The notes beneath the pieces were generated by a model. The model was not told the DNA's origin, did not search any database, and was given only the letters and a program-made list of their open reading frames with translations. Below, one piece after another: positions 1 through 53,686 of a DNA stretch of 53,686 bases. The DNA lies in IMG/VR virus record IMGVR_UViG_3300014491_000004, positions 1 to 53,686 of that record; one strand, written 5' to 3'. The stretch's first letter is position 1; every line of letters starts with the position of its first letter. The translations under genes and the position numbers were made by a program. The DNA is from a virus.

Positions 1-28
1 AGATTGCCAATATTTTCTTCTTCTTCAT
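1..28 (-). CDS. 5' end of an unidentified gene, cut by the window edge
   Basis: An AGGAGG Shine-Dalgarno (34-39 on the minus strand) lies five bases before an ATG at 26-28. The codons then read MKKKKILAI and leave the window. A lysine run followed by hydrophobic residues could begin a signal peptide or lipoprotein, but nine residues are too few to assign a function. The gene is divergent from the methyltransferase at 137. Confidence 0.55.
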
Positions 29-100
29 TGGGGCCTCCTGAGTGCGGCTAGTCTTATCGTCCATGTTCCAGTATACATTCAAAATACCGAAAAAGGATAT

Positions 101-131
101 TTAGCCAAACCGTCCAATTTTAGTATATACT
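101..131 (+). promoter_or_regulatory. Possible promoter of the methyltransferase gene
   Basis: TATACT at 126-131 could be a -10 box only five bases before the ATG at 137, so the transcript would be nearly leaderless. No Shine-Dalgarno is visible. The -35 match (TTAGCC, 101-106) is poor. It is listed because the same TATACT/TATTAT style of -10 box precedes the other plus-strand genes. Confidence 0.3.
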
Positions 132-136
132 AGACC

Positions 137-724
137 ATGGGCACAGTCACGTATAAAAAACAACCAGGCATACATGCTTCTGGGGGTACGGTTCCGCTAG
201 CTGGAACCAAACATCTCTACACCGTAAAAGCTGTTCTTTGGCCGGAAGAAGTCACAGAAGTAATTCAATCCTTGCTAATCCCTCGTTCTTTGCATGTTTG
301 CTGCGGATACAGCCCTTTAGGGGACATACGAGTGGATTTTGACCCATTGACCAAGCCTGATATGGTGTGTGACGCCTCAGCACTTCCTTTCCCCGACAAT
401 AGCTTTGAATCTGTATTGTGCGACCCACCGTATAACGGAAAAATGCAGTGGAACCACGATCTTTTATGTGAATTGAGTAGGGTTGCATCAAAACGGATTA
501 TTTTTCAACATTGGTTCATCCCAGCGGATCATGAAGGCAGGTGGAAGAAATGGCACAAATTTCAATTAAGCGATGTTTTTGTTTGGCAACCCCGTACATA
601 TTTTGGGCGAGGACAATTAATCAGCGTATTTGATGCAGTGCAGGATTTTAGCGTCTCTACAAAATTCAGTACCAAAAAACCAGGAGACATCAAATCTTTA
701 CTGGCGGCAAGATCCAAAACTTAA
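137..724 (+). CDS. SAM-dependent methyltransferase with DPPY motif
   Basis: This 195-aa protein has a class I methyltransferase core. Residues about 52-70 (LHVCCGYSPLGDIRVDFDP) look like the SAM-binding motif I with an acidic loop. They are followed by DASALPFPDNSFESVLCDPPY near 78-98, where DPPY matches the catalytic motif IV of amino-methyltransferases acting on adenine or cytosine. The length suits a compact phage DNA methyltransferase without a recognition domain. DPPY favours a nucleic acid base as substrate, but a methyltransferase acting on a small molecule or protein is not excluded. It is the only plus-strand gene in the left 19 kb and is divergent from the gene at the left edge, so it is probably an accessory gene, for example for DNA modification against host restriction. 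Confidence 0.75.
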   Translation: MGTVTYKKQPGIHASGGTVPLAGTKHLYTVKAVLWPEEVTEVIQSLLIPRSLHVCCGYSPLGDIRVDFDPLTKPDMVCDASALPFPDNSFESVLCDPPYNGKMQWNHDLLCELSRVASKRIIFQHWFIPADHEGRWKKWHKFQLSDVFVWQPRTYFGRGQLISVFDAVQDFSVSTKFSTKKPGDIKSLLAARSKT

Positions 725-735
725 TCAGCAAAGCT

Positions 736-1458
736 TCACGGACGAGGCCTCCCCGTTCGAAAAGCGACCTTGGATTCCATTTTTTTAGGGTCAAATGGTT
801 TGGAGTCTTTATCCCTATCTGTAACGAATGCATCAGAACCTATACCGGCTACACGAGGTACATCAACTTTTTTTGGATTGGTAGGTTTGCCACTCAGAGC
901 CCTGTCTGTAACAAAACCTTCTGACCCAGCTTCTTTTTCTTCCGACTGAGTTTCCCCATCTTCGGATTCATCCTCTATCTCAGATGTAATAGGAACCCCG
1001 GCTTCTTCTGCTTCACCGATTTCTTCAATGCCTTCTTGAGCAAAAGCATCTTCTACGGGAGTAGAATTCAAATCAATACCCAAATGATCAGATAACATTT
1101 CTAGAGCACCGGCTTGTTCATCCAAGCTATGGTAAGCTTCACTAACCGCCGCTGCCAGCTGTTCAGGGGCTTCATCAGCAATGCGCTTAAATGCTTTGGC
1201 GTAGTTGCGAGCGGCCGTAACTTTGGCGCTAAGAGGAGCTTCTTTCGGGGGTTGAATAAGGTCAAGATTTTCCTTTAAATTATCATAGGCTTCTGCTTGA
1301 GCAGCGCATGCCTCTGCCAAATTAGTTAAATCTTGCTCGATTTGACTCGGGTCAGAGTCCGCTACTTGACGCATTTTAGCGAATTTTGTTGTTGCCGCAG
1401 CTTGCTTTTCTATTCTGCGAGCTTGAATTTTATCCATGATTTCATAACGATTTGCCAT
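736..1458 (-). CDS. Hypothetical virion-type protein with two FVTDR motifs
   Basis: This 240-aa protein is not recognised. Residues 1-130 are helical and charged, probably coiled coil. Residues 130-175 are strongly acidic. The last 60 residues contain FVTDR twice (about 182 and 211), each followed by a Pro/Lys-rich stretch ending in KKVDVPR or KKMES. The same FVTDR...P.KMEVPR segment occurs in the 629-aa protein at 36506-38395, which links the two products. It lies 29 bases downstream of the 1543-aa gene and its ATG follows a GGGAGT ribosome site. The composition resembles head-core or scaffold proteins; the role is unknown. Confidence 0.65.
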   Translation of the reverse strand: MANRYEIMDKIQARRIEKQAAATTKFAKMRQVADSDPSQIEQDLTNLAEACAAQAEAYDNLKENLDLIQPPKEAPLSAKVTAARNYAKAFKRIADEAPEQLAAAVSEAYHSLDEQAGALEMLSDHLGIDLNSTPVEDAFAQEGIEEIGEAEEAGVPITSEIEDESEDGETQSEEKEAGSEGFVTDRALSGKPTNPKKVDVPRVAGIGSDAFVTDRDKDSKPFDPKKMESKVAFRTGRPRP

Positions 1459-1487
1459 AATTACTCCCTATATAGTGATTAGAATAG

Positions 1488-4400
1488 TTAAATCTCATTG
1501 GTCCCTGCAATTTGTGTTAATTTTTCTTCCTCTGCCCCTATTAATTCTTTGAATGGATCGGATGCGACTTGTGTTTGTGGTAAAACTTTGCTGTTGGATG
1601 CCCCTTTTTGGTGATCCGCACGGCTGGAGTTCTTGATGTTATTTTGGGGGAAATTGTTCTCCGTGTCACCCGTGTAATCCGGGGAACTTGGCGTATTTCC
1701 GTGCGCGTCGTACCCATCATCTTCCGGATGCGGCACAGGCGATCCTTGGTACGCCGGGTTCGGGTACCACACATCACGGTCAGAAAGAATCCAAGCCTGA
1801 TCCGGTCGTTCTAGCCCCATTTGGCGGGCATATTCGCGATCCGAATCTCCTTCCGTGGACGGGAAGCTCTGTCTTTCTTCCATCATTGCATTGTATTCAT
1901 TCTCAGACGCAGCTAATTTTTTTTCTTCTGATCCTATTAATTCTAATTGAGCATCTTCTGCGCTCATATGATACTTGGCGTTTTGAAGCTCGGGCTCAAT
2001 AGTTTTTTTACGCATTGCTCCATCATTTTCTTGACCCGGCATAATTGCCATAGCTGCTCCTGGCTGCTGCGGAACTGGCGCTGGTTGAGCTATGCTTTGA
2101 TTTTGCACAACATTGGGGCTTACCGTAGGAGCTACGGGATTTTGCGCGGGGTTCTGTGCTGGGTTTTGTACAGCATTGGGGTTTGCTGGAGCTACAACCA
2201 CGGGAGCTGCGGCTTGTTTCACTGGTTGAACAAGTTCACCTAAAGCTTGTTTTGCTGCATCCAAATCATCTGTAGTGAGACTAATTTGAGGTTTCCCTTG
2301 TTTTACCCCCGTGGTTCTGGTCCATACACCATATCGAGGTATAAAATATTCTTCTTTTTTCATGCCGATAGTATAGGAAAGAGGCTTTCCAAAATCTGTA
2401 ACAAAACCTTTTTCATTTTGGAATACAACATTTATTCCTGCTTGTTTCACTTCAGCCTTAGCTGTAATTGGACCTCTTCGCTCACGAACAAACGCTCTCT
2501 CCTGTAATTGGAGTTCATGCTCAATTGCATCATCGGTACTCTGATATGGGATTTCTTCTTCGTAGTCTTTTTTAAACCACATTTTCTTTTGTAACCACCA
2601 AGATGGTCCATGATGTTCATTATCTTCCTGCCAGTCATGCATGATGAGATAGCGTTCTTTCGCTTCTTCACTCATTTGAGGAATGCTATCTGGGTCAATG
2701 TCCAAATCTTCAGGGATACCAGCTATCTTACGTTTACTGCCTCTAATCTTCATCTGCTGGAGAAAATTTTTATCATCAGTATCGGGATTCCATTCGGGTT
2801 CTGAGGTTAATGCTTCAGGCATTTTATTATAGGAACATCTAGGAGAATGCCCAAGACTCCCCATAGGCATAGCAGCTCCGCATTCAAAACACCAATAGCT
2901 ATCATACCCACAATCCGGGCAGAAAAATTTCACACCACTCGCTGTTGACTCATTCATGACCAAATCTTCCGTCATATTAGGACTATTACAATTAGGGCAA
3001 TTAGATTGTTCTTCCATGTCAATAGACGCTGCTACAGACATCGCATCATCTTGAGCAACCCCTGGAGGTGCGTTTACAAGGCGAGGTTGAATACCAGGGT
3101 TCCTGGGAGCTAAGTACGGAGCATTAGGGCTATGGGGACCTGGAGTAGAATCCGGAGCATCCGGTACAGCCATAGGTTGTGAATTATTTCCAGGGGTTGG
3201 GGGAAGATTGGGATTCTGGGCTTTCTTTCTCATGCCTATTTCTTCAATATGACGAAAGTTGGGGCTAATTCTCCAGCGTGGCTGTCCCGTTTCGTCTGTA
3301 GCGACCATTCCGCTTTCTCCATTCGATACTTCAGGTCCGTAGTCTTCAAACATTTGGTCGCTTATAGCTTCAGCTACCCGAATCATATCTTCTGGTGTGC
3401 CATCATAATTTTCGCTGATAAAACCAAGTCTGTGGCTATTGAAATCTCGAATTTCTCTGACTACTCGATTCGCTCTATTGCCGCCTTTAGTTATTTCCCC
3501 AGCACCTTCTTTATACGCATGAGGCAATCTGCCAGTGTCGCCTGGAGTAATATCGGGACGTAATTGTTGCAGGGGCTCAGTGGCTTCTTTAAATTCACCC
3601 TCATTCTCTTTAGGAATTTCATGAATGTTATTTTTACCACACATCGGACATGTGGTTAAGCGAATATCATATTTTTTATCATACCATTTCCAATCACAAT
3701 CATCGCAGTGCATTCTTATTGTGTATTGCCATTCGGATGCTTTTTTAGCTCCTTGAACCCCCATTCCACGCAAAAATTGAGTGTCGTAAATTTTCTCTGC
3801 GTCATCAACTAACGGCTGTGTGGCATCATCAATTTCATTTTTGGTGGTGTAATCATCTTCAAAAACTTCGGGGTAAAAATCGATAAGTTCTTGCATAGTA
3901 CTAGGGTCGCCGCTACCCTCATTTTCGTATGCTTCTACTGCTTGACGCAGATTCTGATATCCATCCGTAGTAAGTGGGTTCTCCAAAAATTCTCCACATT
4001 TGCCACAGTAATCTGGAAAATCAGATTCACTTACAGAAAAGGGACCTTGAGGCAGTTTTTCTGGATCATTTTCTAAAGCTGGAGCAATCCCCGCCGCGGA
4101 CGCTGCTACACCATTTGTTTCAAGATAATGTTTTAATTCCTTAGCACAATTTGTGCAGTAAAGATCCCCTTCATACATATAAACTAGCTTACCTGGATTA
4201 TAAGCCGTTTTTTCCATGGCAAATCTAGCTTCTACAGATGCTATTTTAGGATCAAATAAATTTTGCTGCTCATTAGAGGAGGCTAAATAGGCTGGTTCAG
4301 CAAATTCTCTAGGGCGTAATTTCTCTCTATTTGTAAAATGAAAAGCGTGCTCAGCAATCCACTGGTCATCGGTGATAAGAGGTACTGTAGGGTGAGAATG

Positions 4401-6119
4401 CCCCTCAGCATGAACTTCATTTACATAGGGATCAGCAATGTCACACTGAGAACAAGAATAATTTTGAATCCGATGAGGATTATCTGAAGTCCAACGATAC
4501 ACAAAAGCATTCTCAACTTGCTTACGCATCTCTGGGGTAAGATCTTTACCAGCTATGAGTTTTGCTGTTTTATGTCCTGATTGCGCCATAGCAGCATCGT
4601 ATAAATCTTTATGGTTCGTACGTAGGTGCTCGAAACCAGCTATAGTGCTGAAATAGGCGGGGACTGATGGAGTCTCTTTGCCACACTTCTTACACTTCAT
4701 GGCATCTGCGGTTTTGTCAAAATATTGGTTCAGAACATCGTTTGTAGTTGCTGTTTTTCCAGCCTCCGCTACGCTTACTGTGGGCTGTTGAATATCATTA
4801 TCTATAGTGACAGGACTAACAACTTCAGATGTAGATTCAGCAATATCATCTTTTACAGATGATGCTTTTGCCGGACGAGACCTTGTTGGCTGCGTCTCTT
4901 CTTTTTCTTCACGTTCTTTAATTTCCTTGTCAATTTGACTCATCAAGCTAACAAAGGTGCTATTTTCTCCACCCAATTCATCAGCATGTAGAGTAATATA
5001 ACGCTCCATTAACCAAGGAAGTTTCTCCAAGTAACTTTTCATCGCGTGTACACCCAAGCCAGTGCGCTCTTTCCATACCTCTTCGATTTCACCGCGTTTA
5101 ATAGTCCAAGATGTTTTACCGGTATCTTCCTGTTCTTTCCAAGTTTTATGAGGATTGGCTAATTCTGCTCGCCAATCTTTGATTTCTTTACAGTGTTTAC
5201 AATGAGGGGTGTATTGACCAGTCTCTTCATGTTTACAATTTTTATCATGATTATATTTCCATTTATGTTCAGCCAGAGAGATGTTGTAGGCCGGTCGGTT
5301 GCCTACTTGTTGAATCAATTCCCAGTAAATATCAAACAATGTGATAAAAGTTTTTCCAACACGGGGTCCCAATGATCTTGGCTCTTCAACCCAACGAGCG
5401 AATCCTTTACGGAATTTAGCTACTTCCATTTGAGCTTCAGGACTTTCAAAATCAACATCACTACCATGCTCTTCCGTGTCGAGTATATTTTGTTCGGCGT
5501 CATCTTGTTCTTCATTCCGCACTGGTTGCCACATGGATATTTCTTGATCTGGAGTAGGTGAGTTATACATCTTCTGCTGACGTAGTTCTTTGTTCATTTC
5601 GCTGACGCGAAATTGGAATGACTTACATAAGAAAACGGTGAGCTGTTTAGCTTCATCTAATTTACCTATATCTTTATGAAAGCTTTTGATTTTTGTTCGG
5701 AACTGGTCAAGAATTTTTCGTTGTCCCAATACCGTAAAAATCATCTCATGAATAGCTTCATCCTTGAGATCATCACCAGCGGGACCTTTTACTTGAGTGA
5801 TTAGCTTTGTGGCAATTTCACTTTGGAACCAACGAGACCAGCGGAAGGGCTGGCCATCGGGGCCCAAGGGATAGGGTAGTTCTTTACCTGGATTAGCTTG
5901 ATTGTATCTTTCAATGTAAGATAAAATATAAAGATCAAAATGGTGGTTATAGGCTATACGGCGAATTGCGGCGGCGGAAAGATGAACTGGCTTCCCTTGT
6001 AAATCCGATAAACTAATAACAGACCCCTGAGGTCCGCTATTTGTTGAAGCAACTCTATACTGTATTCCCTGCGAATCTGAAACGATTTGTCCGGCTTCAA
6101 GCGAGCAGAACTTTAACAT
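1488..6119 (-). CDS. Giant multi-zinc-finger virion-type protein, 1543 aa
   Basis: Not assigned to a known family. The N-terminus (residues 1-55) has a small beta-rich start. Several zinc-ribbon-like Cys clusters follow, at roughly 290-312, 470, 556, 654, 705, 806-830 and 1043-1080 (for example CKKCGKE, CTNCAKE, CGKCGEF, CPDCGYDSYWCFECG). A Pro/Gln-rich linker with QNPAQNPAQNP lies near 1340. Two copies of an ELIG.EE.KL peptide occur near the C-terminus. Two spacers of the form FL..M...G.K.KA recur in the 2.5-kaa protein. A QQNLF peptide near residue 619 matches the peptides of the 1291-aa protein. Size, position and shared short motifs suggest a virion or internal-head component, not a single enzyme. 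Confidence 0.65.
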   Translation of the reverse strand: MLKFCSLEAGQIVSDSQGIQYRVASTNSGPQGSVISLSDLQGKPVHLSAAAIRRIAYNHHFDLYILSYIERYNQANPGKELPYPLGPDGQPFRWSRWFQSEIATKLITQVKGPAGDDLKDEAIHEMIFTVLGQRKILDQFRTKIKSFHKDIGKLDEAKQLTVFLCKSFQFRVSEMNKELRQQKMYNSPTPDQEISMWQPVRNEEQDDAEQNILDTEEHGSDVDFESPEAQMEVAKFRKGFARWVEEPRSLGPRVGKTFITLFDIYWELIQQVGNRPAYNISLAEHKWKYNHDKNCKHEETGQYTPHCKHCKEIKDWRAELANPHKTWKEQEDTGKTSWTIKRGEIEEVWKERTGLGVHAMKSYLEKLPWLMERYITLHADELGGENSTFVSLMSQIDKEIKEREEKEETQPTRSRPAKASSVKDDIAESTSEVVSPVTIDNDIQQPTVSVAEAGKTATTNDVLNQYFDKTADAMKCKKCGKETPSVPAYFSTIAGFEHLRTNHKDLYDAAMAQSGHKTAKLIAGKDLTPEMRKQVENAFVYRWTSDNPHRIQNYSCSQCDIADPYVNEVHAEGHSHPTVPLITDDQWIAEHAFHFTNREKLRPREFAEPAYLASSNEQQNLFDPKIASVEARFAMEKTAYNPGKLVYMYEGDLYCTNCAKELKHYLETNGVAASAAGIAPALENDPEKLPQGPFSVSESDFPDYCGKCGEFLENPLTTDGYQNLRQAVEAYENEGSGDPSTMQELIDFYPEVFEDDYTTKNEIDDATQPLVDDAEKIYDTQFLRGMGVQGAKKASEWQYTIRMHCDDCDWKWYDKKYDIRLTTCPMCGKNNIHEIPKENEGEFKEATEPLQQLRPDITPGDTGRLPHAYKEGAGEITKGGNRANRVVREIRDFNSHRLGFISENYDGTPEDMIRVAEAISDQMFEDYGPEVSNGESGMVATDETGQPRWRISPNFRHIEEIGMRKKAQNPNLPPTPGNNSQPMAVPDAPDSTPGPHSPNAPYLAPRNPGIQPRLVNAPPGVAQDDAMSVAASIDMEEQSNCPNCNSPNMTEDLVMNESTASGVKFFCPDCGYDSYWCFECGAAMPMGSLGHSPRCSYNKMPEALTSEPEWNPDTDDKNFLQQMKIRGSKRKIAGIPEDLDIDPDSIPQMSEEAKERYLIMHDWQEDNEHHGPSWWLQKKMWFKKDYEEEIPYQSTDDAIEHELQLQERAFVRERRGPITAKAEVKQAGINVVFQNEKGFVTDFGKPLSYTIGMKKEEYFIPRYGVWTRTTGVKQGKPQISLTTDDLDAAKQALGELVQPVKQAAAPVVVAPANPNAVQNPAQNPAQNPVAPTVSPNVVQNQSIAQPAPVPQQPGAAMAIMPGQENDGAMRKKTIEPELQNAKYHMSAEDAQLELIGSEEKKLAASENEYNAMMEERQSFPSTEGDSDREYARQMGLERPDQAWILSDRDVWYPNPAYQGSPVPHPEDDGYDAHGNTPSSPDYTGDTENNFPQNNIKNSSRADHQKGASNSKVLPQTQVASDPFKELIGAEEEKLTQIAGTNEI

Positions 6120-6148
6120 TATTAAACTACCTTAGGGGAATTTAGACC

Positions 6149-6379
6149 TCAGTCGAGTATTGGGTCGTTAGGGTCGTGATCCGTGCTGGCGTCTTCCTTA
6201 AGAACCGCCTGAATAGTTTCAAGATATTCTTTGTGGTCCTTGAATGCCTGGGGAGCTTCAGGGGCTCCATTCTGATCTTTTAGATCAAAGGCAACTTTTG
6301 TACCAGCCATGCGTTGAAATTCAGAAGCGTACAATCCGTCCATTGCGTCTGCGTCTATTTTTGCAATTTTTTTAGCCAT
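6149..6379 (-). CDS. Small hypothetical protein, 76 aa
   Basis: A short acidic soluble protein beginning MAKKIAKIDADAM and ending in the acidic DPNDPILD. No domain is recognised. It lies 29 bases upstream of the 1543-aa gene in the same direction, with a GGAGACCC ribosome site before its ATG, so it is probably co-transcribed with the tail-tip block. The central TKVAFDLKDQNG stretch may form a short beta hairpin. Confidence 0.6.
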   Translation of the reverse strand: MAKKIAKIDADAMDGLYASEFQRMAGTKVAFDLKDQNGAPEAPQAFKDHKEYLETIQAVLKEDASTDHDPNDPILD

Positions 6380-6430
6380 AATTAGGGTCTCCTGGAAGAA
6401 AAGATCTTCCTGCTTAGAATTTGGTAGTTG

Positions 6431-6589
6431 TTAAAATCCGAACAAAAAACCTTCAGAAGTAGCCTTTCCCTCGGGAAATGTAGGTAACTCAAAAATCAAA
6501 ATATCTTGTGCAACTTCAACTGATCCATTGCCTAAGGATGGTACATCCATGATTAATACATCTTGTGAAACCTCAGCGTAATCACTCAT
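6431..6589 (-). CDS. Small duplicated-motif protein, 52 aa
   Basis: Read directly from the minus strand: ATG at 6587-6589, stop TAA at 6431-6433. The product has an internal repeat, EVSQDVLIMDVPSLG followed by EVAQDILIFELPTFP, and ends in GFLFGF. It begins four bases after the stop of the LamG-like gene, and such tight packing fits translational coupling; no strong Shine-Dalgarno is visible. The repeated (Q)D(V/I)LI strand resembles short beta repeats of tail-tip proteins, but the function is unknown. Confidence 0.55.
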   Translation of the reverse strand: MSDYAEVSQDVLIMDVPSLGNGSVEVAQDILIFELPTFPEGKATSEGFLFGF

Positions 6590-6593
6590 AAAA

Positions 6594-7709
6594 TTATTCG
6601 CTCAAATATTTAAGATGCTGAAAAGCGTCTGCCGCTGCTGCTAGGGGAGGATTTCCCGTAGCGGGGTCAGTTGCAATACACGCGTCTGTATAAACATAAC
6701 CACTAGTTAAAGTATAAGTAGTTCCTAAACCAATAGTTGCTCCTGCCCCCAATACTCCAATTTCAATTGTATGAACAGCAGAATCCACTTTCTTAGCATA
6801 ACTTCTAGCTAATACCATATTAGGATTTACTGTTAATCCAGCATTTCCCATGCCGTAAGAGTCATAGATCCCCACGGTAGCACCACTTACATAATCTACT
6901 GTTTGTGCAGGAACTTTATTTGTACAATTATAGTTTGGAGTTGTACCGTTCGCAGTCCATTGACTGTATACGCCAGTCCCTGAAGCAATCTTAGTCAGTT
7001 TACGAGCATCTTTTTGTGTGGGGGCATTTTGTGTGGTTCCTGTGTTATCCCATATTCGCACATAATCACAGTATTCGGCTAAACCTACGATATTAGACCA
7101 ACTGCCGCTGGCATAGCCTAACTGCACTTGATTGGCTGAGCTATGGGAAGAATAATAAGATTGAGTGCATAGCCCTGTAGTTAAGGGAATTACTTGCACG
7201 CCATCTAGCCAGCATTGAACGGTTCCTACAGTTGGACTAATAGTAACTTCAATTTCGATACCATGGTTTGGTACTGAGCTGGTAGAAATCAATCCGTTGG
7301 CACTTGCTGGACCAACTGGTGTAAATACAGGATATTCTGAGTGACCATAATACCCAAATTGTAGTCCCCCTGCTGGGTTTACAGCAAGTGACATTTGTCC
7401 GGTGCCGCTGTCTAACAATGAAATAACGGTAGCATAAGTGCCTAACGGCAATACACCACAACCATAGGTACGAAATACAATTAGCGTGCCTTGAGATGAT
7501 TTGAGATTCTTTCGAAGATAGGCATTAGTATCAAGATGTACGCCCTGATTTGGAAAACTACCAATAGCAGCATTTCTTGCGTATGCACTAGAAACTATAG
7601 GCGTGCTACCGTTGCCAATTCCAACATTTTCGTAATAAATCCCAGCTTGTAATTGAGTTGTATTATAGTAATCGAATGTGTCCGCCGCTTGGTATCCCAT
7701 ATTATCCAC
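6594..7709 (-). CDS. LamG/concanavalin-A-like tail-tip protein
   Basis: A 371-aa beta-rich protein. Residues about 60-230 look like a LamG-type jelly roll: alternating strands such as GTLIVFRTYG, QMSLAVNPAGGLQFGYYGH and GIEIEVTISPTVGTVQCWLDGVQV, then YVRIWDNTGT, typical of carbohydrate-binding laminin-G/pentraxin folds. Such domains in phage tails usually bind host surface glycans. The ATG overlaps the end of the upstream fibre gene by 8 bases, so the two are coupled. It is most likely a receptor-binding or fibre-associated protein. The fold call is fairly firm; the ligand is unknown. Confidence 0.65.
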   Translation of the reverse strand: MDNMGYQAADTFDYYNTTQLQAGIYYENVGIGNGSTPIVSSAYARNAAIGSFPNQGVHLDTNAYLRKNLKSSQGTLIVFRTYGCGVLPLGTYATVISLLDSGTGQMSLAVNPAGGLQFGYYGHSEYPVFTPVGPASANGLISTSSVPNHGIEIEVTISPTVGTVQCWLDGVQVIPLTTGLCTQSYYSSHSSANQVQLGYASGSWSNIVGLAEYCDYVRIWDNTGTTQNAPTQKDARKLTKIASGTGVYSQWTANGTTPNYNCTNKVPAQTVDYVSGATVGIYDSYGMGNAGLTVNPNMVLARSYAKKVDSAVHTIEIGVLGAGATIGLGTTYTLTSGYVYTDACIATDPATGNPPLAAAADAFQHLKYLSE

Positions 7710-8991
7710 TCACCGTCATATTAATTGTAAGATTTAAACGCATTACACTGCTAGCACTTATAACATTAAATTGTACCTCGTCATATTGATTTAATGTTAT
7801 GCTAGTCCATCCACTTAAAGATAAACTTTGATTTTTTTGTACCCCACTTAAATTTGGACCGTTCCCTGACCCCACAATACTAACTGTAGTAGAAAAATTG
7901 GCGTATGTGCTTCGAAGAACATCTATTACAGCTGAGCCAGGTTGATCTGCGGTTAAAGTCCAACCGGTTATAGTTCCCCCGATAGGCATATTAATTTGAC
8001 CCTTTAACCCCGTACCTACAATCGAACCCCCGCCATCAATTACATACTGAATCGCCGTAGTGCGGGTTGTTGTACTTGGAGTTACCCATTTAACGGTTGG
8101 TCCTGCTGGGGAACCGCTTGTTTCACTGGTGAGAATCTGACCCACAGTACCAGCGGAACCCGTACTATCATATATCGCTTTCGATAAATGTAAACTTCCC
8201 GTGGAGTCAATTCGAATACTCGGAACATATCCGAAACCTCCTTGAGCGTTTGCATTGACATTCCATTGTTGAATGTCGTTGCCTTGAGCGTCCCCCCAAA
8301 CAGTAATCATACCAAATGGGTATGTAGTATAAGATCCTGATGTAGCACTGGTAATATACAACATAGCGGGCTGCGGTCCACTACCTCCACTTACTCTACC
8401 CAAAAAGGCTGTGCCCCCAGGATTACCATAGTACAAATAACTAGGGCGAATATATACTAGACCACCGGAATCTTCCATGCTTAAGGCAATTTCTCCATCT
8501 CCCTGTTGAACAACAAGTGTACCCTCTCCGCCGTTTCCGCAACTTAACTTAAAAATATCATCTCCATCACTATCACCGGTCACATTCAGAGCAGCGTCTA
8601 CAAGCCCTGTTCCCTGACTAATGATAGTTGTGTTACCAAAAGTATCTACGGAAAAAGCCGCAGGAGATACACCGTTGGAATACAAGTTAATGATACCGCT
8701 ACCATGGGCATCACCAGTAACACTTAAAGCTACGCCTGTACCTGTAGGTGCAATGGCGATTAATCCGTTAACAAAATCAGCCGCGGTGCCTGGAATACCA
8801 AAAAAAACACCAGCTTTGTTTCCTTGAATAGTATTATTGCTGCCCCCAGGCGTAGAGGAAGATAAATTGGCGATACTTTGGGCAGTTACAGAATAGGCAA
8901 CTCCCGGTGCCGATGGACGGGCAATAGGCAAAATATCTGCACCTTGTGCAGGAACTCCCGATGTAAGTTGACTAATTTTCTCGTCAGACAT
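7702..8991 (-). CDS. Tail fibre / tip protein
   Basis: A 429-aa protein starting MSDEKISQLTSGVPAQGADILPIAR, the N-terminal anchor commonly seen in phage tail fibres and spikes. A long Gly/Ser/Thr/Asn-rich beta body follows, with repeated segments of the type VTGD.HGSGIINLYSNG and VTGDSDGDDIFKLSCGNG. The C-terminal 110 residues look like a separate beta domain (GTITGWTLTADQPGSAVIDV). It sits between a baseplate-type gene and the LamG gene, fitting a host-recognition module. The fibre call rests on the N-terminal anchor and composition; no enzymatic depolymerase motif is seen. Confidence 0.7.
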   Translation of the reverse strand: MSDEKISQLTSGVPAQGADILPIARPSAPGVAYSVTAQSIANLSSSTPGGSNNTIQGNKAGVFFGIPGTAADFVNGLIAIAPTGTGVALSVTGDAHGSGIINLYSNGVSPAAFSVDTFGNTTIISQGTGLVDAALNVTGDSDGDDIFKLSCGNGGEGTLVVQQGDGEIALSMEDSGGLVYIRPSYLYYGNPGGTAFLGRVSGGSGPQPAMLYITSATSGSYTTYPFGMITVWGDAQGNDIQQWNVNANAQGGFGYVPSIRIDSTGSLHLSKAIYDSTGSAGTVGQILTSETSGSPAGPTVKWVTPSTTTRTTAIQYVIDGGGSIVGTGLKGQINMPIGGTITGWTLTADQPGSAVIDVLRSTYANFSTTVSIVGSGNGPNLSGVQKNQSLSLSGWTSITLNQYDEVQFNVISASSVMRLNLTINMTVSG

Positions 8992-8993
8992 AA

Positions 8994-9728
8994 TTACTCC
9001 AGTAAAATAAACCCACTTCCGTCTTCCAAAATGAAACGGAAAGTCCCATTTTCTTGTAACAGATAGTTATTTGCACTTAGAATTGTCACAGTTGCTGTGA
9101 CTTGTAACTCTATAGCGGGACTTCCCACTAAAATCGGACTACCGTTGGCGTTGTACCCAGTCATGGTAAGAATTATGGTTTGGGGAGTCAAAGGAGGAGA
9201 AGCTGATAGATTCATGGGTATAATTCCCGAACCAATGGTAACCAATAATCCGCTATCAAATCCATCGGTTCCTGTAATCCGTATTTGTGCTACATCAATA
9301 GTGCTCCACAATAAAGTGATTGAGTTGGGAGTGATAACATTATTTGAATCCGAAACTGTAGTGGGTATGGCGCTCAGAGCAATTTGGGGAATGGGAGTGT
9401 CAGCGATTGTAGAATACCCAGCAATGATCGCGAAGCCTCGAAGTGAAATAGAATTGGCGTCTTCAAAAGGGGGGTTGACCATGTGATGAATAACTTGCAC
9501 TACTACTTGAGGTTGCACAAATGCTTGACTCATGTAAATCAAATAACGATTATTTGTACCATCAAATGATGAAGTTTGCACTGAAGTAAGTACACCGTTG
9601 ATGAAGATTTGCAAATCCCTAGCTGGATCAAATGATCCTAAAGGTCCGCTTTGTGTAAACGGTCCTGTATAAGGAGCCAACTCTAATTGAATACGATTTG
9701 GATACGGAGCATTAATTTGTGCTAACAT
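8994..9728 (-). CDS. Baseplate or fibre-attachment protein, beta-rich
   Basis: A 244-aa protein. Residues 1-90 carry PARDLQIFINGVLTSVQTS and ANSISLRGFAIIAGY; residues about 105-210 resemble an Ig-like domain (NSITLLWSTIDVAQIRITG.. IILTMTGYNANGS). The end has two similar strand pairs, NYLLQENGTFRFILEDGSG. The gene abuts its neighbours on both sides (0-2 bases), so it belongs to the tail-tip operon. Function is inferred only from context and all-beta composition. Confidence 0.55.
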   Translation of the reverse strand: MLAQINAPYPNRIQLELAPYTGPFTQSGPLGSFDPARDLQIFINGVLTSVQTSSFDGTNNRYLIYMSQAFVQPQVVVQVIHHMVNPPFEDANSISLRGFAIIAGYSTIADTPIPQIALSAIPTTVSDSNNVITPNSITLLWSTIDVAQIRITGTDGFDSGLLVTIGSGIIPMNLSASPPLTPQTIILTMTGYNANGSPILVGSPAIELQVTATVTILSANNYLLQENGTFRFILEDGSGFILLE

Positions 9729-12700
9729 TTAAACCTCTTCAAACAACTCTCTTTGTACCGGGGGAAACGCATCCCGCAATAGTTGGGCGTACTCTATTTC
9801 TCCCAAATAAGAGTCATCCCACTTAAGCTTTGGATCCTTCCAATTATCATCATCCCAATGAATTACGTAATGGATTACTCCTCTGGTATCCCTATATACT
9901 TTCACAACTGTACCTTTATAAATCTTTTCCCTATTCCATTCATCTGGTTGATATACAATACGCTCTCCCTGCACCCATTTTCGCTTAGTTGCTGCTTCTT
10001 TAAATAGTTCACTTTGTTGCGGTGTAATTTTATCCATTATCTCCTTATCTGCCTCTTCCGCTATATCGCTACTACCGTTCATCCACTCTTTAGGATTACG
10101 CCAACGAATTACGTAATGTCTTTCCCCGGTATTTTTATCTCTGTAACGACCTATAACTACGCCATTCCAAACGTTTGGATCAAAAATTCCTTTATACCGG
10201 ACATGTTCCCCTATCCTCCATTTCCACCCCGATGCATCTTTGAATATATTTATTTGGGCTAAGTCTAAACTATGTTCCGGTGTCTTAGTTTTATACTTAT
10301 CCCCATGATATTTGATTTTACCATTTCCCCAGTCTAACCAGCCGTCCCACTCAATTATATAAATCTTTTCCCCAGGGTAAAAAAATCCTTCTTGGCGCAT
10401 TTGAGTATATTTTTTTTGTACCCTACCCAAATCCCCGTAATGTGTATGTATTACCCTATCCCCAATTGCATACTTAAATCCAGCGGATGATTTCTCAAAG
10501 GGCAGTTCTTCCTGCGTTGATCTTAACCATTTTTCTAGAATAGCGAATGATGTAGAATTTACCAACTTACCGTCAAAATCCATCCTACGAGTGTCCCATG
10601 TAATGTTATAGTAATTACTCTCCTTGCCCCGCAGTCTAAAGGTTACTGTACCCCTTCTGTTAAGCCCTTGAACTACATCTTGAACTTCATCCCCCACTTG
10701 AAATTTGTAAGCTCGGGCACTGGTTTTTTCTTCGTCAAACATCTGCATCTGCTGAGGGTGAGGGCGTAAGTCCCCTTCCGATACTTTATTACGCTTTGAA
10801 GCCTGGTGAGGATTTTCATCAAACAAATCTAATTGCATGGGGCGCAAACTTTTTTCCATTGCACGCTGTTCTACTGGTTTTTCCATACCCAAACGACCTA
10901 GTTTGGCATCCCAAAGGACTATATATTGATATCCGCGTTGAAAGATAAGTTTTTTTATAGTTCCAAAAAATAAAATATGTGGTAATAAATGGTTATACCA
11001 GCGAACTCTATCCCCCACTTTAAACTTATGACGCCTGGAGGCTTGTACCCTACCCGATTCTTCGTCAAACAAGTCTAACTGCACGGAGCGTAAATTTACT
11101 TCCTTTGCTGGCAAACTAAAAGGTTTGGTACAGGAATCATCGTTTGGTATCGCGTCCCACAAAACTTCGTATTCATACCTACCTTTGTGATTGCGTTTTG
11201 TTATAGTTCCTATACATATGCTACCTAGCATATGTCTAACTCTATCCCCTACTCTGAATTTGAACTTAGCGGTAGCGGTTTTAAACAAACTCTGCTGAGC
11301 TGGCATCAAAGTACGATCTAATTCCCAAGCCGTATAATAATGTTCAAGAGCACCTGTGACTACATTTGTCCAGTACCATCGCACTCTGTACCAAATATCC
11401 CTAGCATCAATATCAAGCTCTTCTACTTCCCCAGATAGCAATTGATCATCTGAAAAGTATTTTATGACCTTGTCTCCTTTACGGAATCTATGTTTTGTGG
11501 AGCCTTCCTTGAATAATTCTTGCTGAGCCGGATTTAGTCTATCTTCAACAATCCAACCTTCATAAAATTCTGGTTCTGTCCAGGTTACAAGGCATAGTAC
11601 CTGTGCTTCCCCGGAACCCCACCTTTTTCCCCATCGAATTTCTTTTATCTCACCTGGTATAACACATTGTTTAGAAAATTTACTAATAGCAAGTAGGGGA
11701 TATTTTCTTACAACATAATCCCCTACTCGAAATTTCCATTTCGTAGAACTTTCCTTGAACAGATCTTGCTGCAACGGTTTTATCTCGTTTTCCCGCCAAG
11801 CGTTGGTTCCTCCCCTTCTATCATCATAAGGATCTCGCCATTTGACTACATATAGCAAGGAGGAAACCTCTTTTGACCATCTGCAACTTAATATTTCCCC
11901 TATAGCATCAACATTTGAACTCCAGCTGTTTGAGCCCCTAGATAATAGCCAGTCAGGTACATTAACTATAACTTTATCCCCCTTTTTAAATTTTTGTCTT
12001 GTGGATGAGAGTCGCTGACCTTTCCATCCCTTACCTTTCATCTCATCTGGATCTTCATCCACATCATAAGGAAGTCCTTTGTGGAGATGAGGCTTACCCT
12101 CTTCATGTAGCTGTTCTATCTTCGTTTCTTCTTGTTGTGTTAAGTCTTGAATCGCTTCCACTTCTTCATCTTCGGGGGACATCTTTTCATAGTGCTCCGG
12201 TAGGCGCATCCAAGCAGGTGTAGTTTCTTCCTCTTCTTCCAAAGATACAGGCTCTGTGGCCGGTTGATCCCGCTGAATTTCGTCTTCTTGATGCTCGTTT
12301 CCTTTTTCTTCTAGCTCCTTTTCATGGAGTAATCTAGTTTCTTCTTCATCTTGCAGCTTCTGAAGCAGACGATCCTTGACCTTTTTATCTTTAGTATCGT
12401 GAATCTTTTCTAGTTCTCTCTTTTCCTTCATCTCCTTCTGCTTCTCTTGGAGTTCTTGAGGAATTTTTTCTACCCTATCTTTCTTGTTACGGATTTCACG
12501 CTCACGCAAAATCTTTACAATATTATGCTGCACCGAGGGCAGGATCCTCTCGAACACACAATGAATATGTTTGCAGATTACATAGTTGCCCCTCAAATCC
12601 AGACGCTCTTTTGGAGCTTGAAGCAAGGGGCGAGTTGGAGGGAGTAATCCATCTCGCTGATGAAGGTTCCATTGCGCTCCCCACATTAAAAATGCTGGAC

Positions 12701-13604
12701 AGCTGCAATTGCATTTAACATCTAAGTCATTTGCCCGTTGACTATCTGCTATTTTTGTAACATCAAACTGCACTCTAACATCGTGACCCGCAGGATCGCT
12801 ATCTTCCTTGTTACACTTGACATTGTAATGGAGAGATAAAGTCTTGGGGTTAGAATCAATTAAAGTAGGAGTACAACCAGGACGATATTTTTTTGAGAAT
12901 TGGTTTGTCTGTCTTACTATATCAGGAAGAGATATGGCTGTTTTCATCATATCTTGACTAGCCCTGGGGTTAAACAAGTTACGCTGTTGTGCAAGTGGGA
13001 TTAACACCGAGGAATATGATATATTGTTCTCATTCAATTTATCCCATTTAACTTCTACTACAAGCTCGGGCCGATTTTTTACTTTTCTTAAAATTCCTGT
13101 TATAGTACCTTCTTGAGCATAGTCGTAAACCCAACACACTCTTGTACCCACGGCAAAAGTCTCCCGCAAAGCTCTTTCCTCTTTACCTATAGCGGCTGAT
13201 TTATCAAATAATTCTCCTTGAGGTTCTACAGGAACTAGGTAATTGGGCGAATACCAGTCGAGACCAAACTTTTTTTCCGTCCAGGCAGAATAGTCCCAAA
13301 TAACCCCAACTTCCATTGTTTTATCTCTATTATTATATTGAAGCTCCTTTACCGTACCCAGAAAATCATATGTTTTCCCAGAAGTATCATTAATATGAAT
13401 AAACCTCTTTACTTTAGTACCGGGAGCAAATTTTTGACGAAAAGCTCTTTCCTCTTTACCCATAGCTGCGGTTTTTGGATCCTCGAATATTTCCCCCGTA
13501 GCAAATTTATCCCTTAACTCAGCTTGCTTTTCTCGGTGCTCTATGTGGCGTAGGGCAGCGGTGAGCGGGATTGTGATGTATTTGGAAGCATCGACCATGG
13601 ACAA
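9729..13604 (-). CDS. Giant tandem SH3-like-module protein with a QxxLF peptide after each module
   Basis: A 1291-aa protein of unknown family. Two modules (residues 48-133, 137-211) are followed by a SWIM-like zinc motif (CNCSCP at 298-303 with CKH at 344-346), a charged coiled coil (365-500) and nine further modules up to the C-terminus. Each module has the pattern KF..GD.V....G.(V/I)......V.W, as in KOW/Tudor/SH3-like barrels. Each ends in a Q-rich peptide: QGELF 129, QRNLF 207, QQDLF 612, QQELF 694, QQSLF 770, QLDLF 842, QLDLF 924, QMQMF 952, QEELPF 1031, QINIF 1117, QSELF 1197, QRELF 1284. QLDLF and QxxLxF are the known bacterial beta-clamp-binding pentamer and hexamer consensus. The start may be TTG 13604 (GAGGG at good spacing) or ATG 13598. 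Confidence 0.7.
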   Translation of the reverse strand: MSMVDASKYITIPLTAALRHIEHREKQAELRDKFATGEIFEDPKTAAMGKEERAFRQKFAPGTKVKRFIHINDTSGKTYDFLGTVKELQYNNRDKTMEVGVIWDYSAWTEKKFGLDWYSPNYLVPVEPQGELFDKSAAIGKEERALRETFAVGTRVCWVYDYAQEGTITGILRKVKNRPELVVEVKWDKLNENNISYSSVLIPLAQQRNLFNPRASQDMMKTAISLPDIVRQTNQFSKKYRPGCTPTLIDSNPKTLSLHYNVKCNKEDSDPAGHDVRVQFDVTKIADSQRANDLDVKCNCSCPAFLMWGAQWNLHQRDGLLPPTRPLLQAPKERLDLRGNYVICKHIHCVFERILPSVQHNIVKILREREIRNKKDRVEKIPQELQEKQKEMKEKRELEKIHDTKDKKVKDRLLQKLQDEEETRLLHEKELEEKGNEHQEDEIQRDQPATEPVSLEEEEETTPAWMRLPEHYEKMSPEDEEVEAIQDLTQQEETKIEQLHEEGKPHLHKGLPYDVDEDPDEMKGKGWKGQRLSSTRQKFKKGDKVIVNVPDWLLSRGSNSWSSNVDAIGEILSCRWSKEVSSLLYVVKWRDPYDDRRGGTNAWRENEIKPLQQDLFKESSTKWKFRVGDYVVRKYPLLAISKFSKQCVIPGEIKEIRWGKRWGSGEAQVLCLVTWTEPEFYEGWIVEDRLNPAQQELFKEGSTKHRFRKGDKVIKYFSDDQLLSGEVEELDIDARDIWYRVRWYWTNVVTGALEHYYTAWELDRTLMPAQQSLFKTATAKFKFRVGDRVRHMLGSICIGTITKRNHKGRYEYEVLWDAIPNDDSCTKPFSLPAKEVNLRSVQLDLFDEESGRVQASRRHKFKVGDRVRWYNHLLPHILFFGTIKKLIFQRGYQYIVLWDAKLGRLGMEKPVEQRAMEKSLRPMQLDLFDENPHQASKRNKVSEGDLRPHPQQMQMFDEEKTSARAYKFQVGDEVQDVVQGLNRRGTVTFRLRGKESNYYNITWDTRRMDFDGKLVNSTSFAILEKWLRSTQEELPFEKSSAGFKYAIGDRVIHTHYGDLGRVQKKYTQMRQEGFFYPGEKIYIIEWDGWLDWGNGKIKYHGDKYKTKTPEHSLDLAQINIFKDASGWKWRIGEHVRYKGIFDPNVWNGVVIGRYRDKNTGERHYVIRWRNPKEWMNGSSDIAEEADKEIMDKITPQQSELFKEAATKRKWVQGERIVYQPDEWNREKIYKGTVVKVYRDTRGVIHYVIHWDDDNWKDPKLKWDDSYLGEIEYAQLLRDAFPPVQRELFEEV

Positions 13605-13649
13605 AATTAGCCCTCATCATATATTCCAAAAGATTGTTAGCTAAGGGGG

Positions 13650-13979
13650 TTACCAAGCAAATGGGCTAGAATTGCCTTCACCGAAAAATGTGATGCGGAT
13701 TTTTCCCATATCTCCGGAGCAAAATCCTAAAATCATCAGGTTCCGGATAATTCTCATTTTGGCATATTTCCTGAATTCGCTTAAAGTCAGATTGGCTTTG
13801 AGGTTGTTGCAATAGCCACACGCGGGAACAAGATTTTCATCGGTATTTTTACCACCGCGGCTGCGGGGCTTGGCGTGATCAATGGTAAGTTCTTCTGGTT
13901 TGGCACCACAGTACCAACACCTACCTTGACATTTTTTTGATGCTCTTACCCATTGATTTTTTCGGGGGGATCGAATCAT
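13650..13979 (-). CDS. HNH endonuclease, small free-standing type
   Basis: A 109-aa protein. CWYCGAKPEELTIDHAKPRSRGG followed by NLVPACGYCNNLKAN is a clear HNH nuclease: CxxC, the central DH, the Asn and a second CxxC that holds structural zinc. The C-terminal 35 residues carry no DNA-binding repeat. It lies in the endonuclease-invaded block between the 1291-aa gene and a small repeat-bearing gene. It is likely a free-standing homing-type endonuclease; packaging-associated HNH proteins look similar, but no terminase is nearby. No convincing Shine-Dalgarno is seen before the ATG. Confidence 0.75.
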   Translation of the reverse strand: MIRSPRKNQWVRASKKCQGRCWYCGAKPEELTIDHAKPRSRGGKNTDENLVPACGYCNNLKANLTLSEFRKYAKMRIIRNLMILGFCSGDMGKIRITFFGEGNSSPFAW

Positions 13980-13989
13980 TGAAGACTGT

Positions 13990-14454
13990 TCATATAGTTT
14001 TGTCTAAGCCCATTCTACGCCTAAATTCCGGATCATCGGTAGAACTTTCCTTGGGAACAGCTTTTCCTCGTTTGACAGATGGGGTAAATTCTTCTTCAGC
14101 AAAGCCTTGTTTCTTGACGGGGGGACTGCCTTGGGGACTGCCTTGGGGACTGCCTTGGGGACTGCCTTGGGGACTGCCTTGGAGTTTAGCGATAGGCTCT
14201 GATGATGTTTTAGGGGCTTTAGGGACGACTTTAGGTGCAGATGGGGCTTGGACTACTTCTTGAATAAATTCGCTCTTTACAAGGGCTGCTAAGCCCAATT
14301 GAGTCTGTTTTACAGCTTTTATAATCTCCCCATTTCGATATACAGTAAGCCGGTTAGCGTTTCCAATATCATGAACCAGAATATCTCCTACTTTAACGAA
14401 AAATCCAAAATCGGCAAAGTGGATTGGGGACTTAACTAGATAATTTTTTTGCAT
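13990..14454 (-). CDS. Hypothetical protein with five GSPQ repeats
   Basis: A 154-aa protein. Residues 1-70 are ordered: FFVKVGDILVHDIGNANRL and VYRNGEIIKAVKQTQLG suggest a small barrel, distantly like the SH3-type modules of the neighbouring 1291-aa protein. A Pro/Ala-rich linker and five tandem QGSP units (DNA repeat 14121-14180) follow, then a basic tail ending FRRRMGLDKTI. It probably belongs to the virion set, with the repeat acting as a flexible spacer. Function unknown. Confidence 0.55.
   Translation of the reverse strand: MQKNYLVKSPIHFADFGFFVKVGDILVHDIGNANRLTVYRNGEIIKAVKQTQLGLAALVKSEFIQEVVQAPSAPKVVPKAPKTSSEPIAKLQGSPQGSPQGSPQGSPQGSPPVKKQGFAEEEFTPSVKRGKAVPKESSTDDPEFRRRMGLDKTI
14121..14180. 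repeat. Five perfect tandem copies of a 12-bp unit
   Basis: The unit ggggactgcctt is repeated without error at 14121, 14133, 14145, 14157 and 14169. On the minus strand it encodes a four-residue Gln-Gly-Ser-Pro repeat in frame. Perfect identity points to recent slippage, so copy number is likely to vary between isolates. Confidence 0.95.
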
Positions 14455-14469
14455 GCAATCTCCCTCTAC

Positions 14470-16212
14470 TTAAATACTGGGAATTGGCCAGTTTTGAAAG
14501 TTGAAGGAATACCTCCTCTTACCACTATCCCAAATCCTGTACCAGCCTTTGGCTTCCGCAGCAGATTTTTCATTAATTCCGGCTTTCACTCTCATGGCAT
14601 ATTTGGATACACGCCTACTTCCGTTCGTGTATGAAAAGTTGGGTTTTATTTCTTCTTCAAAATCAAACCCCAACTTTTCATATAGATTTCCCGTATGAAA
14701 TCTATTATCAGAAAATGTAATAATACGTTTGAATCCCATAGCTTTTAATTTTGGGATAGATAAGTTAAGAGCTTTCTCATGCGGGTTCCAAGCTTTATAT
14801 TGATGATCCCAGCAAGCTCTGTGCCATAACACAGTACCTTCTTCCCGCTTCATGAAGACCCAAACACCCACTATCTGCCCTTTATATTTGGCGGTAACTG
14901 TTAAGCATCCAGAGGCAGCCCCAAGATAATGATATTGATCAAGAAAAGCACGAGCATCGGATGGGATTTTATCAAATATCTCATAAGTAGGTTTAATTCT
15001 TTTTTTACGGGTAGGAGATAAAATTTCCTGTATTTGAGCTTTGATGATACTTTGTTTAGTTTCCCATTCATCTGAATATATTTGAATCAAACGATCCTTA
15101 CGGGATTTAGCTAATAGGTATTTCTCCCAGTCATTTTTATTGGGGTTCTTATACTTTTCACTATGCCAAATAAGACCATGATATTCAATAGCTAACTTTT
15201 TTGCTGGGACATATACATCATATGACCTGCGACTATTGAGTAATGGGTAACAAGCAGGTAAGGTATCAGGAGATAATAAAGTTACAAAGTTTCTTACCTC
15301 TGATTCTTTTGAAAACTCACTTTGTCCTATTTGCTGGCACCCACATGAACGAGTACTACCATCATTTACATCGGCTAATCTTGCTGATATTTTATTACCA
15401 CAAGCACAAATAAATTGAAGTTTTTTGTTAGACATAGGAGGATATTCTCCTTTTTGTCCTTGTATTAAAGAAAGATTACCCCATTTGAGGGTTCCCCAGT
15501 AACCTGTAGAAAAATAATTACACTCCCCGCAGGATTGTTGATATCCTTGTGTGACATGACCAAATTGTATTTTTTTAACTTTCCCACACATACACAAAAA
15601 TGAAAATTTTTTTGATGAAAAAGGATGTAGCGTTTCTGGAAAATTAAAATCATGTAGTTTTAATTTACCCCAGCGTTTCCTATACCAGTATTTTTTGTTT
15701 TTTTGGTTACATCTACCACAACTCTTAGTATCCCCTTTTGTTACATTTTGAAAAATTGCCATATGTGTATTGCCGCAATCACATAAAAATTTAAATTTTT
15801 TATTGGAGCTAGCCCCCCACTCAGTAGGCAAATTCTCCTCTTGTATCAACTTTAACTTACCAAATTTTTGATTGATCCATGTGCTTTGAGATTGATAAGT
15901 ACATTTCCCACAGCTTTTAGTGTTTCCACTACTTACCGCTTGAAATTTCATGTATATCGATCGAGAACAAGTGCATACAAAACAAAATTTGTTGTGAGAA
16001 TTTTTAGGCAATTCAACAGGTAAGTTTTGCCTGGTATCAAGTTTCAAATGACCAAAGGATTGGTCTAACCAGTAATTTATAGGTTTGTAAGAGCATTTTC
16101 CGCAGGTTTTAGTTTTAGCTAAATTTCCATAAAGTATGTTGGATTTCCTGCCGCATTGGCATAGCACGGCTATTTTTGTACGAGACAACGGAAATTTTTG
16201 AGTAACTAGCAT
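14470..16212 (-). CDS. EDxHD (Vsr-like) homing endonuclease with five zinc modules
   Basis: A 580-aa protein. The N-terminal 290 residues hold five degenerate repeats of the form W....FGKLKL...F.C.CG........G.TKSCG.C, each likely a small Cys4 zinc element for DNA contact. The middle (about 310-390) reads YDVYVPAKKLAIEYHGLIWHS...LIQIYSDEWE, the catalytic core of the EDxHD family related to Vsr nucleases (I-Bth0305I type). The C-terminal 170 residues, FDKIPSDARAFLDQYHYLGAA.., resemble a GNAT-like domain often fused to these enzymes. It would cleave a phage target allele and spread its own gene. It lies between virion genes, 111 bases downstream of a second endonuclease gene. Confidence 0.75.
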   Translation of the reverse strand: MLVTQKFPLSRTKIAVLCQCGRKSNILYGNLAKTKTCGKCSYKPINYWLDQSFGHLKLDTRQNLPVELPKNSHNKFCFVCTCSRSIYMKFQAVSSGNTKSCGKCTYQSQSTWINQKFGKLKLIQEENLPTEWGASSNKKFKFLCDCGNTHMAIFQNVTKGDTKSCGRCNQKNKKYWYRKRWGKLKLHDFNFPETLHPFSSKKFSFLCMCGKVKKIQFGHVTQGYQQSCGECNYFSTGYWGTLKWGNLSLIQGQKGEYPPMSNKKLQFICACGNKISARLADVNDGSTRSCGCQQIGQSEFSKESEVRNFVTLLSPDTLPACYPLLNSRRSYDVYVPAKKLAIEYHGLIWHSEKYKNPNKNDWEKYLLAKSRKDRLIQIYSDEWETKQSIIKAQIQEILSPTRKKRIKPTYEIFDKIPSDARAFLDQYHYLGAASGCLTVTAKYKGQIVGVWVFMKREEGTVLWHRACWDHQYKAWNPHEKALNLSIPKLKAMGFKRIITFSDNRFHTGNLYEKLGFDFEEEIKPNFSYTNGSRRVSKYAMRVKAGINEKSAAEAKGWYRIWDSGKRRYSFNFQNWPIPSI

Positions 16213-16260
16213 AATAAGTCTATATAGACAATACTCAAAAATTTGTTAGTAAAATTTTAG

Positions 16261-16296
16261 GGTAAAAAGAAAGGCGAACTTTTTAGGTTCGCCTTT
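16261..16296 (-). terminator. Rho-independent terminator after the HNH/NUMOD3 endonuclease gene
   Basis: On the minus strand, AAAGGCGAAC and GTTCGCCTTT form a perfect 10-bp stem (16270-16296) with a short A-rich loop, followed by CTTTTT (16261-16269). It stands in the same position, relative to a shared 39-bp sequence, as the terminator behind the capsid gene. Confidence 0.8.
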
Positions 16297-16332
16297 AAAG
16301 ATAAGCAGTTGAAAATAAGTAGTTTAGTTCTC
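16294..16332. repeat. 39-bp direct repeat, copy 1 (3' end of the endonuclease gene)
   Basis: A perfect 39-bp match to 17633-17671, the 3' end of the major capsid gene and its downstream sequence. A second shared block, gttaacagtaagtct, lies at 16339-16353 here and 17702-17716 there. Together they copy the end of the capsid coding region with an internal deletion. Confidence 0.95.
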
Positions 16333-17517
16333 TCCAGTGTTAACAGTAAGTCTTTGAACCTGTATTTCTGATGTTTTCTTGGTGTGGAATGCTTTCAGAC
16401 TTTCGGAGCGCTTGAGTCTCGTCGCTTCCGATTGCGTTTTTCCCTCAAGGGATTTTGATATCTTGTCGCGGGTGGCGGCGTCCCGTTCCTTGCCAAAGAA
16501 CACATGGTTCTCGCCACGGGGACGGGCGGCGTCAAGCGCGGCTACGCCTTCCGGGTTGCTGGCATAAAATTCCTTGTGCGATTCTGACATATTATCTTTG
16601 GTTTCTTTGGTATGGGACTTGCCAAGCATAGTCAGACCGTTGGTAGGTACAATGCCCTTCATTGATTCGGAACGAGCTTGACGAGATTCGTCGGACCATT
16701 GCCAGTGTTTGCCTTTGGCGATTGAGATTCCCTGACCGACAGGGTGGGTAGATGGCTGCGGTCGTCCTTTTAGGGTCTTGCTGATCTTCGCTGCAACTTC
16801 AGGTGGACAGCCTAAGATACGACGGTGATGCTGGTCGCCCCTGGGCATGTAGGAATAGGCATCGTCTTTGGTTTGTTCTTTTTCATGCCGCTCAGTGATG
16901 GCTTTACTGATAGCCGTTTTGGTTTCGTCGGTTTGTAAGTTCTTACCAAGAACGTATCCGCTCTGTAGATAAACCGCCATCTCGCTAAGTAGGATACGGT
17001 GCTGTTCCACGCCACGCATCACCCATACACGCTTAGGGACACCCGTCGTCCAGCCGAGGGCGACGTATGATTCGACTTGGTCTGGCGGGCACACCGAACA
17101 TTCTTTCTCGGTGCGGTAGATTCTGACCCAGCCTTTGATAGTTGACTCCACGCCTTGGGCGCGGGCTTCCTCGTAAGCTTTGGCTACATCCTTAACCAGC
17201 GCCTCGTCGAAATTCTGTTCCACGAGTTCCACGTAGCGCAAGCCAACCATGAGAATGAACGCGGCACGCGCAGCGGAGACACCCGGAAGAGCCCTGTAGA
17301 GGTAGTAGTGCGCCAGCAGATGGTCGGCGGGTCGGAGGTCAATCCTGTTCCATGAGTGGGTTTGGAAAGATTTGTAGTCCGGAAACACAGCTTGCGGCAG
17401 GATATGGTGCCTGTCGAACAGCCCTGTTGGTTGTGGGGTCTCTTCCAAGAAGCTGATGTAGCGATCCAGCCAAAACGGGTTGTGATCTAGTTTCGCCAGA
17501 ATAGTTTTGATATCCAT
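16324..17517 (-). CDS. HNH homing endonuclease with NUMOD3-type repeats and a capsid-derived C-terminus
   Basis: A 397-aa protein from ATG 17517, chosen because GGAGGGCGAT precedes it. DRHHILPQAVFP with DLRPADHLLAHYYLY (about 40-80) is the HNH-like catalytic region, close to that of the protein at 19637-20551. Residues 215-385 hold NUMOD3-type DNA-binding repeats (ISKTLKGRPQ, SESMKG, TKETKDNMSESHK, KISKSLEGKTQSEATRLKRSESLK). The last residues, VQRLTVNTGEN, reproduce the capsid protein end VQRLTVN...NTGEN. By eye it is more GC-rich than its flanks and has its own promoter and terminator, so it looks like a recently inserted self-contained mobile unit downstream of the capsid gene. Confidence 0.8.
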   Translation of the reverse strand: MDIKTILAKLDHNPFWLDRYISFLEETPQPTGLFDRHHILPQAVFPDYKSFQTHSWNRIDLRPADHLLAHYYLYRALPGVSAARAAFILMVGLRYVELVEQNFDEALVKDVAKAYEEARAQGVESTIKGWVRIYRTEKECSVCPPDQVESYVALGWTTGVPKRVWVMRGVEQHRILLSEMAVYLQSGYVLGKNLQTDETKTAISKAITERHEKEQTKDDAYSYMPRGDQHHRRILGCPPEVAAKISKTLKGRPQPSTHPVGQGISIAKGKHWQWSDESRQARSESMKGIVPTNGLTMLGKSHTKETKDNMSESHKEFYASNPEGVAALDAARPRGENHVFFGKERDAATRDKISKSLEGKTQSEATRLKRSESLKAFHTKKTSEIQVQRLTVNTGEN

Positions 17518-17533
17518 ATCGCCCTCCAAGACT

Positions 17534-17561
17534 ATAATACCATGTATTTAGAAAATATCAA
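17534..17561 (-). promoter_or_regulatory. Sigma70-like promoter of the endonuclease gene
   Basis: Minus strand: TTGATA (17556-17561), a 16-bp spacer ending in TGG (extended -10), then TATTAT (17534-17539). GGAGGG and the ATG follow within about 20 bases. It implies expression independent of the late virion transcript. Confidence 0.65.
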
Positions 17562-17599
17562 TAATTGAAAATGTAAAAATTAAAAAACCATTTACTGAG

Positions 17600-17635
17600 C
17601 AAAAGAAAACGGCTGACCTTGTGGGCCAGCCGTTT
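17600..17635 (-). terminator. Rho-independent terminator after the major capsid gene
   Basis: Minus strand: AAACGGCTGGCC pairs with GGTCAGCCGTTT (12 bp with one G-U pair, 17607-17635), followed by TCTTTT. It limits readthrough from the capsid gene into the endonuclease gene. Confidence 0.8.
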
Positions 17636-17671
17636 AAAGATAAGCAGTTGAAAATAAGTAGTTTAGTTCTC
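17633..17671. repeat. 39-bp direct repeat, copy 2 (3' end of the capsid gene)
   Basis: Perfect copy of 16294-16332. Here it spans the last codons of the capsid gene, its stop and the start of the terminator. Confidence 0.95.
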
Positions 17672-18622
17672 GCCTGTGTTGGCGGTTGCAACGAAGCGAC
17701 CGTTAACAGTAAGTCTCTGGACTCCGCTCGGATTAAAAATGAGGAAGCCAAGATTCTCAAAAATAGAGAACCCGATTTGACGTAAGTCAGGTCTATCTGC
17801 ACTCATGACCGTTAGCGGAATTCTTTCGGGAATGACTCCGAGGAATTCAGCATCGGCCAAAATGTAAATGCAGCCATAACCTACTTTACGAGATTGGAGA
17901 AGAGTTGCACCCCACAAATATCCCATGACCCCAGTCTTTAAAAGCTTACGCTGAGTTTCACGGTCGATGTTTTGTTGAGTCCACTTCAACAAATCCGTAT
18001 AATCACGCGGATTGAAGAAGCAGAAAGCTACAGACAAATCATGACGCTGCACTTGACCAAAGCCGTCTGCCATTGAGTTGAGGTCAATAGGAGCGTTGAT
18101 CTGAATGTCCGGGTTATAAACCGGGTCGTTAGCAGCATGCGTTGCCGCAGCGTTAGCGACTGCATCGAAGAGCGAAAAAACGTACGAGTCTTCTTGCGCA
18201 CCAACTTCAGCTTTCGCCAAGTTGAGTGAACGAGCGACGAGATCGAATCTGCGTTCCTTGATTTGGGTAATAGGAATCATTGGGTTCGACACAATTTCAA
18301 ATGTGGGAACCGTGACACGCTTTGGTTTAGTAACGCGGACAATATCTCCGCCTTCTTCACCCACAACGAATGCTTCAACAAAGGACGAACCAGGTGTTGA
18401 ACCAACCGTCATAGCTGCGGTGTCAAATTCTTTATCGTAGATCGGCAGTGCGCCGTCCGGTAGAGTTTCGACCATCAATGCTTTACGAGCGATGGACATA
18501 TAATCTCTACGACGACGAAGGGAAGGTCCCAACGACGCCGCTAGTTTTTGTCTGCCACCGGCTGTCTTGAGCAGTTGCCCAAGCATTGCGGTCTGTTGCT
18601 GAGTACGTGAAAGGTTTGCCAT
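17663..18622 (-). CDS. Major capsid protein, HK97 fold
   Basis: A 319-aa protein. The N-terminal 50 residues are helical and basic (LKTAGGRQKLAASLGPSLRRRRDY). Residues about 60-130 fit an E-loop and P-domain start. The C-terminal third, YILADAEFLGVIPERIPLTVM followed by FSIFENLGFLIFNPSGVQRL, matches the A-domain/P-domain end typical of HK97-type capsid proteins of large myoviruses. The gene follows scaffold, protease and a decoration-type gene, the usual head-gene order, has an AGGAGAGG ribosome site and ends at a strong terminator. No cleaved delta domain is obvious, so a separate scaffold (20608-22872) may direct assembly. Confidence 0.8.
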   Translation of the reverse strand: MANLSRTQQQTAMLGQLLKTAGGRQKLAASLGPSLRRRRDYMSIARKALMVETLPDGALPIYDKEFDTAAMTVGSTPGSSFVEAFVVGEEGGDIVRVTKPKRVTVPTFEIVSNPMIPITQIKERRFDLVARSLNLAKAEVGAQEDSYVFSLFDAVANAAATHAANDPVYNPDIQINAPIDLNSMADGFGQVQRHDLSVAFCFFNPRDYTDLLKWTQQNIDRETQRKLLKTGVMGYLWGATLLQSRKVGYGCIYILADAEFLGVIPERIPLTVMSADRPDLRQIGFSIFENLGFLIFNPSGVQRLTVNGRFVATANTGEN

Positions 18623-18639
18623 ATTTTATTTTCCTCTCC

Positions 18640-19473
18640 TTAGATTAGGCTCGCTACACCAAGCCAAGGCTCAATGGTAGACGGCACATGCGTGCAAATT
18701 CCTACAACTCCAACACCTGCTGCTTTAGCCTGATGTGTTTGATCGGTGTATTTCCCGACATTCGCATAAGTTACAGAGGTACCACAGTATAGGTATTGTC
18801 CGATTTTAAAAGTTCCATTAGCGTCATAGCCCTGATAGTCCACATTGCCCTGCCAAAGTGCGCGGACAACAGGAGCTTTTTTAGAACCAGACGGCCCAAT
18901 TGCACCAGCGAATTCGCCGGGACCGTTGAGCAGCGTTGCGAACGGGACATTTCCTTCGTTAGCTCCATAAGAACCTGCACCTGTATCACAAGGTACAATG
19001 TTTCCAATAGAACCAAACGCAGGCTCGTAAGCTGACTGGTAAGCAATGGGATAGGTAAGAGTAGCAGCACTGTCAATCAGCGCTACAATTACACCACCAA
19101 GGTACCCAGCAGAAGTAAGAGTCTGTTGGTCACTTCCCGGATCACCAGTTAGGGAAACGGCGGGCGTACAGTTGACCGAATCGTTTTGACCGTAATATGT
19201 TAATTTACAGGTTTGTTATCAACTACTTATAACAGTAATGGTACTGGATGTAACATTACTATAAGTAGTTGAGATAAGGCATTTCTGCTTATCTCTTACG
19301 GTTACTATTCCCGTAATGCTCGGACTATCGCACCATCCATTTGGATGCCTTCTCGCTTAGTCTCTCAGGCTGCTATTTCTAGCTTGCCCCTTGTTGGCGT
19401 TTCAGCGTTCAAGTCAATAAGAGAAGGTTTACAAACTTTAAGTTTCCTTAAAGCGGCCCCAATTGAGGCTCAT
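18640..19473 (-). CDS. Capsid decoration-type protein, split by a group I intron (join 19466-19473, 18640-19207)
   Basis: Exon 1 is only ATGAGCCT (19466-19473), with GGAG twelve bases upstream; exon 2 is 19207 down to 18640. Joining them gives an uninterrupted 191-aa protein starting MSLKLTYYGQNDSVN. Unspliced, the frame of exon 2 meets a TAA immediately upstream (at 19216). The body is beta-rich and Gly-rich (AGYLGGVIVALIDSAATLTYP..) and ends FKIGQYLYCGTSV...GVGVVGICTHVPSTIEPWLGVASLI, like DUF2190-type or other small capsid decoration proteins encoded just before the capsid gene. Expression of this late protein should depend on RNA splicing. Function is inferred from context; the split is supported by frame restoration and intron structure. 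Confidence 0.75.
19208..19465 (-). ncRNA. Group I intron, 258 nt, without internal ORF
   Basis: Minus strand. P1: exon GCCU with intron GGGC, with a U-G pair at the splice site. A stem CTTTAAG/CTTAAAG (19436-19453) closes a GAAA loop. P3: CCTTCTC (19421-19427) with GAGAAGG (19348-19354). P7: GACTA (19358-19362) with TAGTC (19323-19327). P8: CATCC/GGATG (19334-19347). P3 and P7 interleave as the group I pseudoknot requires. Further hairpins are GCTA-GAAA-TAGC, TTACGG/CCGTAA, GAGATAAG/CTTATCTC and a 12-bp CAACTACTTATA stem. The intron ends in G (19208), and exon 2 UAA can form a short P10. The 5' end is laid out like the T4 td intron. Splicing restores the reading frame. Confidence 0.88.
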
Positions 19474-19636
19474 ATTTTTTAGTTTCTCCGTGTAGCTTAA
19501 GAATTGTTTTAAAACCAATCTAGTCCTTTTGGAAAGGAGTAAGACTATAGAATTAAAACGGCTACATTCATGCGATTAATAATTGGTTTTCAAACTAACT
19601 ATCTTTTTTATCATTTTGTTAGTATTTATAGTAATA

Positions 19637-20551
19637 ATGTCCTTACCAAATTGGATTCGTGATAAATTAGCTACTTTTGAATCTAAAGCTGATTTTTCAC
19701 TTTATTGTAATTTTATTGATAGTTGCCCTACGAGGGATAAAAATGGGTCCGAATTACATCACATTTTACCAAGAAGTGCTTTTCCAGAAGATACTAAATA
19801 TCCAGATAATTTGATTTTTCTTTCATATCAAGACCATTTTAAAGCACATTATTGGCTAGCGGTATGTGCTCCTCAAATTTATAAATTTCAACTTACATTT
19901 TATTACATGGCCAATAATAAAACTGTGTATCAAGTCTCTGAAGAAGAATTACCTAGTTATGCTGAAGTATATGAGCGCGGAAGAATATTACAGTCAAAAA
20001 TAGTTACTGAATATAATGAAAAAGAAAATATTAAGCTACAAAATTTCCAATGTGATATTTGCGGGAAAGAATTTATACAAGTTACTAAAGGGGTTTTTGG
20101 TGGGCATAGACGTTTTTGTATAAATCATGCTGCTAAAAAAATACCGGATCGTCCCAATGTTATCTTTACAGATGAACAAATCAAACGATGTGGTAAATGT
20201 TTAACCAATAAGCCTCTTAACGAGTTTAATAAAGAACGTAAAGCCAGGTTAGGAAGGGCTAATTTTTGCAGGTTATGTGCCCGTGCTCACAACAAAGCAA
20301 AAAATGTAGATTTCAAATTAGGTACTATAAAAAACGAAACTAACACTTTAAAAGATTACACATGCCCTAATTGTGAGAGGGAATTTAAACAAGTAAAGCC
20401 TGGTGTTTTTGGTGGGCATAGACGAAGTTGTATTAACTATAGAGATAGGCGAGAAGAATTTCTTAAATGGTCAGGTACTATACAGGAGTTTGCTAACTTA
20501 CATGAACTCCCTTTTCAAACTGTATGGCGCTGGCATCTAAATCGAAAATAA
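19637..20551 (+). CDS. HNH homing endonuclease, divergent from the intron-containing gene
   Basis: A 304-aa protein starting at ATG 19637 (MSLPNWIRDKL); an in-frame TTG at 19583 would add a hydrophobic stretch and is less likely. SELHHILPRSAFPED...DNLIFLSYQDHFKAHYWL is an HNH-like catalytic region, related to that of the endonuclease at 16324-17517. Two zinc ribbons follow, each with a shared ending (CDICGKEF...VFGGHRRFC and CPNCEREF...VFGGHRRSC), plus a central CGKC...CRLC pair, and a C-terminal DNA-binding helix-turn-helix-like IQEFANLHELPFQTVWRWH. It lies outside the intron on the opposite strand, 163 bases from exon 1. Confidence 0.75.
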   Translation: MSLPNWIRDKLATFESKADFSLYCNFIDSCPTRDKNGSELHHILPRSAFPEDTKYPDNLIFLSYQDHFKAHYWLAVCAPQIYKFQLTFYYMANNKTVYQVSEEELPSYAEVYERGRILQSKIVTEYNEKENIKLQNFQCDICGKEFIQVTKGVFGGHRRFCINHAAKKIPDRPNVIFTDEQIKRCGKCLTNKPLNEFNKERKARLGRANFCRLCARAHNKAKNVDFKLGTIKNETNTLKDYTCPNCEREFKQVKPGVFGGHRRSCINYRDRREEFLKWSGTIQEFANLHELPFQTVWRWHLNRK

Positions 20552-20557
20552 TGGAGC

Positions 20558-20585
20558 AAAACAAAAGCCCCGGTTTCCCGGGGCT
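20558..20585 (-). terminator. Rho-independent terminator after the scaffold gene
   Basis: AGCCCCGG (20566-20573) pairs perfectly with CCGGGGCT (20578-20585); on the minus strand TTTTGTTTTG follows. On the plus strand there is no U-run, so it mainly serves the scaffold transcript. Because it separates the scaffold from the intron-split gene, the latter needs its own promoter or readthrough. Confidence 0.8.
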
Positions 20586-20607
20586 CATTGTTAGAAGTAA
20601 AAATAAG

Positions 20608-22872
20608 TTAAAAGTCATCGTCCCCAAATAAAGCGGAAGCGATATTCATTGGTTTAGGTGCAGAGGCTGTAACAGCTTTTAGTTTTTTGATAACTGGTGT
20701 TTTGGCTGAACTTTCTTTTGATTTAGTAGGTAGTTTGAGTTCGTTAGTTTCGTCTTGTTTTACACGTTTAAATCCGCCATCTTCGGGCTTCTGATCTTCA
20801 ATTGCCTCAGCGAATAGATCGCCTTCGTGATCGGATTCATTATCTCTACTCTCACCCTTTGCGGTATCTGTTTCCATCTTATTGGCGAGTTCGCCTGTAG
20901 ATGTTGGAATTACAGTCATACCAGCAACATCAGCTGCGGTACGAATTTCACCGGCAATAAGATGAGCCAATGGGTCACTATCACTACCGCGCAAAGAGAA
21001 GAAATCATCCATTGATGCCATTTGAGGTTCATCCAAACTAGCTTCCATGGTTTCCGCAGCGCTGGGGGCAAAATACTCTTCCCCATTACCAGCGGTATGT
21101 TCATCATCCTCATTTGCCAGGGCGCTAACTTTTTCTTCCATTTCTTCTGTAGCGCTTCCATCTTCATTGAAGATTCCGGACATATCGAGTTCTTCACCTT
21201 CAGGTCCAACTTCCTCGGGTCCTTCATTCATTTTTGACAAATCAAGTTCTTCATCGCCTTCAGACAGGATTTCCTGTTCCAAAGCTTGGATCGCTTCTTG
21301 AGCTTCTTCAATTTTCTCTTCAACGACCATTTTCTTTTCATCAGAAAGAACTTCACCTGGGGTATCCGCGCCCTCTTCGGTTGGCGGCATATCCATTGGT
21401 GCTTCTTCCATTGCTTCATCTTCTGGTGGTACATCCATTGGAGCTTCTTCTACTGGAGCTTCACCGTCCATGGGAGGTACATCATCGGTTGGTGGGGCAT
21501 CCATAACAGGTGGGGCAGCTTTTTTAGTGGTTGCTTCTTTCTTATCTTTCTTGTCTTTAGACTTTCCTGTGTTTTTGCAGAAGTTACAACTGCAATCTGG
21601 TTTGTGAGCGGCTTCCTTCTTGTTGTCACACTTACAAGGTCCTTTACATTTTTCGCACTTGGCTGCTGCTTTTTCAGTAGCTCCGCATTTGCATTTGCCT
21701 TCTTCGCAATCGCACTTAGCAGTCTTAGACGCTTTCTTGTCGCCATCAGATTTGTTAATAGTATTATCTGGACGATTCTGAGGTTCGGTTTGAGATGAAG
21801 TTGAACCAGCGTCCATTTCCTTAGGCTCAGTATGCTTACCGCCGCCGCAGCCTCTACCATCATTATAAGTTTCGGGTTGAGGACCAGATTCTTTACGATC
21901 ATCAGCAACTTTATCAGTTATACGGCGACCACCGGCATTCTTGGGTTCACCCTTGAGTTCGGCAGCTACAGCTCGTTGTTCTGAAGTTAGTTCGGATGAT
22001 GGTGGGAGAAGATCATTCATTTCTTTCTTGTGAACTTCTTCGGCTTGCTTGGTATAATGAGAATTCTTTGCGGTTTGACGAAGCATCGCATTCAATACCG
22101 GAGTAGTATTTTGAAGTAGGGTAGCAGCTGCGCTCTTTTGCACTTCTGCGGGCGCGGTTGGGAGCATAGTTTTTGCGATTGTCCACGCTGCGGCAACACG
22201 CTGTTGTGCTTCTTTCCTAATCGCCTCGCGTCTAATTTTTGTATCTGCCAGCTTTTGATTTACTGAAGCTGTGGCTTGAGTCGGAGTTGCCATATAATTG
22301 CCTTCCTTTTTTGAGTTCAAATGGGCAAAATTGCCCCTCTCTTCAAGAGATTGATAGTTAATTTTCTTACTAGTTGAGTTTTTAGAAGCCGCCATAGGGG
22401 GTTCCAATGGGGGGGCTCCTGCTTCAGGGGGTGTAGTTGGTGCTGCCGGGTGTACGGGTTCTGATACAGGAGGGGCAGATTCAGGCGCTACAGGACTTGG
22501 TGGGGGCATCATACCCATATCTGCACCGCCGCCTAAATCACCTTCCATGCCAGGTAATGCAGAACCAGGGGCTACTTCTCCTCCGGCAATATCAGTAATT
22601 TCAATATCAATTTCACTTAAAAGTTGTTTTATATCCTCAGACCAGGGACCACCTTTAAACTTTTCCCATTCACCTATAAGCTGCACGCCCTCGCGCATAT
22701 TATGAATTTCTTCTTCAAGTTCTTCGCGTTTCTCTGCGAGTAGGTCAAATTCAGGCGATGAAGACATATCCGGAGGAAGGTTGGAATCCATTTCCAAAAG
22801 CTGATCATCCATCATATCCAGATCTGCTTGTTTTCGTTCTAGTGCTGCTTGTACTGTTTTTAGGTTTGCCAT
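20608..22872 (-). CDS. Scaffold / head-core-like acidic protein with a Cys-rich insert
   Basis: A 754-aa protein, not matched to a family by sequence. Residues 1-95 form a coiled coil (LERKQADLDMMDDQLLEM..). Residues 95-170 are Gly/Pro/Met-rich. From 194 an Ala/Gln/Lys helical region follows, then a dense Cys cluster (about 385-435: KCDCEEGKCKCG, CEKCKGPCKCD, CSCNFCKN), a highly acidic Pro/Met/Glu stretch (450-570), and a C-terminus ending ASALFGDDDF. Acidic low-complexity composition and position between protease-like and capsid genes fit a scaffold or prohead core. An internal ATG at 22293 with AGGAAGG suggests a second, 561-aa in-frame product. Confidence 0.6.
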   Translation of the reverse strand: MANLKTVQAALERKQADLDMMDDQLLEMDSNLPPDMSSSPEFDLLAEKREELEEEIHNMREGVQLIGEWEKFKGGPWSEDIKQLLSEIDIEITDIAGGEVAPGSALPGMEGDLGGGADMGMMPPPSPVAPESAPPVSEPVHPAAPTTPPEAGAPPLEPPMAASKNSTSKKINYQSLEERGNFAHLNSKKEGNYMATPTQATASVNQKLADTKIRREAIRKEAQQRVAAAWTIAKTMLPTAPAEVQKSAAATLLQNTTPVLNAMLRQTAKNSHYTKQAEEVHKKEMNDLLPPSSELTSEQRAVAAELKGEPKNAGGRRITDKVADDRKESGPQPETYNDGRGCGGGKHTEPKEMDAGSTSSQTEPQNRPDNTINKSDGDKKASKTAKCDCEEGKCKCGATEKAAAKCEKCKGPCKCDNKKEAAHKPDCSCNFCKNTGKSKDKKDKKEATTKKAAPPVMDAPPTDDVPPMDGEAPVEEAPMDVPPEDEAMEEAPMDMPPTEEGADTPGEVLSDEKKMVVEEKIEEAQEAIQALEQEILSEGDEELDLSKMNEGPEEVGPEGEELDMSGIFNEDGSATEEMEEKVSALANEDDEHTAGNGEEYFAPSAAETMEASLDEPQMASMDDFFSLRGSDSDPLAHLIAGEIRTAADVAGMTVIPTSTGELANKMETDTAKGESRDNESDHEGDLFAEAIEDQKPEDGGFKRVKQDETNELKLPTKSKESSAKTPVIKKLKAVTASAPKPMNIASALFGDDDF
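22291..22306 (-). promoter_or_regulatory. Internal ribosome site and start inside the scaffold gene
   Basis: Minus strand GGAAGG (22301-22306) lies seven bases before ATG 22293, in frame at residue 194, giving MATPTQATASVNQK. The start resembles those of neighbouring genes (MANL.., MATP..). This would produce a shorter nested protein from the same gene, as lambda C/Nu3 do. Confidence 0.55.
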
Positions 22873-22917
22873 AGTTGGTAAATTCCTTGTTCTATAGAGA
22901 ATTTCGTAGTTGGGTTT

Positions 22918-23832
22918 CTAGCGCCGTAACCCCCCTTTGATGTCATTTTCAAGCAAAAATTCACAGATGTCCGACCGGTCAGAAGCTGCTTTTGCAAACG
23001 CAGCTGTCTTAGCCGCAGTCTGTGTATATGGGGTTTTTGGTCCTTCCCACGATTCAGCGACTATATTTCGTTTCACCGCGCCAGGAAAAGCTGGAGTTGC
23101 TACCCAACTGGCTTCTACAAATTTTACTCCGCCATTAGGCATCGTTTTATGCCCGCAAAGTTCCGCTATTCTACGAGGGATCCCGTTATCGTCGGCCAGA
23201 AAGGTCCCTTTTTGATATTGTAAATGGGAACAGTAGGTACTAGCATCAGTTACATGCGCACCGCAGTAAGAACAAATAACTAAGTCTGTAACACATCCCA
23301 TGGAGAGATAACGCACGTTGCCGTCTCGAATGTCGCTCACCAGCTTCTCGTGAGTGACATCAGTCGCTACGAGGATGTCACAGAAATAAACCCAGATGCC
23401 GCCCGCGATATTGATCTTACGCAAGACTTGACTGAGGATATGCCCTTTTGCATATTTCGAATTCTGGAAATGCTCAACGAAGTTGAACGCGCCTACGAAA
23501 GATGGTGCAGAAAGTTTCAGTACTTCGTTCGTCCACGCGTCATCGTTATTATTCACCAAATGACTTGTCTCGGGCTTGATGAAATAGTCGAATGGTTCTT
23601 CTTCAGTCATCACTGATGCCATGATCGTGCAATGGCTAAGCAAGTAATTTGAGGACTTTGCAATTTTTTGCGCGGACGCGGTTTTGCAGAACGGATGATC
23701 CCCGTCAATGTGGCATCCACGAAATGCTCGGCTGCCGTACATTTTTTCCCAATCACCGGGTTTTAGAACGGGCTCTGTAACAGCCGCATTTGCAAATTTT
23801 TTAAAAGGCATCCTATTTTGTTTTGTCCACAC
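22918..23832 (-). CDS. Prohead-protease-like head maturation protein
   Basis: A 304-aa protein. Central residues about 130-190 read VGAFNFVEHFQNSKYAKGHIL...DILVATDVTHEKLVSDIRDGNVRYLSMGC. The Ser in LSMGC and an upstream His are plausible catalytic residues of a prohead serine protease. Next comes a zinc-ribbon-like insert, CSYCGAHVTDASTYCSHL, and GGVKFVEASWVATPAFPGA, a segment seen in phage prohead proteins that describe an altered capsid chaperone/protease. It lies just upstream of the scaffold gene, as expected. Start is uncertain: GTG 23832 or ATG 23811, the latter with AGG directly touching the ATG. Confidence 0.6.
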   Translation of the reverse strand: MWTKQNRMPFKKFANAAVTEPVLKPGDWEKMYGSRAFRGCHIDGDHPFCKTASAQKIAKSSNYLLSHCTIMASVMTEEEPFDYFIKPETSHLVNNNDDAWTNEVLKLSAPSFVGAFNFVEHFQNSKYAKGHILSQVLRKINIAGGIWVYFCDILVATDVTHEKLVSDIRDGNVRYLSMGCVTDLVICSYCGAHVTDASTYCSHLQYQKGTFLADDNGIPRRIAELCGHKTMPNGGVKFVEASWVATPAFPGAVKRNIVAESWEGPKTPYTQTAAKTAAFAKAASDRSDICEFLLENDIKGGLRR

Positions 23833-23896
23833 AATTGGCTCAAGTATTTAACAGAGGCTTAAAAAAATAGCACAAGCATCTTTAAATAATTGACAT

Positions 23897-23908
23897 ATTT
23901 ATACCAAT
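23897..23908 (-). promoter_or_regulatory. Possible extended -10 promoter upstream of the protease-like gene
   Basis: The minus strand reads TTGGTATAAATATG, an extended -10 (TGG) with TATAAAT (23897-23903), in the 89-base gap between the 2.5-kaa gene and the protease-like gene. No clear -35 is seen. Confidence 0.3.
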
Positions 23909-23921
23909 GCTGAGTCCTTAC

Positions 23922-26900
23922 TTATGATGTGGGTATTGAATAAACACCTTTACAATCTGTACATTCAGTCAAATCCATGCCCGCAACTTTCTTCAAGTTA
24001 GCGCTCTTACATAAAGGACATCCACTTCCTAGCACTCCCATGCCGTGTAGATGTTCTTTATCTCCAGTAGAAAATTCAGGTGTGGCTATGGGTTTTTGTT
24101 TCTCTTTTGGCGGATTATAGGGATAATCGTAGAAATTAGCGGTAAACTCTTCCCCTATCTCAGCCCACATTTCCTCCATGGTTCGGCCATCCTCGGCTGC
24201 TTGTTGCTGAATATAATCTTCTTCCATAAAATGGCGCTTGGCTTCTTCTTTAGCATCACTTACTTGTTCAAGGAAGTATTCGCCTTCTGAGTCTAATTGA
24301 TCTTCGTCATCTGCTATTTTATTTTCTATTTCTACGACAGAAGACAAAACTTTAAAACAAGATTCTTTTGGCTCTATAGGATTATCTGGAGTTTGGTGCA
24401 TCATATCCCATAAATTATTCCATGCTTTATTCATCAACCCTTTTGCCATAAATTCTTTGGGTATACTATTACGCTGAATTAATTCTGTTACATCGGCCAA
24501 ATCTTTGGTTCTGCCCCATGGATTAGAAGCGTAACTACCCAATTTTAAATCAATCAATTCTTCTAATGTAATTAATTTCGGTACAAGCGTTATTTCTGAC
24601 GGGACGGGAAAAGGAACAGGACCTATATTCATACGATCCCCAGCCAGTAATAAATCAACTTCTTCATTTGTTTCATTATCTATAACTGTGTTTGGAGTAT
24701 TGGCTTTATGAAATCCGTTTCCAATAAGTAGTTGTATGGATTGAATTCTATCAGGTACAATAATATCTATATCTTTAGTATAACGAGGATATCCGTATTC
24801 TTGTACCGCATAACCCCCCGCTACTAATGTTGGGATTCCATTTTCCCCTAAGATTTTAACCGCTTTTTTAAGAGTTTCCTCAATTTTAGAACCAGAAGAT
24901 TTTCTAATCCAATGAGCTTCTTTGCGATTAAAAGCGGCTTGTTTACTGCCTTCTACCCCAAAAGAATTGAGCCATTTTTTGTCATGGGGATTTATCGTTT
25001 TTTCATGGGTTACATTACCCTTGACATCATCAACCATATCTAAAAACTCCGGAGTAAGAGGTCGATCTCTGACATGGTCATGCGTGTAACCATTGGCTTC
25101 AAATTCTTGATTCAGTTTTTTGATTTCTCCCAGTAGACGCTGAGATTCTTCTCGGGGTATTTCTGGATGATCTGCGATGCTGTACAAATAATCAATTTCA
25201 TTGATTATTTCTTCTTTGGAACGAGGAGTTTTTCCAGCGCTAGAGAATCGATATACCTTCGGTAAAGCAGCACCTTTAATACGGGGATCAATCTGCTTCG
25301 GCTTAGGTAATTTGGGTTCATCAATAATTCCATCCCGCACTCCGTGCATCGCTTCATCTTGCTCATCAGTGTCTAAGTGCCGTCTCATATCATCGCGGGG
25401 CGGCAACATAGTAGGAGTTTCATGAATGTCTACAAAGGATTTTTTCCTACTACCCGTGGTTCTTTGATATTTCTTCAAATCTGTTTTTTCTGACCTGGGA
25501 GTTCGCTCCTTGAATGTAATTTGCGTTTGATTTGGATCCTTTTCTTGTGGTGACCCTTTTATGAGTAATCTTTCCAAGGCTCCGGTGGCGTTACCATAGA
25601 ACTCACTAAACTCATCATCACTAAAACCATCATTATAATCACCACCCATCCAAATTTTTATCTGCCCGTTGGATAAATCTTTATTTTCTCTGTCTGGATC
25701 TGAAACCAATTTCACAGCTTCATCATAGGAAATAAGTTCATAAACAGGACTGGCATCCCAAGAAAAATTCTGACCCGCATTTTCTCCGTAACGTAAAACA
25801 GTGTTCGCTTGATCATTATCTTGTTCGTAAGGATCTGTAATGGCGTATTCTAGGTCACTTATACGGCGTTCATTGAGCACTTTATCTCCAGCCATGTTAA
25901 AAGCCATGTCCACCAATGGCCAAATGACTCCCCCTATTCGACGATCATAATCCAACATATCCCTAAGTACGGAATCATCTAATAAATTAAATTCAAAATT
26001 TGGGTTGAGTCGTTTTTGGATTTCGATGAAACGATTCAGCTCATTAGGGTTTTCCGCTTTAATTTTTTCTGCCATTATTTTTAATGCACGGGGACTCAAA
26101 CCATTATCAATTAAAATATTGATTCGCTCTTCTGGTGCCGTGTTGTCATCAAAAGCGTTAGGATTATCTGTAGTGGATTGTAAAAGATCGTAAGCATTTC
26201 TCGATTCTTGATCTCCGATTGCATTGAGCATCTGCCCTACATCAACCCAGCTGTTGACAATGAAAGCGTCCAAATCCCTATTAAATGATGACGGATCCCC
26301 ATCATCTTCGGCCAATCCTAAGGCTGTAGCAATCGTAGCTACAGCTTTGTCCCCTTTGCCTACAGCTTCCCAGACTTTATCTGGATTTCCAAAATTTGGG
26401 TTTGCTTGTTTAATTTCATCTTGTTCTTTAAACGATAAATCGTCCCAATGAAAATTATGCTTTGGCAAATATCCGCCGCCCATAATGCCGAAGATACGAG
26501 GGTCTTTTAGCAAAGCTATAATGTAAGGATGATATCTGACCACAGGTTTATCATTGTTACGTCCTTTCATTTCCCCCAAGAATTTACCCGCGCGGAGAAT
26601 AAAGGTGCAGTGAGGTGACCAGTATTGATTGCCCCCTTTCATTACCGGTTGTCTTAAACTTAAAATTCTATCCCCGGTATTCTTACGAGGAGAGTTACCG
26701 CAGTGACCCATAGCTTTAGCTTCTTCCGAGCAGTACGCCCTATCTAATAACCACCAAGCCCAACCGTCAGGAAATCCAATAAAAATTTCATCTTCAGGAT
26801 CATTGTCTTCTTCTGAAATAGTTCGTCTTTCAGATTCCACTCGTTCCCTAATATCATTTTCCAGCTTCTTAAAATCATCAACTAACTGTTTCGGAGTTTC

Positions 26901-29900
26901 AAAATACCAGACTTTATTCTGAATAGCGTGATCTTGCAGTCCCAGGAAATGGCTTAAATTGTTTTGCAGGTCCGTCATGCTAGTGATGCTAGTGGGTATA
27001 TCCTCTTTAGTGATTGGATTTTTTCTGCTATACATACCCAAATCATTCTTGAAAATAGCTTTTGCCGCCGCACTCCGCAGGCTACCTCCCGCTAACCTGG
27101 ACTCCAAATGTAGCCGATACCAGCGCAAATACCATACAATACGATCAGCTTTCTTCAGGGTTTGCTTTGCCCAAGAAATTTCTTTTTTAATGATAGATTC
27201 CAATCCTCTGGACTCAGGTAAAGCAAGAACCTGTTGAAACATATCGAAGTAATTAGTAGCCAATACATCCCAGGAAGCCGTAATACTTAACCCCCCAGTC
27301 ATATTCATTTGGTCATTTTCTTCTTCATCCTCATTGGGATTATCAGTTGCCATAAATTCGTTTGGAGTGCCCCCAATGGGAGTACCTATACCGTAAGATT
27401 TAGTGGATGAATTTTTGGATAAAAAATCATCTGCATCTTTATAAGCGTACAAGGCTGAATTAAAAGCCGAATCTAAATGAGCAGCAGCGGAACGCACAGC
27501 CCATACAATGTCCATTTTGACTATTTTTTTGACCGTTTCTAACCAATCCAAACGACCCTGTACAGTCTCAAGAGCTTGTAAAGTTTTATCAAACATTGGG
27601 ACGCCGTTAAACAAGACTAAATTTGAATGAACTATATCGCGTAACATACCGGAATATTTTTTAATATAAGGAATCAATTTTACAGCCAGCTGTTGGGTAT
27701 TTTTTTCCCTTCCCAGCACGTCATCATTCCACAATTTACTGGACTTTACTCTCCAGCGTTTAAACAAAAGAGTAACCTCCAACGCGGTAGAAGTTTTTTG
27801 TGCTTGAGCTGTTTTACTAGTTTTAATTTCTGACACTTTCTCAGCAAACTTAGGAATCTGACCTCCTATTACGCTCTTTATTATTTCCGGGGTCACGGCG
27901 GTAACAGATGTGATTTGGTCGGGCTTGACCCAGCCTGTAGCTTTTAACCACTTACCTTTGGATGAAGCTTGACTCAAAGGATCCGCGGTATCTGTTTTCC
28001 ACTTCTCCCCCCCTGTGGTAAAGGCGACGATACTAATCTTACCTGTGCCCATGGATTGATTGAAATCCCAATCCATCTTACCTGCCCAACGCACAGCATC
28101 TGAAGGGTCAGAGAAAGCAAATATCTCCCCATTACCATAACGCTCTTTTGCTTCTTCTTTAACCCAGTTGGATGTTTGTAAGGGTATGATTCCCTTCTCA
28201 TGTATGGACGGAACCTTATCGGTATGGGTTACATGGAATAATTTTTTATTGGCTGCTGCGTTTAATCTTTTTCTTTCAGGAACTATCTCCCCTTCAATTG
28301 TGTTCGGACCCAGTGAAACATCAACATGGCGATTGGGTGATGGTTTCATTGAAGTATCTGTATCCAAGTCGTGGCTTGCCAAATAAGTTTTCAATGTATT
28401 GATGTCTTCCCCGCTATCTATATTTTCTCCCCACTGTCTAATTGTCCAACCGTCATCAAATACAGAAAGCACCATTTCTGGGTGTTTAACATTTCTATAT
28501 AAACTACCGGAAACATGATACCATTGACCTAAAGAACGCATATATTGATGAATGGGGGAGTTTTTCATACTCTGCGGGGATAAAATTTCTTGAGCTTTCT
28601 TTCTGGCTTTGATGCCCATTGAATTCAGGAAATCTTTATCCCGAGTATAAGGAGAATAATCTTTAGAGAAATCGGGCTTAATATCAGTACCTACTCCCGT
28701 ATCACGGAGAAATCCTTTTTCTTCTGGTGCCAAATAATCCTGTTTCTTGATATGCTCATCATCGCTATAATGGATGTATGTACGAGGTTCTCCAATATTG
28801 AAAACCACTCGTTCCAGCTTTTCTTTGGCTTCTTCTAAAGATTTGCATTCACCTACCTGCCTACCGACATTTAAAGCATCAGAAGCGTCATAATCTGTCC
28901 ATTCCCAAGTACCTTTATACTCGTCCAACTCCAAATGTCGATGATCGTATACCCCGCCCCATTCAATAAAGGCTTCGGCTTCTAGTGGACTGGACGCCGT
29001 TTTCTCTTGGGAAAATAATTCTCCTTGGGCATTCAGAGGAATCAAATCCGCGGCCCGGACATAGGATATCCTATTACCACCATCCCATCTAATTCCAATT
29101 ACAGCTGATCTGTTTCTTGGGTTGTATGGTCCTATGGATTCAATTGTACCCTCTGATTTTGATTTGTGATATCGAACTCTACCCCCTACTTTGAAGTTAT
29201 CTCTGATATATTTTTCATCCTTGCCTATCGCTGATGTTTTTTCTGAAGCAAATAATTCTCCTTGGTCATTCAAATGAATTAACTTATCAGAAGTTGGTAC
29301 AGCTACAATCCCTTTATCAGTTTGATAATCCCAAAGAACTGGAACAACTCCATTTTTAAATTTTGAATTATAATACCAATGGTCGCCGTTATCTACTACT
29401 GTTCCCTCATGCTTACCCATATAGGGTTTATAAAATACAACCCTATCCCCAGGTTTAAAACTTAAAAAATGTTTCTCAGCTTTACCCATAGCGGCTGTTT
29501 TATCATCCGAGAATAATTCTCCTTGGTCGTTCAAAGGTATTAAATTACTCATAAATGGGGCGATGCGACGAAGCTTACGCTGGGACTCTTCGTATCCGTT
29601 CCATGTCACTGGGACACGCCATTCCCTGAGCTTTCTATCAAAGTAGCCATTTTCCACCACTATACCTATAAGCGGCAAGCCCCTTATCAACTCATCATAA
29701 CATTTCGCACTTCCGCAGTATTTAACTCTACGCCCCGGATAGAAAGTATCTAACATGTATCTTTCTTGCTTACTTTTGGCCGCGGATTTGGAAGCTATAC
29801 TTCCATCAGCTGTAACAGCTCGTGGGTTTTCTGGGCAGGTACAGTCCTCACATATACAATCTTTTTTGGCTCGATCACAACCATTACACTGCGGTATATC

Positions 29901-31592
29901 TTCATGCTCAATACAACCACCACATTCACACGCAACACAGGATTTAGACGCTGTTATAGGAATTGATTGAGGAGTAGGTCGTTCAAAATTATGATAAAGA
30001 GCTATCTTATCTTCCAAATCATTGGCGCTACACACTAAGTCAGCCTCAGAGTTTAAAAAATGAGTAATAGAATTTTTTGGTGGGCTAAATATAATATATT
30101 CATTTTTTCCTCGGCTCCAGCGGTGCAAACCATTTTCATATTTACCACTATAAGTGTACCCAAATTTTTCTAATACCTGGTTAAGGTCTTCTTCTGTTCG
30201 GTGAACTCCAGCGGCCGTCATTTCAAACTCAGGGTCACTTTCCTTAAAAAAATTATACCCTTGGGGCTTTAAAGGATCGCTTTCCTTAAAAAAGGTATGT
30301 TCCTGCACTTCTTCATTTATTGGAGAATCCATGCTACCTAGTAAGGATTTTTTTACGCTAACTTCAAACCCAGGAAGATTTTTTTTAAATACTTTAACGG
30401 CGATAGGTGGGACTGTATTTTCCCACTGAGACGAAGCAATACTAATCTCCAACTTTACGGTTTTTTTAATTCTATTGACTTCAGCGTACCCACGAATTGA
30501 CTTATCATATGATATTCTGGGGATCATCGCCCCCTCATATTCCCCCTTTATAAATCTCCAATGATCACTTTCAGTACCCTCTCCATAGTAAAATCCGTAA
30601 TCTGGGTGGTATAACCAGCAGTAATATCTAGCCCTGCTTTCAGCGATAGGTACATCAGAATGCGGACCGATAAAACGAACGGTGGTTGCCGCTTTCTTTG
30701 AAGTTAGCTTTGAAAAATCCTCATCAAAAGTATAACCAGGAAAATATTTCTTAAATCCCTTCACTACAGCTTGCGGGATAAAATCCCATTCTGGTTCAAT
30801 AGCGGTAGAAGTGTCTAAAGATATGTATTTCGTGGATTTCTTTACCCAAGCATACCCTCGATTACAATCATCGTATAAATTATTGGGAATTTTAGCCCCT
30901 GGAAAACTTGTGGACGCGTGAACCCCTTTAAACAATTTTATGTGATCAGCTGTCATACCCTCAGCGAAATAAAACCCGTAGCTAGGGTGGTATACCCAGA
31001 TGTAATTTTTGTTGTGTGTCTTCGTAGGAGCAATATCGCTGTGGGGTCCTATAAAACTCACGGTAGCAGCTGTCAATTTTTTATTGGGTATTTGCCCCTC
31101 AATAGTTCTTTCTAGATAAGGAGGAGCCGCGGGTTTAAGATTTCGAACCCAATCTGCTTTTGACAAATATGCTTTCAATTCTTCTAAGGTCTTGCCTTCA
31201 ACCCCAGTATCTTTATCGAATCGCTGAATTTTCCAACCATCAGAATATAAACGAACAGAATTCATTGGCATTTGAAAATGATAAAAAGGATTTCCACCCG
31301 TCCAGCCTCGGAAGGTTTTTTTCAACATTTGCATGAAATCATATTGGCGATGAAATTCTACATCGGGATCGGTATCGATTTGGTCGGGTTCAATTGCTGC
31401 GGTGATTGCCTCTGGTGGAATCGTTACACTCACTCCATTTTCTACTTCTGTGGAACCGCGTCCGGCGTAATCTTTGCCCGTCTGAGTGGTAAAATCCGGG
31501 TCGCTATGATGTTGATGCGTGGCGTACTCTGGGTCATTGATAACTTCCAGCAGAGCATCCAGAGCTTGTTTTTTGAACAATGGGGATTTCAT
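23922..31592 (-). CDS. Giant multidomain virion-type protein, about 2556 aa, with ART-like, PcfJ-like and nucleotidyltransferase-like regions
   Basis: Numbered from codon 31625; ATG 31592 (MKSPLFKKQAL) is the likelier start. Seen in order: two copies of a ~120-aa repeat (FIGPHSD......YHP.YGFY..EG) at about 185-425; a Cys cluster (CVACECGGCIEHEDIPQC) near 560-600; three SH3-like modules each ending QGELF (about 620-870); FHVTHTDKVPSIHEKGI with IFAFSDPSDAVRWA at 1130-1260, resembling ADP-ribosyltransferase folds such as DarT; EEAKAMGHCGNSPRK..ILSLRQP near 1620-1700, PcfJ-like; VAGGYAVQEYG...KDIDIIV at 2255-2390, a GG..DxD nucleotidyltransferase like AbiEii/MNT; and a C-terminal zinc ribbon. It is probably an internal, ejected or structural component. 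Domain calls are by motif only. Confidence 0.6.
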   Translation of the reverse strand: MKSPLFKKQALDALLEVINDPEYATHQHHSDPDFTTQTGKDYAGRGSTEVENGVSVTIPPEAITAAIEPDQIDTDPDVEFHRQYDFMQMLKKTFRGWTGGNPFYHFQMPMNSVRLYSDGWKIQRFDKDTGVEGKTLEELKAYLSKADWVRNLKPAAPPYLERTIEGQIPNKKLTAATVSFIGPHSDIAPTKTHNKNYIWVYHPSYGFYFAEGMTADHIKLFKGVHASTSFPGAKIPNNLYDDCNRGYAWVKKSTKYISLDTSTAIEPEWDFIPQAVVKGFKKYFPGYTFDEDFSKLTSKKAATTVRFIGPHSDVPIAESRARYYCWLYHPDYGFYYGEGTESDHWRFIKGEYEGAMIPRISYDKSIRGYAEVNRIKKTVKLEISIASSQWENTVPPIAVKVFKKNLPGFEVSVKKSLLGSMDSPINEEVQEHTFFKESDPLKPQGYNFFKESDPEFEMTAAGVHRTEEDLNQVLEKFGYTYSGKYENGLHRWSRGKNEYIIFSPPKNSITHFLNSEADLVCSANDLEDKIALYHNFERPTPQSIPITASKSCVACECGGCIEHEDIPQCNGCDRAKKDCICEDCTCPENPRAVTADGSIASKSAAKSKQERYMLDTFYPGRRVKYCGSAKCYDELIRGLPLIGIVVENGYFDRKLREWRVPVTWNGYEESQRKLRRIAPFMSNLIPLNDQGELFSDDKTAAMGKAEKHFLSFKPGDRVVFYKPYMGKHEGTVVDNGDHWYYNSKFKNGVVPVLWDYQTDKGIVAVPTSDKLIHLNDQGELFASEKTSAIGKDEKYIRDNFKVGGRVRYHKSKSEGTIESIGPYNPRNRSAVIGIRWDGGNRISYVRAADLIPLNAQGELFSQEKTASSPLEAEAFIEWGGVYDHRHLELDEYKGTWEWTDYDASDALNVGRQVGECKSLEEAKEKLERVVFNIGEPRTYIHYSDDEHIKKQDYLAPEEKGFLRDTGVGTDIKPDFSKDYSPYTRDKDFLNSMGIKARKKAQEILSPQSMKNSPIHQYMRSLGQWYHVSGSLYRNVKHPEMVLSVFDDGWTIRQWGENIDSGEDINTLKTYLASHDLDTDTSMKPSPNRHVDVSLGPNTIEGEIVPERKRLNAAANKKLFHVTHTDKVPSIHEKGIIPLQTSNWVKEEAKERYGNGEIFAFSDPSDAVRWAGKMDWDFNQSMGTGKISIVAFTTGGEKWKTDTADPLSQASSKGKWLKATGWVKPDQITSVTAVTPEIIKSVIGGQIPKFAEKVSEIKTSKTAQAQKTSTALEVTLLFKRWRVKSSKLWNDDVLGREKNTQQLAVKLIPYIKKYSGMLRDIVHSNLVLFNGVPMFDKTLQALETVQGRLDWLETVKKIVKMDIVWAVRSAAAHLDSAFNSALYAYKDADDFLSKNSSTKSYGIGTPIGGTPNEFMATDNPNEDEEENDQMNMTGGLSITASWDVLATNYFDMFQQVLALPESRGLESIIKKEISWAKQTLKKADRIVWYLRWYRLHLESRLAGGSLRSAAAKAIFKNDLGMYSRKNPITKEDIPTSITSMTDLQNNLSHFLGLQDHAIQNKVWYFETPKQLVDDFKKLENDIRERVESERRTISEEDNDPEDEIFIGFPDGWAWWLLDRAYCSEEAKAMGHCGNSPRKNTGDRILSLRQPVMKGGNQYWSPHCTFILRAGKFLGEMKGRNNDKPVVRYHPYIIALLKDPRIFGIMGGGYLPKHNFHWDDLSFKEQDEIKQANPNFGNPDKVWEAVGKGDKAVATIATALGLAEDDGDPSSFNRDLDAFIVNSWVDVGQMLNAIGDQESRNAYDLLQSTTDNPNAFDDNTAPEERINILIDNGLSPRALKIMAEKIKAENPNELNRFIEIQKRLNPNFEFNLLDDSVLRDMLDYDRRIGGVIWPLVDMAFNMAGDKVLNERRISDLEYAITDPYEQDNDQANTVLRYGENAGQNFSWDASPVYELISYDEAVKLVSDPDRENKDLSNGQIKIWMGGDYNDGFSDDEFSEFYGNATGALERLLIKGSPQEKDPNQTQITFKERTPRSEKTDLKKYQRTTGSRKKSFVDIHETPTMLPPRDDMRRHLDTDEQDEAMHGVRDGIIDEPKLPKPKQIDPRIKGAALPKVYRFSSAGKTPRSKEEIINEIDYLYSIADHPEIPREESQRLLGEIKKLNQEFEANGYTHDHVRDRPLTPEFLDMVDDVKGNVTHEKTINPHDKKWLNSFGVEGSKQAAFNRKEAHWIRKSSGSKIEETLKKAVKILGENGIPTLVAGGYAVQEYGYPRYTKDIDIIVPDRIQSIQLLIGNGFHKANTPNTVIDNETNEEVDLLLAGDRMNIGPVPFPVPSEITLVPKLITLEELIDLKLGSYASNPWGRTKDLADVTELIQRNSIPKEFMAKGLMNKAWNNLWDMMHQTPDNPIEPKESCFKVLSSVVEIENKIADDEDQLDSEGEYFLEQVSDAKEEAKRHFMEEDYIQQQAAEDGRTMEEMWAEIGEEFTANFYDYPYNPPKEKQKPIATPEFSTGDKEHLHGMGVLGSGCPLCKSANLKKVAGMDLTECTDCKGVYSIPTS

Positions 31593-31637
31593 CCTAATAA
31601 AGAAGCCAAAAGCATGAAAACACAACGATTAAAAAAA

Positions 31638-31667
31638 TAGACATTTTCGGCGTTTCCGGTGTATACT
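31638..31667 (+). promoter_or_regulatory. Sigma70-like promoter of the DUF932 gene
   Basis: TAGACA (31638-31643), an 18-bp spacer, then TATACT (31662-31667), with GTG just upstream of the -10. The start codon is 72 bases further on, after a GAGGACAAT ribosome site. Confidence 0.5.
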
Positions 31668-31739
31668 GGGTATGTAAGCAAATCGTCTCCACAGTCGCTT
31701 TAGTCCAGCACGGTTGGGGACGTTAAAAATGAGGACAAT

Positions 31740-32864
31740 ATGGAACTTTTCAAAGCTAGTCAGCAGTGGAGCACCCGCCCAGACGACGAAAAATTCAACG
31801 ATATTCAAACTGCCTACGAACAATCTCTAGCCTACGCCAATTCCAGCCGGGAAAAAGCTAATGTCGATCCCGCCACTCTGCGCGTAGAAGCATACAATAG
31901 TGAAGTTCAACTCGTAGGTAAGGGCAACGAACCCGCTACTTTGACCAATTGGGCTTTCGGTCAACTCGCCGCCCGTGTCGAAGCTCCGGCTTCCTATCTT
32001 CGTAAACTACCCGCTACTCTCGCCGTCCAAAATATTAACCATGGTCTGAAAACCCGCTATATCGACCCCGATGAGCGCGTGAATCTTTTGGTTCACGCTA
32101 ATGGGGGCTTGGTGGTACGGGCGTTGACTTCGGAAAAATACACCCGCATTTGGAACCATGACCTTCTACGTCGGATGCTGGATTATCCGCAGTACGGATG
32201 GAACACCCCGGTTGCTTTCGAGCATAGCGGCATGAGTGCGGCTGCTACAGGTCGGACGCGGGAAAAAACCATCTATGTCTCCGATCACGATATGTTCGTA
32301 TTTCTCGTGAACAACAACAATCGCATCAACGAACCGGGAAATCCCGAAGGTTTGGGACGCGGATTCTTCGTTGAAAATTCTGAAGTGGGGGCCTCAAAAC
32401 TGCGCATCACCACTTTCCTATACAGGTTCATATGTTCGAATCATATCGTGTGGGGGGCAAAGGATGTTAGCGAAATCGCCTTGCGACATGTTGGCAAGGT
32501 GAAGGACCGCATGAATGTTATGCTTGACCGGCTGCATATCGAACTCAACCGCTATGCCAATGAATCGGTGAGCGATATCGAAGCCAAGATTCGCACCGCC
32601 AAATCTACCATCATTGCTGCGGATCAAGAGCAGGTAATCGACACCATCTTTGCTAATTTGAAGAAGGCTGGTGCGCCGGTATCCCGCAAGCAGTTAGAAG
32701 CCGCCCAGACGCTGGCGATTGCTAACGAAAGCACTGACGGCAAGCCGAACTCCATTTGGGGTATGGCACAGGGTTTGACTCGTCTCTCTCAGGATCAGCC
32801 GTTTGCTGATACTCGGTTGAAGATGGATGAGGCTGCGGGACGCCTGATTGATATGGCGTTCTAA
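31740..32864 (+). CDS. DUF932 protein (phage/plasmid-like TIGR03299 type)
   Basis: A 374-aa protein. LTNWAFGQLAARVEAPASYLRKLP, NLLVHANGGLVVRALTSEKYTRIWNHDLLRRM, RGFFVENSEVGASKLRITTFLYRFICSNHIVWG and the downstream LRHVGKV are the hallmark segments of the DUF932 family, common on phages and plasmids and of unknown biochemical role. The length is usual for the family. It has its own promoter, is transcribed against the virion genes and looks more GC-rich than they are, so it is probably early-expressed cargo or a replication-takeover gene. Confidence 0.85.
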   Translation: MELFKASQQWSTRPDDEKFNDIQTAYEQSLAYANSSREKANVDPATLRVEAYNSEVQLVGKGNEPATLTNWAFGQLAARVEAPASYLRKLPATLAVQNINHGLKTRYIDPDERVNLLVHANGGLVVRALTSEKYTRIWNHDLLRRMLDYPQYGWNTPVAFEHSGMSAAATGRTREKTIYVSDHDMFVFLVNNNNRINEPGNPEGLGRGFFVENSEVGASKLRITTFLYRFICSNHIVWGAKDVSEIALRHVGKVKDRMNVMLDRLHIELNRYANESVSDIEAKIRTAKSTIIAADQEQVIDTIFANLKKAGAPVSRKQLEAAQTLAIANESTDGKPNSIWGMAQGLTRLSQDQPFADTRLKMDEAAGRLIDMAF

Positions 32865-32960
32865 AAGGTTTTCGACTGAAGCACTTCATGATGTAGTAGT
32901 CAATGGGAAACTGTAAAGGTTTTTCATTGGGGAGTGCTCCAGTTGAAAGTACGGGGAAAT

Positions 32961-32996
32961 ATGGGTGTTACCGAACCGGGAGGAGGTAGCACCCAT
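32961..32996 (+). terminator. Strong stem-loop between the DUF932 gene and the next cargo genes
   Basis: ATGGGTGTTACC pairs with GGTAGCACCCAT (one G-U pair) around a 12-base loop. There is no U-run, so it may be a Rho-dependent or processing element instead of a classical terminator. It lies 97 bases after the DUF932 stop and just before the next promoter. Confidence 0.45.
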
Positions 32997-33006
32997 AAAT
33001 TCCAAA

Positions 33007-33035
33007 TTGGTGTTTTGGTGTTTTTAGTGTATTAT
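33007..33035 (+). promoter_or_regulatory. Sigma70-like promoter of the 33054-34037 gene pair
   Basis: TTGGTG (33007-33012), a 17-bp spacer, then TATTAT (33030-33035). GGGAGGAACA and the ATG at 33054 follow closely. Confidence 0.6.
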
Positions 33036-33053
33036 AGTAGGGAGGAACAATTT

Positions 33054-33191
33054 ATGTGCTATATCGGAGTACCGCAGGAAACCTTGTTTGTCGAGCCGTT
33101 GGAATTGCCCTGTGCTATGCCCGGGCGTGAAATTGAACAGCCAAACCCTTTGTATGTGCCTGAACCGGAACCAATTGAGGTTCCTGCCTAA
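33054..33191 (+). CDS. Small Pro/Glu-rich protein, 45 aa
   Basis: Starts at ATG 33054, which is preceded by a strong GGGAGGA ribosome site and a promoter; an upstream in-frame start lacks both. The sequence begins MCYIGVPQETLFVEPLELP and ends in a run of Pro/Glu (VPEPEPIEVPA). No domain is recognised. The next gene starts directly after its stop codon, so the two are translationally coupled. Confidence 0.55.
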   Translation: MCYIGVPQETLFVEPLELPCAMPGREIEQPNPLYVPEPEPIEVPA

Positions 33192-34037
33192 ATGAAACGC
33201 AGACTCAAACTGGTGCATCCCAAAGTTGAGCAGGTGCCTGATTACATTATGCCCTTTACGGCATATCGGGCTTGGCAATGGGATGCCGATGGTGTAAAGT
33301 CTCTTAATAACGCCGCGTGGACACCTGGAGTTGCATTTGAAGCCTGTTGTGAAGCTGTGAACCTTGCTCCGCTCCATCAATGCCCAGATGAAGATTGTAC
33401 CTGTGGGATGTATGCGGGAATTAATCTTGAGCACTTGATCAGCATCAATTATGCCAGTTCAGGAATCCACGGGGAAGTATCGCTTTGGGGGAAATTGCTC
33501 AGACACTCCTTAGGCTGGCGTGCGCAATACGCCTACCCAAAATTCTTCATTATCCCCCCTAGCATGGTTCCCTATTCCATGCAGGATGTGGCGCAAAGAC
33601 TCGAAACACTCATCGCCTTCAACGTGGATATTTACCTTCAAGTGAAAGAAGAAGCCTCACCCAAAGGCGAGAAAATCCCTTTATGGATGAAAGATTATGG
33701 CTGGAGTCAACAGGGGATCGCTCATCTTATCGACATTCGCAAAAGTTGGTATGAGACACGCCCCGCAGCTCGTCAAATAGCTGTTGGGGATCGCTTGCAT
33801 ATCAAAAATAAAGGTATCGGTGTCGTTAAGAATATTTTTCCTTCCGATGGTGAATCTTTGCTTATCGTTAAACTGTGGAACTTCCATAGTAAATTTTACG
33901 AAAAAAATGTTAAATGGAGCCAAAAAAATTGGCGCTGGGAAACAGCCGAATCGGGCTTAACTTGTGGTATCAATTTTAGACAAAGCTTCATCACGTCAGC
34001 GCTCAGAAGTGTGACGTTGCAAGCCTCGACGCGCTAA
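33192..34037 (+). CDS. Conserved CxCGxYA/GWRAQ-type protein with a C-terminal SH3-like domain
   Basis: A 281-aa protein. YRAWQWDADGVKSLNNAAWTPG, then H-P-CTCGMYAGIN, GEVSLWGKLLRH and GWRAQYAYPK form a pattern I recognise from uncharacterised phage and actinobacterial proteins: a His/Cys cluster plus the GEV.LWG..H..GWRA signature. The C-terminal 80 residues contain VGDRLHIKNKGIGVVKNIF...LIVKLWN, an SH3/KOW-like unit similar to the modules in the giant virion proteins but without the QxxLF tail. The biochemical role is unknown. The start ATG abuts the previous stop. Confidence 0.6.
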   Translation: MKRRLKLVHPKVEQVPDYIMPFTAYRAWQWDADGVKSLNNAAWTPGVAFEACCEAVNLAPLHQCPDEDCTCGMYAGINLEHLISINYASSGIHGEVSLWGKLLRHSLGWRAQYAYPKFFIIPPSMVPYSMQDVAQRLETLIAFNVDIYLQVKEEASPKGEKIPLWMKDYGWSQQGIAHLIDIRKSWYETRPAARQIAVGDRLHIKNKGIGVVKNIFPSDGESLLIVKLWNFHSKFYEKNVKWSQKNWRWETAESGLTCGINFRQSFITSALRSVTLQASTR

Positions 34038-34059
34038 ACGCAACATTGTGGTATCTTTT

Positions 34060-35484
34060 TTAAACAGTGATTGATCGAGGATAAATCCAACGCTCATATC
34101 CCGCGTCATACATACACCTAGCTCCATTTCTATACATGTTTTGATGCTCTGTTTCCAGTGGATTGAAACCAAGTTCATTCTGCAAAATCTGAGGTAAATA
34201 CTTCCTGCGTAACTGTCTTTTATTCCATACTCTTCCTTGAAAATACCATTGGTAGCTGGGGGGTAGCAATTTATCAGATACAAACTCCAAATGTTTATAC
34301 ACATCTCCACCACTGTAGCGATTGTTTGAAAAAGTGACAATGGGTATGGTAGGTAAATATTTTAATGCGTTTTTGAAAAGTTTTTGAGCCCCTCCTACTA
34401 CTGTAACCCCACGAGGAAATGCCATACGAGTTAGGTTAATAAATTTCTTCTCATGTTTAGCAAAAGTAATTACCCCTACTAACTCATTATTCAGTTTTAG
34501 TCCATAACACCAATCTTGATTAGCAGATGGGGTCGTTCCTTGAAGGTGATTTTCCGCTAAAAATTGTTCCGCTTCATCCCTAGATATTTGATAAAATTTG
34601 GTACAACGGGCAAAGACTCGCCGGTGCTTACCCAGTTTCGATGCTATAACGGATTTCCAGATTTCTTGAATAACAGGGTCGTTCCACTCATGTTCATCAA
34701 TTTGAAGTAGCGAAATTCCAGCTTCTTGGCAACGCTCAAATTTGTCCCTATGCTTAAATTTGAATTGAGGAGGTTCTGTGCCATCTAGTGAATGATAATA
34801 TTTACCGTTGAACTCTATAGCTAGTTTGTAGTCGGGAATCCATATGTCTAACTCCAAAGGTTTGATAACTTGACGATTATTTGATTCAAAAACTACTCCC
34901 AAGGTTTTGATAACTTCTTCAACTTTTAGAACAGGAGAAAATTCATTTTTACCTGGAATAAGACAGCCGAATGTGTGTTCTTGCGGTACTAGAGAACACA
35001 CATTATTTTTCTTTTTGGCGATAGCGGATGTGAGTTGAAGTGTTGGGATAATAGGGTAGTCTTTTAGTAAAATAGTTCGAGCTTTATTTCTACCGCATTT
35101 TGGACAGCCTCTTCCAGCTAAGTGATTATTGGCTCGTTGTTTGAAAACTCCATGTACAGGGCAGGTAATTTCTATTTTTACATTATAACCAATGTGCTGA
35201 AAATGGGGGAGATAAGTGTAATAATTATTGTGGATTTTATTGCAGGCGGCAATAAATTCTACTGTGGTCTGATGGGGGGCGGCTTTTTTTAAATTCCCAC
35301 ACTTAGAGCAAGCACTTCCTTTCAAATGATTATACGGAAGTTGCCAAAAAGAACCATGGGTAGGACAAATAATTTCTACTTCAGTTACAGCATTTTTGTA
35401 TTTTAAAGCGGAATAATCATAAGTGTGATTGTGAGTGGTTATTGCTTTTTGAATGTATTCTTCTTGAGTTAAATTTTTAGGCAT
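34060..35484 (-). CDS. EDxHD homing endonuclease with two DUF723-like zinc modules
   Basis: A 474-aa protein. Residues 1-140 contain two copies of Y.YS...Y......I.CP.HG.F.Q....HL.G..C.KCG, a DUF723-like zinc ribbon found in homing enzymes. Residues about 205-275, LDIWIPDYKLAIEFNGKYYHS...LLQIDEHEWND, are the Vsr-like EDxHD catalytic core. Residues 290-440 (FARCTKFYQISRDEAEQFLAENHLQG...LVGVITFAKHE) form a GNAT-like domain shared in layout with the enzyme at 14470-16212. It sits between the cargo island and the tail tube gene, its start codon right at the tail-tube terminator, and no Shine-Dalgarno is visible. Confidence 0.75.
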   Translation of the reverse strand: MPKNLTQEEYIQKAITTHNHTYDYSALKYKNAVTEVEIICPTHGSFWQLPYNHLKGSACSKCGNLKKAAPHQTTVEFIAACNKIHNNYYTYLPHFQHIGYNVKIEITCPVHGVFKQRANNHLAGRGCPKCGRNKARTILLKDYPIIPTLQLTSAIAKKKNNVCSLVPQEHTFGCLIPGKNEFSPVLKVEEVIKTLGVVFESNNRQVIKPLELDIWIPDYKLAIEFNGKYYHSLDGTEPPQFKFKHRDKFERCQEAGISLLQIDEHEWNDPVIQEIWKSVIASKLGKHRRVFARCTKFYQISRDEAEQFLAENHLQGTTPSANQDWCYGLKLNNELVGVITFAKHEKKFINLTRMAFPRGVTVVGGAQKLFKNALKYLPTIPIVTFSNNRYSGGDVYKHLEFVSDKLLPPSYQWYFQGRVWNKRQLRRKYLPQILQNELGFNPLETEHQNMYRNGARCMYDAGYERWIYPRSITV

Positions 35485-35516
35485 AAAAAAGAGCAGGCTG
35501 TTTGTGCCTACTCTTT
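35482..35516 (-). terminator. Rho-independent terminator after the tail tube gene
   Basis: Minus strand AAAGAGTAGGC pairs with GCCTGCTCTTT (one G-U pair, 35488-35516) and is followed by a T-run that leads directly into the ATG of the endonuclease gene at 35484. Confidence 0.75.
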
Positions 35517-35552
35517 AATACTGACTTATGGTAAAACTTCATCCAGATGGGA

Positions 35553-36221
35553 TTAGTTTGTATATAACAAACTGCGACCTGTAGAGTCTCCAGTGTTCAA
35601 ACCACCATCAAGGAAATCTCCGTAAACCGATCCACGGCAATCCAGTATATCTGTAGCCATAATTGTGCAATCTTCTGCTACAGCTGCCGTATCAATCGTA
35701 AATGATGTATTGTAGCTTTCCATCCAACACCCTTCATATAATGTTGCTACTGCATATAAACCAGGGTTACCAAGGTTATTCAAACCACCTTCATTTCCAT
35801 TCAATGTGTCTGGAATTGCCTGACCACGGTTGGGATCTTCAGAAGCTAGTTGCGAGAAAATAATTTCTGTTTTGATATCAAATGGCCAGCGATGATGTTT
35901 AAGGGATCGTACAGCACCACTTACTCCTGATTTATACCCTAATGCTTGCTGTAAGTTCAACAAATACAAACAAGTACGGGTCATAGTGATTTGCAGGGGT
36001 TGAGTAACACCAGGCACTAACTCTGCTACTTGGTCTCCATACCCCAAACCACGAACAGCATCAATTGTTTTAGATTCTGACCAACTAAACGTACTGGTAA
36101 CACCTAATTTAATAAATGCTCCAACATTTACCATGTCAGTAAATATTTTGAAGCGACTACTAATTACTGATTCAGTATTAGGTGTAGTTCCTTGACGATA
36201 TACATAGCCACCTTCAGCCAT
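35553..36221 (-). CDS. Tail tube protein
   Basis: A 222-aa protein with the layout of myovirus tail tube proteins: an N-terminal extension (MAEGGYVYRQGTTPNTESVISSR, given in two parts here), a strand TFSWSESKTIDAVRGLGYGD, then the hallmark VAELVPGVTQPLQITMTRTCLYLLN and a long insertion with KHHRWPFDIKTEI. The C-terminal half (LYAVATLYEGCWMESYNTSF..AEDCTIMATDILDCRG) fits the second sheet of the tube fold. It is the first gene after the structured leader at 36222-36505, has a GGAGAA ribosome site and is closed by a terminator, so it forms its own expression unit. Confidence 0.7.
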   Translation of the reverse strand: MAEGGYVYRQGTTPNTESVISSRFKIFTDMVNVGAFIKLGVTSTFSWSESKTIDAVRGLGYGDQVAELVPGVTQPLQITMTRTCLYLLNLQQALGYKSGVSGAVRSLKHHRWPFDIKTEIIFSQLASEDPNRGQAIPDTLNGNEGGLNNLGNPGLYAVATLYEGCWMESYNTSFTIDTAAVAEDCTIMATDILDCRGSVYGDFLDGGLNTGDSTGRSLLYTN

Positions 36222-36505
36222 AATTTTATTTCTCCTTTACGGTTCTGGTTCCGTAAAAAGTCTACCATTTTGAATAGCAGCTCCTTTACACCCAAACCTT
36301 TAGCTTTCCTAGTTACCCAGCTTCTATATGAGACCTTGAAAGATGTTTACCTAATAATGATTGTCTTACATGATCAATATGTTCTTACTATATAAATCGG
36401 GGAACACTACCTTCGTTCCATCATCGTTTCGTAACTACATAACGGCCCTAAGGCTGCGCTGCACGATGCCCAGTATTTGTTCCCCGAACTCTTATACTAC
36501 TGTGG
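36222..36505 (-). ncRNA. Structured non-coding leader upstream of the tail tube gene
   Basis: The 284-base gap has no credible ORF. On the minus strand TCGGGGAACA (36478-36487) pairs perfectly with TGTTCCCCGA (36397-36406). Inside, CATCGT/ACGATG (36463-36468 with 36422-36427) and GCC-TTAG-GGC (36445-36454) form nested stems, giving a closed ~91-nt structure. A second hairpin TTTACGG/CCGTAAA lies directly before the GGAG ribosome site. No group I core was found. It may be a processed small RNA or a translational control element; the class is not recognised. Confidence 0.5.
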
Positions 36506-38395
36506 TTACACAGCGGCGGCTAACTCCAAACCGCCCAACATAGATGATTTTTTATTTTTCTCTTTGATCATCGCTGCTTCTGCTTCACTCTCTTCAGCTT
36601 GCTGTTGTTTGCTGAGTGTTTTAGTAGCATTTTCAAACATAGCCGCCGCGCGGAAAATTGATTCTACTGCCTCTCGCACTGGACGAGAATCATTTACCAA
36701 GGTAAGAGATTTTGCTTCTAAGTATTTCTTTTTAAGTTCATTACCTATAGTTTCTGACTGCTTTACAGCCTTACTTACAGTCATATCAGCAGCTAATTTG
36801 ATAGGAGCTGTTGTAGCTGGACGCTCTAGTTTAGCTGGAGCTTCATCTAGCATACTGTGAGCTTCCCCAACTTCTGGTGTACGCCCACCATCTTCAACGA
36901 CTTTACCTTTTTCCCCGATATCAAAAGACCATGCACCGCCAGCAGCACCGGAAGCATATTTTGCTGCTAGTTCTCGATACATACTAGCTTGACGCTTTTT
37001 CCAATGCGCCAATGCTGCCATACGCCGTGGAACGGTATCTGTTTCATCATCAGATTCTTTGTAATGAGGAGAGTCCCCTTTATTTTTCATGTAATAAGCC
37101 AAGGCAAAAGGATTATCAATATCTTTATGATCCTTCATATGTTCAACCGTACCGCCCCAACCTTCAGGAGATACACTTTCTTTATCTGTAAATGCTCCAG
37201 CTTCCATCACCGGATCGTTTTCTCCGAGATCCCCAGGCAACATACCTGTGGGGGCTATGCCTTCTTCTTGAAGTCCGTGATCAAAAAAACGATCATCCTC
37301 AGGGTTTTCTGGGTGCATATGTTGTTCTTGTTCATCCATGTCTGGTAAACTACCAGGTGCATGGCTGGGTTCTACGCCAGATTCATCAACTTTTAAATTG
37401 TGTAATTGATATCTTTCATCGGCAACTTTTTCAGATGCTGCTAAATTCAAACCGCCTAACTCAATCGGCGCTTGACCTGGGATTGGATTACCATTATTGG
37501 TACTAGAGTCAGAATCCATTTTATTCGTGGAGTGTGATCCGCTTCCATGACCAACATCACCTATATTTCCATTACCACCCATTGCATGGTCACCGAGATC
37601 AGCTCTCTTATTTGAGGCTGCAATTGGTGTATTTGCTAAGGCTGGGGCTGGAGCTACTGGTGCTTGTCCCTGTCCTTCGGGTTGTTCCGGAGGTAAAATA
37701 GGACGCGATTTAAGAATTTCCGTCAACTTGATTAAAGCATCTTGCTTAGGTTTACTTTGAGCAAAATCTTCTTCCTTTGGCATATCGCCAATAATTTTAA
37801 TCAAAGCATCCGTTGGAATATAATCAATTGGATTCACTTCGCCGCCTGCATCTTGCGGGGTAGTGGGTGGAGCAGATACTGGGTCCATTGCCACGGGTTC
37901 AGCGGCTGGGTCAGAAACATCAGTAGCGGGATTGGCCATAGGGTCAGCAATTGGAGGTTCTGGGATAGCTTCTTTCTTCTTCTTCGCCGCTAAACGGGGT
38001 ACTTCCATTTTTTCGGGTGTTTTTGGTTCGCCCTTTTCATCGCGGTCTGTAACAAATGCACCAGCGTTTGCTTTCTTAGTAGAACCTTGTTTTCGCCAAT
38101 TTAAAATCATATCAACCTCTCTCTTGATTGTGTTTGCCTCTTGTGGCATTACTGCATCATCCATATAGTTTTCAATAGTGGATGCCCCTTCTGATTTCAT
38201 GCTTTGTGGGTCCTTCTTCAGGACACTTGTCAAATGCTCGACTATTCGCTGAAGTTCATCCACTCGGGGGTCATTTTGATTCTTACTCATCCATTCTTGC
38301 TTTAGAATACTAGCTTGTTGAATAGCATCTTCCATTGTTTGCTTGCTAACTGCTACTGTCGCTTTTATTCTTCGGCTAATAAGTTTAGATTTCAC
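36506..38395 (-). CDS. Virion-type acidic Ala/Pro-rich protein with an FVTDR motif
   Basis: A 629-aa protein, not recognised. Residues 1-110 are helical and charged (coiled coil). AFVTDRDEKGEPKTPEKMEVPR near 113 is shared with the 240-aa protein at 736-1458. The middle is Pro/Ala-rich with low complexity; 240-440 is acidic and polar with PGDLGENDPV and GWGGTVEHMKDHKD; residues 480-629 are Ala/Glu/Lys-rich helices. It is located between sheath-side and tube genes. It might be a tail chaperone, tape-measure-associated or internal head protein; composition cannot decide. Confidence 0.55.
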   Translation of the reverse strand: MKSKLISRRIKATVAVSKQTMEDAIQQASILKQEWMSKNQNDPRVDELQRIVEHLTSVLKKDPQSMKSEGASTIENYMDDAVMPQEANTIKREVDMILNWRKQGSTKKANAGAFVTDRDEKGEPKTPEKMEVPRLAAKKKKEAIPEPPIADPMANPATDVSDPAAEPVAMDPVSAPPTTPQDAGGEVNPIDYIPTDALIKIIGDMPKEEDFAQSKPKQDALIKLTEILKSRPILPPEQPEGQGQAPVAPAPALANTPIAASNKRADLGDHAMGGNGNIGDVGHGSGSHSTNKMDSDSSTNNGNPIPGQAPIELGGLNLAASEKVADERYQLHNLKVDESGVEPSHAPGSLPDMDEQEQHMHPENPEDDRFFDHGLQEEGIAPTGMLPGDLGENDPVMEAGAFTDKESVSPEGWGGTVEHMKDHKDIDNPFALAYYMKNKGDSPHYKESDDETDTVPRRMAALAHWKKRQASMYRELAAKYASGAAGGAWSFDIGEKGKVVEDGGRTPEVGEAHSMLDEAPAKLERPATTAPIKLAADMTVSKAVKQSETIGNELKKKYLEAKSLTLVNDSRPVREAVESIFRAAAMFENATKTLSKQQQAEESEAEAAMIKEKNKKSSMLGGLELAAAV

Positions 38396-38405
38396 TCATT
38401 TTCCC

Positions 38406-38852
38406 CTATACAGTTGTATCTGAAATTGTAGGAACTACCACTTGTGATCGTAATATTGCCATTGCCTGTGCAATTCTACCTGTGCCTGCTGTCATCATAA
38501 TATTTGCCCATGCTTGACAAGCCTCACTTGGATTATTTGTTACACAGTCCAAAGGTCCTTGTATTGGAGCCGGGATATTTGGATTTTGAGGTCCTGGCAA
38601 GGCTTCCATGAATCGTACTATAAAACTCGATAATTGAGTTGTAATTCCCACCCATTGTTCTGTTAAAGGAAAAGCAAAAGTAAACGATGGATTATTGGGA
38701 TCATTAAAATTTCCAGCGATGTTAATTTGGGGATCTCCAAAAGCAGCAATTTTTTGCTTGTCACTAGTATCTGTGGGGTCGCCAACAAATAAACATTGGA
38801 GTTGGATACTTATGATTCCGTTAGCTTGAGTCAAGATCGCGTGAACCTTCAT
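38406..38852 (-). CDS. Hypothetical tail protein, 148 aa
   Basis: Begins MKVHAILTQANGIISIQLQCLF, followed by a Pro/Asn-rich loop region, FTFAFPLTEQWVGITTQLSSFIVRFMEALPGP and a helical end (AWANIMMTAGTGRIAQAMAIL). It lies between the tail sheath and the 629-aa protein in the same operon, so it is probably a tail component. No family is recognised. Its ATG overlaps the stop of a possible 13-codon ORF (38849-38890). Confidence 0.6.
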   Translation of the reverse strand: MKVHAILTQANGIISIQLQCLFVGDPTDTSDKQKIAAFGDPQINIAGNFNDPNNPSFTFAFPLTEQWVGITTQLSSFIVRFMEALPGPQNPNIPAPIQGPLDCVTNNPSEACQAWANIMMTAGTGRIAQAMAILRSQVVVPTISDTTV

Positions 38853-38890
38853 ACTTTTCCTTGCCCTTTTTTCCTAAGACATTTACACAT
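38849..38890 (-). CDS. Possible 13-aa leader peptide
   Basis: GGAG lies 8 bases before an ATG. The ORF reads MCKCLRKKGQGKV and ends in an ATGA overlap with the start of the 148-aa gene. It could couple translation or be chance; conservation in relatives is unknown. Confidence 0.25.
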   Translation of the reverse strand: MCKCLRKKGQGKV

Positions 38891-38953
38891 AGCTTAAACT
38901 CCAGCTTGAGCGGCTTGCGCTCTAGTTATTGGATTTATCTATTAATCCCCAAC

Positions 38954-41900
38954 TTATAACACAGTTACGACATTAAAAGTCACTACCAAATAAAGCAAAC
39001 AAAACATAGGTTTAAAAGTCACAGTAACATCAACCTCTGTCGGGTCATTTGGATTCTCTCTAACCTCAGGTGTATCATACGCTGTGATGATATAGTTGCT
39101 TACTTCAGATGTCAGACGAGCAATACATACATTGGTGATATCTGTGAGTAAACTATCCTTAATCTTGCGCCCAACGAATTGCTGTAAATCAGCTCTAAAC
39201 GCCTGCGCTGTATAGTCAGCAATTGTTGTTGATGTTGGTATCCTGGTCAAGTCGTTTGCTGGATTAGTGGTAAGATAATCTCTGATCTGTAAAGCTCCGT
39301 TGTTGTTCAAGAGTAATGTCAAACCATCACTTGCCATCAAATCCATTGTTGCATCGTCGTATGTAATCAGCAATCGACTAAATCCTACGAGGTTTTGTAG
39401 AACTAAGTTGGTTGCCACATCATTTGCTGGATTGCAGTTTGCACCAGCTAAAGCCGCCGCCATGAATGGTCCATCAACTAAATATTCATCCGCTTGGAAG
39501 GTTGTAGAGTTTGTTACCAATACACCGGCCGCAGCATTACCGATTGCAACTACACGCTGATTGAGCAGTGAACGGGCATTTGCGCGAGCTTGATTGGCTG
39601 TTGTGAATTGACTGTATCCCACGAATCCAATAGCTTCACCTTTATAACGTGCAGTTGCCTGTGAGGACAATTGATTGCTGAGGGCTTGGTGTACCACTGG
39701 GTCGTTGGACAAAGGCACTACAACATTCGCCTTGGTATTGAACCCTGGTAAATTACTTTTGAGTTGTTGCAAAGCAGCGATGTAATCAGCACTAGAAGCG
39801 AGATTGGTTCCCTGTTGAACAGGTACTTGAATGGCTCCGAAGGTCTGCATACCATTCAGCGCTGCTAGTTGAATACCTAAAGACAGACGATTGATCGTGC
39901 TTGGTTGTCCGTAAGCGGCGTAAGCATCTGAAGGATTGGTGTAAATTTTGCAAGCATAATCAGATGCTACCTTATTTGTTGTGTAACTTACATAATAGTA
40001 AGTTCCGATGGCGGGCTCGTTGCCGCTTCCTCTTACTGTGGTAACAATTACTGAATCTCCTGCTGTTGAACCAAATGTACTGGTTACTTTTGTTGTACAA
40101 CCAAAAATTGCCACTTCATTATTTGATTGACAAGGCGGTACACTAGGGGTACCAGTATAACGTTGTTGCAGAGAGGTAGCGGATGTTGGAGAACTCCCCG
40201 TAGCTGGGGTGTTTACATTGAATACCAGCCTGTCTCCCGGTACAAAGTTGTAACTCTGAGGCAGTGATGTAATTCCGTAAGCTACATGGTCTGCTGGATT
40301 GACGATTGTTACACGGAAACCTGTAACCAAATCAATATAGGTTTGGTCTAAGTACCCGATGTTACTTCCGCCCGTACCTGTGCCCGTGGCTAAATTAGAT
40401 GTAACTGTATAACTATGAGTCACAGGAGTTGTGGTAGCATTTTGTCCACCCGTCAAACTAGTTGCCGCGGTAACTCTGGGCGATCCACTGGGGGATAAAG
40501 CTGTGATTTGTCCACCATTTGTAGTTTCAGCGGATGGAAAATAACTAGCAATTTGAGCAGAAGTATTTAGAGTTCCGTTCCAAAAGGCATAGATTGTAAC
40601 TAAATTCCCCTGAACTACGACTGGTTGAGGATTAATTGTAGTTGTATCAATTGCAATTTGAACATCATTTCCCCCCACCCCTGTTGTGCTAGCAACAAAT
40701 GTCAAAGAGCCTGATGCGAATGGAATTGTAAGGGTGGCCTGTGATGCTCCAATCACAGTAGCATTGCCATCATTGTTGAAAGTAAGAGTTACTGTTTCAG
40801 TTGGAGACCCATTATCATCTACTGCGTCAGAGAAATTGAATGGGTACACGATCCCAGTAGCCGCGAATGCCCCTTCTTGAGTTACAGAAGATGATCCAGC
40901 ATTAAAAGTTACCAGGGGCATATAACGATTCAAGTTATCTTGAATTACATATGTGCCGAACCCGGAAAATCCTGGTTGCACTACAGTAAGAGTGTACTCT
41001 TGATCTTCTAAAGTATTGCGATAGTAAGATGCGTACACATTGGTGCCAGCTGGGGGAGGATTATATAAAGTTACTTGTTGAGCCAAGCCATTCACTGCGG
41101 CTACTGTAACAGCCCCACTCTGGAAAGCTACCAATGGATTTACGCCAACGTATACAGTTACCAAATTTGGATTATTAGTTGGTGTTGCATTTCCACTTCC
41201 AGTAGTTGGTGTATCCGGTAAAGTGAATACAGCATTTTTACCATTTACAGCGCCAGACAAAAGTCGGAGCCACACAACTTCATCGACCGAGGTTGTAAGA
41301 ACTTCCGCTGGACTGAACGGCGTATCACCTGTATTATCCGTACCCAACACAGTGCTGACATTATTACCCCAGTTTACCGTATTAGCTACAGGATTGCCCA
41401 ATCTGTCATAAGCTACACCCAAACTAAAATCAACATCAAGGTTGTATGTACTAGTGTTTGGACCTAAACCAATTTGAGTAATGCTGGCTACATTTGCGCT
41501 AGGGAGAAGATCATAAGTATTTTGCCAAGTATTGGTGTAATAAGTGAATGTAAGAGTCTGACCGTAAGCTACACTACTAGCAAGAGTTACAAGACCTTGA
41601 GCACCGTTAACTGCGGATACTGTAACTGGATTTCCGTTTACCATGGCGATTACATTTGTTGGAGTTGTGGTAACAATTCCACCATTTGTCCCATCTGTAA
41701 TTGGAATATTTTGTACTTGGAAGACTGTGTTACTGCCTTGACCCACACCGCCCGCGAATGGCGTTGCACCTGTTGATACTGTTAATTGAGCTGATGGGTC
41801 ACCAGTAATGGAACCAGAAGTTAAATACCCACCATCCAAAGTAGGAATATTTCCAAGGTTTACTAAATTGTAGAGAGATTGTAAGGTACGGATTCCACCA

Positions 41901-42601
41901 AAATATTGACCTGTGGGGCCACTAATATCAATTGTGATTGCATCGGTCCCCGCACCTATTACTGCTTGAGCGTCGGGTATATTCTTGCCGCTGTTAATAA
42001 ATTGAAGTGTAACTAAATTACCTGTAGCACCTGGTTTTGTTAAACTAAGAGTTATGGAACCTGTACCAGCGGGTGACCCACTTGGTCCACCAGCTACAGT
42101 TTGTACGGCGTATTGTGGTACTTGAAAAGTATCATTTTCTTGTTGGATATAAGTATCACCGCGTTTGAAATAGTATGAGATTGTTAAATCAGTACCAGCA
42201 GGGATGATATCTTGAGTTACAAATTGTCCGGTTGCTCCAACGAGTGAAATTACAGTGACAGGAACCACATTACCGTTGGAATAAACGGCTTGACATTGAA
42301 TTAAGGCTGGGTTATTTGTGGTAATACCTTTTCCAGAGCCATCTACCACTGGGTAAAATGTGGTTTGGAAACTTTGAGTCAACCCCGAAGCGCATTGATC
42401 GGAAATATTTTCATTCACTGATTGGTCATCTGCAACTGATGAAGACCCACGGAACAATTCCACGTTATTGAAGGTGAAAAATTGTTGACCTTCACCAATA
42501 AATACAGGAATTCTAACTGCTACATTAGCTGTTGCTGCTTGAGCAATGAACTGCTCAAATGTAAAAACTCCGGGTGCGGCATATGAACTAAACAAGGCCA
42601 T
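38954..42601 (-). CDS. Tail sheath protein, unusually large (1215 aa)
   Basis: The start MALFSSYAAPGVFTFEQF is a typical sheath N-terminus. The C-terminal 350 residues carry sheath hallmarks: QLAALNGMQTFGAIQVP, ADYIAALQQLKS, a long Ala-rich helix region, VGFSRLLITYDDATMDLM, LTRIPTSTTIADYTAQAFRADLQQFVGRK and the ending TVTFKPMFCLLYLVVTF that donates strands to neighbours. Between residues about 100 and 850 lie inserted Thr/Gly/Val-rich Ig-like beta domains with repeated GTLTFTYY..NT type strands. Most sheaths are roughly half this size or less, so the outer surface of this tail is probably heavily decorated. Directly upstream of the 148-aa tail gene. Confidence 0.85.
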   Translation of the reverse strand: MALFSSYAAPGVFTFEQFIAQAATANVAVRIPVFIGEGQQFFTFNNVELFRGSSSVADDQSVNENISDQCASGLTQSFQTTFYPVVDGSGKGITTNNPALIQCQAVYSNGNVVPVTVISLVGATGQFVTQDIIPAGTDLTISYYFKRGDTYIQQENDTFQVPQYAVQTVAGGPSGSPAGTGSITLSLTKPGATGNLVTLQFINSGKNIPDAQAVIGAGTDAITIDISGPTGQYFGGIRTLQSLYNLVNLGNIPTLDGGYLTSGSITGDPSAQLTVSTGATPFAGGVGQGSNTVFQVQNIPITDGTNGGIVTTTPTNVIAMVNGNPVTVSAVNGAQGLVTLASSVAYGQTLTFTYYTNTWQNTYDLLPSANVASITQIGLGPNTSTYNLDVDFSLGVAYDRLGNPVANTVNWGNNVSTVLGTDNTGDTPFSPAEVLTTSVDEVVWLRLLSGAVNGKNAVFTLPDTPTTGSGNATPTNNPNLVTVYVGVNPLVAFQSGAVTVAAVNGLAQQVTLYNPPPAGTNVYASYYRNTLEDQEYTLTVVQPGFSGFGTYVIQDNLNRYMPLVTFNAGSSSVTQEGAFAATGIVYPFNFSDAVDDNGSPTETVTLTFNNDGNATVIGASQATLTIPFASGSLTFVASTTGVGGNDVQIAIDTTTINPQPVVVQGNLVTIYAFWNGTLNTSAQIASYFPSAETTNGGQITALSPSGSPRVTAATSLTGGQNATTTPVTHSYTVTSNLATGTGTGGSNIGYLDQTYIDLVTGFRVTIVNPADHVAYGITSLPQSYNFVPGDRLVFNVNTPATGSSPTSATSLQQRYTGTPSVPPCQSNNEVAIFGCTTKVTSTFGSTAGDSVIVTTVRGSGNEPAIGTYYYVSYTTNKVASDYACKIYTNPSDAYAAYGQPSTINRLSLGIQLAALNGMQTFGAIQVPVQQGTNLASSADYIAALQQLKSNLPGFNTKANVVVPLSNDPVVHQALSNQLSSQATARYKGEAIGFVGYSQFTTANQARANARSLLNQRVVAIGNAAAGVLVTNSTTFQADEYLVDGPFMAAALAGANCNPANDVATNLVLQNLVGFSRLLITYDDATMDLMASDGLTLLLNNNGALQIRDYLTTNPANDLTRIPTSTTIADYTAQAFRADLQQFVGRKIKDSLLTDITNVCIARLTSEVSNYIITAYDTPEVRENPNDPTEVDVTVTFKPMFCLLYLVVTFNVVTVL

Positions 42602-42612
42602 AATAATATCTC

Positions 42613-43404
42613 CTAATAACTGATTGCTGCCATTCTATTTAAGGTAGTAAAAGTCTGTTTTTCATTATGATATTGAACAAGTTGTTGTAAATAAGCCATA
42701 AACTCATCATATGACATATGTCTTTTAGCCCAATTACAGGGTCTACAACAAGGAACACAGTTCTCTAAAAAATATCCAAGAGTGCCATTTTTACGATCAA
42801 TTCCATTGTAGATATAAGGTCCATTACTTTCTTTTTCATAACTCGTATTGGATGGAGACATACCACAATAATGACAGTTTTGTTGAATAAGTATAAAAAA
42901 CTGTTCATCCGTTAGCCCCCAAATATGCGATCGTGTTTTTGCGTTTCTTTTATATCCTCTAAGCACGCGCAATCTACAAGCCTCTCCTAACGGTTTACGC
43001 CATAAACAACCACAACTTCTAGTTGGATGTTTTCGACTCGTCAAAGATGCCGTACAATAAGTTTTCTCTGGACTTCCACAATCGCATTGAACACGCCAAA
43101 TAGCATAGCCTCTCTTACGATCATCGGTATATCCAAGAACTACTAATTTACCAAATCTTTGTCCTGTTATATCTACCCATTTCTTTTTAGTCTTCTTACC
43201 TTTCATTATCCTGATTTCATGAGCAAGACATCCGCAACTACGTGTGCATCTGTTGCGAAGAGATGCTCCACTAATAAGTTTCTCTTTACCGCAGTCACAA
43301 ATACAATTCCAATAAGTTATTTTATTTTTAGTTGAGTTATAACTAAGAACCAAAATACGATCAAATCTTTGTCCTGTTATATCTATTCTATTTTTTCCAC
43401 CCAT
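42613..43404 (-). CDS. HNH endonuclease with two N-terminal zinc DNA-binding repeats
   Basis: A 263-aa protein from ATG 43404 (MGGKNRIDITGQRF), two bases after the upstream stop. Two repeats of DITGQRF..(I/L)(L/V)VL.Y.......W.C.CDCG....TRSCGC (about 5-60 and 70-130) resemble zinc elements linked to AP2/HNH homing enzymes. The nuclease core is CHYCGMSPSNTS...NGIDRKNGTLGY...CVPCCRPCNWAKR. It sits between the FmdB-like gene and the tail sheath gene, another case of insertion next to a structural gene. Confidence 0.75.
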   Translation of the reverse strand: MGGKNRIDITGQRFDRILVLSYNSTKNKITYWNCICDCGKEKLISGASLRNRCTRSCGCLAHEIRIMKGKKTKKKWVDITGQRFGKLVVLGYTDDRKRGYAIWRVQCDCGSPEKTYCTASLTSRKHPTRSCGCLWRKPLGEACRLRVLRGYKRNAKTRSHIWGLTDEQFFILIQQNCHYCGMSPSNTSYEKESNGPYIYNGIDRKNGTLGYFLENCVPCCRPCNWAKRHMSYDEFMAYLQQLVQYHNEKQTFTTLNRMAAISY

Positions 43405-43405
43405 A

Positions 43406-43762
43406 TTAATCATCCAAAGGTTCTGGTGTACTAACAAAATCCAACCTAGTTTTAGTGCTTGGTTCATACTTTCCGTCCACTTTGGCTAAGATTTGTTTAC
43501 CACTTTCTTTTCGGATTTTGTCTTTAACTGCCGCTCGATCATGAATGATTCCCCAGCGTTCGGCGGCATCTTTACCAATTGCTACATCTAAGGATGGGTT
43601 GGACATATTTCCTGTAAGCACAGCGATTTGTGATACTTTTTGTTCTGTCAAACCACCACATTTAGAACAGGGAATAGTATCTGGGCGATCCCCCATAGAA
43701 CAAATATGTTCAGTAACCACTCCGCAGGATTCGGTTAGGCACAAAAACTCATAAATAGCGAT
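43406..43762 (-). CDS. FmdB-type zinc-ribbon protein, probable ATC start
   Basis: The conserved start of FmdB-family zinc ribbons is M-(A/P)-I-Y-E-F-x-C. Here the sequence reads IAIYEFLCLTESCGVVTEHI...CSKCGGLTEQKVS, where the codon at 43760-43762 is ATC, preceded by AGAGGG at seven bases. The only other in-frame start is a TTG at 43831 inside the upstream gene, without a ribosome site. Taking ATC gives 118 aa. The two CxxC-like pairs form the zinc ribbon; the rest, ending TRLDFVSTPEPLDD, is linker-like. Such proteins appear among phage head/tail genes, but their role is unknown. Confidence 0.6.
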   Translation of the reverse strand: MAIYEFLCLTESCGVVTEHICSMGDRPDTIPCSKCGGLTEQKVSQIAVLTGNMSNPSLDVAIGKDAAERWGIIHDRAAVKDKIRKESGKQILAKVDGKYEPSTKTRLDFVSTPEPLDD

Positions 43763-43796
43763 ATAATTACCCTCTGTATAGAGTTTTGAAGACGAT

Positions 43797-45716
43797 TTAA
43801 CTGTATGCAGGGATAAAAACCATATTCCCAAAAGCGGCTAAACGAGGATTAAGATGGAGTTTAGTGCTTGCGTATGGAATGCCAACAATTTCCAGACTAG
43901 CCAGTCGTGTAACTAAAGGTACATAGACTTTCCAATCTGCTGAAGCGGTTACTGAAACTGAAAATACGTAACTAGGAGCTGTGGCGCTGGGATCACGAGC
44001 CTGACCAATAAAACTTCTGGTAATTTCAAAAATAGTCAATCCATCCGCTTCAGTGTTAGTGCGACTATAAATCAAAAGTTCCCGTTTTAACATCTCCGAG
44101 AGATCAGAAGCTGTTTGCATGTCATTTGCTTTAACTTCCAACGTGAAGGAGAGGTTTTCCTTGGAACCAAATACTTCATAAGTCTCTGTTAAAGTTGGAC
44201 TTACTATAATTGCACATTGGTCTCCTACCACTACATTGTCACCTATAGCCAGTCTTAAACCAGGCAATATTAGCTTTCGTTGTCCCCATGCTGTGCCTGT
44301 ATCTGTGGTATTTACATAGTTGTTCCATGTAAAATTGGCTGTAAATTGAGTATCAGATAGTCCAGAAGCCAGTACCGTAACCACGCTTCCGTTCAAAAAT
44401 CGCTCTTTTGTTGCACCCAATAACACCATATCACCAGCTTGAAATGTATTATTCGCTGTTACGGTTAATACATTGTCATAAATCAAAGTAGCTGTTATAG
44501 GGGCGATAGTGGAATTGAAGGGCTGTGGAACCCCTGCGGATGTTTGTTTCACGCCCACAAGCTCTGTATCGTCCGCAGTGGCTACTTGGGCAGCTGTTAT
44601 AGGGTATGTTGTACCATTAGCCCCGGTCTTGGTGTATGTAATACTTAAAGGATTCACTAAAGTCAAACTATTCAATTCCAATTTTTTAGCCACCGCTTTC
44701 TGCTGACCGGAATTAACTCTGACTTCCCAGCGTAGCCAGTCCCCGGGTGTTAGCAGTTGAGGAATAGTAAGTGTGCCATCGGAGTTAACAATTGGATTTG
44801 TGAATGTGCCAGCTGGGGTATGAATAAACACTTGATCCGGAGCTAAAGTTTCAGTGCCTGTCATATTTACTTGCAGAATATTTTCTGGCATTGTACCGGT
44901 GGTATAGTAAGGATTCTGTTTCACTATCATGTTGGCTGTGATTGTAGTCCCGAGCGGATATAGAGACGAGAGAGTAATCCATTGATCCCCTTGAAAATTG
45001 TAATCAATTCCCTGCCGTAACTCGTATCCATTTTGATCCGTAAAGGTTACAGAAATGTAAGGATTGGGAATATTAATAAGTTCATTTCCATCGGTTGTAG
45101 AAGAGACTACAGATACACTTTGAGGATGCTCGTACCAATACTCTGTAAGAGGAGCTAGACGCTGACCGGTGTTTGGACCGCTTATGTAAGTACAAACCAG
45201 AGTTTGAGTAGGATTGAGTAAATAAGCAAATGCTCCTAAACTTTGGTTGAAGCCGGTAAACTGTACCGGAAGAGATGTAGCAGCATCTGACATTGATATT
45301 GTGGTTACATCAATGCCGGGAGCAAAATATACAATAGACCCTTGAGCCTGTTTTAGCTTTCCTTCAATCCATCGATATTTTTGTACCGTGAGCCCCAAAT
45401 CCCTGGTCTGGTCATCAAAAAAATCTACATTGATATAGTAAACACCAGCATCGGGAGTTAGACGAGTTTTATCTGTTTCTCTAGTCCATTCGATGAATTG
45501 CCCATCTTTGTCTCCCACCTTAGCGAGAATGGCTCGACCAATTTGGGTACACATAAAATAATCAGGCGAAAGTCTCGTGCCTGAAGTAGTTATGTTGGTG
45601 AATGTAACTTGAACATCATTCCACGCAATACGTGTATTTGCAACGAATGTCACATTTCCCAAAGTCTGTTTGAATCTGGGATTTTTAGAGACAGCTTCCT
45701 CTATGATCCGCCGCAA
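43797..45716 (-). CDS. Large beta-rich neck/tail protein, start codon unclear
   Basis: A 639-aa protein. N-terminal helix LRRIIEEAVSKNPRFKQTLG, then beta domains (VTFTNITTSGTRLSPDYFMCTQ, WLRWEVRVNSGQQKAVAKKLE) and a C-terminal module, LSFTLEVKANDMQTASDLSEMLKRELLIYS...FSVSVTASADWKVYVPL, which looks like a head-tail connector or baseplate domain. The frame stays open upstream and reads VDLSGANLVNYLRRII, a plausible true N-terminus, but no ATG, GTG or TTG is available before the TTG at 45716. The upstream endonuclease fragment at 45745-45933 may have displaced the original start. Confidence 0.55.
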   Translation of the reverse strand: MRRIIEEAVSKNPRFKQTLGNVTFVANTRIAWNDVQVTFTNITTSGTRLSPDYFMCTQIGRAILAKVGDKDGQFIEWTRETDKTRLTPDAGVYYINVDFFDDQTRDLGLTVQKYRWIEGKLKQAQGSIVYFAPGIDVTTISMSDAATSLPVQFTGFNQSLGAFAYLLNPTQTLVCTYISGPNTGQRLAPLTEYWYEHPQSVSVVSSTTDGNELINIPNPYISVTFTDQNGYELRQGIDYNFQGDQWITLSSLYPLGTTITANMIVKQNPYYTTGTMPENILQVNMTGTETLAPDQVFIHTPAGTFTNPIVNSDGTLTIPQLLTPGDWLRWEVRVNSGQQKAVAKKLELNSLTLVNPLSITYTKTGANGTTYPITAAQVATADDTELVGVKQTSAGVPQPFNSTIAPITATLIYDNVLTVTANNTFQAGDMVLLGATKERFLNGSVVTVLASGLSDTQFTANFTWNNYVNTTDTGTAWGQRKLILPGLRLAIGDNVVVGDQCAIIVSPTLTETYEVFGSKENLSFTLEVKANDMQTASDLSEMLKRELLIYSRTNTEADGLTIFEITRSFIGQARDPSATAPSYVFSVSVTASADWKVYVPLVTRLASLEIVGIPYASTKLHLNPRLAAFGNMVFIPAYS

Positions 45717-45744
45717 ATAATTTACAAGATTGGCCCCCGATAAA

Positions 45745-45933
45745 TCAACTATATGAAAACAAAGGACTTAATCCTTTGACCCCCTTTTTACGAGCCCAGT
45801 ACAGGCTTCTAGCTATACGCATACGCTCTGATTCAGGTGAATGTTTTCGGCCGAGGCCATGACCTTTTTTCGCCTGACTAATATGGGCACAGTGTGCTTC
45901 ACTACAGGTGTTTGTCTGACAATAAACTATCAT
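45745..45933 (-). CDS. NUMOD3-type fragment of a homing endonuclease
   Basis: A 62-aa protein: MIVYCQTNTCSEAHCAHIS, then KKGHGLGRKHSPESERMRIARS, a NUMOD3-like DNA-binding motif. There is no nuclease domain, so it is either a remnant or a tiny DNA-binding accessory. It ends at a TGA that overlaps the likely original beginning of the downstream 639-aa gene. Similar small NUMOD3 proteins are known in phages. Confidence 0.45.
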   Translation of the reverse strand: MIVYCQTNTCSEAHCAHISQAKKGHGLGRKHSPESERMRIARSLYWARKKGVKGLSPLFSYS

Positions 45934-45948
45934 CGTGATTTATGACCT

Positions 45949-46467
45949 TTACCACCCGCTAGGTACATATGATTTGCTACTACCCGTAGACAATTCGTCT
46001 CCAGCTCCGTAGGTTTCTGGACCGTCTACAATCTTTACACGTAAAGCAGAATAATCAACTCCAGGAGGGGGAGGTGGAATAAACTGTTGTATGGGTTCAA
46101 CATATTGCTCTATAGATCTTCGAACATCATATACAGATACTTGGGCGTTAATCCGCGGGTACCATACATTAGTAATCTGCACCATTCCTTGCCAAGGATA
46201 ATCTTCAATCATCCACTGACTTCCATCATGTGATTGAAACTTAGCTCCAGGAATAAGATAGGCGAAAAATATCTCATCTCCTTCAACAGGTGAAAGAGGG
46301 TTAGGAAGAAGAGTACCTCGGGGATTGGGGGCGAACTGAGCGAAAGTTGAAATTCTCGCATCATCCGGGTCCCCTACAATTTTCTGAAGTTCTGGGTCAG
46401 AATTCGGCCTATCCGATTCGTCCAATATACGAGCTGTTTTTGCTAACTCTGCTGCGTCAAATGTCAT
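45949..46467 (-). CDS. Hypothetical virion protein, 172 aa
   Basis: Not recognised. FFAYLIPGAKFQSHDGSQWMIEDYPWQG and VQITNVWYPRINAQVSVYDVRRSI (about 68-125) look like a compact beta domain; the C-terminus has FIPPPPPGVDYS and a flexible tail. It is the first minus-strand gene after the plus-strand pair at 46523-47100 and is probably part of the neck/baseplate operon, with its promoter in the divergent gap 46468-46522. Confidence 0.5.
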   Translation of the reverse strand: MTFDAAELAKTARILDESDRPNSDPELQKIVGDPDDARISTFAQFAPNPRGTLLPNPLSPVEGDEIFFAYLIPGAKFQSHDGSQWMIEDYPWQGMVQITNVWYPRINAQVSVYDVRRSIEQYVEPIQQFIPPPPPGVDYSALRVKIVDGPETYGAGDELSTGSSKSYVPSGW

Positions 46468-46487
46468 GAGAATGTACCTCTACAATG

Positions 46488-46516
46488 TTTACAATAGTTA
46501 TTTTTAATGGTATTAT
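46488..46516 (+). promoter_or_regulatory. Sigma70-like promoter of the 46523 gene
   Basis: TTTACA (46488-46493), a 17-bp spacer ending in TGG (extended -10), then TATTAT (46511-46516). The ATG is six bases on, so the transcript is nearly leaderless. Confidence 0.55.
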
Positions 46517-46522
46517 GGGAAA

Positions 46523-46723
46523 ATGACTGTAAAGGAACGCTGGGAAAAAGGAATTCCACACGATCCACGAAGTGAGGAAATTTATCGCAATATTGCTGCT
46601 ATTGACTTTACACAAAATAATGATTATTTTTGCTTTAAATCAGGCGGAGATGGAGATAATGGTGAGGCGCTAATGTATCTTCTAGATATTTACTTCGAAG
46701 AGGATCTTGCCGATTTACCGTAG
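46523..46723 (+). CDS. Small conserved-type acidic protein, 66 aa
   Basis: MTVKERWEKGIPHDPRSEEIYR... followed by DFTQNNDYFCFKSGGDGDNGEALMYLLDIYFEE. The GGDGDNGE.LMYLLDIYFE signature is one I have seen in small uncharacterised bacterial and phage proteins. It is acidic and without membrane segments. It is expressed from its own near-leaderless promoter, opposite to the virion genes. Confidence 0.6.
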   Translation: MTVKERWEKGIPHDPRSEEIYRNIAAIDFTQNNDYFCFKSGGDGDNGEALMYLLDIYFEEDLADLP

Positions 46724-46742
46724 TTACTTTTTGGTGTAAAAT
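46714..46742 (+). promoter_or_regulatory. Sigma70-like promoter of the 46750 gene
   Basis: TTTACC (46714-46719), a 17-bp spacer, then TAAAAT (46737-46742) preceded by GGTG. The leader before the ATG at 46750 is only a few bases and contains GGGAG. Confidence 0.5.
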
Positions 46743-46749
46743 CAGGGAG

Positions 46750-47100
46750 ATGAGACCTAAACGAGATTACACCTGCAAAGACTGCCGTCAAGAACACGAC
46801 ACCTTCATAGTGTTCGACTCAGTCTGGGCGGCCGCTAAACTGTTTCCCAGAGAGTTCTGCTGTCGAGCGTGCCTTGAGAAAAGGATCGCCCGACCGTTGA
46901 CCTTGGATGACTACACCTTTTGCCCAGCGAACTTCAACACCGTAGAGGGGTTTGACACCGAGAACAACTACCGCAAACTGTACGCCAAGGACGGCTTGGA
47001 CTACGACAAAGCCAAGGCGGAGTACTTTGAGCGGTGCGTCCGGCTCGGCGTGGAACCGCGCTGGAGCGTGTCAGTGCCCATGAAAGACTACTTGATTTAA
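46750..47100 (+). CDS. Zinc-ribbon-like accessory protein, 116 aa
   Basis: CKDCRQEHDTFIVFDSVW and FCCRACLEKRIARPLTLDD form two CxxC pairs typical of a small zinc ribbon; the C-terminal half is a Tyr-rich helical segment (NNYRKLYAKDGLDYDKAKAEYFERCVRLG). No function is assigned. It looks more GC-rich than neighbours. A small downstream ORF overlaps its stop codon (TAATG). Confidence 0.5.
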   Translation: MRPKRDYTCKDCRQEHDTFIVFDSVWAAAKLFPREFCCRACLEKRIARPLTLDDYTFCPANFNTVEGFDTENNYRKLYAKDGLDYDKAKAEYFERCVRLGVEPRWSVSVPMKDYLI

Positions 47101-47348
47101 TGTCTGTGCGTTCTCATAAAAGCGGAGTCGCCATTTCTGAGAAAGTCGAAAAGTTTAGGAGTCAGGAAGTTATCTTGCCAAATTCCACTGTGCGACCGAT
47201 AGGAATATTCACGTTCTCAAAATCTTTATTTGGAACTGTGCGTGGATCAAATACTGGCTCACCCCCGCCTTTTCCATCCAGCGGATCGGGGCGAACCACA
47301 GGATTAAATATCGTAGGTAGCCCCGTATTCACCACGGGAATTAAATAA
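47100..47348 (+). pseudogene. Possible truncated gene overlapping the antisense virion gene
   Basis: Its ATG overlaps the stop of the 46750 gene (TAATG). The first 24 codons (MSVRSHKSGVAISEKVEKF..) read like a real protein start; from about 47160 the frame is simply the antisense of the structural gene at 47162-48448. It is probably the 5' end of a foreign gene joined to the virion gene by recombination. Confidence 0.25.
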
Positions 47349-48448
47349 CGAGTATCCCCAGGCGACAGCAAAGATACGGTGAAATCTTGCTGAAGAATAA
47401 TACCTCGCGGCATTTTGTAAACCACATTGCTGATTGTCATGCGATCCCCATTGCGCCGTATGATTAAATCACCGTTCTGCACGATTGGGGTACGAGTCAA
47501 ATAACTACGAGAGTCTCTGGTGGTTTTGATACCACCTTCAGTAATCTCACGCATCAAAGCGGAATCCGGAGGTACAAAAAGAAAATCATACGGACCTATG
47601 TATCCGCCTACAAACCCTGTTTCAAAACAAACCCTACATCCTGTTTTTGGTTGTTGACTGCCGTACACACAGCCGCAAGCAGTGCCTCGCCATTTGCGAA
47701 ACATAAGATAAGCTGGTTCCCCAGTTGTTTCAAATAAATATTGATTACGCCGTACCATTTCCTCAAACACCCAATCAATCTGATCTACCTCTTGAGTATT
47801 TTTTATCATTGACCCGTGATCCCCAGGTGCATGTAACTCTCCTTTTGCACTCACCGGTACTACTGTATAATAAACACGATTTAAAGCGGTATAAATATCT
47901 ACATAATTAATGAGTTTATTGTAAGTTACTTGCCAAAGAGTTATGCCAGCGTAATTAGCATGGTTGACATCATCTGTATCAACCAAAGCTGTATCACTCA
48001 CAGCTCCCCCTTCCGCTAAGGTGTTGTCCATTTCCATGTAAATTGAACGATCAAACCCCTCAACTTTTATGGGGCGAAATGTTTGTCCATCCACACCTAC
48101 ATTGCCGCTTACACTTACAGTAACGCTCACATCATCCGGACTATTGCTTATGACAGCTCTACCAGCTTGTACTGTAGCATATGGAATATCTGGTATCCTA
48201 AAAGCCCAACGTCCCAATTCTCCTTGTTCAATAAAATCATCAGGTTTGAGAGTGTATGTGACTTGTTGAAGAGATGTCATATCTCGATAGAAATTACCTG
48301 CCCAACTCTGTTGAATACATTCCCAGTTAGACGGGTGTTCGTAAGCACGATAAATGTTGTAACCCTTAACAGCTTCAGGATCATGAGCCCACCACAAATC
48401 ATGGGATCCTACATAACTGCTGTTCAAAACTAGTAAGTTGGTAATCAT
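47162..48448 (-). CDS. Virion protein with an FN3-like N-terminus and a Cys4 element
   Basis: A 428-aa protein. HDLWWAHDPEAVKGYNIYRAYEHPSNWECI (about 17-46) matches a fibronectin-III strand pattern, as in baseplate and neck proteins. Residues 250-290 hold CGCVYGSQQPKTGCRVCFETG, a likely zinc site, followed by YIGPYDFLFVPPD. The C-terminal region RTPIVQNGDLIIRRNGDRMTI looks like a beta barrel. It is grouped with other neck/baseplate-type genes on the minus strand. The precise role is unknown. Confidence 0.55.
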   Translation of the reverse strand: MITNLLVLNSSYVGSHDLWWAHDPEAVKGYNIYRAYEHPSNWECIQQSWAGNFYRDMTSLQQVTYTLKPDDFIEQGELGRWAFRIPDIPYATVQAGRAVISNSPDDVSVTVSVSGNVGVDGQTFRPIKVEGFDRSIYMEMDNTLAEGGAVSDTALVDTDDVNHANYAGITLWQVTYNKLINYVDIYTALNRVYYTVVPVSAKGELHAPGDHGSMIKNTQEVDQIDWVFEEMVRRNQYLFETTGEPAYLMFRKWRGTACGCVYGSQQPKTGCRVCFETGFVGGYIGPYDFLFVPPDSALMREITEGGIKTTRDSRSYLTRTPIVQNGDLIIRRNGDRMTISNVVYKMPRGIILQQDFTVSLLSPGDTRYLIPVVNTGLPTIFNPVVRPDPLDGKGGGEPVFDPRTVPNKDFENVNIPIGRTVEFGKITS

Positions 48449-48522
48449 CTATTAAAGGGAAAGAATAGCGTTTTTTGTTTTCCGGTCTTATTTGGTTTCA
48501 TTTCTTCTGAATAATGAAATAG

Positions 48523-48657
48523 CTAGTCGGCGGAGTGGTGACAAAACGCGCAGAATGGATTTGTTCGCCCACGGTTGACATGCCAGCGAGTGTGTATCGC
48601 CTTAGCGTAGCTGCCGTTCTGTACGCTGATTCTATCTAATACTGAGAAGTCAAATTT
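48523..48657 (-). pseudogene. Start-less ORF resembling a small HTRWHVNRG..CxxC protein
   Basis: The frame reads SYAKAIHTRWHVNRGRTN then PFCAFCHHSAD and a stop. The pattern TRWHV.RG..NP.C..C recalls short zinc-type phage proteins. Between the upstream in-frame stop (48658) and this core there is no ATG, GTG or TTG; only an ATC (48628-48630). It is either a 5'-truncated relic or uses a rare start. The rest of the 217-base gap holds no other convincing feature. Confidence 0.35.
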
Positions 48658-48665
48658 CTACACGG

Positions 48666-49619
48666 CTAACCGAGGAGCCAACGAGATTGTCTCAATCCGG
48701 CTGAATAGGGTCTATTAGCTGTAACTAATGGAGCCATGGTGTTAAATTGAGTCAAGTAGGTTCCTGCTAAAGATTGGTACAAAGCTGATTTATTTATATC
48801 TAGCGAAACCCCGTTAAGACTGTAAGAAAATTCGTCCGCGGCCCATCGAGCTGACTCACCAGAAAGACAAAAAGCGGCTGCTCCCATTGCCGCTATATTT
48901 CCCCAGTCCCGAGGAATTGTATCCATGGTCCAATTAAAATAATTCATGGGATTATAAAGATTTAGCTGTGAAATAGACATACTCAAATTTACCAAAATAG
49001 TTGTATCCAGCCATATAAATCCCACTCTAGTTGTATAATTCGCCACAACTTTTCCGGGGGTTGGAGGACGAAAATGATAATTTCTATCAGGATTAACATC
49101 GGAAATTAATTCTCGAACCACTCGAATTGCCTGCGCATACATAGCTGGGGAAGTCTGAGCACTGGCGATACCCAACTGCTTACCAATAATCATAGAAGGT
49201 GCTTCGAAAGCAGGATCTGTTGGATCCACAGTTTGCACAATAAAATCCATGTGAACATAGTTCTGGGGGCAGCTTGCTGCATATTGTTGAAACTGCCATA
49301 CGATCTTATAAATTCCCTTCCAAGCGGTAGGAATGGTCACTACAGCCGCATAGGTGCCCAAAGAGAGACGTTTAGGGGTCTGCTGGGGCTGGCTGACTAA
49401 GGTAGAGCTTTCAGGTGGGAGAGGTGGCCCACCTTGCATGTTTTCTGGTTGGTGCATATCATATTCATATGCTACCGTGGGGGATGTTGGTAATATATCG
49501 CGGAGTTTGTATATGGTGTAACTAATAGAAACGGGGTCAATTAGGTTACCGCTGGCGTCTCGAATCAAAATAGCCAAATCAGCGGAACCGGTTATTTGCC
49601 CCTGCGTAAGAACGATCAT
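48666..49619 (-). CDS. Virion neck/baseplate-type protein, 317 aa
   Basis: Start taken at ATG 49619 with GAGAGG upstream. N-terminal beta domain (ILTQG-like QITGSADLAILIRDASGNLIDP, YAAVVTIPTAWKGIYKIVW) with an Ig-like look; the C-terminal half is helical and Trp/Asn-rich (AMYAQAIRVVRELISDVNP, IAAMGAAAFCLSGESARWAADEF). This two-part layout is common in neck or head-completion proteins of large myoviruses. Not assignable more precisely. Confidence 0.55.
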   Translation of the reverse strand: MIVLTQGQITGSADLAILIRDASGNLIDPVSISYTIYKLRDILPTSPTVAYEYDMHQPENMQGGPPLPPESSTLVSQPQQTPKRLSLGTYAAVVTIPTAWKGIYKIVWQFQQYAASCPQNYVHMDFIVQTVDPTDPAFEAPSMIIGKQLGIASAQTSPAMYAQAIRVVRELISDVNPDRNYHFRPPTPGKVVANYTTRVGFIWLDTTILVNLSMSISQLNLYNPMNYFNWTMDTIPRDWGNIAAMGAAAFCLSGESARWAADEFSYSLNGVSLDINKSALYQSLAGTYLTQFNTMAPLVTANRPYSAGLRQSRWLLG

Positions 49620-49668
49620 GAAAATCCTCTCTATCAAGGATTCCCATAAAGGACTTATTTTTCATCGC

Positions 49669-49734
49669 TCAAACTCTTCGTGCAAGCCAAACAATTAAAA
49701 GTATAACTAAAATCGTTCCGAATAAACCTAACAT
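49669..49734 (-). CDS. 21-aa single-span membrane miniprotein
   Basis: Read directly: an AGGAGA ribosome site, ATG 49732-49734, stop TGA 49669-49671. The product, MLGLFGTILVILLIVWLARRV, is one hydrophobic helix with a C-terminal RR. The excellent ribosome site argues for translation. It lies just downstream of the basic/Pro protein at 49754-49963. Possible roles include a membrane regulator or lysis accessory; nothing is proven. Confidence 0.5.
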   Translation of the reverse strand: MLGLFGTILVILLIVWLARRV

Positions 49735-49753
49735 AATTTCTCCTATTTCAACT

Positions 49754-49963
49754 TTACCCAACTAACCATTTCCAGAATCCTAGTTTTTTACTTGGTTTAG
49801 ACTCAGGGGTTGGATAAATACTCTCGTCATACACTGAAAGAGGATAGTCAGTTTTTACTGAATCTGGCACTGGTATTTCTGGCATTGATATTTCTGGTTT
49901 TACAACCTTCGGAGCTGAAGTTACTTTTTTAGTGCGTTTTTTAGACTTATTTTTTTTACTCAT
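49754..49963 (-). CDS. Basic/Pro-rich small protein, 69 aa
   Basis: Start at ATG 49963 with AGAGGTTGAT upstream. A Lys/Arg-rich N-terminus (MSKKNKSKKRTKKV) is followed by a Pro/Glu/Val stretch (PEISMPEIPVPDSV), and the end KKLGFWKWLVG is aromatic and could associate with a membrane. The pairing with the 21-aa membrane peptide directly downstream suggests a joint unit. Function unknown. Confidence 0.5.
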   Translation of the reverse strand: MSKKNKSKKRTKKVTSAPKVVKPEISMPEIPVPDSVKTDYPLSVYDESIYPTPESKPSKKLGFWKWLVG

Positions 49964-50045
49964 ATCAACCTCTAATCTAGAAATGGATAGTTGAAAGGTT
50001 TTGACAGCGACACCATCAACTTTCTTGCCCTGGATCATCCAGAAG

Positions 50046-50210
50046 TCAGTAAGTATCTGTGTTTATGCGGGTTTCCCCGATGAAAACATCGTAGAATCGG
50101 AAGCCACAAAGTGAGCAGAACTTCGAATTCCAGCGGGTGTCCTTCGTCTCGATAGGCGTCATGATCTTATGGCAAAAGTCGCACTGGTAAGCGTTCGGGA
50201 CTTCAGGCAT
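50046..50210 (-). CDS. Small zinc-ribbon protein, 54 aa
   Basis: Start at ATG 50210 with AGGGGAAACACA upstream. YQCDFCHKIMTPIE and SKFCSLCGFRFYDVF provide two CxxC pairs, a minimal zinc ribbon. It overlaps the end of the upstream gene by eight bases, so translation is coupled. Function unknown. Confidence 0.55.
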   Translation of the reverse strand: MPEVPNAYQCDFCHKIMTPIETKDTRWNSKFCSLCGFRFYDVFIGETRINTDTY

Positions 50211-50454
50211 TGTGTTTCCCCTTACCACAGTACACTTCGATGGACGTTTCTTTGGATGCGGCGATCAAAATTTCCTCCGCCCACAAACCGTATTCCCCGC
50301 CCAGACCTTCGGCTACTTCGTCAGCGAGACATTTGATGCAGATTTGATCGCGTTTCTTCATTATGGGGATCAGATTTTTTTTGAATCGTCCCCGCAAAGG
50401 TCCGTAACCTAAACAGGCTGCTAGCCTGCGCCATTGTTCCGCTGTCCATTCCAT
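50203..50454 (-). CDS. Hypothetical basic protein, 83 aa
   Basis: Start at ATG 50454, behind a strong GGGAGGG ribosome site; the longer frame upstream merely antisenses or overlaps the metallopeptidase gene. MEWTAEQWRRLAACLG is followed by RGRFKKNLIPIMKKRDQICIKCLADEVAEGLGG and ALIAASKETS-like helical segments. One CxxC (CIKC) is present. It overlaps the preceding gene by 34 bases. No family recognised. Confidence 0.5.
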   Translation of the reverse strand: MEWTAEQWRRLAACLGYGPLRGRFKKNLIPIMKKRDQICIKCLADEVAEGLGGEYGLWAEEILIAASKETSIEVYCGKGKHNA

Positions 50455-50867
50455 TGACCCTCCCTTGCATAGTTCTTTCGCACGATGCCCGCCAGCTTTG
50501 CAAATGCTATAAAGCTTGTGCTGTACGGCAATGCGATTCCCATTTCGGCGTACATGCCGATGAGAATTTTCGCCCAGTGCTCGCAGTGTCCGCCCGTCCA
50601 GCCAGAACAGCATAAGTCCACGAAAGTATTGTCCGTGAGATGTCTAAACGCCCTGACATAAGCGCGATGATGGGCAGCTTCGTGGAGAATGAGGTGTACT
50701 GGTACTTTAAAATCCACTTCTGGATTGATAGTGATCACACAGGTGTCATCGTCGTCGAATCTGTGCTGTGCTACTTTGACATCAGTAGAGAAATTCAGTT
50801 CGCACGGGAGATGCAACCTCTGCATCAGATCGGCATGCAGTTCTGTCCACTCTTTAATCGTTGGCAT
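50421..50867 (-). CDS. Putative zinc metallopeptidase (HEAAH)
   Basis: A 148-aa protein. VPVHLILHEAAHHRAYVRAF (about 56-75) contains the HExxH-type zinc motif HEAAH, followed 30 residues later by GHCEHWAKILIGM, which may supply a third ligand. The size and layout fit small phage or SprT/ImmA-like minimal peptidases, but the family is not certain. Its ATG lies in the second of two perfect 28-bp repeats that duplicate the ribosome site and start codon. Confidence 0.55.
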   Translation of the reverse strand: MPTIKEWTELHADLMQRLHLPCELNFSTDVKVAQHRFDDDDTCVITINPEVDFKVPVHLILHEAAHHRAYVRAFRHLTDNTFVDLCCSGWTGGHCEHWAKILIGMYAEMGIALPYSTSFIAFAKLAGIVRKNYAREGQWNGQRNNGAG

Positions 50868-50906
50868 GGACTGTCTCCTCTTTAATCGTTGGCATGGACT
50901 GTCTCC
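50851..50906. repeat. Perfect tandem duplication of 28 bp covering a start site
   Basis: 50851-50878 and 50879-50906 are identical. Each copy carries, on the minus strand, GGAG, then ATGCCAACGATTAAAGA. The downstream copy starts the metallopeptidase gene; the upstream copy encodes the last residues (ETVHAND) and stop of the Lar-MazG-like gene. Confidence 0.95.
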
Positions 50907-51490
50907 TCCGTCCCTGCGTTCACCCGCACATCACCAAATGTTCCGGTTTCTCCCGCGTATCGTGGTTTCGTCATTAACGATTCCACTTTGGCTGTAGCGG
51001 CTTGAACGATTTCTGGCAGATTATGCGGACTCAGAGCCAGCATCGTTATGAGCACATCCGCCGACTCATCGAGTGTGTCTCCCCGTTTTCCCCGAACCGC
51101 TTCCGCAAGTTCCGCAGACTCCAGATGCAGGTACGCGCTTCGATGTATCCAATGGGTTGACCACTCTCGATGCTTCATCATTTCCAGAATCCGAGTTCTT
51201 AAACACTGGCTCACTGTCTCACTCCTCCGCAAATCTGGGGTATCCCCTGCGCTCACCCGCTGATTCCATTCGCTTACAGCCGTGTCGATTGTCTTGTTGG
51301 CGATTTGCTGCACTTCGCATGACCCGCAGTGTACGAAGAAATCATCCTCTTCGCCTAAGTCGTCCAAGATCGGAGCGCCGCCGCAAAATGGGCACGGCAG
51401 TAGCGTTTTCTCAGCCGCGCAAACCTGACACGGGCCATCCGTATAGTTAGGCTTGTCGCACGTATGGTTATTTTTCACTGTCTCACTCAT
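50882..51490 (-). CDS. Lar-like zinc protein fused to a MazG-like domain
   Basis: A 202-aa protein. LLPCPFCGGAPILDDL...FFVHCGSCEVQQ...DTAVSEWNQR (about 30-78) is the Lar restriction-alleviation zinc-ribbon pattern. HLESAELAEAVRGKRGDTLDESADVLITML (about 120-150) is a MazG-like EExxE..ExxD metal-binding helix pair of nucleotide pyrophosphohydrolases. The linker SAGDTPDLRRSETVSQ repeats the translation start of the gene itself (MSETVKN), with ATG changed to AGG, so two separate genes appear to have fused. It may counter restriction and tune the nucleotide pool. Confidence 0.65.
   Translation of the reverse strand: MSETVKNNHTCDKPNYTDGPCQVCAAEKTLLPCPFCGGAPILDDLGEEDDFFVHCGSCEVQQIANKTIDTAVSEWNQRVSAGDTPDLRRSETVSQCLRTRILEMMKHREWSTHWIHRSAYLHLESAELAEAVRGKRGDTLDESADVLITMLALSPHNLPEIVQAATAKVESLMTKPRYAGETGTFGDVRVNAGTEETVHAND
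50901..50927 (-). repeat. Translation-initiation repeat, copy C
   Basis: Minus strand GCGGGTGAACGCAGGGACGG then AGGAGAC: similar to copies A (51475-51510) and B (51211-51260). It sits at the 3' end of the Lar-MazG-like gene, directly before the metallopeptidase start region. Confidence 0.7.
51211..51260 (-). repeat. Translation-initiation repeat, copy B (inside the fusion linker)
   Basis: Minus strand GCGGGTGAGCGCAGGGGATA ... GCGGAGGAGTGAGACAGTGA. Relative to copy A, the ATG before AGTGAGACAGTG has become AGG, so this internal site no longer has that start codon. A GTG in the same frame remains a possible weak start. Confidence 0.7.
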
Positions 51491-51510
51491 CCGTCCCTGC
51501 GCTCAGCCGC
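51475..51510 (-). repeat. Translation-initiation repeat, copy A
   Basis: Minus strand GCGGCTGAGCGCAGGGACGG then ATGAGTGAGACAGTGA. It provides the ribosome site and start codon of the Lar-MazG-like gene. Confidence 0.7.
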
Positions 51511-51512
51511 TC

Positions 51513-52307
51513 TCACAGTTTTTTCCACTCTTTTCCGATTTGTTCTGTTTCATAAGTACAAGAGGGTTGATATTCTTTTCTAAAATCTTCTGGTAATTCT
51601 AACATAAGTGACCAGGCGACACAACAATATCCCAATAAATCTACAACTGAATCTTCCATTCTTTCAAATTTAGCGGTACGATTATCAGCCTTGAGCTGTG
51701 CATAGCGAGCGATTTTATCCCATAATCTAGGAACTAGTCCAGGCAAGCCATGACGACGAAAACTTTCTCCATAATCCTGCGCTTTTTCGTGAAGCAATTC
51801 ACATACTTTTTTAACCCGCCAGCGCACTAAGTCATCCAATTCTCCGCTGAGAAGTTTAGCTTTTGATATCTTCTTACCAACTATTTGCCCTTCTTCCATG
51901 AGTACTAGTACCGCCGACATATACACCAAGAAATGCAGACCTTGATCCGTGAGATGTAAAAACATCGGTGCCCATTTTTTTATAGGTTCTTTGCGATTAT
52001 GCTCTATCAGACCCTCAAGAATTAAAAATCTGTACACCCATTGAAGTGCAATATTTTCGAGTGTTATCTCTATATCGTCTGAAATATAGGGTAGAATGAT
52101 TCCTTTGAATGGACTAGCTTCAACTAACTCTCCAGCAATATAGCCTTGACCAGTAAGGTAAGTTAATTGATCCGATTCTTGGAAGAGAGAAAGCGCATCT
52201 AAACTGTTTATTCTTGACGGAAGAGAATCAATAACTAGTTTCCAGTTATCCCCTCGTACCATTAAACTTTTGCGTATTTCCAACCAAAATCCCAAAGAAG
52301 TGTGCAT
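51513..52307 (-). CDS. DUF1599 (nucleotide-modification-associated) protein
   Basis: A 264-aa protein. The C-terminal region KAQDYGESFRRHGLPGLVPRL...KIARYAQLKADNRTAKFERMEDSVVDLLGYCCVAW (about 175-240) matches DUF1599/Nmad1, a helical domain related to MazG-type proteins and linked to phage nucleotide modification. The N-terminal half (LSLFQESDQLTYLTGQ.., FLILEGLIEHN, MFLHLTDQGLHFLVYM) looks like a winged-helix-type domain. It is just upstream of the Lar-MazG-like gene, so two nucleotide-related proteins may cooperate. Confidence 0.65.
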   Translation of the reverse strand: MHTSLGFWLEIRKSLMVRGDNWKLVIDSLPSRINSLDALSLFQESDQLTYLTGQGYIAGELVEASPFKGIILPYISDDIEITLENIALQWVYRFLILEGLIEHNRKEPIKKWAPMFLHLTDQGLHFLVYMSAVLVLMEEGQIVGKKISKAKLLSGELDDLVRWRVKKVCELLHEKAQDYGESFRRHGLPGLVPRLWDKIARYAQLKADNRTAKFERMEDSVVDLLGYCCVAWSLMLELPEDFRKEYQPSCTYETEQIGKEWKKL

Positions 52308-52313
52308 ATTTGT

Positions 52314-52607
52314 TTAATCCTCCGAAACAATAAAATCACCGCCAAAAAAATCTATCCATTCTTTTAATGCTCGCTCTCTATCCTCGATATATTGTAAAGT
52401 GTAGGACTCTTTCTTTGTGGATTTTTTGGGATTATCTTTCAAATCTTCATCCAAAGCTGTGCAATATTTTTGCCATGCTTTGTTCATTGAGGTTGTGTAT
52501 TTGCGGTTCGCTACTTCAAACACTTTATCTTCTTTAGCTTCCTTCTGTTCTTGTGTTTCTTGAGGGATAACTGCTATGACAGCATTAGTCTTAAGTTTCT
52601 TAGCCAT
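52314..52607 (-). CDS. Hypothetical Lys/Glu-rich protein, 97 aa
   Basis: MAKKLKTNAVIAVIPQETQEQK starts a charged helical protein with VANRKYTTSMNKAWQKYCTALDEDL and the C-terminus EWIDFFGGDFIVSED. No domain is recognised. It lies six bases before the DUF1599 gene, in the same operon. Confidence 0.55.
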   Translation of the reverse strand: MAKKLKTNAVIAVIPQETQEQKEAKEDKVFEVANRKYTTSMNKAWQKYCTALDEDLKDNPKKSTKKESYTLQYIEDRERALKEWIDFFGGDFIVSED

Positions 52608-52610
52608 TTA

Positions 52611-52781
52611 CTAATTGTCCCATTTATGCCATGTGCCATCAGGGTATTCAATAGCCCACGAAGCGTCATCTTTATTTTCTTCGACAAAAGTCAGGGCTTT
52701 TTTTAAAGTTGGAAACTCTTTGTCAGGAGTTTCTCCAGGACCTTGTCCTTGTGTACACCATACTTTATAATACTCGTTCAT
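52611..52781 (-). CDS. Small acidic protein, 56 aa
   Basis: Read directly: ATG 52779-52781, stop TAG 52611-52613. MNEYYKVWCTQGQGPG...LKKALTFVEENKDDASWAIEYPDGTWHKW is a plausible compact alpha/beta fold, like small phage proteins with a SW.I..PDG.W ending. The ATG overlaps the stop of a tiny upstream ORF (ATGA). Confidence 0.6.
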   Translation of the reverse strand: MNEYYKVWCTQGQGPGETPDKEFPTLKKALTFVEENKDDASWAIEYPDGTWHKWDN

Positions 52782-52846
52782 CGAAATTTTGGCTCGTCCC
52801 AGCGTTCAACTACATGAATCGTACGAGCTTCATTAACAGTAAACAT
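52778..52846 (-). CDS. Possible 22-aa coupled ORF
   Basis: MFTVNEARTIHVVERWDEPKFR; its start lies inside the end of the 143-aa gene and its TGA overlaps the ATG of the 56-aa gene. The overlaps at both ends fit a coupled mini-gene, but there is no other support and no ribosome site is clear. Confidence 0.3.
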   Translation of the reverse strand: MFTVNEARTIHVVERWDEPKFR

Positions 52847-53264
52847 TAAAAAATGGGTCTTTCTCATCGGATGCGTATCTTTCATCCGAAATGAAAAATT
52901 TCGCTTCCGGCCAACGTTCTTGAATAGATTCAATGGTCTTAAGAACGGGGTACGGGATAGGTTTAGTATAAATACGTTGATCCGTATCATTAAAATTACG
53001 CGTAGTAATAATATCTTTGTGTCGAAGAGGCACCCACACCCAATTTGGTCGGCTCACTGAGTCCGTGAGTGATTTCCTACTATGTACTCCAAATTTTGCG
53101 TTAAGGTATCTGATAACATCATGTAAAGGATAGGTAGGCATATCCAACACCATTCCTAACTTCACACATAGGGCTAGGTACTCTTCATCCGGTAATGTCG
53201 CATCCGGCTTAACAGGAACCGGAGGATCATATTTTGATTTTAAACTGAGGTTTAATTGAATCAT
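52833..53264 (-). CDS. Hypothetical protein, 143 aa
   Basis: MIQLNLSLKSKYDPPVPVKPD followed by EEYLALCVKLGMVLDMP, PLHDVIRYLNAKFGVHSRKSL and WVWVPLRHKDIITT. The end has WPEAKFFISDERY. No family is recognised; an alpha/beta soluble protein is likely. AAGGATT lies a few bases before the ATG. It is followed by a run of small overlapping genes. Confidence 0.55.
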   Translation of the reverse strand: MIQLNLSLKSKYDPPVPVKPDATLPDEEYLALCVKLGMVLDMPTYPLHDVIRYLNAKFGVHSRKSLTDSVSRPNWVWVPLRHKDIITTRNFNDTDQRIYTKPIPYPVLKTIESIQERWPEAKFFISDERYASDEKDPFFNVYC

Positions 53265-53370
53265 TTTTAATCCTTATTCGATGCTTTATTTTCTTCGCGT
53301 ATCTGCCCGTTTCGTTGCGATTAAAGTCAAAGATGCCGTTGTTAGCTGTGGCGTAAGTCCGTTATTAGCA

Positions 53371-53686
53371 TTACTTCACCTCCATGGCTTTAAGAGCAAT
53401 CGAAACAAAATCTAATTCTTTACCCATAGCTTTAGCAGTAGAAGCAGCTTTAGCAGCATAAGCAACATACTCAGCATTAGCAGCAGCCCTAGCAGCATAA
53501 TAAGCATTAGCAGCAGAGTAAGCAGCAGCATACTTAGCAGAAGCTTCGGTACGATCCTCCCCGCTTAACCACTTATCTGCCCACTGATTCCAACTTGAGT
53601 CTTTGTAAACTTCTTTAGCACAGAGAATACCAAAGGCTACCTTTTGAACATAGGTTATTTCGGGAAGAGGGATTTTCTTTAGCGTA
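53371..53686 (-). CDS. C-terminal part of an Ala-rich repeat protein
   Basis: The frame enters from the right edge: TLKKIPLPEITYVQKVAFGIL...WNQWADKWLSGEDRTEASAKY, then Ala-rich units (AAAYSAANAYYAARAAANAEYVAYAAKAA) and a stop TAA at 53371-53373. The WA.KWLSGEDR motif plus A-Y-A-A repeats is a pattern I recall from phage proteins annotated as putative immunity or hypothetical proteins. Only the C-terminal 104 residues are visible. The 106 bases to the next gene hold its ribosome site and nothing else I can name. Confidence 0.6.
   Translation of the reverse strand, partial: TLKKIPLPEITYVQKVAFGILCAKEVYKDSSWNQWADKWLSGEDRTEASAKYAAAYSAANAYYAARAAANAEYVAYAAKAASTAKAMGKELDFVSIALKAMEVK

Follow-up and report, generated by a model that had tools for sequence, protein, structure and literature searches.

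The window, by which we mean the whole 53,686-nucleotide stretch of viral DNA that was analyzed, contains a 1291-aa open reading frame (P0001) that was called with a TTG start. Translation probably starts at an ATG two codons further in, because relatives start at the same M..(Y/F)ITIPL. From its N terminus, P0001 has modules, then a Cys/His core, a coiled coil, and finally an array of modules. The core (CxC...CKH) appears SWIM-like by inspection and recurs in Tunturi_5 gp336 and at 60 other loci. P0001 had no match among the Pfam families. P0001 and the other two ORFs in the window that carry the peptides described below (P0002 and P0003) sit among head and tail genes (Table 1), and we used the major head protein from this region as the query to find related jumbo phages.

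Table 1. Positions of the modules, the peptides, and the neighboring genes within the window.
Feature	Positions	Strand	Protein or context
P0001, 1291-aa ORF, TTG start	9729..13604	-	ORF call
Module 1 (SH3/Tudor-like)	13224..13448	-	P0001
QGELF after module 1	13206..13220	-	P0001, residue 129
Module 2	12990..13175	-	P0001
QRNLF after module 2	12972..12986	-	P0001, residue 207
Conserved core, CxC...CKH	12477..12947	-	P0001
Module 3	11772..12005	-	P0001
QQDLF after module 3	11757..11771	-	P0001, residue 612
Module 4	11526..11747	-	P0001
QQELF after module 4	11511..11525	-	P0001, residue 694
Module 5	11298..11501	-	P0001
QQSLF after module 5	11283..11297	-	P0001, residue 770
Module 6 (modelled with AlphaFold2)	11082..11273	-	P0001
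QLDLF after module 6	11067..11081	-	P0001, residue 842
Module 7	10836..11039	-	P0001
QLDLF after module 7	10821..10835	-	P0001, residue 924
Collapsed module remnant, ending in QMQMF (10737-10751)	10737..10805	-	P0001, residue 952 (QMQMF)
Module 8	10515..10721	-	P0001
QEELPF (hexamer) after module 8	10497..10514	-	P0001, residue 1031
Module 9	10257..10490	-	P0001
QINIF after module 9	10242..10256	-	P0001, residue 1117
Module 10	10017..10235	-	P0001
QSELF after module 10	10002..10016	-	P0001, residue 1197
Module 11	9756..9992	-	P0001
QRELF after module 11	9741..9755	-	P0001, residue 1284, 3 residues from C-terminus
Module a	29529..29762	-	P0002
QGELF after module a	29511..29525	-	P0002
Module b	29268..29474	-	P0002
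QGELF after module b	29250..29264	-	P0002
Module c	29031..29213	-	P0002
QGELF after module c	29013..29027	-	P0002
QQNLF without module	4254..4268	-	P0003
Major head protein	17663..18622	-	phrog_2522, E 9e-43
Head maturation protease	22918..23832	-	phrog_18299, E 1e-12

Twelve peptides behind SH3/Tudor-like modules

P0001 contains 11 SH3/Tudor-like modules and one collapsed module, and a peptide of the form Q-x-x-[LIM]-(x)-F lies behind each. A preliminary description of this DNA had reported twelve QxxLF peptides, one per module. The number of peptides holds, but just nine have the strict form (the others are QMQMF, QINIF, and QEELPF), and just 11 of the 12 come after an intact module; QMQMF comes after a module remnant (QASKRNKVSEGDLRPHPQ). 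We did find two exact copies of QLDLF, whose synonymous codons differ, and a hexamer that fits QxxLxF (QEELPF), both as described. Similarly, P0002 has the expected three copies of QGELF (29013-29525) with a module before each, but the ORF is 2567 aa as called rather than 2556 aa, and P0003 does contain QQNLF.

These peptides are far more common in P0001 than in shuffled sequences. The nine strict matches compare to a mean of 0.18 in 2000 shuffles (maximum 3), and for the relaxed motif there are 11 matches, versus a mean of 0.35 (maximum 4; 2000 shuffles). The remaining 11,126 residues of the window's ORFs contain one strict match. Besides P0001-P0003, QxxLF is not found in the structural ORFs of the window, including the major head protein and the protease. 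We took QETLF in an 85-aa ORF (32934-33191), QDKLF in coils (L021/L024), and QSKLF within inteins (L050-L053) as chance occurrences.

All 16 peptides in the window have Gln at position 1 and F at position 5 or 6, and position 4 is L or M in 15 of them (I in the other). These positions are shared with the bacterial clamp-binding motif (QL[SD]LF), which is known from Pol III alpha, Pol II, Pol IV, MutS/L, and Hda; so are the alternation of pentamers and hexamers, the flexible location (as predicted here), and the acidic flank. In the window, 14 of the 16 peptides have an acidic residue within 3 positions past the F, and the acidic flanks are less pronounced in relatives. The canonical motif is Q-aliphatic-x-[L/M]-(x)-[F/L] with acidic flanks, and position 2 is less restricted but usually aliphatic (PMC11139829). 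In contrast, position 2 is aliphatic in just 4 of the 16 window peptides (L, L, M, I) and is otherwise G, Q, R, E, or S, so a single peptide may bind a bacterial clamp with low affinity. P0001 also differs from the bacterial proteins in that it is not a replication enzyme and has twelve copies, borne on barrel beads, where those proteins have one or two.

The peptide lies outside the predicted barrel and is conserved

In the AlphaFold2 model of a module, the blocks that form the barrel have pLDDT of 84-94, while the block with the peptide is at 66 and the residues after it are at 51. The peptide is outside the barrel strands, one of which is predicted to stop a residue or two ahead of it, and the barrel is complete without it. 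In this model, the peptide's location is flexible and accessible. The best PDB match of the module is HspQ (5ycq, E 2e-3), and by sequence it matches MIB1 (5e-5). The same fold is predicted as for SH3-like, Tudor, Mib-Herc2, and HspQ barrels, but the QxxLF tail falls outside the matched part: solved SH3-like domains, Mib-Herc2 among them, match by sequence over the barrel only (the best match covers profile positions 5-58).

In an alignment of 27 modules, the F is present in 27/27, the Q in 25/27, and L, M, or I at position 4 in 26/27. (The two exceptions for Q are a gap-shifted QSKMLF and one genuine E.) The Q and F have information content equal to that of the barrel's glycines and tryptophan, while the peptide's middle two residues are free to change. 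In relatives, the Q and F are conserved to the same degree as the core glycines, even where the barrels have otherwise diverged. A profile of the barrel only, built from the window's modules alone, found peptide-trailed modules in other phages: six in G001, three with weaker scores in L020, and one with QPEMKF in L005. Hexamers alternate with pentamers (QEELPF in the window; also QSKMLF, QRRLQF, QPEMKF, and QRRFQF). Peptides are also found without a module (QQNLF in P0003 and QKEMF in G001), as well as on the collapsed module.

Related phages, their clamp, and their polymerases

Searches with the SWIM-like core and with the major head protein found relatives; with full-length P0001 as the query, there were none. 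The core has relatives in 61 loci, but 57 of these 61 homologues lack the module array, even though their phages carry nearly the same major head protein, so the array is dispensable for the group. For example, the one close relative in culture, Tunturi_5, encodes the core protein without modules, so the array cannot be studied directly in this phage. None of the known phage records has modules. In genome contigs, neither the head protein nor the core protein had a match, and hence there was no cellular or host link. One relative encodes a polyvalent ADP-ribosyltransferase protein (ART-PolyVal + NUDIX) that carries a module with QKSLF; this protein matches the ART-PolyVal family (PF18760), which has no match in the window. 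Judging from these sequences, module and peptide behave as a cassette that is found in a capsid-adjacent SWIM-like protein, in P0002, and in the relative's polyvalent protein.

According to structure prediction, these related jumbo phages encode a diverged clamp with the DnaN fold. Tunturi_5 gp9 is annotated as DNA polymerase processivity factor and gp24 as clamp loader, and the homologue in G001 has a DnaN fold (AlphaFold2 pLDDT 88; Foldseek E 5e-14, TM about 0.66). The phage clamp has no match to Pfam's N-terminal family for DnaN (PF00712), and the sequence-profile comparison with E. coli DnaN (hhalign) is too weak for mapping the peptide pocket. No clamp gene was seen in the window fragment, so we infer this phage's own clamp from its relatives.

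The polymerases of these phages also have clamp-style peptides. Q..[LM](.)[FLI] occurs within 75 residues of the tail start in 11 of 25 polymerase tails, versus 0.97 expected (the maximum in 5000 shuffles was 6), although the tails share descent and this statistic ignores kinship. Over half of the tails lack the motif under this definition. The tails of L233 and L234 have exactly QGELF, but these are near-identical over this region and so are not two independent events. Some tails have G or E at position 2 (QGELF, QEALDF, QGTLNL), and the motif also occurs in the polymerases of phages that lack the modules.

What the peptides might bind

We read every QxxL(x)F as a short linear motif for binding clamps, with a probability of roughly 0.68. 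Since each motif sits on its own SH3/Tudor-like bead, P0001 would be a multivalent docking array for a DnaN-type clamp. The preliminary description's view of the peptides as clamp-type fits the alternation of pentamers and hexamers, the bare peptides and the one on the collapsed module, the phages' DnaN-fold clamp, and the polymerase tails (including QGELF); it fits less well with position 2, which is mostly not aliphatic. A clamp is a dimeric ring with two peptide pockets, so twelve weak peptides could hold several rings, or one ring with high avidity. The most likely target would be the phage's own clamp (the phage polymerase shares the peptide vocabulary), and host DnaN would be a second possibility. 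The most likely effect would be to keep late-region proteins on replicating phage DNA that is loaded with clamps, or else to gather clamps. In the event of their injection, these proteins would first encounter the host clamp. More specifically, P0001 might be a multivalent clamp trap or carrier. As a virion protein or late protein, it would gather several clamps at once, and so anchor head assembly on replicating phage DNA, bring clamps into the next cell, or deprive the host of its clamp. We propose this only tentatively, and our estimate is well short of even odds.

A narrower alternative is that host DnaN is the specific target: P0001 would be packaged and injected, and would trap host clamps and stop host replication early in infection. 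The strongest DnaN-binding peptide known is QLDLF (PMC11139829), the cassette is present in an ART-PolyVal protein, a class that is predicted to be packaged and injected (PMC5512222), and the unrelated toxins SocB and RipA and phage Twort gp168 all attack the clamp. But the main text of the Tunturi paper gives no virion proteomics that would place P0001 in virions of this group, the residues at position 2 resemble those in some phage polymerase tails, and the phages have a clamp of their own, so we consider this somewhat unlikely. Alternatively, the peptide might dock on a partner inside the virion or on a neighboring module. Every carrier in the window lies among head and tail genes, and SH3-like folds commonly bind short peptides; however, most core homologues lack the array despite coming from phages with nearly the same head protein, and the polymerases of module-less phages bear the tail motif. 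This reading seems improbable.

Another reading, already raised in the preliminary description, is structural: QxxLF could close the barrel as its last strand, or could be a conserved linker that binds nothing. The peptide does have a fixed spot right behind the last strand of every module, and in the model one strand ends just ahead of it. But the modelled barrel does not need it and confidence drops there, solved domains match without it, one-residue insertions are tolerated, the central two residues are free to vary, and peptides exist without modules, all of which make a structural role quite unlikely. Finally, the peptides might be sites at which the prohead protease cuts the beads apart. 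A head maturation protease is encoded nearby, the peptides are between beads, and small residues often follow the F. We rejected this very improbable reading because the head protein and the protease lack the peptide, as do the other structural ORFs; closely related phages without modules lack it as well.

If P0001 does act on clamps, then it would be comparable in that action to Twort gp168, SocB, and RipA, to which no sequence relation was seen. SocB uses an ordinary motif and the same clamp pocket, while Twort gp168 binds the clamp's DNA channel; unlike all three, P0001 is large, carries many motifs, and is encoded in the late region. The polyvalent proteins of phages are also large, multidomain, and encoded there, but P0001 has no recognized polyvalent domain, and the 2017 paper that described them refers to neither the clamp nor SH3 domains (PMC5512222). 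T4 gp33 and gp55 are late proteins that dock on the gp45 clamp by a short motif and couple replication to another process. However, they are transcription factors, and each has a single, different motif (LDFL, at the C terminus).

According to a 2024 review (PMC11139829), it is not understood what happens when one partner of the bacterial clamp has several binding motifs. A protein that naturally bears as many as twelve of them on regularly spaced beads would be a ready-made system for testing avidity on clamps. Our analysis also identified a putative vocabulary for clamp docking in polymerases of these jumbo phages from soil, and the phages' own clamp, which Pfam's N-terminal clamp family misses. 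An array of this kind would tie phage head-region proteins to the replication machinery.

Peptide counts and the layout of P0001

The window is a 53.7-kb piece of a jumbo myophage genome. IMG/VR is rich in relatives, as judged by head protein matches (80 loci kept), and the closest cultured relative is Tunturiibacter phage Tunturi_5 (71% identity of the head protein), which has a 309-kb genome and an acidobacterium as its host (PMC11924767). P0001, the 1291-aa protein with the peptide array, is encoded downstream of the head gene. By inspection, its central core is SWIM-like, with a CxC...CKH pattern. The core is present in 61 related loci, and in Tunturi_5 its homologue is annotated as "tail protein". 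The core has two SH3/Tudor-like modules on its N-terminal side and nine on its C-terminal side, with one collapsed module among the latter; homologues of P0001 that lack modules also lack peptides. In L036, L050, and their relatives L038 and L051-L053, the core protein is split at the cysteine motif by an apparent intein (by inspection). The L064 core protein, from another relative, resembles an ADP-ribosyltransferase in its N-terminal domain (MYHGTSVRSWERHIPEGTLFLTS...).

The preliminary description reported twelve QxxLF-type peptides in P0001, and our counts confirmed this. Nine are strict QxxLF, versus a mean of 0.18 in shuffled sequences, and if L, I, or M is allowed at position 4, there are 11 versus 0.35. 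The twelve take in QMQMF, QINIF, and the hexamer QEELPF. The other ORFs of the window have one QxxLF in 11,126 residues. The sole strict QxxLF beyond P0001, P0002 (three modules, each with QGELF), and P0003 (one QQNLF) is QETLF, in a barrel-like setting (FxxG...) in an 85-aa ORF, and it is probably there by chance.

A second peptide, D[DK]xFLxxMGIxGxKKA, recurs in P0003 (residues 782 and 1119), in P0002 (residues 999 and 2218), and at the C-terminus of a further ORF. KTA or KKA tripeptides are common in the window's structural proteins. These could possibly be maturation or docking signals.

Features of the window and of related loci
Feature	Source	Positions	Remark
P0001	window	9729-13604 (-)	
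ORF ending in second peptide	window	13990-14454	
Major head protein	window	17663-18622	
Head maturation protease	window	22918-23832	
ORF with QETLF	window	32934-33191	
Tail sheath	window	38954-42601	
Lar-like restriction alleviation protein	window	50882-51490	phrog_599, E 6e-11
Core protein with apparent intein	L036	3936-6305	
Core protein with apparent intein	L050	14696-17179	
Core protein with added N-terminal domain	L064	12313-14088	
Clamp-like protein	G001 (L115)	57478-58527	349 aa

The peptide and its module

We aligned 27 modules from five phages. Most are just 15-40% identical to the first module, and the two middle residues of the peptide vary freely. F is invariant (27/27), 25 of 27 keep Q (a further Q is shifted by a gap), and 26 of 27 have L, M, or I at position 4. 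To avoid circularity, we also ran a barrel-only profile, built from the window's modules alone, on all other loci. It found modules in G001 (a 332-kb relative), in L020 (more weakly), and in L005, and the peptide comes after them. The L005 module, new to the analysis, is followed by QPEMKF, and a second one is cut by the contig end. L150 has one module with E in place of Q (EKAMF). In L089, a short unrelated ORF has a partial barrel-like match and no peptide.

By fold, the module resembles HspQ, PWWP, chromo, and Tudor domains; by profile, it matches MIB1's Mib-Herc2 domain, across the barrel part only. In an AlphaFold2 model of module 6 with its peptide (from the 27-row alignment), pLDDT was 84-94 for the barrel blocks, 66 for the block that contains QLDLF, and 51 for the residues after it; in the model, the peptide lies outside the strands and opens with a short turn of helix. 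Some peptides have a one-residue insertion (QRRLQF, QPEMKF, QSKMLF, QEELPF), others occur without a module (QQNLF in P0003, QKEMF in G001), and the collapsed module of P0001 still bears QMQMF. These three observations argue that the conserved element is the peptide and not the ending of the barrel.

In G001, a 1733-aa protein that combines an ART-PolyVal domain (E = 9e-28) with a NUDIX domain has one module followed by QKSLF, and the bare QKEMF precedes its ART domain. A module region in the L020 core protein (L020 and L203 are the same contig) shares 43% identity with that of the G001 protein, so module and peptide move between proteins as a cassette. This phage group often encodes polyvalent proteins bearing an ART domain of this type; the literature predicts that such proteins are packaged and injected (PMC5512222).

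Sliding clamps and polymerases of these phages

Pfam's DnaN N-terminal domain had no match in the relatives. On reading G001, we noticed a clamp-like protein, which was matched in 8 of the 20 records searched. The Tunturi_5 homologue is annotated as "DNA polymerase processivity factor", and Tunturi_5 also encodes a clamp loader. An AlphaFold2 model of the G001 protein (pLDDT 88) matches bacterial DnaN structures (E = 5e-14). As confirmed by this predicted fold, L115 and its homologues (L163, L166, and L169-L173) are divergent sliding clamps of phages, missed by Pfam's N-terminal clamp family. The peptide pocket of the G001 protein could not be located by sequence comparison.

The family-A DNA polymerases of these phages have a long tail beyond the catalytic domain. 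A clamp-type motif lies within 75 residues of the tail's start in 11 of 25 distinct tails (such as QAELPL, QGQLPL, QEALDF, QLTLDL, and QASMF), versus a mean of 0.97 and a maximum of 6 in 5000 shuffles, which ignore the tails' kinship by descent. An earlier, smaller test gave 5 of 9 polymerases versus 1.14 (P = 0.004). QGELF occurs in two near-identical tails and four times in the window. Of the independent evidence, the tail motif speaks most strongly for the peptides being clamp ligands, as inferred from sequence, and it suggests the phage clamp as a target. In the tails of L218-L249, clamp-type motifs directly follow a conserved RPxxxILGE stretch.

What the peptides might bind

The published clamp-binding motif is Q-aliphatic-x-[L/M]-(x)-[F/L] with acidic flanks; such motifs bind with micromolar affinity, and having five or six residues makes no clear difference (PMC11139829). 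The window's peptides agree with it at positions 1, 4, and 5/6. At least one of the three residues that follow F is acidic in 14 of 16, but position 2 is aliphatic in only 4 of 16. Overall, the sequences make it probable that the peptides bind clamps. The motif is known, and as far as our search reached, the arrangement is unprecedented: we found no such arrays in the literature, in a search whose coverage misses most subscription papers.

The phage clamp would be the preferred target, because the phage polymerase shares the peptide vocabulary. As an alternative, the host clamp has to be taken seriously, since the best-known ligand of DnaN occurs twice among the window's peptides and since this clamp would be the first that injected proteins encounter. 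If the peptides do bind clamps, many individually weak sites would give avidity, and head-region proteins might be held on replicating DNA, clamps might be collected, or the host might be starved of them.

Follow-up and report, generated by a model that had tools for sequence, protein, structure and literature searches.

Behind the major capsid gene of a phage known from metagenomes lie two selfish DNA-cutting genes, the first of which, HEG401, reads in frame into a shortened second copy of the capsid gene's 3′ end. In the window analyzed here, the complete 53,686-nucleotide stretch of IMG/VR record IMGVR_UViG_3300014491_000004, the minus-strand order is capsid gene, terminator A, HEG401, capsid tail, terminator B, a promoter-like motif, a second endonuclease gene (HEG580), and the conserved gene g154. 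HEG401 and HEG580 normally compete for one spot behind the capsid gene. We propose, as the probable though by no means certain explanation, that the capsid-g154 interval is the shared homing site of two unrelated endonucleases and that the second tail is the scar of faulty break repair between two of its alleles. The locus then captures two competing homing endonucleases stacked behind one essential gene, where the scar may mark the point at which break repair joined the alleles, and it points to a homing slot at the capsid 3′ end that has been used time and again within a group of jumbo phages.

A capsid-gene end at the 3′ end of an endonuclease gene

The major capsid protein gene (17663–18622, minus strand; 319 aa) matches the major head protein family phrog_2522 (E=8.6e-43) and ends in the C-terminal tail GVQRLTVNGRFVATANTGEN. 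Its product shares 71% identity with its counterpart in Tunturiibacter phage Tunturi_5, a major head protein, and 33.5% with that of Bacillus phage G, matches by which the window is probably a piece of a jumbo phage. The HEG401 reading frame (16324–17529, minus strand) would encode 401 aa if started at the TTG at 17529, but likely begins at an RBS-preceded ATG at 17517 to give a protein of 397 aa (16324–17517). The predicted product is an HNH endonuclease with NUMOD3 repeats (NUMOD3, E=1.4e-10; phrog_655 homing endonuclease, E=9.5e-21), in which the HHILP...N...DH..AH motif is invariant in an alignment with its relatives and the C-terminus, IQVQRLTVNTGEN, is fused to the capsid tail. With a nuclease domain coupled to DNA-binding modules, and occupying a single site in some close relatives but not in others, outside any intron or intein, HEG401 can be classed from its sequence as a free-standing HNH homing endonuclease. 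HEG580 (14470–16212, minus strand), a second putative homing endonuclease, falls into different families (phrog_559, E=3.2e-47; phrog_3339, E=7e-36), and g154 (13990–14454, minus strand), which has a tblastn match in most capsid-bearing loci, forms the right border of the slot. Within g154, a 12-bp tandem repeat, GCCTTGGGGACT (QGSP repeats; window 14116–14187), varies in copy number, with 24 bp extra in contig 3300029953.

The initial annotation had described a perfect 39-bp repeat and a second block common to the two gene ends, with both proteins ending VQRLTVN...NTGEN ahead of a terminator, and each of these elements is exactly as described. The repeat, TTTAAAGATAAGCAGTTGAAAATAAGTAGTTTAGTTCTC, spans the last capsid codons, the stop codon and the spacer at 17633–17671 and is matched perfectly at 16294–16332, both on the minus strand; extended to 48-mers (17633–17680 and 16294–16341) the copies are 96% identical, and the second block, GTTAACAGTAAGTCT, lies at 17702–17716 and 16339–16353. 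Its 30-nt core occurs exactly twice in the window and was absent from 100 dinucleotide shuffles even at three mismatches, which rules out a chance origin. A dispersed element was likewise rejected, as there are only two sites in the window and in IMG/VR the repeat is confined to contigs of the same phage. The whole arrangement is found in three IMG/VR assemblies, namely the window, IMGVR 3300029914 (9 SNPs relative to the window) and 3300029953 (two indels), the latter two from other metagenomes; because these differ yet keep the arrangement, it is unlikely that the repeat was misassembled.

Tail copy 1 (17663–17725, minus strand) comprises GVQRLTVNGRFVATANTGEN and the stop codon, and copy 2 (16324–16359, minus strand), reading VQRLTVN-NTGEN and stop, is colinear with it minus seven codons (21 nt, GRFVATA); the endonuclease frame is indeed fused to a deleted copy of the capsid tail, as had been annotated. 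The copies differ by four coding substitutions, all of them synonymous (p about 0.003–0.007 for four random changes), a pattern that fits the expectation for two tails that each evolved as a capsid tail. In the spacer that follows the stop codon (ACTACTTATTTTCAACTGCTTATC; 30 nt) the copies do not differ at all, and later gene conversion could account for this identity beside the four coding changes. The codons AGA CTT ACT GTT AAC are present in both tails and in no other allele, and the two are therefore tails of one lineage.

Each tail copy is followed by a terminator-type hairpin and T-run (z −4.5 and −4.2 against shuffled sequence). Terminator A, behind the capsid gene (17610–17632, minus strand; CGGCTGGCCCACAAGGTCAGCCG), resembles the one behind the capsid gene of L030, a relative that bears HEG401, and flank A resembles the corresponding flank there; terminator B (GGCGAACCTAAAAAGTTCGCC) lies between HEG401 and HEG580 (16273–16293, minus strand), and flank B is not specifically closer to the flanks of HEG580-bearing relatives, which are too divergent for an assignment by sequence affinity. 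Beyond the repeat, flanks A and B retain a weak colinear similarity whose score was reached by 20 of 500 shuffles. A promoter-like GGTATTATAG just upstream of HEG401 (17532–17541, minus strand) also precedes HEG401 relatives, as well as g154 in empty alleles, and a promoter-like GAGTATTG before HEG580 (16229–16236, minus strand) matches the TTGAGTATT motif that precedes g154 in several empty alleles; a promoter function is predicted for both from the motif. More generally, a (G)GTATTA or GAGTATT motif stands upstream of g154 and most slot genes (capsid-g154 intervals L003–L060), and the last codons of several HEG401-type genes resemble it (for example AGT ATC TAA GTAG in L030), so that this may be a phage promoter motif overlapping the endonuclease gene ends.

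An intron-like feature was also observed beside the capsid gene, where a presumed decoration-protein gene (18640–19473) is split after its first codons (MSLK...) by ~260 nt (19199–19462, minus strand). The 3′ part of this insert is 88% identical in L030 and contains group-I-intron-like CAAGGGGCAAGC and GAUAGUCCGA motifs and strong hairpins; an Rfam search for an intron returned no match, and the insert is therefore only a candidate ORF-less intron. Just upstream of the split gene and antisense to it lies HEG322 (19583–20551, plus strand), an HNH endonuclease of phrog_655. L030 combines the intron-like sequence with a 46% relative of HEG322, and by analogy the arrangement resembles collaborative homing.

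The capsid-g154 slot in related phages

A capsid search of IMG/VR returned 80 loci, which after collapsing of duplicates left ~41 distinct alleles besides this phage that reach at least 1.5 kb past the capsid stop codon. The slot is empty in 19 of these, with g154 following 103–171 nt after the capsid stop; it is occupied by a HEG401-type gene in six (L003, L005, L006, L009, L023, L030), by a HEG580-type gene alone in three (L048, L052, L057), and by unrelated genes in others. Among the alleles examined, the two endonuclease types stand in tandem only in this phage. A second tail copy was sought in all ~41 relatives and found in none, each having a single tail, and the tail-copy score rises well above the shuffled background only in this phage's contigs. 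Endonuclease-less relatives thus carry one tail and one terminator, as the initial annotation had predicted, and the case it had named as contrary evidence, such a relative with both copies, does not occur among them.

The six HEG401-type relatives end in a short, lineage-specific C-terminus of their own and lead directly into g154 with no capsid tail or terminator behind them; they diverge after SLKAFH into short unrelated C-termini, and tail 2 starts exactly there. On the evidence of these six alleles, the idea that HEG401 normally includes the tail is rejected. HEG580-type relatives, conversely, sit directly behind the capsid tail and terminator, preceded in L048 and L052 by a GTATT-type motif too, and the unit of tail 2, terminator B, promoter-like motif, HEG580 and g154 therefore repeats the whole layout of a HEG580 allele, while the segment from the capsid gene to the HEG401 end has that of a HEG401 allele. 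Judged by this layout, the tail copy looks like what was once the left edge of a capsid allele with HEG580, now displaced. Tail 2 and its terminator belong anatomically to the gene downstream, HEG580.

More distant loci bear on what directs these genes to the slot. In L089, whose capsid is just 72% identical, a seventh HEG401 relative lies right behind the capsid gene, and in L082 a T5orf172/MUG113 nuclease joined to the C-terminal domain of HEG401 (61%, residues 267–382) likewise follows the capsid gene; it is therefore the C-terminal domain and not the nuclease type that tracks location. By inference, the target of this domain would lie near the capsid 3′ end or in the g154 leader, and its occurrence in both HNH and T5orf172 nucleases makes the target site testable. 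The L082 gene (5400–6485) looks as if one nuclease had been exchanged for another on a DNA-binding domain common to both. In L025 and L033 the slot holds Nudix-hydrolase-like-looking proteins and other non-HEG cargo, and it is therefore also a general accessory site. No HEG401 relative was found in phage records and no capsid relative in genome contigs; L103, with a distant HEG580 relative, has no capsid match.

Origin of the fusion

In the scenario we favor, related phages would use the capsid-g154 interval as a homing slot for either HEG401 or HEG580, and during a co-infection a nuclease would cut one capsid allele. Repair would then copy the other allele, closing one side by homology (in the capsid body or g154) and the other by end joining, which would have attached the HEG401 3′ end to the capsid tail end. 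The expected product is a unit of capsid tail, terminator A and HEG401 ahead of a displaced unit of capsid tail, terminator B, promoter, HEG580 and g154, with a junction within the last HEG401 codons, such that HEG401 would read into the displaced tail and use its stop codon. We infer endonuclease-triggered repair between two alleles as the source of the join, and with it the place of the cut and the course of the event; either the HEG401 or the HEG580 allele may have been the recipient. The junction shows no microhomology, which would be recognizable only against the ending that HEG401 originally had in this lineage, and an IMG/VR search for a parental allele (HEG401-only or HEG580-only with the same spacer) found none. 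The repeat does not reflect the general insertion route of HEG401 and is probably the scar of a single event. Of the origins suggested in the initial annotation, duplication during break repair stands as the most likely class, while the tail has no part in the normal insertion of HEG401, given the six alleles that lack it.

An unlikely but substantial alternative is a segmental duplication within one genome, in which HEG401 cleavage would have led to tandem amplification of capsid tail, terminator and HEG401 through a join of the HEG 3′ end with the capsid tail upstream of it; later, the second HEG401 and the terminator before it would have given way to HEG580. A junction of just this type, a C-terminally truncated endonuclease joined to an upstream gene, arises in the SegB amplification of phage T6 (PMC13096335), and the single lineage of both tails and their identical spacer agree with it. 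It requires an extra replacement step, however, no relative carries two HEG401 copies, and the two flanks have different terminators and promoters, while their tails differ at exclusively synonymous sites. Between true alleles, the spacer is likewise often better conserved than the terminator hairpin (96% vs. 70% identity for L010/L011; 88% vs. 62% for L024/L029), and this contrast, together with the synonymous-only differences, is easier to reconcile with two alleles than with a duplication inside one genome. We consider it quite improbable that HEG401 belongs to a mobile ORF of the kind known from fungal mitochondria, a unit that brings along a capsid tail and terminator of its own, integrates within the resident capsid tail and restores the gene with the tail it carries while pushing the native one downstream. 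The layout and mostly synonymous divergence do match the fungal atp6, atp9, cox2 and nad3 mobile ORFs (PMC3630166), and flank A resembles that of L030; yet no other HEG401-type insertion has a displaced tail, which makes this at most a one-off here, and it overlaps with two-allele joining if the recipient was the HEG580 allele.

Two further proposals assign the tail a benefit. That the fusion was selected strikes us as a long shot. On this view HEG401 would be the phage equivalent of the fungal mobile ORFs that replace a gene end: it would cut the essential capsid gene yet rescue it with a gene end of its own, synonymously recoded and resistant to cleavage, and would settle on top of a rival endonuclease allele without displacing it. 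Retention for function, either as a peptide that targets the endonuclease to capsids or as DNA homology for precise HEG401 loss or spread, is highly improbable: the reading frame and peptide are conserved through four of four synonymous differences, and a clean HEG580 allele would result if the two 39-bp repeats recombined, but copy 2 has lost seven codons, among them those of the GRF/GRY motif of nearly all capsid tails, and none of the other HEG401 relatives has a tail.

Comparison with known systems

Site-specific recombinases that integrate at tRNA or other gene 3′ ends also leave a gene end on both sides of the element, the likeness raised by the initial annotation. It does not extend to the machinery: HEG401 is an HNH nuclease and not an integrase, the ORFs scanned around the element (13650–23832) include no integrase match, and a search of the window for tRNA genes came up empty. 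In place of identical att repeats, the copies are unequal, copy 2 lacking 21 nt, and the repeat is not found around other HEG401 copies. In phage T6, SegB drives tandem amplification in which break repair joins the truncated endonuclease 3′ end to the upstream gene (PMC13096335). The common element is an endonuclease 3′ end, truncated at the C-terminus and joined to upstream target-gene sequence; there, however, the whole tRNA-segB unit is repeated head to tail, whereas here only the capsid tail and spacer are repeated, followed by a different endonuclease.

In a limited literature search we found no paper on two rival endonucleases stacked at one locus along with a capsid tail out of place, nor, in the portions consulted of two accounts of free-standing phage endonucleases, a tail-copy fusion or two-allele stacking (PMC2988022, PMC10448857). 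The same portions describe phage endonucleases that cluster near capsid and other essential genes and shuffle their DNA-binding domains (PMC10448857; T4 elements, PMC2988022); like the locus presented here, the T4 seg and mob genes and HEG islands place nuclease genes that are present or absent among relatives around capsid genes (PMC2988022, PMC10448857).

The closest architectural parallel is provided by fungal mitochondrial mobile ORFs with carboxy-terminal duplications, described for Allomyces atp6 and for Glomus atp6, atp9, cox2 and nad3 (PMC3630166). In both settings the endonuclease gene has an in-frame gene end on one side and, on the other, a displaced second copy that has diverged largely at synonymous sites (PMC3630166), and a gene-end copy flanks HEG401 on either side (17663–17725 and 16324–16359). 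A carried copy that had diverged from the native one would point to foreign origin; here the two copies share lineage-specific codons and spacer and differ at just four synonymous sites. Duplication does not accompany insertion in the other HEG401-type alleles, which have no second tail. Furthermore, the displaced tail is here fused in frame to the endonuclease, two endonucleases are stacked, the host genome is that of a phage, and HEG401 is of the HNH type with relatives free of any duplication, whereas the Glomus units are LAGLIDADG or GIY-YIG. With these differences, the locus extends to phages a gene-end duplication known from fungal mitochondria.
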